Virus record (IMG/VR): IMGVR_UViG_3300030104_003219
Coordinates: 1-31,861 of that record
Source: a virus
Length of the DNA: 31,861 nucleotides
Strand: one strand, 5' to 3'
Shown: positions 1-31,861 of the stretch, one piece after another
How the letters are laid out: every line of letters begins with the position of its first letter
Numbering within the stretch: the stretch's first letter is position 1
Made by a program: the position numbers and the translations under genes
The notes under the pieces: generated by a model
Database searches by the model: none
Told to the model about the DNA's origin: nothing
The model's input: only the letters and a program-made list of their open reading frames with translations

Positions 1-35
1 AAAATGGAAAAATTAACTTTAAATTAAATTAACAA

Positions 36-218
36 ATGAAAGAAGTAATTAATAAAATTGTAAACAGTAGAAAATTTTGGTATGGATTCTCTATACTAAT
101 GGTTATAATGTTTTCAGAAGATTTAGGAATTTGTGCTACAAAAATGAATAGCTTATTGGTTGTTGGTGTAGCTCTAATCATAGGTCAGGGATTAGCAGAT
201 AAATCTTGCAATAAATAA
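36..218 (+). CDS. small two-helix membrane protein (lysis block A)
   Basis: A 60-residue protein with two hydrophobic stretches, roughly residues 14-33 (FWYGFSILMVIMF) and 39-54 (SLLVVGVALIIGQGLA), separated by a short acidic turn. This is the topology of a small holin or other inner-membrane lysis accessory. It is the first complete gene in the window and lies just upstream of a single-helix coiled-coil protein, a thioredoxin-like protein and an endolysin. I do not recognise the family. The ATG start is preceded only by an A-rich stretch. Bases 1-35 hold only the possible tail of an upstream gene and cannot be assigned. Confidence 0.6.
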   Translation: MKEVINKIVNSRKFWYGFSILMVIMFSEDLGICATKMNSLLVVGVALIIGQGLADKSCNK

Positions 219-222
219 ACAT

Positions 223-498
223 ATGGCTACAGAGGTTTCAGAATCAAGTAAATTTACTCTATCATTAAAAAGTATTATAGCTATAGTTGTATTAGTTAGT
301 AGTTTAGTTGGACAATATTGGGTTTTAAGTAATGAAATAGAACTAGCAAAACGATTACCAGAATCAGAAATATCTAGGTCTGAGTTAGATTTAAAGCTAG
401 AATTAATTAGTAAAACGGTTATGTCCAATGCAGAAAAACTAAACAAAATGGAAAACACAGTAGATAAGATAGAGGAAAGAGTTTACGAATTAAAATGA
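223..498 (+). CDS. membrane-anchored coiled-coil protein, possible inner-membrane spanin-like
   Basis: The 91-residue product has one N-terminal transmembrane segment (about residues 15-37, SIIAIVVLVSSLVGQYWVL) followed by a charged helical region rich in Glu, Lys and Leu heptads. This is an N-in/C-out membrane protein with a periplasmic coiled coil, the layout of i-spanins such as Rz, although length and sequence give no family match. Its stop overlaps the start of the thioredoxin-like gene by four bases, which suggests translational coupling. Placement in a lysis block supports a lysis role; that is inference. Confidence 0.6.
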   Translation: MATEVSESSKFTLSLKSIIAIVVLVSSLVGQYWVLSNEIELAKRLPESEISRSELDLKLELISKTVMSNAEKLNKMENTVDKIEERVYELK

Positions 499-872
499 AA
501 TTTCTAAAATACATACTACTATTGTTGGTAGGACAATCCATAGCTCAGACAACTGTAATAACAGAAAGTGCTTTAAATAAGCACATTAAAACTAATGGGA
601 TTGTTGTTATAGAGTTTTGGGCAAAGTGGAACGATAAAAATTCTTGTAGTTTTTTAAAAGACTTGGAAGATTGCAATACTGTTAAAGCAGATATTGGAAT
701 TTGTACAACACTACAAGAAAAATATAATATAGATGTTCTACCAACTTTAGTAGTTATTAACAATTCACAAGAAGTATGCCGATTTACAGGTAACTTACTT
801 TTCCAACTAAATGTTAAAAAGAAAGAGGTACAAGCAAAAATAGATAGTATAATAATTAGTAAATTTGAATAA
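495..872 (+). CDS. secreted thioredoxin-fold protein lacking the CXXC active site
   Basis: 125 residues. An N-terminal signal peptide (KFLKYILLLLVGQSIAQ) is followed by a thioredoxin-like core: strand IVVIEFWAKW, then later the conserved cis-proline region VLPTLVVI near residue 83 and a GNL turn. Where thioredoxin has WCGPC this protein has W45-N-D-K-N, so both redox cysteines are replaced; other cysteines occur at 51, 60, 70 and about 97. It is probably periplasmic and not a normal dithiol oxidoreductase. It overlaps the genes on both sides (ATGA with the coiled-coil gene, TAATG with the endolysin), so it belongs to the lysis operon. It might act as a scaffold, inhibitor or binding protein. 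Confidence 0.75.
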   Translation: MKFLKYILLLLVGQSIAQTTVITESALNKHIKTNGIVVIEFWAKWNDKNSCSFLKDLEDCNTVKADIGICTTLQEKYNIDVLPTLVVINNSQEVCRFTGNLLFQLNVKKKEVQAKIDSIIISKFE

Positions 873-1486
873 TGAAATTAACTAGAGATCTTATTGAAGA
901 AACAGTAAAAGATAGAGGTTATAACTGGTTTGATAAAGGCGATTATAATTTAAACATTGTAGGCGTTAGAAATAGCTCTACAGGTGATGAGGTCACTAAT
1001 AAGTTTGATGATAAAATTACACTATCTTATAAAGTAGAGGGTGAATGGAAATTTTATAGTTTTGACGCTACTACCGATCCTGGTAAATATTGGGTTGAGA
1101 ATATAATGAGAGTTGAGGGTGTGGCTTGTTTAAAGCCTGGACAATACAAATCATACAGAATAGACAAACACAGAGGTATTTACGATTGCTTGGCTCAGAG
1201 AGAGGGTGAGGTAACAGTATATAGAGATAACAATAAGGACGGTTGTTATGATTTAGACGATAATAATACACAAACAGGTTTTTTTGGTATAAACATACAT
1301 AGAGCTACTGCAAGAGCAGGAAAAAAATCTACACAAGTGGATAAATGGTCAGCAGGTTGTCAAGTAATAGCAAGTAATGATGATTGGTCAGAGTTTATAT
1401 TTGCTTGTTATAAAGCTAGAGAAATATGGGGAAACAAGTTTACATATACATTAATTAATAGTGAAGATATTTATGGGGATATTTAA
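872..1486 (+). CDS. L,D-transpeptidase (YkuD)-like endolysin candidate
   Basis: 204 residues without a signal peptide. The C-terminal half carries GINIHRA (His143) and, about 17 residues on, WSAGCQVI (Ser160, Cys163). This matches the spaced His and S-x-GC catalytic pattern of YkuD-type L,D-transpeptidases, which act on peptidoglycan stem peptides. In a phage lysis block such a domain is most likely the endolysin. It starts one base before the end of the thioredoxin-like gene and overlaps the 3TM holin start by 14 bases, a normal endolysin-holin arrangement. The cysteine could also reflect a related cysteine peptidase fold; the peptidoglycan assignment rests on motif plus context. Confidence 0.7.
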   Translation: MKLTRDLIEETVKDRGYNWFDKGDYNLNIVGVRNSSTGDEVTNKFDDKITLSYKVEGEWKFYSFDATTDPGKYWVENIMRVEGVACLKPGQYKSYRIDKHRGIYDCLAQREGEVTVYRDNNKDGCYDLDDNNTQTGFFGINIHRATARAGKKSTQVDKWSAGCQVIASNDDWSEFIFACYKAREIWGNKFTYTLINSEDIYGDI

Positions 1487-1859
1487 AAACATATTAGGAA
1501 CAGAAAAAATTGTAGATAGTGTTGGTGAAATAATAGACGGTGTTGTAACAAACAAAGAAGAAAAACTAAACGCTAAAGCAAAGATTAAAGAAATAATGAA
1601 CTCTTATAAAATAGAGGTTGAAAAAAACATTACTGCTAGGTGGGAAGCAGACTCAAACGGTAATGTGCTTACAAGATCAGTAAGACCACTTGTTTTAATA
1701 TTCCTTATAGTTTGTACTATGCTACTTGTATTTATTGATAGTGGTAGCATTAACTTTCAAGTAGAGGACAAATGGACGGACTTACTACAACTTACATTAA
1801 TAACGGTGATAGGAGCTTACTTTGGTGGGCGTTCAGTTGAGAAATTTAAAAAAAAATAA
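1473..1859 (+). CDS. 3TM-type phage holin (GTA_holin_3TM family)
   Basis: The 128-residue protein starts MGIFKNILG, has an amphipathic charged helix, then the family hallmark RWEADSNGNVLTRSVRPLVL followed by hydrophobic segments (VLIFLIVCTMLLVFI and LTLITVIGAYFGGRSVEKF). The RPL before the first helix and the GGRSVEKF ending are typical of the Holin_3TM family of gene-transfer agents and phages. It would form membrane lesions releasing the endolysin encoded just upstream. An in-frame GTG lies at 1461, but the ATG at 1473 fits the family start. The gene ends in a run of nine A followed by TAA, over the start of the metallophosphoesterase frame. Confidence 0.85.
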   Translation: MGIFKNILGTEKIVDSVGEIIDGVVTNKEEKLNAKAKIKEIMNSYKIEVEKNITARWEADSNGNVLTRSVRPLVLIFLIVCTMLLVFIDSGSINFQVEDKWTDLLQLTLITVIGAYFGGRSVEKFKKK

Positions 1860-2601
1860 TATTAAAAAAGATTATAGACTTCGTTTAACAAAGGTAGAAC
1901 ACGACCTTATTAAAAACAAAAGAAATAAAGATAATAACAATATTCTAGTTATTGGAGATTTACACGAACCATTTTGTTTAGATGAATATTTAGATTTTTG
2001 TATAGAACAATACAATAGATTTAATTGTAATCAAGTAATTTTTATAGGTGATATTATTGATTCGCATGGGTTCAGTTATCACGAACAAGATCCTGACGGT
2101 TATTCAGCAGGTAATGAGTTAAAATTAGCAATTAAAAGAGTAGCTAGGTGGTATAATGCTTTTAATAATAAAACAGTACCTAATGGGATTGATGTTTGTA
2201 TAGGGAATCACGATAGAATGGCTGCTCGTAAAAGTATGACAGGGGGAATACCAAGTGCTTGGATAAGGTCTTATAATGAAGTTTTAAATACCCCTGATTG
2301 GAATTGGGTAGAAAATGTTATATATAATGATGTTCTTTATGAACATGGAGAAGGTGGACAGGCTCTTACTAAAGCTAAAAATAATATGATGTCTAGCGTT
2401 TGTGGTCATACTCATACATCTTGTTATGTTCAATGGTTAGTAGGGAAAAAATTTAGAGTTTTTGCTTGTCAAACAGGTTGTGGTGTTGATAATAAAAGTT
2501 ATGCCACTGCTTATGCCAAAAATTTTAAAAAACAAGCTATTGGTTGTGCTGTTGTTTTAAATTCAGGACAGCTACCTATAAATCTACTAATGGAACTATA
2601 A
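1837..2601 (+). CDS. calcineurin-like metallophosphoesterase, copy A
   Basis: All metal-binding motifs of the calcineurin-like phosphoesterase family are present: GDLHEP, GDIID, GNHDRM and GHTHT, with HGEGG between the last two. The product would be a cytoplasmic two-metal phosphoesterase; the substrate cannot be predicted. The start is uncertain: no ATG exists in frame, only TTG at 1822 and 1837, GTG at 1825, or ATT at 1861. By alignment with the second copy (30739-31479) translation should begin near 1852, inside the nine-A run that ends the holin gene. Reinitiation, slippage or a homopolymer sequencing error are all possible. The protein ends NLLMEL, like copy B (NLLMQL). Confidence 0.85.
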   Translation: MRNLKKNNIKKDYRLRLTKVEHDLIKNKRNKDNNNILVIGDLHEPFCLDEYLDFCIEQYNRFNCNQVIFIGDIIDSHGFSYHEQDPDGYSAGNELKLAIKRVARWYNAFNNKTVPNGIDVCIGNHDRMAARKSMTGGIPSAWIRSYNEVLNTPDWNWVENVIYNDVLYEHGEGGQALTKAKNNMMSSVCGHTHTSCYVQWLVGKKFRVFACQTGCGVDNKSYATAYAKNFKKQAIGCAVVLNSGQLPINLLMEL

Positions 2602-2603
2602 AA

Positions 2604-2690
2604 AATAAGGGCAAAAATATCAGAATGTTATCCCTACTAATATAATTACCCTTATTCCGAGTAGCAAAGTAATGAAAAAAGAAACTACTC
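2604..2690. ncRNA. conserved two-hairpin intergenic element, copy A
   Basis: The gap between the convergent metallophosphoesterase and HTH genes holds two hairpins. Hairpin 1 pairs 2604-2611 (AATAAGGG) with 2649-2656 (CCCTTATT) around a loop of 37. Hairpin 2 pairs 2659-2664 (GAGTAG) with 2685-2690 (CTACTC) around a 20-base loop. Copy B at 31486-31563 keeps both helices with compensatory base changes and keeps the hairpin 2 loop core unchanged. On the minus strand hairpin 1 is followed by a T-rich stretch, so it can also terminate the leftward operon. Whether it is a functional RNA or only a terminator is not known. Confidence 0.55.
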
Positions 2691-2962
2691 TATATTACTA
2701 TATTTTTTAATACCGTCCTTTCTCTGTTAAATTGAATAAAATCTATATCATCTTTTATTAAATAATATCTTTTAAACTTTTTAATATCTCCATACATATT
2801 TTTTCTACTGATCCAAAACGATTCAATTCTATGTCCGTCTTGTTTTAAATTTCGTATTATTCCTTGTAGATCTAAAATTAATAATTTTTGCATACATTCT
2901 AATGTAGTTATACTAAAATCTTCTTCCTGAAAGTATTTTAGTAATTGTTCTTTTTGTGTCAT
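2690..2962 (-). CDS. HTH_39-like DNA-binding protein, copy A
   Basis: 90 residues. The N-terminal half (LLKYFQEEDFSITTLECMQKLLILDLQGIIRNL, then DGHRIESFW) matches the small phage helix-turn-helix family with an ITTLEA-type helix, a ligand helix, and an 'L-K-x-G-x-x-I' end; the Lys-rich remainder (NMYGDIKKFKRYY) forms the wing. It is the last gene of the leftward operon and likely regulates transcription. Copy B at 31562-31834 has about 15 differences in 90 residues by my manual count, all in the C-terminal two thirds. Hairpin 2 of the structured element ends at its stop codon. Confidence 0.75.
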   Translation of the reverse strand: MTQKEQLLKYFQEEDFSITTLECMQKLLILDLQGIIRNLKQDGHRIESFWISRKNMYGDIKKFKRYYLIKDDIDFIQFNRERTVLKNIVI

Positions 2963-2989
2963 TTTATTTATTTAATTGGATAACATTTT
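2913..2989. repeat. 77-base exact repeat of the window end, copy 1
   Basis: Identical to 31785-31861, the last 77 bases of the window. It covers the start of the HTH gene and the end of the 36-residue gene. The base before it differs (A at 2912, G at 31784). The length and position at the very end are signs of an assembly join rather than a biological repeat. Confidence 0.9.
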
Positions 2990-3078
2990 TTTTGATAAAT
3001 TAAAAGAAGTTCTTGTAAGTTTTTATTTTCTTCTTCTAATTCTTTAATTCTCATTTTTAATTTATTTTCTTTTTTCAT
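2968..3078 (-). CDS. 36-residue coiled-coil peptide
   Basis: A short frame read from ATG at 3078 to TAA at 2968. The product is almost entirely a charged amphipathic helix (KMRIKELEEENKNLQELLLI) with leucine/isoleucine spacing of a short leucine zipper, ending QKKCYPIK. It sits five bases upstream of the HTH gene and four bases downstream of the 121-residue gene in the same operon, so the spacing is that of a real gene. It could dimerise with itself or with a neighbour. No family recognised. Confidence 0.55.
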   Translation of the reverse strand: MKKENKLKMRIKELEEENKNLQELLLIYQKKCYPIK

Positions 3079-3082
3079 AATT

Positions 3083-3448
3083 TTATTCTTCATTACTTAA
3101 TATTTCTTCTATTTCACCATAATAGCTACCAAAAGATTCTTGTATTTTTTCACTAGCTAAAAGACTTGCTAATATTTCTGAATTTAAATCTTCTGCACGA
3201 TAACCCATTTCACCTGCTATTGTCAAGCTATCTGATAGGCTTGTATCGTTTATTTGTAAATATTCCATAGCTCTAGCATAATAAATTATTTCTACATCAA
3301 AAAAGCCTTCTTCTTCTAGTTTTTCGTGTAAATCATCGTAGCCTTCCATTTGTAAAATTTCTTCTATATCAATATAGTCTGTAACTAATTCGTTTGTTTC
3401 TTTGAATATATATTTAAATATATTTTCTAATTTTTCTTGTTTTTTCAT
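3083..3448 (-). CDS. acidic hypothetical early protein
   Basis: 121 residues, strongly acidic and predicted largely helical (for example DIEEILQMEGYDDLHEKLEE and DSLTIAGEMGYRAEDLNSEI), no signal peptide or membrane segment. I do not recognise the family. Acidic small proteins from early operons often inhibit host defence or polymerases, but nothing here proves it. It is the fifth gene of the leftward operon and lies within 16 bases of its upstream neighbour. Confidence 0.65.
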   Translation of the reverse strand: MKKQEKLENIFKYIFKETNELVTDYIDIEEILQMEGYDDLHEKLEEEGFFDVEIIYYARAMEYLQINDTSLSDSLTIAGEMGYRAEDLNSEILASLLASEKIQESFGSYYGEIEEILSNEE

Positions 3449-3463
3449 TTCTTTTTGTTTTAA

Positions 3464-3709
3464 TTAATCTTTTATAAAAGTATTGTTCATTATTACTTCT
3501 TGTGATTTGTTCTTATACTTGTTTTTGTTCTTATTTTTTAAGATCCATTTAGCTAGTTCATCTCTGATGTCATCAGTGTCTAGCCAACTGATAACCTCAT
3601 AAGCATTCATAGTTAATGTAAAATCATCACCATTTTCATCATTACCTGATATTGTTATTTCACCCTCAAAAAAGTGGTATGTATTTAAATCGTGTATATT
3701 TTTATGCAT
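3464..3709 (-). CDS. hypothetical early protein
   Basis: 81 residues. The N-terminal part reads as an alternating strand pattern (HFFEGEITISGNDENGDDFTLTM), then a helix ending in a Lys/Asn repeat (WILKNKNKNKYKNKSQE) that is probably a disordered basic tail. No known family. It is placed between the 72- and 121-residue genes with only a few bases between coding regions, so it is co-transcribed with them. Confidence 0.6.
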   Translation of the reverse strand: MHKNIHDLNTYHFFEGEITISGNDENGDDFTLTMNAYEVISWLDTDDIRDELAKWILKNKNKNKYKNKSQEVIMNNTFIKD

Positions 3710-3713
3710 AATA

Positions 3714-3932
3714 TTATAAATTAAATTGAAAAGTTTGTAATGCTAGATCATTTACATATTCCTGATGCTGGTCTGTAATTATATCTAGTTGATTAGGGTT
3801 AAGTTCTGTGCCATCTATAAATTTAGCAAAGCTTACAAAAGCATCACAAAATTCTGGATAATCCCAAGAATGTACATCTTCTATAGTTATACTATTTAGA
3901 TCTACTTGTTTATTGTCTATTATTATTTTCAT
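3714..3932 (-). CDS. acidic hypothetical early protein
   Basis: 72 residues: a short beta hairpin (KIIIDNKQVDLNSITIEDV) followed by helices (DYPEFCDAFVSFAKFIDG and a C-terminal helix). The opening and the HSWDYPEFCDAFV segment look like the small phage proteins whose N-terminus reads 'ID-x-D-G-x-x-V', of unknown function. Its ATG overlaps the stop of the 39-residue gene upstream as ATGA (TCAT at 3929-3932 on the plus strand), an overlap that supports both genes. Confidence 0.6.
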   Translation of the reverse strand: MKIIIDNKQVDLNSITIEDVHSWDYPEFCDAFVSFAKFIDGTELNPNQLDIITDQHQEYVNDLALQTFQFNL

Positions 3933-4048
3933 TTCTTTATGTATATATCAATTAGTCTTTTAGTTGTTTGTGTGTATAAATCTATTTTCTTAATATTAGG
4001 ATTCTTGCTTAATATTAATTCTATAATATATTTTCTATAAGATTCCAT
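3929..4048 (-). CDS. 39-residue basic peptide
   Basis: Short frame starting at ATG 4048: an initial helix (ESYRKYIIELILSKNPNIKK), then TTKRLIDIYIKK. Basic, no membrane segment. It ends in a four-base ATGA overlap with the next gene and begins two bases after the stop of the 63-residue gene, so it fits the operon exactly and closes what would otherwise be a gap. Family unknown. Confidence 0.6.
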   Translation of the reverse strand: MESYRKYIIELILSKNPNIKKIDLYTQTTKRLIDIYIKK

Positions 4049-4050
4049 AA

Positions 4051-4242
4051 TTATATATTTTTAATTATTAAACCTTGTACTTCATACCATTGACTTTGTA
4101 GTTCTAATATTCTACTTTGTATATTAGAATATAAAGTATAGTTATCTTCATCTTGATATTTTTTTTGCTTTTCTTGTAGTTCGTTAATCCTACTCATAAG
4201 AGTATTTTTGTACTCTTCTAATAAATCTGTGTTTTTTTTCAT
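4051..4242 (-). CDS. small coiled-coil early protein
   Basis: 63 residues, nearly all one amphipathic helix with heptad leucines and isoleucines (LLEEYKNTLMSRINELQEKQ, then SRILELQSQWYEVQGLI). It is the first gene of the leftward operon, directly downstream of the candidate promoter in 4269-4296. The start context (AAGTAATGAAAAAA on the minus strand) resembles the loop of hairpin 2 in the structured element. Likely oligomeric; function unknown. Confidence 0.6.
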   Translation of the reverse strand: MKKNTDLLEEYKNTLMSRINELQEKQKKYQDEDNYTLYSNIQSRILELQSQWYEVQGLIIKNI

Positions 4243-4267
4243 TACTTATTGTTTTAATTTAATACTA

Positions 4268-4293
4268 AATTATATAAAAAAAACTTTATAAAC
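4268..4293. repeat. 26-base AT-rich element, copy 1
   Basis: These 26 bases are identical to 25310-25335 except at one position (C at 4284, T in the other copy). Both copies lie in the leader of a transcription unit, one in the divergent early region and one upstream of promoter D. The element contains the palindrome TTTATAAA. It could be an operator for the Cro/CI-like protein encoded at 4354, but low complexity weakens the case. Confidence 0.4.
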
Positions 4294-4296
4294 AAA
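4269..4296 (-). promoter_or_regulatory. candidate promoter of the leftward early operon
   Basis: On the minus strand TTTG (4296-4293) is followed after 18 bases by TATAAT (4274-4269), about 27 bases upstream of the first start codon at 4242. The TTTG box resembles the -33 element of Bacteroidetes promoters, while TATAAT resembles a general -10. The region is so AT-rich that chance matches are likely; it is proposed because it sits in the only divergent intergenic region. Confidence 0.35.
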
Positions 4297-4353
4297 CAAA
4301 ATAAATTTTTATATATAATATTTTTTTTATAAATTTATGTAAATTTTATTAAT

Positions 4354-4593
4354 ATGGCAAGAATTAGATACTACAATAATTATGATATTGTACAAGCTGT
4401 CAAGAATAATTTGGTAGTTGCTTTAAGTCAAAGCACGTTTACTAAAAAAGATCTTGCAGAAAGTATGGGTTTGTCTTACCCTACAATGCTAACAAAGCTT
4501 TCAGATCCTGGAACATTAAAAGTTTCAGAGGTGATTAATTTGTGTAGCTATTTAAACATAGACATTAACGATTTATTAAATAATACTTATTAA
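4354..4593 (+). CDS. Cro/CI-like helix-turn-helix regulator
   Basis: 79 residues with a central HTH: SQSTFTKKDLAESMGLSY followed by the recognition helix (SYPTMLTKLSDPGTLKV) and the ending INLCSYLNIDINDLL, the layout of lambda-repressor/Cro DNA-binding domains (HTH_26 or HTH_3 type). It is the first rightward gene and faces the leftward operon across a 110-base intergenic region, the usual place for a phage transcription switch. No C-terminal oligomerisation or protease domain is present and no integrase is in the window, so it is more likely an early-gene regulator than a lysogeny repressor. Confidence 0.75.
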   Translation: MARIRYYNNYDIVQAVKNNLVVALSQSTFTKKDLAESMGLSYPTMLTKLSDPGTLKVSEVINLCSYLNIDINDLLNNTY

Positions 4594-4595
4594 AA

Positions 4596-4997
4596 ATGGA
4601 AACAAAAAAATCAACAATTACAGAACTTAATTTACAAAACGAAAAATTCAATGATATGTATATTTTTACTATTGTCTTTGAAAATGGTGATATAGGTAAA
4701 TTATATAAAAAGAAAGATAAAACTTTTGAGCAAATTGGTGACACTGTAGAATATACTATCACAGAAAAAGGAACAGTAAAAATAGCTTTTAAAGGTGATA
4801 CATCTTTTAGTAAAAAATCACCAAATTATAGTAACAATAATAATGATGCTAAAGATGATATTAGGTTTAGTGTTGCCTTTAAAGGTGCAATAGAATTGGC
4901 AGCAGGTGGAAAAATAGGGATTGATGAAGTAGAGAAATTTACAGTTATGTATGATGAATTTCTAAAAGACAAAAAGTCTGTTGAAATGCCTTTTTAA
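4596..4997 (+). CDS. single-stranded DNA-binding-like protein (tentative)
   Basis: 133 residues. The first half alternates strands (FTIVFENGDIGKLYKKKD, DTVEYTITEKGTVKI) in a way that suits an OB fold. It is followed by a flexible Asn/Lys/Ser linker, a helical section, and a tip KKSVEMPF that resembles the acidic x-x-PF tail of SSB proteins. Position between the regulator and the replication initiator fits an SSB or recombination accessory protein. I do not see a definitive SSB signature, so the call is inference from fold pattern, tail and context. Confidence 0.5.
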   Translation: METKKSTITELNLQNEKFNDMYIFTIVFENGDIGKLYKKKDKTFEQIGDTVEYTITEKGTVKIAFKGDTSFSKKSPNYSNNNNDAKDDIRFSVAFKGAIELAAGGKIGIDEVEKFTVMYDEFLKDKKSVEMPF

Positions 4998-5065
4998 CAA
5001 TTAATTATTAATAACTTTTATATAAAATTTTTTATATAAAAATAAAAATTTATATTTTTAGAATT

Positions 5066-5824
5066 ATGAAAACCTTATTAGCATCTACTCCATTCTTCAT
5101 TGTAAACAAAAATTTATTATACAGTTTAGGTTTAGATGCTAGTATTGTTTTATCGGATCTAATGCAAAAAAAATCATACTTTGAACAAACCCATCAATTA
5201 CAAGGTGGGTTTTTTTATAATACAACTAATACAATAACTTGTAGCACAACTTTGTCTTATTATCAAATAAAACAAGCACTTAAAATACTACAAGAAAAAG
5301 GATATATTGAAATTAAACTTAAAGGTATACCAGCTAAAAAGCATTTTAAAATAATTGAAAACAAGATTGCAAAATATTTAAAAACTAGTAATGAAAATAT
5401 TTACATACAAGAATGCGATAATTTTGTAGTAAATAATAATAAAGAAAAAAGAATAAATAAAAAAGAAGATATTATATTACGCAAAGCAAATTTTATTAAT
5501 GAAGTTAGTTCTTTAGAAAACAAAGAATATATAGAAGAATTTATAGAATATTGGACTGAAGACAATGGCAAAAAGATGAGGTTTGAACTAGAGAAAACAT
5601 GGAATACTAATTTAAGGTATAAGCGTTGGTGTAGAAATCAAAAAAATTTTAGTAGAGGTAGTAGTGCAAATAATATGCCTGACTTTTTAGATAGTGCATA
5701 TTTAAATAGAATTAAAGAAGATCAATCACAGGTAAATAAGTTTTACAAACATTTAGTTGAAAATTGTGGCTACGAAAGGGTAGAAACAGCAACAGGCTAT
5801 ATAAGATACAGGAAAAGAGTATGA
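5066..5824 (+). CDS. phage replication initiation protein (DnaD/replisome organiser type)
   Basis: 252 residues. The N-terminal half is a winged helix (LGLDASIVLSDLMQKK, TTLSYYQIKQALKILQEKGY, IEIKLKGIPAKKHFKI), as in phage O-like and DnaD-like initiators. The C-terminal part carries EFIEYWTEDNGKKMRFELEK followed by NTNLRYKRWCRN, a signature I associate with the C-terminus of Bacteroidetes phage replication proteins. It probably binds the origin and loads a host helicase, since no helicase or polymerase is encoded here. Upstream is a 68-base AT-only leader (4998-5065) with repeated TTATATAAA. Confidence 0.75.
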   Translation: MKTLLASTPFFIVNKNLLYSLGLDASIVLSDLMQKKSYFEQTHQLQGGFFYNTTNTITCSTTLSYYQIKQALKILQEKGYIEIKLKGIPAKKHFKIIENKIAKYLKTSNENIYIQECDNFVVNNNKEKRINKKEDIILRKANFINEVSSLENKEYIEEFIEYWTEDNGKKMRFELEKTWNTNLRYKRWCRNQKNFSRGSSANNMPDFLDSAYLNRIKEDQSQVNKFYKHLVENCGYERVETATGYIRYRKRV

Positions 5825-6234
5825 AAAATAGAAATTTAGTACATAAGGACGATTGGAAAACACCTGAAGATTTTTATAATAAATTAAATGATGAATTTAA
5901 ATTTGATTGCGATCCTTGTCCATATATGCACGATATGAGTTGGTGTGGTTTAGATATAGATTGGGGTTATAGAAATTTTATTAACCCACCTTATAGTAGA
6001 AAATTAAAAGAGGCTTTTATTCTAAAAGCTATAGAAGAAAGTAAAAAAGGTAAATTATGTGTAATGTTACTACCTGTGTCTACAAGTACTAAAATATTTC
6101 ACGAACATATATTACCAAATAAAAAAGAAATTAGATTTATAAAAGGTAGATTAAAATTTAGTGGGTATAATACAAAAGGTGAATATGTAGATAATAAGTG
6201 CGGTATGCACGATAGTATGATAATAATATTTTAA
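5821..6234 (+). CDS. phage DNA N6-adenine methyltransferase (Dam-like)
   Basis: 137 residues from the ATG at 5821, which overlaps the stop of the initiator gene as ATGA; a longer frame upstream is unlikely. The protein opens DDWKTPEDFYNKLNDEF with DCDPCPY, has the catalytic NPPY motif at residues 55-58 (FINPPYSRK), and then a CVMLLPVSTSTKIF strand. This is the pattern of the short phage N6-adenine methylase family (phage_methyltransf/Dam). It likely methylates adenine in phage DNA as protection from restriction, alongside the thymidine modification cassette downstream. Confidence 0.85.
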   Translation: MKNRNLVHKDDWKTPEDFYNKLNDEFKFDCDPCPYMHDMSWCGLDIDWGYRNFINPPYSRKLKEAFILKAIEESKKGKLCVMLLPVSTSTKIFHEHILPNKKEIRFIKGRLKFSGYNTKGEYVDNKCGMHDSMIIIF

Positions 6235-6235
6235 T

Positions 6236-6376
6236 ATGATATTTATAAGTTTTATAAAAAATGGATTGTTAATTGGAGTTAGACACTTTGAGCCAGATGA
6301 AATTAGAAAATATTGGGAGATCCATATACTTTTATTAATATTTCAAGTAAACATTTTTATACACACTGAAAAATGA
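6236..6376 (+). CDS. 46-residue hypothetical protein
   Basis: Short frame filling the gap between the methylase and the VRR-NUC gene. It begins one base after the methylase stop and ends in an ATGA overlap with the nuclease start at 6373, so its position fits coupled translation. The product has a hydrophobic start (MIFISFIKNGLLIGV) and a hydrophobic C-terminal segment (IHILLLIFQVNIFI) that could be a membrane helix. No family recognised. Confidence 0.5.
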   Translation: MIFISFIKNGLLIGVRHFEPDEIRKYWEIHILLLIFQVNIFIHTEK

Positions 6377-6714
6377 AAGAACAAGAATTACACAATACAA
6401 TAGTTGATTATTTAAATTTATATCCTCATATGTTATGGACATCAACATTAGGAGGTGTTTTTTTAGGTAGAAAAAATTACAAACAAAAATCTATAATAAA
6501 GAAAATATACAAGAAAGGAGTACCAGACATATTAATATTTGAACCAAACCTAAAGCATAACGGACTAATGGTTGAGTTGAAAGTTAAATACAATAAACCT
6601 AGCAAAGATCAAAAATTATGGTTAGATAATTTAAATGCTAGAGGTTACAAAGCTGTAGTGTGTAAAAGTTTAGAAGAGTTTACAAAACTATTTAATGAAT
6701 ACTTTAAAAAATGA
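6373..6714 (+). CDS. VRR-NUC domain nuclease
   Basis: 113 residues, one domain. The order of motifs is that of VRR-NUC endonucleases: N-terminal helix with Glu (KEQELHNTIVDYL), KKGVPDILIF with Asp52, MVELKVKYNK with Glu68 and Lys70, then S-KDQ-LW (Gln80) and GYKAVVCKSLEE. These residues form the PD-(D/E)XK metal site. Phage stand-alone VRR-NUC proteins are thought to resolve branched DNA such as Holliday junctions before packaging. It overlaps the following gene by four bases (ATGA). Confidence 0.85.
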   Translation: MKEQELHNTIVDYLNLYPHMLWTSTLGGVFLGRKNYKQKSIIKKIYKKGVPDILIFEPNLKHNGLMVELKVKYNKPSKDQKLWLDNLNARGYKAVVCKSLEEFTKLFNEYFKK

Positions 6715-6998
6715 GAAAAAAACATAATCCACCAAAAAATATAAGAACAAAAGATAATAGAGAAAATTTTAGATACTTTTTGTTTGAAGTTGATAGAGGT
6801 GTTACAAATGATATATACATACACAAAGAAACACAAACTATATTTGATGAAGATGAATATATATATAATAAAATAGATTTTATTCAAGATCAATATAAAC
6901 AGCTTGTTGTTACAGAAATAAGTCCTTTAGGGCAATGGGAATATAATGCTTTGAAACAGGCAGGAACTTTATTATTTGAAGATTTTTGCAGAAACTAA
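6711..6998 (+). CDS. hypothetical early protein
   Basis: 95 residues: a basic N-terminus (MRKKHNPPKNIRTKDNRENF), then a strand-rich segment (YFLFEVDRGVTNDIYIHKET) and an acidic, aromatic C-terminal half. No motif recognised and no membrane segment. It overlaps the nuclease at its start and the sigma-like gene at its end by 13 bases, so it belongs to the same early operon. Confidence 0.6.
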   Translation: MRKKHNPPKNIRTKDNRENFRYFLFEVDRGVTNDIYIHKETQTIFDEDEYIYNKIDFIQDQYKQLVVTEISPLGQWEYNALKQAGTLLFEDFCRN

Positions 6999-7513
6999 AC
7001 GAATACATAGAAAAAAGCTACAAAAATTTGTTAGATATATCTAAACGAATAACTAGCAATAGACACCCTGACTATGAAGATTTGTTACACGAATCAATAC
7101 TAGCTTTATATAATGCAGATAAAGAAAAGATTAAAATAATAATAGAAAAGAAACAACTTACTTTTTATATAGTTAGAATAATGATGAATCAATACCATAG
7201 TAATACAAGTCCATATCACAAAAAATATAGAAAGCAGTACAATGATGAACAATTAAAACAATTTTATATTTATACTAAAGAACCTTTAACAAAAGATAAG
7301 ATAGAAAATTTAGAAAAAAACGAAGAAAGATTGAAGTGGATAGATGAAAAATTGCAAGGATTAAATTGGTTTGATGTATCTGTTTTTAAATTATATTATA
7401 AAGAAAAATTTAGTTTGCGAACAATGTCAATAGCAACAAAAATAAGCAAGAGTACATTAGGTAAGTCAATTAGATCTGTTAAAAAATATTTAAAAGGCAT
7501 AAAAGATGATTGA
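6986..7513 (+). CDS. RNA polymerase sigma factor-like protein
   Basis: 175 residues. The N-terminal half resembles sigma region 2: PDYEDLLHESILALYN is like the helix that contacts the polymerase clamp, followed by TFYIVRIMMNQYHSN. The C-terminal part resembles region 4, with a helix-turn-helix LRTMSIATKISKSTLGKSIR then SVKKYLK. It would redirect host RNA polymerase to phage promoters, perhaps the ACGA-N12-ATATTTAT sites in the late region. The only available start near the N-terminus is TTG at 6986, inside the upstream gene. A plain DNA-binding regulator is the alternative. Confidence 0.65.
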   Translation: MQKLNEYIEKSYKNLLDISKRITSNRHPDYEDLLHESILALYNADKEKIKIIIEKKQLTFYIVRIMMNQYHSNTSPYHKKYRKQYNDEQLKQFYIYTKEPLTKDKIENLEKNEERLKWIDEKLQGLNWFDVSVFKLYYKEKFSLRTMSIATKISKSTLGKSIRSVKKYLKGIKDD

Positions 7514-7625
7514 GTTTATCAAACATAGTTTAGGTTTATGTGGTGAACCTCATTTAAACATATTTACAATAATAATGAGTGCACCTATATTTAGTTATTT
7601 AATTTATAAATTTTTTAAAATATGA
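7506..7625 (+). CDS. 39-residue membrane protein
   Basis: Short frame between the sigma-like gene and the 121-residue gene, overlapping the former by eight bases and the latter as ATGA. The peptide is MIEFIKHSLGLCGEPHLN followed by one hydrophobic segment (FTIIMSAPIFSYLIYKF), so a single-pass membrane protein with the C-terminus in or near the cytoplasm. Similar short GEPHLN-type peptides occur, as I recall, at this place in related flavobacterial phages. Function unknown. Confidence 0.6.
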   Translation: MIEFIKHSLGLCGEPHLNIFTIIMSAPIFSYLIYKFFKI

Positions 7626-7987
7626 AAAAATCAAAAGGAATTGGAGATGATATAGCCAAGTTTACTAAAGCAACAGGAATAGACAAGTTAGCTAAAAAAG
7701 TATTAGGAAATGATTGTGGTTGCGAAGAACGTAGACAGAAACTAAATCAAATGTTTCCAAGATTTAAAAATATAAGACAATTTACAGAAGATGAGATAAA
7801 GATATATGATGAGGTCATACCAATAGTTTTAAAAAACCAAAGAATGACAAAAGAAGAAAAAACAATAATTAATTCTTTGTATAGGGGTGTGTTTGATATA
7901 GATCCTCAATGGAAAAGTTGTGGTCCTTGTAATAAACAAATAATTGATAACCTTGAAAAGGTATATGAAAAGTCTTGTAAAGTATGA
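7622..7987 (+). CDS. conserved Cys-motif phage protein of unknown function
   Basis: 121 residues. It starts KKSKGIGDDIAKFTKATGID, then DCGCEERRQKLNQMFP, and towards the end SCGPCNKQI with a last Cys near the C-terminus. The GIGD...FTKATGI and CGC-E-R-x-x-LN signatures occur in a protein family I have seen in Bacteroidetes phages, always without a function. The two Cys pairs (CGC and CGPC) could bind a metal. Followed by the HNH gene with an ATGA overlap. Confidence 0.7.
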   Translation: MKKSKGIGDDIAKFTKATGIDKLAKKVLGNDCGCEERRQKLNQMFPRFKNIRQFTEDEIKIYDEVIPIVLKNQRMTKEEKTIINSLYRGVFDIDPQWKSCGPCNKQIIDNLEKVYEKSCKV

Positions 7988-8238
7988 AGAAGTATACAAA
8001 AATATATATGAAATATTATAACTACGATATATCAGATTGGATAGCTTGTGAGCATTGTGGCACAACGGCTGTAGACATACATCATATTTCTGGACGTGGT
8101 ATTGGTGGCTCAAATAATAAAGACTTTATAGAAAATCTTATAGCATTGTGTAGAAGTTGTCATATAAAAGCAGAAACAAATAAAGAATTTAACAATTATT
8201 TAAAAGAACAAAATCAATTAAAATTTAAACAAAACTAG
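7984..8238 (+). CDS. HNH endonuclease
   Basis: 84 residues. CEHC (Cys22, Cys25), DIHHI (His33-34), then ENLIALCRSCH (Asn51, Cys56, Cys59, His60) make the zinc site and beta-beta-alpha metal active site of HNH nucleases. In many phages a small HNH protein works with terminase for DNA packaging, usually next to the terminase genes; here it lies about 3.5 kb upstream, separated by the modification cassette. It could instead be a repair, defence or homing-derived nuclease. Confidence 0.8.
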   Translation: MKKYTKIYMKYYNYDISDWIACEHCGTTAVDIHHISGRGIGGSNNKDFIENLIALCRSCHIKAETNKEFNNYLKEQNQLKFKQN

Positions 8239-8239
8239 A

Positions 8240-8821
8240 ATGGAAAAAATAAAAATTAGTAAAGTAAAACCAAATTCTGAAAATCCTAGGATAATAAGAG
8301 GTGAAAAATTTAAACAATTAGTGCAAAGCATTAAAGACTTTCCTGAAATGCTTAAAATTAGACCTATTGTTGTAAACGAAGATTTTGTAGTATTAGGTGG
8401 AAATATGAGGCTAAGAGCCTGTATTGAAGCAGGTATTAAGGAAGTTTACATACAAAAAGTAAATTTATCTAAAGAGAAAGAAAAAGAATTTATTATAAAA
8501 GATAATAGTTCATTTGGAGAATGGGATTGGGATGTATTAGCGAATGAGTGGAATGTAGAAGAATTAAAAGAGTGGGGTGTAAATATACCTAAATGGGACG
8601 ACGTAAATTTTGATAGTGATATAGAAGATACAGGCGACTATGACTACCCAGATGATGAAGATATAGACACAAGCCACGTAAAAATGGTGCAATTGTTTTT
8701 AAACACAAAAACTGAACCTAAATTCAAGCAATACGAATTAAAACTAAGAGAAAAATTTGGAACAGAAAATTTAACTGACACAGTATATTATTGTATTGAA
8801 AAAGCATATGAAAACCTATGA
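8240..8821 (+). CDS. ParB/Srx-fold domain protein beside the modification cassette
   Basis: 193 residues. The N-terminal 90 residues form a ParB-like domain: KISKVKPNSENPRI, LVQSIKDFPEMLKIRPIVV and the ParB box VVLGGNMRLRACIEAG (GGNMRLRA at 53-60). After it come EWDWDVLANEWNVEELKEWG, typical of phage ParB-methylase-type proteins, an Asp-rich linker and a helical C-terminus. ParB-fold proteins can hydrolyse CTP or act as nucleases, and are often encoded beside phage DNA-modifying enzymes. It overlaps the oxygenase start as ATGA, suggesting joint function such as bringing modifying enzymes to DNA; that is inference. Confidence 0.8.
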   Translation: MEKIKISKVKPNSENPRIIRGEKFKQLVQSIKDFPEMLKIRPIVVNEDFVVLGGNMRLRACIEAGIKEVYIQKVNLSKEKEKEFIIKDNSSFGEWDWDVLANEWNVEELKEWGVNIPKWDDVNFDSDIEDTGDYDYPDDEDIDTSHVKMVQLFLNTKTEPKFKQYELKLREKFGTENLTDTVYYCIEKAYENL

Positions 8822-9708
8822 AAAAAATAGTTATAAAACCAAGACTTACTGATAAAGAAACTGATAAATTAAGAGGTGTATTGTTATCTGAAAAAGATTA
8901 TAATACTTTTATAAATTATGATGCAGATATATATTGTGAAGAAACAAATAAATGTATAGCAAAGTTTAGAAAAAAAATAATACCTGCAAACATTGCAGAA
9001 AAAGCTTATGAAAATTTAAAAGATGCAGCACAACATACTAACAACAGAAGTATAGGTAATGGAGATATACATAAATCTAATACAGAAACTACAAGATTAA
9101 AAAAAGATGGCACAATAGCAAATACAAAAAAAGCATCAAAAATAACTAAAAGTGGTATTATAGGTTACTTTGATAGAAACGCAAGATTTCCTTATTGTAG
9201 GCAAACAGCTTTTAATGAAAAACAATTTGAAAAGTTTAAAAAAGCATATCCAATTATAAAATTAGTAGATACTAAATATGCAGAATTAATGCCTGAGCAC
9301 TACGCATTGCAACGAAAAATAGCAGATGAAACAAGTCAAGACTTTGTGATTAAGAATACTGCATTTACAACAGTAACAGTAAACAAAAATTGGCAAACAG
9401 CTGTACACACAGATAAAGGGGATTATGCAAAAGGTTTTGGTAATTTAGTAGTATTAAGAAAAGGCAGGTACACAGGGGGTTATTTTGTTTTGCCAAAATG
9501 GGGTGTAGCTTTTGACATGCAGAATTGTGATTTGTTATTAGTAGATGTTCACCAATGGCATGGCAACACACCTATAAACAAGATAGATGAAGATGCAACA
9601 AGAGTAAGTTTAGTTATGTATTACAGAGAAAATATGATAAGTTGTGGTACAGCAGATGAAGAAGTAAATAGAGCAAAAAACAGAAAAGCAGGATCTAAAT
9701 TAAATTAA
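8818..9708 (+). CDS. TET/JBP-type 2-oxoglutarate/Fe(II) DNA base oxygenase
   Basis: 296 residues. The C-terminal domain has the full double-stranded beta-helix signature of TET/JBP oxygenases: AVHTDKGDY (iron ligands His197 and Asp199), GNLVVLRKGRYTGGYFVLP, LLLVDVHQWHGN (distal His248 or His245), then TRVSLVMYYREN with Arg262 or Arg270 for 2-oxoglutarate. The first 110 residues are a lysine-rich region, perhaps for DNA binding. In known systems these enzymes oxidise the methyl group of T (JBP) or 5-methyl-C (TET) in DNA. The neighbours here (thymine-specific transferase, hmU kinase) point to T as substrate, giving 5-hydroxymethyl-U. No cytosine-C5 methylase is visible. Confidence 0.88.
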   Translation: MKKIVIKPRLTDKETDKLRGVLLSEKDYNTFINYDADIYCEETNKCIAKFRKKIIPANIAEKAYENLKDAAQHTNNRSIGNGDIHKSNTETTRLKKDGTIANTKKASKITKSGIIGYFDRNARFPYCRQTAFNEKQFEKFKKAYPIIKLVDTKYAELMPEHYALQRKIADETSQDFVIKNTAFTTVTVNKNWQTAVHTDKGDYAKGFGNLVVLRKGRYTGGYFVLPKWGVAFDMQNCDLLLVDVHQWHGNTPINKIDEDATRVSLVMYYRENMISCGTADEEVNRAKNRKAGSKLN

Positions 9709-9709
9709 T

Positions 9710-10429
9710 ATGTTAAGTTTTAGGGATTTTTCAAAACAAATAATAGAAACTGGTGACATAGATCCAGACTACATACTAATAAGAGAAAAATGCAAAGAAT
9801 ATGGTTGGAACAAAAAACAAATGTTTAATTGGATATTGCACAAACTTGTAATATATGATAGCTATTCAGAATTACAAGTAATAAATAAAGAAAAAAACAT
9901 ATTAGAGGTAAAGTATGGAACTGAAAGAAGAAAATCTAAAAGGTTTGCAAAAGAATATTTAAACAATATACAAAGAGCATTTATTGACATTAACATTGAA
10001 AAGTTTTTTACACAAAAGGGTTATGTAGTTTTTAATAAAATAAAAACAATAAAAGGTTATGGTTCGTGGGCAGCATGGAAATTTATGGATCTTATAAGTT
10101 GTTGTTATGGTATAGATGTAGATTTTGAAACAATAGATTTTAGAAAGGCTTATACATTTCCTTTAAAGGGTTTGTTGATGATAAACGATTTACCTGAAGA
10201 TGTAAAGTTATTACAAGACACAAAGTTGTATAGTAAGCTTATGCATAATGCAAATAAAATGTTAGAAGGTTTAGAAACAATAAATTCACCTCACAATAAT
10301 AACAAGGGGTTAAGAATAAATGAAGTAGAAACTTTATTGTGTAAATACCATTCATATAAACATAATAAATATAAAGTAGGTCAAGATATAGAACACTTAA
10401 ATAAAAGGTTTAAAAAATGTATAATATAG
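9710..10429 (+). CDS. aGPT-Pplase-like amino acid:DNA (hydroxymethyl-U) transferase
   Basis: 239 residues. Residues around 69-83 (YGTERRKSKRFAKEY) and 113-140 (TIKGYGSWAAWKFMDL, then GIDVDF) match the helix-hairpin-helix DNA-glycosylase-like family named alpha-glutamyl/putrescinyl thymine pyrophosphorylase. Members attach an amino acid or polyamine to activated 5-hydroxymethyl-U in phage DNA. The gene starts one base after the oxygenase stop and overlaps the FAD gene by 13 bases. I assign it by motif pattern and by the neighbouring oxygenase and kinase; sequence search would settle the clade. The amino acid used cannot be read from the sequence. Confidence 0.72.
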   Translation: MLSFRDFSKQIIETGDIDPDYILIREKCKEYGWNKKQMFNWILHKLVIYDSYSELQVINKEKNILEVKYGTERRKSKRFAKEYLNNIQRAFIDINIEKFFTQKGYVVFNKIKTIKGYGSWAAWKFMDLISCCYGIDVDFETIDFRKAYTFPLKGLLMINDLPEDVKLLQDTKLYSKLMHNANKMLEGLETINSPHNNNKGLRINEVETLLCKYHSYKHNKYKVGQDIEHLNKRFKKCII

Positions 10430-11205
10430 TTGGTGCAGGATTAGCAGGATCTATGTTAGCAAAAGATTTTGACAACAAAGGTATAGAGTATAGAATATTT
10501 GATGCAAGATTAGAATTTTCAGCATCTATAATAAGTGAAAACCTATTTAGTGACACCTGGTTAAAAGATGTAAGCTATATAAAAAATTCATTAGATTTTA
10601 TACATAATAATTATAAAGTAGAAAAAAGATTGTTTGTAAATAAAAATATAAAAAAAGAATTATATCATTTACCAATACCAGAAGTATTAAAACAAGACTA
10701 TATAAAAGAAAAAGTTATAAAGGCTACAAAAGAAGGTGTGCAAACAGAAGAAAAATTTTATAAAGGAAAGAATATAATTTGTGCAGGGTTTTTAGCTAAA
10801 AAACTATTTAATTTACCTTATTTAGATGCATTGACAGGTCATGGCTTTTTTATAAAAAAACAAATTAAAGAAGATTATATAAATACTTATAGACCTTATA
10901 CACACGAAAAGCTGATGAATTGGCATAATAATTTATTATGGTATGGAGATAGTACAGCTATAAAACATAATAATTATATAAAGAAAAGAAAAAATTATAT
11001 AAAAAATAGCATAAAAAGATTAAATAAATTAGGAATAAACAAATATGAAAAAATTGTGTATGGTGCAAGACCTATGAACACACAAAACAAAAGACAGGGA
11101 ATGTTAGTTAAAATAAACAATAATAATATAGTTATGAATGGTGGTTGGAAAGATGGTTTAGTAATATACCCTTATTTAATAAGTAAAATATATAAAATGT
11201 TATGA
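10417..11205 (+). CDS. FAD-dependent oxidoreductase/lyase of base hypermodification
   Basis: 262 residues, short for a DAO-like flavoprotein. The N-terminal Rossmann motif is YNIVGAGLAGSMLAKDF with the acidic strand end YRIFDA; a second nucleotide-contact region follows (KNIICAGFLAKK), and the C-terminus reads GARPMNTQ then NGGWKDGLVIYPYL, as in glycine-oxidase-like proteins. In studied thymidine hypermodification pathways a flavin lyase cleaves a glycine already attached to the base, leaving 5-aminomethyl-dU. Position between the transferase and the kinase, with overlaps on both sides, supports that role here. The exact reaction is inferred. Confidence 0.75.
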   Translation: MYNIVGAGLAGSMLAKDFDNKGIEYRIFDARLEFSASIISENLFSDTWLKDVSYIKNSLDFIHNNYKVEKRLFVNKNIKKELYHLPIPEVLKQDYIKEKVIKATKEGVQTEEKFYKGKNIICAGFLAKKLFNLPYLDALTGHGFFIKKQIKEDYINTYRPYTHEKLMNWHNNLLWYGDSTAIKHNNYIKKRKNYIKNSIKRLNKLGINKYEKIVYGARPMNTQNKRQGMLVKINNNNIVMNGGWKDGLVIYPYLISKIYKML

Positions 11206-11717
11206 TTATAGCAATAGGTGGAGAACCAGCAACTGGTAAAACTACAATAATGAAAAGCATAATAAAAGACTATATGCCTTTTAAAACATTTAAGTATGGT
11301 TTAGTAAGAGGAATAACAAATGATAAGTTAAATATTGTAGGTATCTATGACAAAAGCCTTTTTAGTGGAACTGATAAACTTTCTATGGCTGTGCAGCCTT
11401 ATTTCCTTAAATTTGTCGAAAAGTGTTCTAACGAACTAATATTGTTTGAGGGTGATAGATTATTTAATCAAAGTTTGTTTAATAAAGTTGATTGTAAAAT
11501 AATAGTAATAAAAGCAAACAAAGAAGAAATACACAAAAGACATATACAAAGAAAAGACAAACAAACAGAAAAGTTTATAAAAGCCAAAAGAACTAAAATA
11601 GAAAACATAATACAAAAAAATAAAGTAACAATATTTAGTAACGATAATAAAGAAGAACAAGAACAAATAATAAAACATATAAAAACTCTAATAAATGAAC
11701 AAAACCGAACACACTAA
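11202..11717 (+). CDS. P-loop 5-hydroxymethyl-uracil DNA kinase
   Basis: 171 residues. Walker A is GGEPATGKTT (residues 6-15). The motifs FSGTDKLSMAVQP (54-66) and LFEGDRLF (81-88) are those of the kinase family found in phage hypermodification operons, where it phosphorylates the hydroxymethyl group of 5-hmU in DNA so that the transferase can displace it. A lid region rich in Lys and Arg (KRHIQRKDKQTEK) follows. The start is an ATGA overlap with the FAD gene; the end overlaps the small terminase gene by 23 bases, so modification and packaging genes are in one transcript. Confidence 0.82.
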   Translation: MIIAIGGEPATGKTTIMKSIIKDYMPFKTFKYGLVRGITNDKLNIVGIYDKSLFSGTDKLSMAVQPYFLKFVEKCSNELILFEGDRLFNQSLFNKVDCKIIVIKANKEEIHKRHIQRKDKQTEKFIKAKRTKIENIIQKNKVTIFSNDNKEEQEQIIKHIKTLINEQNRTH

Positions 11718-12072
11718 AAAAGCAATGTTAGATGCCTTAGAAAAATCTTTAGGTATAGTAACAACAGCTTGTAAAAAAGTAGGGATTGGTAGAACTACAT
11801 ACTATGATTGGTATAATACAGATCCTGAATTTAAAGCAAAGGTTGATGATTTGAAAAATGTAGCATTAGACTTTGCAGAAAGTCAACTACATAAACAAAT
11901 ACAAGATAATTCTACTTCAGCAACTATATTCTACTTAAAAACACAAGGAAAGAAAAGAGGTTATGTAGAAAGACAGGAATTAGATCTATCAAGTGGTAAC
12001 GAACAAATAAACAAAATAGAAATTGAAATTGTTGAGCCTAAAGGGAACAGTAGTTCTCAAGAAAAATCTTGA
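11695..12072 (+). CDS. terS: terminase small subunit
   Basis: 125 residues. The N-terminal half is a DNA-binding helix-turn-helix: LGIVTTACKKVGIGRTTYYDWYNTDPEF, typical of phage small terminase subunits, followed by helices (LDFAESQLHKQIQDNSTSATIFYLKTQGKKRGYV) with the IFYLKTQGK motif common in this family. It recognises the packaging start and forms a ring that regulates the large subunit. It lies directly upstream of terL with a 50-base overlap. Confidence 0.88.
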   Translation: MNKTEHTKKAMLDALEKSLGIVTTACKKVGIGRTTYYDWYNTDPEFKAKVDDLKNVALDFAESQLHKQIQDNSTSATIFYLKTQGKKRGYVERQELDLSSGNEQINKIEIEIVEPKGNSSSQEKS

Positions 12073-13192
12073 TGCAAGTACAAGAATTGTAGTTAATCAG
12101 GGTGGTACAAGAAGTAGTAAAACCTATAGTTTAGCACAATTAATTATACTGAAAGCATTACAAACAAAGGGAAAGGTATATACTATTTGTAGGAAAACTT
12201 TACCAGCTTTGAAAGGTACTGCGTACAGAGATTTTTTTTCTATATTGGAAAGTCATAATTTATACAATCCTGAAAATCATAATAAATCAGAACTTACTTA
12301 TAAATTAAATGGAAATGAAATAGAGTTTATTTCAGTTGATATGCCACAAAAAATACGTGGAAGAAAAAGAAATATACTTTGGCTCAATGAGGCAAATGAG
12401 TTTGATTTTGAATCGTGGGTTCAGCTAAGTCTAAGAACAACTGAAAATATTTATTTAGACTTTAATCCTTCAGATCCATATTCCTGGATATATGACAATG
12501 TTATAAATAGAGAAGATTGCACTTTTATTAAATCAACTTATTTAGATAATCCTTTTTTACCTGAAGAAACTATAAAAGAAATAGAAAGGCTAAGGGATTT
12601 AGATTCTAACTATTGGAAAATATATGGATTAGGGGATATGGCACAACCTACTGAAACTATATTCAGACAATTTGAAATATGTAATAACGTACCTGAACAA
12701 GCACAATTAATAGCAATGGGAATGGATTTTGGTTATAGTAACGATCCTACAGCATTAGTTGAAGTCTTTAAATTAAACGATAATTTGTACTTAAATGAAG
12801 TTTTGTATAGTAAAGGTCTAACAAACCAAGATATTGCAGCAGAGCTAAGAAAACACAGCATTACAAGGCAAATAGAAATAATAGGGGATAGTGCTGAGCC
12901 AAAGTCAATAGAAGAAATAAATAGATTAGGTTTTAACGTAAAACCAGCAAAGAAAGGTGCAGACAGTATTAATATGGGTATAGACATTTTAAGAAGATAC
13001 AAGATCCATATTACGAAAAGCAGCACAAATACAATTAATGAATTTAAGTTTTATAAATGGCTAGTAGATAAAAATGGTAAGGTAATAAACAAACCTGCAA
13101 CTAATCAAGCAGACCACATAATTGATAGTGTTAGGTACGTAGCTTTAAACAAATTAACTACTAATTATTCAGGTAAGTATTATATTCTATGA
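12023..13192 (+). CDS. terL: terminase large subunit
   Basis: 389 residues. Walker A is NQGGTRSSKTYS (Lys33), Walker B NILWLNEANEF (near 117-127), with a coupling DFNPSDP segment. The C-terminal RNase H-like nuclease has the acidic triad GMDFGYSNDP (Asp235), IIGDSAEPK (Asp289) and ADHIIDSVRY (Asp364/Asp368). It is the packaging motor and DNA cutter. No ATG is available; TTG at 12023 or at 12029/12032, inside terS, gives the normal N-terminal length before Walker A. Promoter A lies right at its 3' end. Confidence 0.93.
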   Translation: MKLLSLKGTVVLKKNLDASTRIVVNQGGTRSSKTYSLAQLIILKALQTKGKVYTICRKTLPALKGTAYRDFFSILESHNLYNPENHNKSELTYKLNGNEIEFISVDMPQKIRGRKRNILWLNEANEFDFESWVQLSLRTTENIYLDFNPSDPYSWIYDNVINREDCTFIKSTYLDNPFLPEETIKEIERLRDLDSNYWKIYGLGDMAQPTETIFRQFEICNNVPEQAQLIAMGMDFGYSNDPTALVEVFKLNDNLYLNEVLYSKGLTNQDIAAELRKHSITRQIEIIGDSAEPKSIEEINRLGFNVKPAKKGADSINMGIDILRRYKIHITKSSTNTINEFKFYKWLVDKNGKVINKPATNQADHIIDSVRYVALNKLTTNYSGKYYIL

Positions 13193-13218
13193 ACGAAAAC
13201 GCAAAAAATATATTTATA
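13191..13218 (+). promoter_or_regulatory. late promoter A (ACGA-N12-TATATTTATA)
   Basis: GAACGA at 13191-13196 is followed by 12 bases and TATATTTATA at 13209-13218, four bases before the ATG of the tail gene at 13223. Three other sites have the same boxes and the same 12-base gap. With a usual distance from the box to the start point, the transcript would begin at or next to the ATG (leaderless). Confidence 0.6.
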
Positions 13219-13222
13219 TAAA

Positions 13223-13825
13223 ATGGCAAAGACTAAAATAACAATAAATGTTCCTACTAATTGGAATGACATTACTATTAAGAAGTATCAAAAGTTTCTA
13301 CAAGTTTCTAAAAATGGAGATGAAATAGAAATGTTAAGTGTATTGTGTAATGTGCCTGTTAAGGTTATAAAAAAAATAAAAGTAAAAGACAGAAAGATGA
13401 TTGTCAGCAAAATGAACTCTTTTATAAATAAAAAACCAGAACAAAAACTACAAAACATTATAAAGTTTAAAGAAAAAGAATATGGTTTTATACCAAACTT
13501 TAGCAAATTAACAACAGGTGAGTTTGTAGATCTTGAAAGTTATATGAAAAATAGCAATGAAAGTTTACATTATATAATGTCAATATTATATAGACCAATA
13601 GTAAAAAGACAAGGTAAATTCTATAATATAGAATCTTATAATCCAAATTTAGAAACAGCAGAAAAGTTTTTAGATTTACCAATGACTTGTGTTTTATCTG
13701 CATTCAATTTTTTTTTTTATTTAGGCGAAAACTTGTTGGAAGTTATAGCCAATTATTCGAAAAAGGAAATGAAGAAAGCGAACAACAAAGAACTTTACAA
13801 TCAAAATGGGGTTGGTACAATATAA
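13223..13825 (+). CDS. tail assembly chaperone, G-type product
   Basis: 200 residues in the unshifted form. The N-terminal part (NVPTNWNDITIKKYQKFLQV) and the middle (FIPNFSKLTTGEFVDLESYMK) are like tail chaperones in flavobacterial phages, where this 'W-x-ditikkYqkf' opening is common. The last third is followed, on the -1 frame, by a second domain (13708-13962) reached through an 11-T run at 13708-13718. This gives a short protein in most translations and an extended GT-like product in some, as in lambda gpG/gpGT. It would coat the tape measure during tail assembly. It is the first gene of the late transcript from promoter A. Confidence 0.7.
   Translation: MAKTKITINVPTNWNDITIKKYQKFLQVSKNGDEIEMLSVLCNVPVKVIKKIKVKDRKMIVSKMNSFINKKPEQKLQNIIKFKEKEYGFIPNFSKLTTGEFVDLESYMKNSNESLHYIMSILYRPIVKRQGKFYNIESYNPNLETAEKFLDLPMTCVLSAFNFFFYLGENLLEVIANYSKKEMKKANNKELYNQNGVGTI
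13708..13718 (+). promoter_or_regulatory. -1 ribosomal frameshift slippery site
   Basis: Eleven consecutive T. In the frame of the 13223 gene the codons are AAT TTT TTT TTT TAT, so the heptamer T-TTT-TTT is present in the correct phase for simultaneous -1 slippage of P- and A-site tRNAs. Slippage joins the chaperone to the T domain. No clear downstream stem-loop was identified by eye. Confidence 0.6.
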
Positions 13826-13962
13826 TATTTAGCTTATGCAACGAAAATATTCTACATATAGAAAAGATTACAAAGTTAGAAATAACAACAGTATTAACAT
13901 ATTTAAGCTATTTGCAAGACAAACAAAGTACAGAGAACAATAATTATAGTAAACACAAATGA
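13708..13962 (+). CDS. T domain of the tail assembly chaperone (-1 frameshift extension)
   Basis: This frame has no good start codon (only TTG at 13687) and lies one base back from the upstream gene. It reads on from the slippery T run as LFRRKLVGSYSQLFEKG, then KWGWYNIIFSLC and HIEKITKLEITTVLTYLSY. The KWGWYN...LEITTVLTYL pattern is that of the C-terminal T part of tail chaperones in related phages. Its TGA overlaps the ATG of the next gene (13959) as ATGA, which would make no sense for a random frame, and without it a 130-base gap would be left. The fused GT product would be about 246 residues. Confidence 0.7.
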   Translation, partial: FFFLFRRKLVGSYSQLFEKGNEESEQQRTLQSKWGWYNIIFSLCNENILHIEKITKLEITTVLTYLSYLQDKQSTENNNYSKHK

Positions 13963-14540
13963 TAACATATAAAAACATAATAGAGATATTTCAAAACATA
14001 GCTACAAATCACTATGAAATTAATTCTTTCCACACAGGAACATTAGATGAAGTAGACATAAACAAATTAAATAAAAAAGATTATCCAATTTTATATGTAG
14101 AACCAAGTACAACAAACGTAGACAGGGGTGTGCTAACTTATACATTTAATGTATATACAATGAGTTTAATTGATGACGATATAACAGACAAACAAACAGA
14201 TCAAACTGATGGAGTTACAGAGGTTACTACAGAAACTAACAGACAGCAAGTATGGTCTACAATGTTACAAGTGATGCAAGATATAATAGCAGAATATAGA
14301 CAAAATTTATCTATACAAACAAGTTCTGTAAGGTATGGTGAGGTTGCAGATCCTGGCAAGAAGTTTAGTTTTGTGCCTAACGAAATAGTCTTGAATATGC
14401 CTGTTAGTGTAGAGCCATTTACAGTACGTTTTGCTAATATGCTTACAGGATGGACATCAACTTTTTCCATACAAGTTAATAACCCAAATTCACTATGTGA
14501 TGCACCTATTGAATTGAGTAATGATTTACCAAATACATAA
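13959..14540 (+). CDS. tail/neck structural protein
   Basis: 193 residues, beginning MITYKNIIEIFQNIATNHYEINSFHTGTLDEVD, then YPILYVEPST and a predicted strand-rich core (VLTYTFNVYTMSL, VRYGEVADPGKKFSFV), ending FTVRFANMLTGWTSTFSIQV. The opening helix plus 'yPlLyv-p' pattern is like tail-completion/terminator proteins of siphoviruses that cap the tail tube. Position between the tail chaperone and an HK97 gp10-like gene fits. The precise role is inference; I cannot separate tail terminator from neck protein. Confidence 0.6.
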   Translation: MITYKNIIEIFQNIATNHYEINSFHTGTLDEVDINKLNKKDYPILYVEPSTTNVDRGVLTYTFNVYTMSLIDDDITDKQTDQTDGVTEVTTETNRQQVWSTMLQVMQDIIAEYRQNLSIQTSSVRYGEVADPGKKFSFVPNEIVLNMPVSVEPFTVRFANMLTGWTSTFSIQVNNPNSLCDAPIELSNDLPNT

Positions 14541-15097
14541 TGGAATTTATAAATACAGAAAATATTATATCACAATTTTGTAGCAAGTTAATTGAAAAAG
14601 CTAGAGCAAACCTGAATAAAGAGGGTAAAAGAGCATCAGGAACTTTATTTGACCAAATGAGTTTTGATATTGAAAAAACAGATGATAACATAAAAGGGGT
14701 TATAAGCTTTGGAAGTGCAGAGGACTATTGGATGTTTGTAGATCAAGGTGTGAAAGGTGCAGGTGGTTTTAAAGGTAGTGGAAGAATGAGAGGTCAAGGA
14801 AGTAAATTTAAATTCACAAACAAAATGCCACCATTTAAAGAAATTATACAATGGACTAAAACAAAAGGCATAAAAGGTAGAGATAAAAAAGGTAGATTTA
14901 TTACTGATAGAAGTTTAGGTTTTTTAATAGCAAGAAGTATATACCAAAGAGGATTACAAAGAACCAGGTTTATTAGCAAACCTTACGAAGAAATGCAAAG
15001 AGATTTTGCAGAAGATATACAACAAGCTGTAACAGAAGATATGAATGCAGTAGATAATGAAACTAAAGTTGAATTAAAAATAGGAGGTAAAAAATAA
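14540..15097 (+). CDS. HK97 gp10-like neck/head-tail joining protein
   Basis: 185 residues. A helical start (LIEKARANLNKEGKRASGTLFDQMSF) followed by strands around VISFGSAEDYWMFVDQGVKG and a glycine-rich loop (KGSGRMRGQG), then IIQWTKTKGIKG and a helical C-terminus. The 'sg-l-s-f...YA/W-fvd-G' order is that of HK97 gp10-like head-tail joining proteins, with an insertion at the loop. It overlaps its neighbours by one base on each side, in a block of virion genes. Confidence 0.6.
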   Translation: MEFINTENIISQFCSKLIEKARANLNKEGKRASGTLFDQMSFDIEKTDDNIKGVISFGSAEDYWMFVDQGVKGAGGFKGSGRMRGQGSKFKFTNKMPPFKEIIQWTKTKGIKGRDKKGRFITDRSLGFLIARSIYQRGLQRTRFISKPYEEMQRDFAEDIQQAVTEDMNAVDNETKVELKIGGKK

Positions 15098-16557
15098 TGG
15101 CAACAACAATAGAACAAAAACCAAATTTATTAAGTGCGGTCAATACACCACTTATATATATGCTAAAAGAAAGTGTACCTGCTACATATAATGGTTTTAA
15201 ATTTAGATATGTTTTAAAAGTATCAGTAAATGGAACTGAAATAGCAGTTTTAAAAATTCACAAAAATCAACAAAATGTAGGAATCTTTAATATTAGTCAT
15301 ATACTTAAAACTTATTTAGATACACAATTAACTAATACTAATAGCACAAGTTATAGTGTACACACATTAGGAACTCAAGTAACTACAAAACCATTTGGGC
15401 AAAATGATAACCAATTAATAACAGTAAGAGTAGATGCCTTTCACGAGGTAGCAACATCAGCAACTACTGCACCTGTTTTAGCACCTGCATCAGGACAAGA
15501 CAATGCAACTAATTACGTAACACCTGCAACTACACCATACGAAAAAACAGCTACTAATGTAGGTGGATTAGATATAAATGGAACTAACTTTCCTTTAGCT
15601 TTTTATATGAATAGTGATACAGATCCAGATAATCACAAATTCTTAACTAATGCTCCAACAGTACAATTTGTAAGAGGATCTTCAACAAGTGCAGACAATA
15701 TAGATCTTCAAACTATATGTTTTAAACAAGGTAATAATAACTCAACACCTGCAAGTTTAATTACACAAGGTGAGAAAATAGACGAAATAGCTATACAATA
15801 TTTTGATAGTGCAGGTAACTTGATTACAGGTTCAGGTGGAAATACAGTAGAGTTTTTTTCTAATACAACTATAAATGGTGGGGCAAGTGCAGCACAAAGT
15901 ACAAGTATAGATAAAGCAATATTATATTTTGGTTGTGGAACTAAAAATTTACAAGAACAAATTAGAAATTCAAATGCACAACCTAGTAAATTTGCTAATT
16001 GGGCATATTATAGAATATTTGGGTGTACTGCAGCAGATATTACAGACAGATGTACTAAATATTACAACTTCTATCGATACGGAGCAAGTAGAAAAGAAAT
16101 AGATGATAGGCATTTAAGCTGTACAAGATATAATAACATTAGATTAGCATGGCGAAATAGATTAGGTGCATGGGATTATATGAACTTCAGAGGAAAGTCT
16201 ACAGAAACTTTAGATATAAAGTCTGAAGAAATGGAAAGAGTTGTAGGAAATTGGGATGTAGCAAGTGATAGTGTAGATTTTAACTATAATAATTGGGATA
16301 GAGGAAGAGAAACCCTATTTACAAAAGCACAAAAGAAATTAATTATAAACTCTGATTACCTAAATGAAGATGAAGCAGTTTGGCTACAAGAATTATTTAC
16401 TTCAATTAATGTGCAGATATTAGATGATAATGGTGTAGAGTTTCCTGTTATAATAACTAATAAAAGTTATACAAAAAAAACAAGTGTAAATAATAAAATA
16501 AAAATACAATACACTATTAATTTAGAATACGCAAATAAAGAAAGAACAAATAGCTAA
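15097..16557 (+). CDS. large tail/baseplate structural protein
   Basis: 486 residues. N-terminal strand-rich domain (NTPLIYMLKESVPATYNGFKFRYVLKV...GIFNISHILKTYLD), a low-complexity Thr/Ala/Asn middle, and a C-terminal part with YYNFYRYG and IRLAWRNRLGAWDYMNFRGKSTETLDI. That 'w-N-r-lG-wd-y-nF' segment recurs in distal tail proteins of Bacteroidetes phages, always next to a long hub gene such as the one that follows. It is probably a distal tail or baseplate component. Its stop overlaps the next start as TAATG. Confidence 0.6.
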   Translation: MATTIEQKPNLLSAVNTPLIYMLKESVPATYNGFKFRYVLKVSVNGTEIAVLKIHKNQQNVGIFNISHILKTYLDTQLTNTNSTSYSVHTLGTQVTTKPFGQNDNQLITVRVDAFHEVATSATTAPVLAPASGQDNATNYVTPATTPYEKTATNVGGLDINGTNFPLAFYMNSDTDPDNHKFLTNAPTVQFVRGSSTSADNIDLQTICFKQGNNNSTPASLITQGEKIDEIAIQYFDSAGNLITGSGGNTVEFFSNTTINGGASAAQSTSIDKAILYFGCGTKNLQEQIRNSNAQPSKFANWAYYRIFGCTAADITDRCTKYYNFYRYGASRKEIDDRHLSCTRYNNIRLAWRNRLGAWDYMNFRGKSTETLDIKSEEMERVVGNWDVASDSVDFNYNNWDRGRETLFTKAQKKLIINSDYLNEDEAVWLQELFTSINVQILDDNGVEFPVIITNKSYTKKTSVNNKIKIQYTINLEYANKERTNS

Positions 16558-19500
16558 TGAAAGTCAGGTTAGTAGCATATCGTAGAGAAAACACAGGTTC
16601 TGATACTTATGATTTAGATCAATTTGAATTAGACTTACAGAAAGAACCTAGTGTAGTTGTTAATTATAATTGGTTAGATTTAAAAAACCCATCTCAAAGA
16701 AAATCTAGTTTTTCACAAACTCTAAAATTACCCTTTTCAAATGCTAATAATAAATTTTTTGAAAACTACTTTAATGTTAATTTAGACACTTTAGTATTTA
16801 ATGCTAAATTTAAATTTCCTGCAATTTTATATATAGATAGTATTCCACAATTAAAAGGTTTTATACAATTAAAATCTATATACCTTAATGCAAGATTATA
16901 TGAAGTTGCCTTATTTGGAGATACAGCAGACTTTTTTACAGATTTAAAGGACTCTAAACTAAAAGATGTTTTTGACACCCAAGACACTACAGATCCTGAT
17001 TTACTATTATTAAATCAATTATTAGACCACAAATTAACATTAGCAAATGTGTTAGCAAGTTGGACCAGTCCAGGATTGACTACTGTTTTAGGTGCTACTA
17101 CTAATGATGTTATGTATCCTGTATTTGATTATGGGCATACACATAATCCTTATTCTAGTTCAATGTTTTGGAATCCTGATGATTGGACAGGTGATGTAAA
17201 TGAGTTAGGACAAGTAAATGGTATTGCAGCTTTAAATTATTATGGAATGGTTAAAATTGGTAATTTAAAACCAGCTATACGAATACAAAGACTTTTTCAA
17301 TTAATTGCAGCTAAAGCAGGATATACAATTGAAAGTACATTTTTAGGAATTAGTGGTGATACACTTACAAACACTGATTGGTTTAGTAGAATATTTATGA
17401 CACTATCTACAGAAAATCAAAAAGTACAAACAGTATTTAACACAAGTTCTGGTAGTGAGGCACCGTTTATAGGTTTTCTAGCTAATATGACTGCAACACA
17501 AACTGAAAGTGTTAATATATCAAATGATTATGATGCTGACCAATGCTATTTAGAAAATGTAATTGTAAATAATGAGGTTTACGATCCTAACAATTTATTT
17601 AATGCCACCACACTTACTGCATTAGCAGTTGAGGGTGCACCTGTAACCACCATTAATTGTCCTAGTATTCAATTTCCTATTGAACCTGCTGACGAAGCAT
17701 TATTGCCATCAGGAACAATGCAGATACAAACTACTTTAAAATTAACTACTGCTGCTCAAACTAATTTATCTAATGATTATGAAGCACAATTAACTTGTAG
17801 ATGGTATTCACAAAGTAATTTAAATGATATAAATTGGGGTGGAACAATTGCTACTGCAACACAAGCACCTTACGAAAGTATGGACAGCATTTCAGTAACT
17901 CCTGACAGCACATTAGAATATGTATTTACAAACAACATTACACCAATAGCAGGTGAAATTTATTTTTGCATATTCACAATGCAAGATCTAGGATTAGGAA
18001 GTTCACAAACAGTAGCTATAACAATAGAAAATTGTATAGTAGAAACATTACAAACTGATGAAATTGGATTAATGAGTGGTGGTGAAGAGGGTATTGTGCA
18101 AATGCGACACAACATGCCAGATATGAGCCAGTCAGATTTTGTAAAAGATATTATAAATAAGTTTAATCTTATTATAAAAACAGATGCAGAAGATGAAAAA
18201 AAGTTAATTATAGAGCCATATCAAGATTTTGTAAATGGTGGATCTGTTAATTATTGGACAGAAAAACTTGATTTATCTAAAGAACAAGTTGTAAAAACAA
18301 CTAATGAATTACAATCAAGACTATTAACATTTGGAGATTTAGAAGATGAGGACTTTTTAAATCAAAGATATAATGAAAAATATAATATTGTTTATGGAAC
18401 ATACAAAGAAAAAAGAGATAATGATTTTGCAACAGAAGAATTTAAAAATTTTACAGCTACATCTCCTTTAATTGCACAAGGTATTTCTTTATGGGATAAT
18501 AATGGAATAGGAACACCACTTCCTGAAAGTAATATTGCAACTGCATATTTGTTTGAAGCACCTGTAAACGAACCCTCAAAACCTTTAGAGGGAATGAAGC
18601 CAAAATTGTTTTATTATAGTGGAACACCTGTTGATATAACAGGTAGCAATCCAAGCGGCACTACATATAGTTTTCATATATATTCAGATCAATATATACA
18701 AACTGCCGATAGTATAGATACAGGTAATACATTTCCTCTTTGCACACAATATAATTTAGATAACCTAAACACAGGGGTAACAGCAAACACTAAAATATTA
18801 CATTGGACATATTATAGTCCTAATTTTAATACAGGTTTTACATTTAATTATTTTAATAATACTTATAGTGAGCATGGTTTTTATTATGATTATTGGGTTC
18901 AATATATAAATGAAATATATAGTGATGAAGCTAGAATAATGGAATGTTATGTTAATTTATCACCAACTGATATACAAAGTTTTGCAGGTAATGGTTTTAA
19001 AAATACTTATTTAATAAAAAATTGTTTATGGAGGGTAATTAGTATAGATAATTATTTAGTAGGTGGGAATAAATCTACAAAAGTTACATTATTAAAAGTA
19101 ATAGAAAAAATACCATCAACTTGTGATGCTATACCAACTATTACAGAAACAGGATTAATGACATGGGTTGATGCAGGAACAGGATCAGCTACAACTATTA
19201 CAAATGAATGTTGTGAAGAACAAAATGAAAACTGGACTTTTGTACAAACAAATGCTACAACAGGAGTAGGTCAATGTTATGCAACTGGTGGTGATGGATC
19301 AACAACAGTAACAGATAGTCCTAGTGAAGTTATTGGTGGAGATAATCCTATATCAGCTATGATGCCAAACATAACTAGTAACAATGTTATACAAAGTAGT
19401 ACAGGATATGCTCAAACAATGAATTTTGTTTTAGAGGCTACAACAAATGGAACATCGACTACAACATTTAATTATGGTGGCATTCTAAAAAAAGTATTTC

Positions 19501-19895
19501 AAGTAAAATTTTTGACAGTAAGCTTTATAAAAATTAAATTATTAGGAACTGTTAAAAATGGAACTAATTACCAGAAAGTAGGTTATTTTGAATATGATAC
19601 TGTTTTAGGGTTGTATTATGGTGGATTAAAAAATATAGGTGGAACAACATTAACAAAACAAAATAAAGACGCAGCATTTACAGCACCAACAGTTAGTATT
19701 ACAACAACTGATTCTAATGGATATTGGCAACCTACAATATCAGGTGGTGCAGCAAATGAAACTTGTAATTGGATTTGTGAAGTAAGTATAATAAGTAAAT
19801 CACAACATTTGTTTAATGCTTCAAGTACAAGGGCAATATATCAAAATGCTGATAATATATTAATGCAAAATTTAGATTATTTATTATGGAATTAG
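16557..19895 (+). CDS. tail hub/tip protein
   Basis: 1112 residues, the largest gene. The N-terminal 140 residues (SSFSQTLKLPFSNANNKFFENYFNVN...LKGFIQLKSIYLNARLYEVALFGDTADFF) match the first hub domain seen in tail-tip proteins of Bacteroidetes phages. Residues about 520-590 (SDFVKDIINKFNLIIKTDAEDEKKLIIEPYQDFVNGGSVNYWTEKLDL) look like the second, gp27/hub-type domain. The last part is Thr/Gly-rich, probably a distal, host-facing domain with a C-terminal beta region. It likely closes the tail tube and connects to receptor-binding parts. Confidence 0.65.
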   Translation: MKVRLVAYRRENTGSDTYDLDQFELDLQKEPSVVVNYNWLDLKNPSQRKSSFSQTLKLPFSNANNKFFENYFNVNLDTLVFNAKFKFPAILYIDSIPQLKGFIQLKSIYLNARLYEVALFGDTADFFTDLKDSKLKDVFDTQDTTDPDLLLLNQLLDHKLTLANVLASWTSPGLTTVLGATTNDVMYPVFDYGHTHNPYSSSMFWNPDDWTGDVNELGQVNGIAALNYYGMVKIGNLKPAIRIQRLFQLIAAKAGYTIESTFLGISGDTLTNTDWFSRIFMTLSTENQKVQTVFNTSSGSEAPFIGFLANMTATQTESVNISNDYDADQCYLENVIVNNEVYDPNNLFNATTLTALAVEGAPVTTINCPSIQFPIEPADEALLPSGTMQIQTTLKLTTAAQTNLSNDYEAQLTCRWYSQSNLNDINWGGTIATATQAPYESMDSISVTPDSTLEYVFTNNITPIAGEIYFCIFTMQDLGLGSSQTVAITIENCIVETLQTDEIGLMSGGEEGIVQMRHNMPDMSQSDFVKDIINKFNLIIKTDAEDEKKLIIEPYQDFVNGGSVNYWTEKLDLSKEQVVKTTNELQSRLLTFGDLEDEDFLNQRYNEKYNIVYGTYKEKRDNDFATEEFKNFTATSPLIAQGISLWDNNGIGTPLPESNIATAYLFEAPVNEPSKPLEGMKPKLFYYSGTPVDITGSNPSGTTYSFHIYSDQYIQTADSIDTGNTFPLCTQYNLDNLNTGVTANTKILHWTYYSPNFNTGFTFNYFNNTYSEHGFYYDYWVQYINEIYSDEARIMECYVNLSPTDIQSFAGNGFKNTYLIKNCLWRVISIDNYLVGGNKSTKVTLLKVIEKIPSTCDAIPTITETGLMTWVDAGTGSATTITNECCEEQNENWTFVQTNATTGVGQCYATGGDGSTTVTDSPSEVIGGDNPISAMMPNITSNNVIQSSTGYAQTMNFVLEATTNGTSTTTFNYGGILKKVFQVKFLTVSFIKIKLLGTVKNGTNYQKVGYFEYDTVLGLYYGGLKNIGGTTLTKQNKDAAFTAPTVSITTTDSNGYWQPTISGGAANETCNWICEVSIISKSQHLFNASSTRAIYQNADNILMQNLDYLLWN

Positions 19896-20056
19896 CAAAC
19901 TACATACAAAAGATAGGAGATATGACACCAAATACATTATCATTATTAACAGAAATAGAAGATAATACTAATCACATAGCATTAGGAATGTATGAATATC
20001 CAGAAACATTTGAAGAATTAATAAAGAAAATAAAAACAATATGGCTGAAAAAGTAA
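19886..20056 (+). CDS. 56-residue hypothetical protein between hub and tape measure
   Basis: The frame starts at ATG 19886, inside the end of the hub gene, and stops at 20056, just inside the tape measure gene. The peptide is helical (MELANYIQKIGDMTPNTLSL, then IALGMYEYPETFEELIKKIK) with no membrane segment. Overlaps on both sides fit the coupled gene style of this genome. It fills a gap of 145 bases that otherwise holds nothing. Family unknown. Confidence 0.55.
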   Translation: MELANYIQKIGDMTPNTLSLLTEIEDNTNHIALGMYEYPETFEELIKKIKTIWLKK

Positions 20057-21747
20057 CAATAGAAGTTGAAGCAGATGTAAAACAAGCTGTAAGCGATTTA
20101 GGAGAAATTAAAACAGATATTAAAGGCATAGGTGAAACAGCTAAAGCACAAAGTGGTGCAATAAAAGGTTTAGCAAAAGGTTTTACAGGTGTTGGTTTTG
20201 CTATGAAAGCAGCAGGGTTTGGTTTAATAATGAAAGTAGTTGATAAGTTATCAGAAACCTTATTGCAAAACCAAACAATTCTAGATGGTGTGACTACAGC
20301 TTTTAATATGATAGGGATTGTATCTAATAAAATCATAGAAACTTTTAAAACAATATTTGATAGAGTAACAGCAACAGGAGATAATTTTGATGCGTTAGGA
20401 AGATTAATAAAAAACTTTATGACACTTGCTTTGACACCTTTAAAATTAACTTTTAATAGTGTAGCTTTAGTTATTAAAGAGGTACAGTTAGCATGGGAGA
20501 AATCCTGGTTAGGAAAAGGTGATGTCACAAGAATAAAAGAATTAACAAATCAAATAAATGGATATAAACAAGAAATAAAAGAGGCAGGTGAGGAGGCAAT
20601 TGCAGCAGGAAAAGGTATTATTTTAGATTTTAAAGAGGGTATTGGAGAAATAAGTAAAATCGGATCTGTAGTTGTGGAAGAATTTAATAATACATTTGAA
20701 GATGTAACTGTAAAAAGTTTAGTTAAACAAGCAAAAGCAATAACAACAGCAACAAATGCAATGGGCATGTTAGCTGAAGAACATAGACAATTGATAGTTT
20801 TAGCAGAAGATGAAATGGAAAAAATGAGAGCAATTAGAGATGATGTATCACAAACAATAGAAGATAGAATAAAAGCAAACAAGGAATTAGCAGAAAAAGC
20901 AGAGGAAACAAGATTATTAGAGATTGATGCACTAGAGTCGCAACAAAAAGCAATAGGTCAACGATTAAAATTAGACAAAGATAATATAGCATTAAAAGAA
21001 GAATTAGCAGCAATAGATACAGCTATACTTGAAGCGACCTTGCGAAAAACAAAAATAGAAAAAGAGTCAAAAGAGCAAGAAAATGCATTAGTGCAAGAAA
21101 GAATTGATAATGAAAACCAACTAAATCAAATTATACAAGATGCTTTTGAAGTACAAAAAGAACAAATAAATCAAGAAGAACAAGCAAGAAAACAATTAGC
21201 CATAAGAACTATTTCTGACCAAACTAAACTACAAGAAATGTTAACTAAAATTGAGGGTGATGCAGAATCAAAAAGAACTGAAATAAAAAGAAAAGAAGAG
21301 GAGGCAAAATTTGCAATTGTTAGTAGTACAATGGGGGCAATTAGTAATTTAATAGGATCTGAAACAGCAGTAGGTAAAGCATTAGCCATAGGTCAAGCAA
21401 TAATAAACACAAAACAAGCTGCAGTTGCAGCATTAGCACCACCACCAGTAGGTGCAGGTCCTATATTCGGTCCGATTGCCGCAGCAGGTGCAATAGCAAC
21501 AGGTTTGGCAAATATAAAAGGTATTGTATCTACTAAATTACCAGGTGAACAAGGTGGTTCTAACCCTGATATAGGTAGTATAGATGCAGGTACTTCTGAA
21601 GATCCTTTAGAAAATGCAGAACCTTTAGTACCTACATTTGGTGCAATAGGAAGTGAACCACCACCTGTACAGGCATTCGTAGTTGAAAGTGATGTAAGTA
21701 GCAGTCAGGCTTTACAAAACGATTTAAATTTACAAGCGACGTTGTAA
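20041..21747 (+). CDS. tail tape measure protein
   Basis: 568 residues. Order of segments: an N-terminal helical part (VEADVKQAVSDLGEIKTDIK), glycine/hydrophobic membrane-like section (GLAKGFTGVGFAMKAAGFGLIMKVV), a long charged coiled coil (about 260-420, RDDVSQTIEDRIKANKELAE and further Glu/Lys repeats), and the common C-terminal tail measure ending (GKALAIGQAIINTKQAAVAA, PPPVGAGPIFGPIAAAGAIA, GLANIKGIVSTKLPG). At about 0.15 nm per residue, the tail would be around 85 nm. It sits after the hub gene, an unusual order. Confidence 0.85.
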   Translation: MAEKVTIEVEADVKQAVSDLGEIKTDIKGIGETAKAQSGAIKGLAKGFTGVGFAMKAAGFGLIMKVVDKLSETLLQNQTILDGVTTAFNMIGIVSNKIIETFKTIFDRVTATGDNFDALGRLIKNFMTLALTPLKLTFNSVALVIKEVQLAWEKSWLGKGDVTRIKELTNQINGYKQEIKEAGEEAIAAGKGIILDFKEGIGEISKIGSVVVEEFNNTFEDVTVKSLVKQAKAITTATNAMGMLAEEHRQLIVLAEDEMEKMRAIRDDVSQTIEDRIKANKELAEKAEETRLLEIDALESQQKAIGQRLKLDKDNIALKEELAAIDTAILEATLRKTKIEKESKEQENALVQERIDNENQLNQIIQDAFEVQKEQINQEEQARKQLAIRTISDQTKLQEMLTKIEGDAESKRTEIKRKEEEAKFAIVSSTMGAISNLIGSETAVGKALAIGQAIINTKQAAVAALAPPPVGAGPIFGPIAAAGAIATGLANIKGIVSTKLPGEQGGSNPDIGSIDAGTSEDPLENAEPLVPTFGAIGSEPPPVQAFVVESDVSSSQALQNDLNLQATL

Positions 21748-21773
21748 ACGAAAATTAAAAATTTATATTTATG
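21748..21773 (+). promoter_or_regulatory. late promoter B (ACGA-N12-TATATTTATG)
   Basis: AACGA ends at 21751 (ACGA 21748-21751), then 12 bases, then TATATTTATG at 21764-21773. The box overlaps the first possible ATG (21771) of the protease gene, so the transcript would more likely begin at the second ATG, 21777. The spacing is the same as at promoters A, C and D. Confidence 0.55.
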
Positions 21774-22775
21774 AGTATGAGCAAAACAAAATTAAAAAAA
21801 GTAGAATTAATAATTGATGAGGAACAAGAAAGGTTTGGAGTTGAGGCAATTAGTCTAGTAGAATTCCCAGCCATAGAAGAAAACTTTGTTTATTTAAGTA
21901 ATGACAATTTTTTAACACTTGCTAAACTAGATGAAGAAAAGAAAACACTTGTTGGTGCGGTATTAATACCAAACAAAGAGATACCAAGATACGATAAAGA
22001 ACTAAACGAAGAGTATGTAGTTTTCTTTACCGAAGATACTATAAAACAAGCACAGGAGTTGTTTATGTCAAGTCTAAGGAACAATAATGCTACTTATGAA
22101 CACAAAGTAGCAGTTGAAGGAATTAGTGTTGTAGAAAGCTGGATAAAGGAAGATAAGAAAAATGACAAATCAACTTCTTATGGCTTTAAAAACTTACCAG
22201 TTGGCACTTGGTTTGTGAAAATGAAAGTTAATAACCAAGAAATTTGGGATAGTGTAAAAGAAGGTAAAGTAAGAGGTTTTAGTATAGAGGGTTTTTTTAC
22301 AGATAAAATAATTGAAGCATCAAAGCCTAAAGACATTATAGACCTTGCAGAAGAATGTACTGATTGCCCTGATGAAGTAACACTAGGTAAAATAAAAGAC
22401 ATAATTTTAGAAAATGAATTAACAGTTGTAGGTAGTTTAGATGGAGAACCTTTATTTGCTACAAAAGAAGAGGCAGAAATATATGGTCAAATGTTTAAAA
22501 ATTGTGTTGGATCTCACATTCACAAAGTCAATGGAATAGACAGGTATATGCCTTGTAAAACACACGCAAAAGCAATACAAGATAAATTTACTACTGATGA
22601 ATTAGGTAACACAAAGAAAAAAAAGAAGAAAAAATACAAGTATGTTTCTTATTCAGATTTTATACATAAAAAAGCTTTAGAAAAGTATAGATGGTCTGAA
22701 TGTATGAGGGATATGGTTGGTAAATTTAGCAATAAAAAAATTGCTGCAAAAGTTTGTGGTTCTTTTAAAAAATAA
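21771..22775 (+). CDS. XkdF-type prohead maturation protease
   Basis: 334 residues. Residues 50-180 (LVGAVLIPNKEIPRYD, YVVFFTEDTIKQAQELF, TYEHKVAVEGISVVESWI, SYGFKNLPVGTWFVKMKV, VRGFSIEGFF) are the XkdF-like putative serine protease domain of Bacteroidetes and Bacillus phages. The C-terminus carries a separate Cys/His module (HIHKVNGIDRYMPCKTHAKA) and the repeated phage motif YRWSECMRDMVGKFSNKKIAAKVCG. It should process scaffold and capsid during head maturation. ATG 21771 is the conventional start, but if promoter B is real the start is 21777 (MSKTKLKK). Confidence 0.8.
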   Translation: MSMSKTKLKKVELIIDEEQERFGVEAISLVEFPAIEENFVYLSNDNFLTLAKLDEEKKTLVGAVLIPNKEIPRYDKELNEEYVVFFTEDTIKQAQELFMSSLRNNNATYEHKVAVEGISVVESWIKEDKKNDKSTSYGFKNLPVGTWFVKMKVNNQEIWDSVKEGKVRGFSIEGFFTDKIIEASKPKDIIDLAEECTDCPDEVTLGKIKDIILENELTVVGSLDGEPLFATKEEAEIYGQMFKNCVGSHIHKVNGIDRYMPCKTHAKAIQDKFTTDELGNTKKKKKKKYKYVSYSDFIHKKALEKYRWSECMRDMVGKFSNKKIAAKVCGSFKK

Positions 22776-22788
22776 GATAGGGTTGCGA

Positions 22789-22814
22789 ACGATTTCTTAA
22801 TATTAATATTTATA
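22789..22814 (+). promoter_or_regulatory. late promoter C (ACGA-N12-AATATTTATA)
   Basis: GAACGA ending at 22792 is followed by 12 bases and AATATTTATA at 22805-22814. The scaffold gene ATG is at 22828, 14 bases beyond the box, so this site would give a short A-rich leader. It lies in the only intergenic gap between protease and scaffold and matches the other three sites in spacing. Confidence 0.6.
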
Positions 22815-22827
22815 AAAAAAAAGTAAA

Positions 22828-23559
22828 ATGGCAAGTACACTAGACAAAATAAAAAACCTCTTACTATCAAAAGAGGAAACTAAAGAAACAAAATTGTATG
22901 CAGAAATGATTTTAGATGATGGTAGGGTATTGGCAACTGAAGATGATGAATTCATTGTTGGTTCTGTAGTAATGGTTGTAGGTGACGATGGTGAAACAAG
23001 TCTATTATCAGCAGGTTCTTATACATTACAAGATGGATCTAAAATTACTATTGATGATGATTCTAAAATTTCATTAATTGGTGAAGAAGAAGAAGAAATT
23101 GAAGCTGAAATTGAAGAAGAAAAAGAAGAAATGGAAGATGAGGATAAAAAAGAAGAAATGGAAGAAATAGATGAAGAAAAACTATCTAAAGCTATTTTTG
23201 AACACACACCTGACCATATAGACGAAGATAAAGCAAAAGAAATGGCTAAAAAAGTAAAAGAAATGGCATATGGAGATAAAGAAGAAGAAAAAATGTCAGA
23301 AGAAGTAGTTGAAGAAGAGAAAAAAGAAGAAGTTATAGAAAATAAAGAAGAAGAAATGGTTGAAATGTCAAAAGATATGATTTCTAGTCTTGTAGAAGAG
23401 GTAGAGGAACTTAAATCTCAAATATTAGAATTAGAAAAAGAACCTGGTGCTGATGGTTTCATTCACGAACCTGAAGTTGCACCAAAAGCAAATAAAAAAT
23501 CTTTAAAAAATCTTTCACAACAAGAAAGAGTTAGAGAATTAATTAATAATTATAAATAA
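22828..23559 (+). CDS. capsid scaffold-like acidic protein
   Basis: 243 residues, extremely acidic. A short N-terminal beta part (LYAEMILDDGRVLATEDD, ... GDDGETSLLSAGSYTLQDG) is followed by long Glu/Lys stretches (residues about 89-115 and 150-190) forming coiled coils, and a basic C-terminal tail (NKKSLKNLSQQERVRELI). This is the usual build of a scaffolding protein, with the last basic helix binding the capsid. It stands between protease and major capsid, as expected. Repeated GAA/GAG in the DNA follow from the Glu coding and do not form a separate repeat array. Confidence 0.75.
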   Translation: MASTLDKIKNLLLSKEETKETKLYAEMILDDGRVLATEDDEFIVGSVVMVVGDDGETSLLSAGSYTLQDGSKITIDDDSKISLIGEEEEEIEAEIEEEKEEMEDEDKKEEMEEIDEEKLSKAIFEHTPDHIDEDKAKEMAKKVKEMAYGDKEEEKMSEEVVEEEKKEEVIENKEEEMVEMSKDMISSLVEEVEELKSQILELEKEPGADGFIHEPEVAPKANKKSLKNLSQQERVRELINNYK

Positions 23560-23570
23560 ATCGAAAAAAA

Positions 23571-24536
23571 ATGAAAAAAAACACAAACAAAAAGTATGAG
23601 TTCGCAAACCCTTCAATAGGTGCGAACACTTATGCAGGGCAGCTTTCTCTACCTTATGTTAGTGCGGCTGTAAAATCAAATTTAACTGTAACAAATGGAG
23701 GTATTAGAACAGTAGATGGTTTTAATCACAAAGTTGTTATTTCAAATTTAACTGTAGCCGATCCTCTAGGTTCAGCAAGTTGTACATTTAATCCAACTGA
23801 CACAACTATTGGTGAAAGTGTAATTACATTAACAGACTTAAATGTAAACATTCAATATTGTAGAGGTACTATATTTGACACTTGGATAGGACAAGGAATG
23901 GATAGAAACGGAAATTTACCAGGAACTTTTGAAAGTTTTGTTCTTGAAACTTTAGTTGCAAATGTTGGACAAGCTATTGAGAATCAAATGTGGAAAGGTG
24001 GTGCAGTATTTGGTACAGGTTTCTTATCTAATAATGGTACACACGGTGCAGGTAATTTTGCAGTATCAAAAATGAAAGATTTTGCTACTCAAGAATTTTC
24101 TAATGCACCAAGTGTTGCTAACATTCTTGATAACTTGCAAGAAGTATATACTAAGGTTGTTTCAGACAAATCTGCAATACTTTCTAAACCAGGTTTTGGT
24201 TTCTATATGTCACAACAAATGTATTCTTACTATGCAATGAAGTTAGGATCTGCAACTACTTTCCAACAATTAGGACAAGCAGGTGAATTTACAGGATTAA
24301 CATATATGGGATATCCAATTTACGTTTGTCCAGGAATGTTTAATGATGTAATCGTTGCTACATACCCTGAAAACCTTGTACTTGCTTCTAACGCACTTTC
24401 TGATATGAATGAAGTTAGAGTTATACCAGCTTATCAGTATGACGGTTCAGACAATATTAACGTTGTTATGAAGTTTGCAGCAGGTGTAGGTTGTGGTGTA
24501 GTTGCTGATGGGGTTGTAGGTTACAACTTTGCATAA
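23571..24536 (+). CDS. major capsid protein
   Basis: 321 residues. The opening (NPSIGANTYAGQLSLPYVSAAVKSNLTVTNGGI), a central FESFVLETLVANVGQAIENQMWKGG helix, and an ending FAAGVGCGVVADGVVGYNF match HK97-like capsid proteins of flavobacterial phages. The FESFVLETLVANVGQAIENQ segment suits the spine helix and the conserved KF/SAGVQCG-like ending suits the P-domain. The gene starts 11 bases after the scaffold stop and is followed by a strong T-tailed hairpin, as for a highly expressed structural gene. Confidence 0.85.
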   Translation: MKKNTNKKYEFANPSIGANTYAGQLSLPYVSAAVKSNLTVTNGGIRTVDGFNHKVVISNLTVADPLGSASCTFNPTDTTIGESVITLTDLNVNIQYCRGTIFDTWIGQGMDRNGNLPGTFESFVLETLVANVGQAIENQMWKGGAVFGTGFLSNNGTHGAGNFAVSKMKDFATQEFSNAPSVANILDNLQEVYTKVVSDKSAILSKPGFGFYMSQQMYSYYAMKLGSATTFQQLGQAGEFTGLTYMGYPIYVCPGMFNDVIVATYPENLVLASNALSDMNEVRVIPAYQYDGSDNINVVMKFAAGVGCGVVADGVVGYNFA

Positions 24537-24550
24537 ATTGAATTAAATTA

Positions 24551-24578
24551 AGGGTGTGAAACATCACCCTTTTTTTTT
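24551..24578 (+). terminator. rho-independent terminator after the major capsid gene
   Basis: AGGGTG (24551-24556) pairs with CACCCT (24565-24570) around an eight-base loop, followed by nine T (24570-24578). It is 15 bases after the capsid stop codon. It would lower transcription of downstream genes relative to the capsid gene. Confidence 0.8.
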
Positions 24579-24605
24579 AGTATTAATAATTAAAAAACAA
24601 TAAAC

Positions 24606-25229
24606 ATGGCTTGTAATTTAACACGAGGTTTATTAGTAGATTGTAAAGATCAAATTGGAGGTCTGAAAAAAATCTTCTTTGTAAAATCTTATTGTTCTAA
24701 CGTAAGAGCAAGAGCAATATTTAATGGATCTAACCCTTTACAGATGGATACAGCAGGTTTTGCAAATTGGGATGTGGCTGAATCTTCTAAAACTATTGTA
24801 TTTCAGTATGATTTAAGACCAAATTTATCTTCAATGACTGTTAATATAAATTCAGATCCTGCAAATGGTACTACATTCTTTGAACAAACTCTATCTATAT
24901 CAATGCAAAAACTTTCTGTTGCACAAACAAATGAATTAAGATTAATTTCTTACAACAGATCTCAAGTATTTGTATTAGATATGAACGATAATGTATTCTT
25001 ATTAGGTATGGATAATGGGGTTGATGTTTCAGGAGGTACAGCAGTTACAGGAGTTGCAAAGGCTGATATGACAGGATTCACTTTAGAATTAAGAGCAGAA
25101 GAAAAAGAACCTTTAATTTGGCTACCTGCAACAGCAGGACCTGGAGATAATGCAGGTGCAGCTACAGCTAAATATCCTTTTGATGGATTGTCTGATGAAG
25201 CAGATCTAACAATCACTGTAGGAACATAA
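24606..25229 (+). CDS. major tail tube protein (probable)
   Basis: 207 residues. It opens MACNLTRGLLVDCKDQIGGLKKIFFVKSY, a 'DCKD-x-GGLK-i-f' start that I associate with tail tube proteins of Bacteroidetes siphoviruses, and continues with strand-rich segments (KTIVFQYDLRPNLSSMTVNI, FVLDMNDNVFLLGMDNGVDV, FTLELRAEEKEPLIWLP). It is bounded by terminators on both sides, so it can be made at its own level. The alternative is a head decoration protein, given its place right after the capsid gene. Confidence 0.65.
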   Translation: MACNLTRGLLVDCKDQIGGLKKIFFVKSYCSNVRARAIFNGSNPLQMDTAGFANWDVAESSKTIVFQYDLRPNLSSMTVNINSDPANGTTFFEQTLSISMQKLSVAQTNELRLISYNRSQVFVLDMNDNVFLLGMDNGVDVSGGTAVTGVAKADMTGFTLELRAEEKEPLIWLPATAGPGDNAGAATAKYPFDGLSDEADLTITVGT

Positions 25230-25255
25230 TTAATAAATCGTTACTCAATTAAAAT

Positions 25256-25284
25256 AAGGGTTATCTATTCGGTAACCCTTTTTT
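25256..25284 (+). terminator. rho-independent terminator after the tail tube gene
   Basis: AAGGGTTA (25256-25263) pairs perfectly with TAACCCTT (25273-25280) around a nine-base loop, followed by T (25279-25284). It separates the tail tube gene from the next unit, which begins with promoter D. The 160 bases between 25230 and 25389 hold only this terminator, the 26-base element and the promoter. Confidence 0.8.
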
Positions 25285-25309
25285 ATTAAAAAAACTTTAC
25301 AATTAGCAT

Positions 25310-25335
25310 AATTATATAAAAAAAATTTTATAAAC
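25310..25335. repeat. 26-base AT-rich element, copy 2
   Basis: These bases match 4268-4293 at 25 of 26 positions. The copy is just upstream of promoter D. It may be a protein-binding site shared by the early region and the post-capsid unit, or a chance product of extreme AT content. Confidence 0.4.
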
Positions 25336-25349
25336 CGAACACTTTGTGA

Positions 25350-25375
25350 ACGAATTTGTTGTTTTTATATTTATA
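25350..25375 (+). promoter_or_regulatory. late promoter D (ACGA-N12-TATATTTATA)
   Basis: ACGA (25350-25353), inside GAACGAA, is followed by 12 bases and TATATTTATA at 25366-25375, 14 bases before the ATG at 25390. It follows a terminator, so a new start of transcription is needed here for the portal and lysis genes. Best of the four sites by context. Confidence 0.65.
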
Positions 25376-25389
25376 ATAAACTATATAGT

Positions 25390-25587
25390 ATGGCTTATAA
25401 AGTAAAAGAAGAATACAAAGATTACAAACCCTTAAATATGAATATAAGTTATGGTCAATTAAAACCACATCAGATAAAAAATTTAAGTGATTCAGTAAAA
25501 GAAAAATATTACACTAACACAACAATATCAAAAAAGAAAAAATCATTTAAAAATAATACAGAAGATATTAAAAATAATGAGCTATAA
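25390..25587 (+). CDS. small hypothetical protein, first gene after promoter D
   Basis: 65 residues, basic (many Lys), with a short structured first half (YKVKEEYKDYKPLNMNISYG) and a Lys/Asn-rich, probably disordered tail. No family recognised. It is followed by a 53-residue gene overlapping by 11 bases, and both precede a probable structural gene, so a virion-assembly role is possible. Confidence 0.55.
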   Translation: MAYKVKEEYKDYKPLNMNISYGQLKPHQIKNLSDSVKEKYYTNTTISKKKKSFKNNTEDIKNNEL

Positions 25588-25738
25588 AGAAATAGATAAA
25601 ATATTAAATTCTAAAAACACAATAGAAGATCAGGAAATGTGGATAGAATTAAATGATAAATTAGTAGAGGCTAAAAATGATAGTGAAATAAAATTATTAA
25701 TGATAGAGTACATCCCTAAAATATTTAAGTATGTATAA
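25577..25738 (+). CDS. 53-residue hypothetical protein
   Basis: A frame from ATG 25577 to TAA 25736-25738. The product is helical and acidic (SYKEIDKILNSKNTIEDQEM, LNDKLVEAKNDSEIKLLMIE). It overlaps the genes before (11 bases) and after (8 bases) it, fitting the coupled gene style. Without it a gap of more than 140 bases would remain. Function unknown. Confidence 0.55.
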   Translation: MSYKEIDKILNSKNTIEDQEMWIELNDKLVEAKNDSEIKLLMIEYIPKIFKYV

Positions 25739-26387
25739 TATAAACTTCACAAAAACATCTGAATCAGGCTCACCACAAGAGGTTAAAGTTTTTTTAAATT
25801 TATCTTCTTATGTAGATCCTAAAATTTTATCAGGTGGTGGAACAAGTGGCAATTATATCATTTTAAAATTTAGAGGAAGAAACACTAATTATCAAAGAAC
25901 AATAATTGCTAAACCTGCAAGTGGTTTATTTACAGGCAATCCACAATACACTCATACAAATAGAGCATGGTTAATTAAATTTGATGTACTTTATGCAAAA
26001 GCTTTATTTATACCAGGTGGTGTGGCAAATTCAGACATTTTAGCACAAAAATTAATTGGTAGAATAGTTTTGCCTTGTGATGATATATACGATGTAAGTT
26101 TATTTTATAATAGTGATCTTCAGCTTAACACACATTTGCCAGGAGGTGGTAAATATGCGACACCAATTAATATAGGTTTTGTATTAAATGCAAATCAATC
26201 TGCAAAAGGTGTAGCAAGTTTAACTAATCCAGATACTACACAACCTATATCTTTTTATACTTCTTATAATGACAATGATTTAGATTCTGAAAATATGAGT
26301 GCATTTGGTAAACCAGATAGTGAAGCAGTAGAAAATAAAAATGTAGAATATGGTGTTCAAAACTGGACTACTACTTACAATAATTAG
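25731..26387 (+). CDS. hypothetical structural protein
   Basis: 218 residues, strand-rich: EVKVFLNLSSYVDPKIL, a glycine-rich loop (GGGTSGNYIILKFRGR), AWLIKFDVLYAKALFIPGGV, then a region DVSLFYNSDLQLN and a flexible C-terminus. No coiled coil or membrane segment. It precedes the portal gene by two bases, so it may be a head decoration, connector or fibre. I do not recognise the family. Confidence 0.55.
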   Translation: MYNINFTKTSESGSPQEVKVFLNLSSYVDPKILSGGGTSGNYIILKFRGRNTNYQRTIIAKPASGLFTGNPQYTHTNRAWLIKFDVLYAKALFIPGGVANSDILAQKLIGRIVLPCDDIYDVSLFYNSDLQLNTHLPGGGKYATPINIGFVLNANQSAKGVASLTNPDTTQPISFYTSYNDNDLDSENMSAFGKPDSEAVENKNVEYGVQNWTTTYNN

Positions 26388-26389
26388 TT

Positions 26390-28558
26390 ATGAAAAAAAA
26401 ACAAGACAACATATCGGTAATACATTTAGCAGAATATAATTTGCCAAATATTTCTGAGAACAACAATAAAGATTGGATTGAATTTGGTGATGATAATTTA
26501 TACCCTCAATATTTACTAGAATTATATAATGGTAGCAGTATCAACAATGCAGTTATAAAAGGTGTAAGTGCTATGATATATGGTGAGGGTTTAGATGCTA
26601 CTGACAGAGAGGAAAGTGATGTTAAAAAAGAAAGTTGGTTAGCTTTAAATAGTTTGTTACATAATTCTAAAAAAGATACTTTAAAGTGTCTTACTTTTGA
26701 TTTGAAGCTATTTGGAATGTGTTATGTAAATACCATCTGGAATAAACCAAGAACTAAAATTGTAGAAATTAGACATATACCTGCACAATATATAAGAAGT
26801 GGCAAGGCTGATGCATATGGTGAAGTTAAGGAATATTACTATAGTGCAGATTGGGAAAATACTAGAAAACACAAACCTAAATATTTAAAAGCTTTTGACC
26901 TTAAAGACAGAACTAATGCTAATCAAGTATTATGCATAAAAGATTATTCACCTGGATCTTACTACTATGCAACACCAGATTATCAAGGTAGCACAAGTTA
27001 CATACAGCTTGATATGGAAATAGCACAATTTCATTTATCTAATATAAAGTCAGGTATGTTTCCAAGTATGGCAATCAATATGGCTAATGGAATACCAACA
27101 ATTGAGGAAAGAAGAACAATAGAAAGACAAATCAATGCTAAATTTGCTGGTTCAGGCAATGCAGGACGTATATTGCTGACATTTAACGATGGAAAGGACT
27201 CTGCACCAGAAATAGTGCCTATTAATGCAAATGACAATTCAGATAGCTATCAATTTTTATCACAAGAAACTACAAAAAAAGTTTTAACAGGACATCGTGT
27301 GACAAGTCCTTTATTATTTGGTGTTAAGGGTGATGGTAGTGGTTTTGGTAATAATGCTGATGAATTACGTGATAGTTATTCACTTTTTAACAATACTGTA
27401 ATAAAACCCTTCCAAAACACACTTTTAGAGGGTTTAGAGCCAATATTTCACGCAAATGATATAAACCTTGACTTGTACTTTAAAACTCTTAAACCAGCTG
27501 ATTTTATAGATATTAGTAATGTTGGTAAACTTGACAAAGATGAGCAAGAAAAAGAGGGAATAGACACTACTTTAAGTATAGATCTAAAAGATTTGCAAGA
27601 TATTGACACGAAGCCTACAAAAGGAATGATAGAGGAGGCTAAAAAAGGTTTGGAATGGCGAAGAGAATATGGTAGAGGGGGTACTGAGGTAGGTGTAGCT
27701 AGAGCAAGAAATATATCTAATGGCGACAACCTTTCTTTAGATACTATTAAGAGAATGAATAGTTTTTTTGCTAGACACGAAAAAAGCAGTAAACAGAGTC
27801 AGGGATTTAAGCCAGGTCAAAAAGGATTTCCAAGTGCAGGTAGAATAGCATGGGCATTGTGGGGGGGTGATGCAGGACAAAGTTGGTCAGCTAAAAAAGT
27901 ACAAGAAATAGAAAACGTAGAGCAATTAACTGAATTATCTGATGAAAGTTACGAAAGCATTATAGAAAATTTAGAGTGTCAGCAAATTAATAGTGAAGAA
28001 TGGGAAATTGTAGAGGAAAGAGATTATGGAAGTGAAGAAAGCTATGAAGATTGGGCAGACAGGTTAATACAAAAGAAAGAAAATTTTGCTGTTAATGAAA
28101 TAAAGTCTAATGAAGATAAATTTAGTTATTTAGATAAATCTACATATAGAGTTAGATTTAAATATGCAGTAGGCTCAACAAAAGCAAAAAAGAAAGGTAA
28201 TAAGTCAAGACCATTTTGTGATAATATGATGAGATTAAGCACAGGTGGTTTTGTTTGGAGAATAGAAGATATAGACAAAGCAAGTGAAGCAGGAGTAAAT
28301 AGACAATTAGGACATAAAGGTAAAAAATATGATTTATTTAAGTATAAAGGAGGGGTTTATTGTAGACATAAATGGAAAGAAATATTATATAGACTTAAAA
28401 AAGGTACTGAATTAAAAGATGGTCAAAGTTTAGACAATGATTATAATAAAGTCGATACTATACCTAAAAGTTATCAAAGAAAACCTAAAGGAATTAAAGA
28501 AAGTAAAATAGCACCTATTAATATGCCAGGCAGGGGGGCATATCCAGGTAAAAAATAA
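26390..28558 (+). CDS. portal protein with two extra C-terminal domains
   Basis: 722 residues, much longer than the usual 400-500. Residues 1-390 are a portal (WIEFGDDNLYPQYLLELYNGSSINNAVIKGVS, HIPAQYIRSG, RRTIERQINAKFAGSGNAGR, TSPLLFGVKGDGSGFGNNADELRDSY). Residues about 408-505 form a second domain (MIEEAKKGLEWRREYGRGGT, VGVARARNISNG, TIKRMNSFFARHE, ALWGGDAGQSW) known from other phage head proteins. Residues about 580-665 form a third (KSRPFCDNMM, VNRQLGHKGKKYDLFKYKGG, YCRHKW) with Cys610, His642, Cys658 and His660 as possible zinc ligands. The portal is the packaging port of the head. Confidence 0.8.
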   Translation: MKKKQDNISVIHLAEYNLPNISENNNKDWIEFGDDNLYPQYLLELYNGSSINNAVIKGVSAMIYGEGLDATDREESDVKKESWLALNSLLHNSKKDTLKCLTFDLKLFGMCYVNTIWNKPRTKIVEIRHIPAQYIRSGKADAYGEVKEYYYSADWENTRKHKPKYLKAFDLKDRTNANQVLCIKDYSPGSYYYATPDYQGSTSYIQLDMEIAQFHLSNIKSGMFPSMAINMANGIPTIEERRTIERQINAKFAGSGNAGRILLTFNDGKDSAPEIVPINANDNSDSYQFLSQETTKKVLTGHRVTSPLLFGVKGDGSGFGNNADELRDSYSLFNNTVIKPFQNTLLEGLEPIFHANDINLDLYFKTLKPADFIDISNVGKLDKDEQEKEGIDTTLSIDLKDLQDIDTKPTKGMIEEAKKGLEWRREYGRGGTEVGVARARNISNGDNLSLDTIKRMNSFFARHEKSSKQSQGFKPGQKGFPSAGRIAWALWGGDAGQSWSAKKVQEIENVEQLTELSDESYESIIENLECQQINSEEWEIVEERDYGSEESYEDWADRLIQKKENFAVNEIKSNEDKFSYLDKSTYRVRFKYAVGSTKAKKKGNKSRPFCDNMMRLSTGGFVWRIEDIDKASEAGVNRQLGHKGKKYDLFKYKGGVYCRHKWKEILYRLKKGTELKDGQSLDNDYNKVDTIPKSYQRKPKGIKESKIAPINMPGRGAYPGKK

Positions 28559-28565
28559 AATAACT

Positions 28566-29144
28566 ATGGCAATACAACACACTTTATATATTAGTACACA
28601 AAGATTAAAAAATGATAGTGCAATTGGTGGATCGGTTGATGATAATTTATTGTTGCCATATATTCTTATGGCACAAGATAGATATATTTTGCCTGTAATA
28701 GGAACTGATCTACAAAATAAATTAAACACAGAAATACAAAATAATAGTTTAGCAGGTAATTATTTAACTCTTTTGCAAAATTTTATTCAACCAGCATTAG
28801 TACAATTTGCATTTGCAACAAGTTTGCCATTTATTAGATTGCGTATGGTAAACAATGCAATAGTAACAATGAATACAGAGCAAGGTTCTAGTGTTTCACA
28901 CGAAGAATTAAAACCTCTAATCAATGCTAGTATAGATCAAGGAGAATTTTATAGAAAAAGATTAATAGATTATTTAAGAGGCAATACAAGTAGTTTTCCT
29001 GAATATTCTACTAATCAAACAAATCAAGGTGATGTAGTTCCAAACGGACAAACATATTATGCTGGATTAAATCTAGATGTAGCACCTTTATCTAATAAAG
29101 AAAAAGCCTTTATTACAGGGGCAGGTATTACAATTTGTTGTTAA
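28566..29144 (+). CDS. head-tail connector (DUF6712-like)
   Basis: 192 residues, mostly helical. It opens MAIQHTLYISTQRLKNDSAIGGSVDDNLLLPYILMAQDRYILPVIGTDLQNKL, a start like 'yis-e-l-k-ns-i--nvd-kll-p-i--aQd-yi-p-lG--L' that I know from the DUF6712 head-completion family of Bacteroidetes phages. The rest (FIQPALVQFAFATSLPFI, LINASIDQGEFYRKRLIDYL) has the four-helix connector look. It directly follows the portal gene, the standard place for the adaptor. Confidence 0.75.
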   Translation: MAIQHTLYISTQRLKNDSAIGGSVDDNLLLPYILMAQDRYILPVIGTDLQNKLNTEIQNNSLAGNYLTLLQNFIQPALVQFAFATSLPFIRLRMVNNAIVTMNTEQGSSVSHEELKPLINASIDQGEFYRKRLIDYLRGNTSSFPEYSTNQTNQGDVVPNGQTYYAGLNLDVAPLSNKEKAFITGAGITICC

Positions 29145-29145
29145 T

Positions 29146-29262
29146 ATGATAAATAAGAAAACAAAAAAAAAACGTAAAAAAGATATAGTAAAACTAAAAA
29201 CTTATATAAATGGCAGGACAAAGACTAACAGACAAAACGGATCTAGGAAAACAAACGGCTAG
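29146..29262 (+). CDS. possible 38-residue basic peptide
   Basis: A frame from ATG 29146, one base after the connector stop, to TAG at 29262. The product is very basic (INKKTKKKRKKDIVKLKTYI, then GRTKTNRQNGSRKTNG). It overlaps the start of the following gene by 53 bases in another frame. The overlap and composition make it doubtful, but it is the only content of the 65-base gap. Low confidence. Confidence 0.25.
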   Translation: MINKKTKKKRKKDIVKLKTYINGRTKTNRQNGSRKTNG

Positions 29263-29749
29263 TGATGATATTTTTATGATTGTTGATAAATCTGACACAA
29301 CAGGTAGTAGTGTAGGTACAAGCAAAAAAGTTGACGCTAAACATATAATTCAAACTGATAAAATTACATTAAGTAATGCAGAATATACATCTTTAAATAC
29401 TGCTGCTAAAACTTTAGTTGCTGCTCCAGGAGCAAACAATATGATAATACCCTTTTCAGTTGTTATATTATATACTCAGGGGGCAACTGCAAATACAGCA
29501 TCTTCAACTTTATTTTTAGGTTTTAAGGGTATAAGTACTTCTCATTATTGGGATTTTTTTAAAAGTTGGACTATGGGTAACAGTGGAATTAGTTACTATT
29601 TTACTCAGGCAAATGCTTCTGGGCTTGGAGATGCTACGCTAAACAATTCAACTGTAAATGAACCTTTTATAATGTATACTAGTAAACCTCCTACTGGAAC
29701 AGGTGTAGCAGATATTTATGTAACCTATCAAATAGTAAATATATCATAA
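29210..29749 (+). CDS. virion fibre-like or tail-tip protein
   Basis: 179 residues. The opening QRLTDKTDLGKQTASDDIFMIVDKSDTTGSSVGTSKKVDA resembles the N-terminal anchor of flavobacterial phage fibre proteins ('rltdktdlgk-t--sDi-mvvD--dttgs--GTskkv--k-i-'). The rest is strand-rich (NMIIPFSVVILYTQGAT, TLFLGFKGISTSHYWDFFKSW). The length is short for a tail fibre, so it may be a head fibre or a small receptor-binding protein. It precedes the lysis genes. Confidence 0.55.
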   Translation: MAGQRLTDKTDLGKQTASDDIFMIVDKSDTTGSSVGTSKKVDAKHIIQTDKITLSNAEYTSLNTAAKTLVAAPGANNMIIPFSVVILYTQGATANTASSTLFLGFKGISTSHYWDFFKSWTMGNSGISYYFTQANASGLGDATLNNSTVNEPFIMYTSKPPTGTGVADIYVTYQIVNIS

Positions 29750-29925
29750 TGGAGGATATATATAACAGAGGTTGTTGTTTTATAGGTGGAAACATACTTA
29801 CTATTAGCTTTGTGCCTGTGGAAACTTTATTACATACTGTTATATTAGGTTTTATAGGTGGTTTAGTTGGTATGTTAAGTAGAGATTTTTATAATGCAAT
29901 AAAAAAATATTTTGAAAGTAAATAA
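29749..29925 (+). CDS. 58-residue holin-like membrane protein
   Basis: A frame from ATG 29749, overlapping the previous stop as TAATG, to TAA 29923-29925. After MEDIYNRGCCFIGGN comes a hydrophobic stretch with a glycine-rich helix (TLLHTVILGFIGGLVGMLSRDF) and a basic tail. The GG-rich single helix resembles small holin-like proteins near amidases in Bacteroidetes phages. The amidase TTG start lies inside its end, so the two are translated together. Confidence 0.6.
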   Translation: MEDIYNRGCCFIGGNILTISFVPVETLLHTVILGFIGGLVGMLSRDFYNAIKKYFESK

Positions 29926-30436
29926 AATTATTATTCATTGTTCAGCAACTAGAGAGGGCGAAGATATATCAGCATCTATAATAGATAAATGGCATAAAAA
30001 AAGAGGTTGGAAAGGTATTGGTTATCATTTTGTTGTTAGATTAAATGGATTAATAGAAACTGGCAGAATGATAGATGAATGTGGTGCTCACACTAAAGGA
30101 GAAAATTGCACAAGTATAGGAGTTTGTTATATAGGGGGTGTAGAAAATTTTAGAACTGATGGTGAATACAAAGCAAAAGACACAAGAACAGAATCACAAA
30201 AAGAATCATTACTAATTATACTTAGATACTTAAAAAAATTATACCCAAAAGCAAATATACACGGACACAAAGAGTTTGCAAATAAAGCTTGTCCAAGTTT
30301 TAATGCTTTTGAAGAATACAAAGATTTAACCAAAATAGAAACAAATGGAATTTATACAAACAAATTGGCTAGAATTATTAATTGGGTTTATGGCTTTCTC
30401 AAAAGTTATAATAAATCTAACACCAACCGAAAATGA
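29912..30436 (+). CDS. N-acetylmuramoyl-L-alanine amidase endolysin, T7 lysozyme type
   Basis: 174 residues. The zinc and catalytic pattern is that of T7 lysozyme: IIIHCSATREG (His9), GIGYHF (Tyr38), HGHKEFANKACPSF (His119, Lys125, Cys127). The 6- and 2-residue spacing of the last His-Lys-Cys is the same as in T7 lysozyme (122-128-130). It cuts between muramic acid and L-alanine to open the wall. The start is TTG at 29912; the next in-frame Met is far inside. There is no signal peptide, so a holin is needed; three membrane proteins are adjacent. Confidence 0.85.
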   Translation: MKVNKIIIHCSATREGEDISASIIDKWHKKRGWKGIGYHFVVRLNGLIETGRMIDECGAHTKGENCTSIGVCYIGGVENFRTDGEYKAKDTRTESQKESLLIILRYLKKLYPKANIHGHKEFANKACPSFNAFEEYKDLTKIETNGIYTNKLARIINWVYGFLKSYNKSNTNRK

Positions 30437-30558
30437 CAACAAAATATTTGGTTGGCTTGATAGTGTTTTTAATGCTATTATCCCTAACTACAAAAAAGGT
30501 GGAGGTCAACACTAATGAAAAAGTTACTACAGAATTTAGATATAACCACAATATTTAA
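30433..30558 (+). CDS. 41-residue single-pass membrane protein
   Basis: A frame beginning as an ATGA overlap with the amidase stop and ending 44 bases inside the next gene. Product: MTTKYLVGLIVFLMLLSLTT, one hydrophobic helix, then KKVEVNTNEKVTTEFRYNHN. It may be a short periplasmic-facing lysis accessory (antiholin or spanin-like). No family known. Confidence 0.5.
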   Translation: MTTKYLVGLIVFLMLLSLTTKKVEVNTNEKVTTEFRYNHNI

Positions 30559-30751
30559 AGACAAAAAGCTAGGCGATCTAAAAAGGTGGTCTGCAAAAAG
30601 AACAATTGGTGGTGCAATAGTTTTATTTGCTTTGCAATCAATGAACAATGGAATAAGTTGGGAGGGCATTTTATTATGTTTTATAGGTGTTCTTCCTCTT
30701 TGTCTTTCTATGTTTGAATCTTCAGTATGCAAATGTAAATGCAAAAAGTGA
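30515..30751 (+). CDS. two-helix holin candidate (lysis block B)
   Basis: 78 residues: a basic N-terminal helix (LLQNLDITTIFKDKKLGDLK), then KRTIGGAIVLFALQSMNNGI (helix 1) and ISWEGILLCFIGVLPLCLSMF (helix 2), and a Cys/Lys-rich tail (CKCKCKK). Topology and place, downstream of the amidase, indicate a class II-like holin. It occupies the position of the 3TM holin in block A, directly before the metallophosphoesterase gene, with which it overlaps by 13 bases. Confidence 0.6.
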   Translation: MKKLLQNLDITTIFKDKKLGDLKRWSAKRTIGGAIVLFALQSMNNGISWEGILLCFIGVLPLCLSMFESSVCKCKCKK

Positions 30752-31479
30752 AAAAAGACTATAGATTAAGACTTACAAAATCTGAACACGATCTTATAAA
30801 AGAAATGAGAATTTCTCAAGGTGGTGTTGTAAATAATGTATTAATTATAGGTGATTTGCACGAACCTTTTTCACTTGATTCTTATTTAGAGTTTTGCGTA
30901 TCTAAATATGAACAATTTGATTGCACAGAAGTTATCTTTATTGGTGATATAATTGATAATCATTATTCTAGCTATCACGAAACCAATGCAGATGGCATGG
31001 GGGGTGCTGATGAATTAGAGTATGCAATAAAAAGAATAGCAAGGTGGTATAAAGCTTTTCCAATAGCAACCGTAATCATAGGCAATCACGATAGAATGGT
31101 GATGCGTAAGGCACAAACGTCAGCAATACCAAGTAAATGGATTAAAAGCTATAAAGATGTCTTAGAGGTGTTTAATTGGAACTTTGTAGAAAGGTATGTA
31201 AAAGATAATGTACAATACTTGCACGGAGAGGGTGGAACAGCAAAGACTAAGTGTAAAGCAGATATGATGAATACAGTACAAGGACATTTGCACACACAAG
31301 CATATTGTGAACACTTTGTAGGTCAAAATTTTAGAGTGTACGGAATGCAAGTTGGTTGTGGAATAGATCACGAAAGTTATGCAATGGCATATGCTAAATA
31401 TGGCAAGAAACCTGCAATTGGTTGTAGTGTTGTGTTGAACAATGGTAAATTGCCTTTAAACTTATTAATGCAACTATAA
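30739..31479 (+). CDS. calcineurin-like metallophosphoesterase, copy B
   Basis: 246 residues, all motifs present: GDLHEPF, GDIIDNH, GNHDRM, HGEGG and GHLHTQ. It is clearly homologous to copy A (1837-2601) along its whole length, including the RLRLTK-EHDLIK opening and the CGVD/CGID and NLLM endings, but well diverged (about half or more identical). Here an ATG start is available inside the holin gene. The function in the phage is unknown; substrates of related enzymes range from DNA ends to nucleotides. Confidence 0.88.
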   Translation: MQKVKKDYRLRLTKSEHDLIKEMRISQGGVVNNVLIIGDLHEPFSLDSYLEFCVSKYEQFDCTEVIFIGDIIDNHYSSYHETNADGMGGADELEYAIKRIARWYKAFPIATVIIGNHDRMVMRKAQTSAIPSKWIKSYKDVLEVFNWNFVERYVKDNVQYLHGEGGTAKTKCKADMMNTVQGHLHTQAYCEHFVGQNFRVYGMQVGCGIDHESYAMAYAKYGKKPAIGCSVVLNNGKLPLNLLMQL

Positions 31480-31485
31480 AAAAAA

Positions 31486-31563
31486 GGGGTAAAATATTAG
31501 CATGTTATCCTTACTAATAAATTACCCCCAAAGGTAGTAAAGTAATGAAAAAAGAAACTACCT
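31486..31563. ncRNA. conserved two-hairpin intergenic element, copy B
   Basis: Hairpin 1 pairs GGGGTAA (31486-31492) with TTACCCC (31522-31528); on the minus strand it is followed by at least eight T, so it can terminate the leftward operon. Hairpin 2 pairs AGGTAGT (31532-31538) with ACTACCT (31557-31563) around an 18-base loop that is identical to the matching part of copy A. Base changes in the stems relative to copy A are compensated. The loop holds an ATG that would open a tiny frame (MKKETT...) in both copies. Confidence 0.55.
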
Positions 31564-31834
31564 ATAATGTCACCCCTTTTAATACTTCTTTTTCTCTATT
31601 AAATTGTGTATAGTCATAATCACTTTGAATTAAATAATACCTTTTAAATTTCTTTATATCACCATACATATTTTTTCTACTAATCCAAAAACTTTCTATT
31701 CTGTGACCATCATTTACTAAATCTCTAATAACTCCCTGCAAATCTAAAATTAATAATTTCTGCATACATTCTAAGGTGGTTATGCTAAAATCTTCTTCCT
31801 GAAAGTATTTTAGTAATTGTTCTTTTTGTGTCAT
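31562..31834 (-). CDS. HTH_39-like DNA-binding protein, copy B
   Basis: 90 residues, same length as copy A at 2690-2962. The first 34 residues are identical (MTQKEQLLKYFQEEDFSITT and on to LDLQG), and the rest differs at about 15 positions (for example VIRDLVNDG for IIRNLKQDG). It is read leftward, and the sequence ends right after its upstream region. If the window is joined at the 77-base repeat, this gene would be the last of the leftward operon that begins at 4242. Confidence 0.75.
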   Translation of the reverse strand: MTQKEQLLKYFQEEDFSITTLECMQKLLILDLQGVIRDLVNDGHRIESFWISRKNMYGDIKKFKRYYLIQSDYDYTQFNREKEVLKGVTL

Positions 31835-31861
31835 TTTATTTATTTAATTGGATAACATTTT
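31785..31861. repeat. 77-base exact repeat at the window end, copy 2
   Basis: The last 77 bases of the window are the same as 2913-2989. Joining at this repeat gives a circle of 28,872 bases in which the leftward operon is intact. Confidence 0.9.

Follow-up and report, generated by a model that had tools for sequence, protein, structure and literature searches.

Can a phage hypermodify thymine by starting from the base already in its DNA? Thymidine hypermodification as studied begins with 5-hydroxymethyl-dUMP from the nucleotide pool, and a DNA base kinase belongs to the pathway (PMC6449724). The question is raised by five genes at positions 8240-11717 on the plus strand of a 31,861-bp viral record, the whole of which was analysed and is called the window here. 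The earlier note, which gave the genome size as 29 kb rather than the 31,861 bp of the record, read these genes as a thymidine hypermodification cassette headed by an oxygenase.

The cassette and its genomic setting

Five open reading frames make up the cassette, with the terminase genes directly downstream:

8240..8821, plus strand: ParB-fold protein, 193 aa (ParB_N and PHROG ParB matches, the former below cut-off)
8818..9708, plus strand: TET/JBP 2-oxoglutarate/Fe(II) oxygenase, 296 aa (PF12851, model fold)
9710..10429, plus strand: amino acid:DNA transferase (ADDT), aGPT-Pplase2 type, 239 aa (PF18724, phrog_6364, PDB profile matches)
10417..11205, plus strand: FAD-dependent enzyme, 262 aa (PDB 8z2o, phrog_16743)
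11202..11717, plus strand: P-loop kinase, 5-hydroxymethyluracil DNA kinase type, 171 aa (phrog_800, hhalign, model)

Neighboring reading frames overlap by 4, 13, and 4 bp in gene order, the TET and ADDT genes are separated by 1 bp, and the kinase gene overlaps that of the terminase small subunit by 23 bp. The five-gene set was found again in viral contigs in identical order. When the TET protein was used as a query against genome contigs, 73 pattern matches and no confirmed relatives were obtained, and thus no host or prophage link was established. The source appears to be a small marine-type phage. The Rfam search returned no matches, nor did the defence-system models match any of the five cassette proteins.

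Family assignment of the five proteins

The oxygenase matches the Tet_JBP profile (PF12851) with E = 3.6e-29 and 101.5 bits, well past the cut-off of 34.9. It carries H197-T-D199, H248-GN, and RVSLVMYYR, which includes R262, and these four residues (H197, D199, H248, R262) are invariant across 22 aligned sequences; by homology, H197, D199, and H248 would be the Fe ligands, and R262 probably binds 2-oxoglutarate. The nearest folds to its AlphaFold2 model (pLDDT 83) are TET2 (Z 21.6), NgTet1 (20.0), CMD1 (18.6), and CcTet (18.0), with all other folds, including AlkB and FTO, at 14.8 or less. The predicted fold is thus nearer to TET2 and NgTet1 than to other 2-oxoglutarate oxygenases. Eukaryotic TET and Naegleria NgTet1 share this fold and the HxD...H...R catalytic residues with the phage protein, although they act on 5-methylcytosine (5mC), whereas the substrate of the window enzyme is probably thymine. 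Thymine is the substrate of the kinetoplastid JBP1/2 enzymes.

The transferase passes the ADDT cut-off (PF18724, E = 5.9e-8, 33.2 bits against 26.2) and matches phrog_6364 at 2e-21. Among PDB sequences its profile matches 25qc (4.4e-16) and 8z2m, a “Glycinyltransferase” (2.8e-10), and the blocks KGxGxWxxxKxxD and ExETLLCKxxSxxxxxY are common to all three in the alignments. The flavin enzyme falls below the Pfam cut-offs and was assigned by PHROG (phrog_16743, 1.5e-9), PDB, and profile-profile matches. It aligns over its full length (residues 4-258) with PDB 8z2o, a “Flavin-dependent lyase” (E = 8.5e-8; solved enzyme 8z2o/8z79), and the alignment includes a conserved C-terminal GG-K-G segment. 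By sequence, it is homologous to the lyase of this type from YuA-like Pseudomonas phages.

The kinase was likewise assigned from PHROG (phrog_800, 1.1e-10) and profile-profile matches, as its score against Ploopntkinase3 (PF18751; E 0.009, 16.0 bits) lies under the cut-off of 27. Compared by hhalign with the profile of the actinophage “5-hmU DNA kinase,” it gave a probability of 99.3% (E = 7.6e-21, 164 columns), and the motifs GxP..GK, FxGTDxLS, EGxR, and RxxR...Q are common to the window kinase and annotated 5-hmU DNA kinases. Its AlphaFold model (pLDDT 93) has a nucleotide/nucleoside kinase fold (best Z 13.3). The ParB-fold protein scores 25.6 bits against ParB_N, just under the Pfam cut-off of 26.3, and matches several PHROG ParB families at about 1e-23 (phrog_498, 3.5e-25; phrog_620, 3e-23). 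Its gene adjoins TET even in relatives that have neither ADDT nor kinase, and the protein is probably a DNA-targeting partner of the oxygenase.

These searches bear out the families named in the earlier note for the four enzymes, none of which was placed in an unrelated family. Every motif quoted there was also found, including GYGSWAAWKFMDL in the transferase, GAGLAGS in the flavin enzyme, and GEPATGKTT, GTDKLSMAV, and FEGDRL in the kinase.

Predicted source of the hydroxymethyl base

If hydroxymethyluracil were supplied as a nucleotide, as in the M6/ViI type, a thymidylate-synthase-type enzyme would be expected. Neither PF00303 nor ThyX (PF02511) had a match anywhere in the 31.9-kb record, in line with the earlier note, which saw no thymidylate-synthase-like enzyme, and this route is not supported for the window. 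C5-cytosine methyltransferase (PF00145) was also without a match in the whole record, which leaves a TET acting on phage-made 5mC unsupported here. The same pattern was seen among ADDT-containing records of at least 25 kb (n = 21): thymidylate synthase was absent from all 21, and a C5-methyltransferase over cut-off was present in two and absent from 19. The absence of these three enzymes supports the view that the oxygenase forms hydroxymethyluracil within DNA. Glycosylation of the hydroxymethyl base is not supported for this record, in which the search for a TET-associated glycosyltransferase (TAGT, PF20691) was empty; the sole TAGT match among ADDT-containing records, in Cr30, was below threshold.

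Gene pairing and module exchange

The comparative analysis of pairing and module exchange is the new element of this study. In 57 TET-to-TerL loci, ADDT and kinase were both present in 46 and both absent in 11, and neither was ever found singly. In sister phages, a class II glutamine amidotransferase (GATase) and a second ADDT clade take the place of the ADDT-flavin block, between unchanged TET and kinase genes. The two sets never co-occur, and the breakpoints of the exchange are gene-precise. L018 and L054 carry GATase cassettes, the latter with the order GATase-GNAT-ADDT, whereas L050 has the ADDT-flavin block. Between loci L054 and L050, DNA identity is 90% up to the TET stop codon, the alignment resumes at 96% close to the kinase start, and the sequence between is unalignable; L093 and L028 show the same pattern, and the alignment of the window with L013 (85-92%) ends 5 bases past the TET stop. 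A GNAT acetyltransferase may be present or absent in the GATase-type cassettes. In the distant cassettes L118-L121, TET and ADDT stay together in differing gene orders, e.g., ParB-ADDT-FAD-kinase-TET in L121.

We read the exchanged modules as putative alternative routes for placing an amine on phosphorylated hydroxymethyluracil. Neither the GATase nor its accompanying ADDT has a sequence match in the PDB. The literature covered, which lies outside Iyer 2013, Lee 2018 and 2021, Burke 2021, and Wen 2024, yielded no phage system combining TET and an amidotransferase, so that the GATase variant is only provisionally new. These natural swaps of the middle module between near-identical TET and kinase genes offer a ready comparison of transferase modules.

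Predicted pathway and alternative readings

The homologies indicate the sequence that the earlier note had proposed, i.e., oxidation in DNA, phosphorylation, amino acid transfer, and flavin-based trimming, and we consider the window probably to encode a post-replicative thymine hypermodification cassette of this kind. In the first step, the TET/JBP oxygenase would act on thymine in DNA, probably with the ParB-fold protein as its guide, and hydroxylate the 5-methyl group to form 5-hydroxymethyluracil, whose hydroxyl the kinase would then phosphorylate. ADDT would exchange the phosphate for an amino acid, most likely glycine as in the solved glycinyltransferase homolog, to give Nalpha-glycinyl-thymine, from which the flavin enzyme would cleave the glycinyl group. 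As the transferase and flavin enzyme are related to the solved “Glycinyltransferase” and “Flavin-dependent lyase,” the likely product is 5-aminomethyl-dU, and a genome so modified would be protected against host nucleases. Each of these reactions is inferred. A cassette using ordinary thymine in DNA could work without changing the cellular nucleotide pool, and a prokaryotic TET/JBP enzyme would then feed amination instead of demethylation or glycosylation.

The thymine pathway could, however, end elsewhere, with ADDT and the flavin enzyme using another amino acid or stopping at a base other than 5-aminomethyl-dU. Both proteins share only about 22-25% identity with their Pseudomonas phage homologs, which leaves room for a different amino acid as donor, and the flavin gene is dispensable, since L059-L061 retain ParB, TET, ADDT, and kinase without it. 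We regard such an outcome as improbable given the full-length alignment with the solved lyase, GG-K-G segment included, and the ADDT-then-flavin order shared with phage Ab18.

A different substrate deserves somewhat more weight, though we still think it unlikely: TET could make 5-hydroxymethylcytosine from host-made 5mC, and the other enzymes would lead to an aminated cytosine. The four nearest solved folds are best known for 5mC, and in the Methylophilales phage Melnitz a C5-methyltransferase lies immediately 5' of TET with a related kinase nearby. In the window motif H197-x-D199-x-x-D202, D202 matches an NgTet1 position that contacts the cytosine amino group. The same aspartate, at +3 of HxD, occurs in the Melnitz TET beside its methyltransferase, and thus sequence does not decide between thymine and cytosine; D202 and its neighbors fail to separate phages with a C5-methyltransferase from those without. 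Against cytosine stand the absence of that gene from the window and its rarity in the long ADDT-containing records, the kinship of the transferase and flavin enzyme with thymidine-pathway enzymes, and the TET relatives with TAGT in place of ADDT, which likewise have no C5-methyltransferase. That the genes serve no DNA hypermodification at all, e.g., modify RNA or protein or are unrelated neighbors, seems very improbable: no direct chemistry is known for any protein of the clade, but the clustering is conserved over very different phages and gene orders, and the invariable pairing of ADDT with the kinase and the gene-precise swapping of modules also speak against it.

Returning to the thymine pathway, in the sister phages the GATase and the other ADDT clade, with or without GNAT, would replace the last two steps, probably placing an amine at the same carbon from another donor. 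More tentatively, marine Bacteroidota-type phages may possess a TET-kinase chassis with interchangeable amination modules, either glycine transfer with flavin lyase, as in the window, or ammonia fed to the second ADDT clade by a class II glutamine amidotransferase that stands alone, in some cases followed by N-acetylation. Both modules would lead to 5-aminomethyl-dU from thymine inside DNA. We hold this wider scheme to be possible but doubtful; if true, glutamine-dependent base amination would be a new DNA chemistry and an extra route to amino-functionalised DNA.

Relation to known systems

TET-started modification was reportedly predicted already by Iyer et al. in 2013. In Pseudomonas phages of the YuA/M6/PaMx11 type, the flavin-dependent enzyme directly follows ADDT as in the window, and both are homologous to the solved enzymes; however, their 5-hmdU nucleotide comes from a thymidylate-synthase-type enzyme and is incorporated by the polymerase, whereas TET/JBP heads the window cassette. 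These pathways were described by Lee 2018, 2021, and Wen 2024, as cited in PMC11946847 and PMC12783734. Phage Ab18 has ADDT, the flavin homolog directly after it, and GNAT, together with a thymidylate-synthase-type gene. The phages Acadian and P12024L combine TAGT with a TET of the same family, often at the same site near the terminase, and Acadian has ParB and kinase too, but their hydroxymethyl base is presumably glycosylated, unlike that of the TAGT-free window.

The cassette is not unusually small, contrary to the earlier note, because its kin typically carry cassettes of about 3.5 kb, and those of L059-L061 occupy only about 2.7 kb. Nor is a TET-started cassette a new proposal: Gordonia phages (Wooper, CaiB group) and the Rhodococcus phage Tonitrus (PMC11955845) carry ParB, TET, aGPT-Pplase2, and kinase in the window's order upstream of a terminase gene, and existing annotation describes the set as a thymidine hypermodification system. 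As possible divergent flavin lyases, Wooper gp5 and Tonitrus gp8 were compared with the flavin-lyase profile, but the matches (E ~0.2) were not significant. The TET of these phages belongs to a divergent clade (phrog_6059, against phrog_24024 for the window), and their fifth gene, encoding a Rossmann-like protein, follows the kinase gene, whereas the flavin gene of the window precedes it.

Enzymes of the cassette

The earlier note had described five tightly packed open reading frames, and these were borne out as real in the window; its impression of an unusually small cassette was not, the size being ordinary among its kin.

Genes of the cassette and the adjoining terminase genes (window positions)
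8240-8821, (+), ParB-fold protein
8818-9708, (+), TET/JBP oxygenase (TET)
9710-10429, (+), amino acid:DNA transferase (ADDT)
10417-11205, (+), flavin enzyme
11202-11717, (+), P-loop kinase, running into the terminase genes
11695-12072, terminase small subunit
12023-13192, terminase large subunit (TerL)

The window TET matches PF12851 above cut-off (3.6e-29), and residues H197, D199, H248 and R262 are invariant in an alignment of 22 sequences. Its AlphaFold2 model (pLDDT 83) resembles TET2 (Z = 21.6, rmsd 3.6, 263 aligned), NgTet1 (Z = 20.0), CMD1 (18.6) and CcTet (18.0), with the next 2OG oxygenases at Z ≤ 14.8. The ADDT is above cut-off for PF18724 and matches phrog_6364 (2e-21). The profile of the short ADDT clade matches PDB 25qc (4.4e-16) and PDB 8z2m, “Glycinyltransferase” (2.8e-10), with which it shares conserved KGFGxW..K..D and ETLLCKxxS blocks. 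The flavin enzyme has full-length matches to PDB 8z2o and 8z79, “Flavin-dependent lyase”; by sequence comparison, a near relative of 8z2o is ORF10 of Pseudomonas phage Ab18, encoded directly 3′ of the Ab18 ADDT gene. The kinase is weak in Pfam but matches phrog_800 (1e-10) and actinophage kinases that carry the annotation 5-hmU DNA kinase (hhalign, 99.3%), and its model (pLDDT 93) has a nucleotide/nucleoside kinase fold.

Source of the hydroxymethyl group and proposed pathway

No match to PF00303 (thymidylate synthases and pyrimidine hydroxymethylases) or PF02511 (ThyX) was found in the window; the PF00303 search did detect the thymidylate synthase-type gene of Ab18. Thymidylate synthase is absent from all 21 ADDT-bearing records of at least 25 kb, and a C5-methyltransferase is above cut-off in only two of them (G003 and G021). 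This leaves the TET oxygenase as the one visible origin of the hydroxymethyl group; its simplest substrate would be thymine. A real caveat is that the substrate could be 5mC instead: the nearest folds of the TET model are 5mC enzymes, Methylophilales phage Melnitz pairs a C5-methyltransferase with a TET and a related kinase, and the active-site residues fail to discriminate between the two bases. With thymine as substrate, the most economical reading is a four-step route, its order and products predicted from homology to solved enzymes. TET would hydroxylate T within DNA, the kinase would activate the resulting hydroxymethyl group, the ADDT would replace the phosphate by glycine, and the flavin enzyme would strip the glycinyl carbons to give 5-aminomethyl-dU.

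Exchange of modules between TET and kinase

A TET scan of viral contigs yielded 80 loci; by profiles built from the window proteins, 57 of them extend from TET to TerL. ADDT and kinase are both present in 46 of the 57 and both absent in 11, and neither occurs alone (0/57). Several ADDT-less loci carry a TET-associated glycosyltransferase (TAGT) instead. Mycobacterium phage Acadian (L010, 1-3588), with ParB-TET-TAGT-PIG-L deacetylase-kinase ahead of the terminase, is a glycosyl version in which the kinase is kept and a deacetylase-like enzyme is added.

Among 38 non-redundant intact TET-to-kinase sets (from the scan, plus the window), the middle genes include a class II glutamine amidotransferase in 32, the flavin enzyme in four, neither in two and both in none (P = 2e-4 if independent), making the amidotransferase type the majority variant. 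Its amidotransferase lies between TET and a long-clade ADDT in about 50 loci (e.g., L018:8888-9902, L054, L033), with or without a GNAT acetyltransferase, which often follows it. It exceeds Pfam cut-offs (PF13537, 9.6e-13); all 51 sequences start with Met-Cys-Gly, and invariance (98% or more) also holds for the HNRYxTSGD, NNQP, FNG and NDG blocks. In the ADDT tree the short and long clades are split (support 100/99), the short clade going with the flavin enzyme and the long with the amidotransferase in these phages; in the TET and kinase trees the two types are intermixed.

Starting on the ParB side, locus L054 (amidotransferase type) and locus L050 (flavin type) are 89.7% identical in DNA until a few bases from the TET stop, do not align across the cassette middle, and resume at 95.8% identity near the kinase start. 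Aligned with L028 and with L033, L093 behaves likewise, and the 85-92% identity between the window and L013 ends 5 bases past the TET stop. In L059-L061 the ADDT is the only gene between TET and kinase. The amidotransferase module, which fills the slot of the flavin module and comes with an ADDT clade of its own, would most simply supply ammonia, a role we propose tentatively.

Distant and previously annotated cassettes

A further profile scan recovered more flavin-type members and distant cassettes. The order is ParB-ADDT-FAD-kinase-TET in L121 and ParB-TET-ADDT-319-aa protein-252-aa protein-second ADDT-kinase in L118:347-5675, which suggests yet another decoration; a different P-loop protein replaces the usual kinase beside ADDT and TET in L119:4285-4800 and L120:3871-4401. 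Such repeated association of the parts in differing orders is as a single pathway predicts. Locus L081:504-2467 has two tandem TET genes followed by a 328-aa protein, ADDT and kinase. A Rossmann motif, GMGWLG, stands at the start of the fifth, “hypothetical” gene of the Gordonia/Rhodococcus phage cassettes (L006:3054-3926, L009:3761-4642), whose product may be a very divergent oxidoreductase.

Gordonia phage Wooper, like Rhodococcus phage Tonitrus, is already annotated with the ParB/TET/aGPT-Pplase2/kinase set. Iyer et al. in 2013 reportedly predicted hypermodification starting from TET-made hydroxymethyl pyrimidines. PMC6449724 cites Iyer et al. as a source of gene-cluster predictions. Judging by the literature consulted, what is new is the combination of TET with a flavin lyase, the amidotransferase alternative, and the exact exchange of the two modules between conserved TET and kinase.

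The viral record

The record is 31,861 bp long (GC 28.8%). For its TerL the nearest relatives are an uncultured phage recorded from human faeces and phages of Flavobacterium; for its TET they are, of the phages with names, Nonlabens phage P12024L and Pelagibacter phage HTVC112P (~45%). A marine Bacteroidota host is plausible from these relatives. Several flavin-type relatives (L012, L050) also have the small HNH endonuclease gene that lies directly upstream of the ParB gene (7984-8238). A Dam-type N6-adenine methyltransferase (5821-6234; PF05869, 5.4e-19; PADLOC orphan methyltransferase) is a second DNA modification gene of the record. The two ends (1864-2989 and 30751-31861) have in common a 1.14-kb stretch carrying a calcineurin-like phosphoesterase and a small open reading frame beginning MTQKEQLLKYF. 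At ~70% identity the copies are too diverged for a terminal repeat; they may reflect a pair of related modules or mixing in the assembly.
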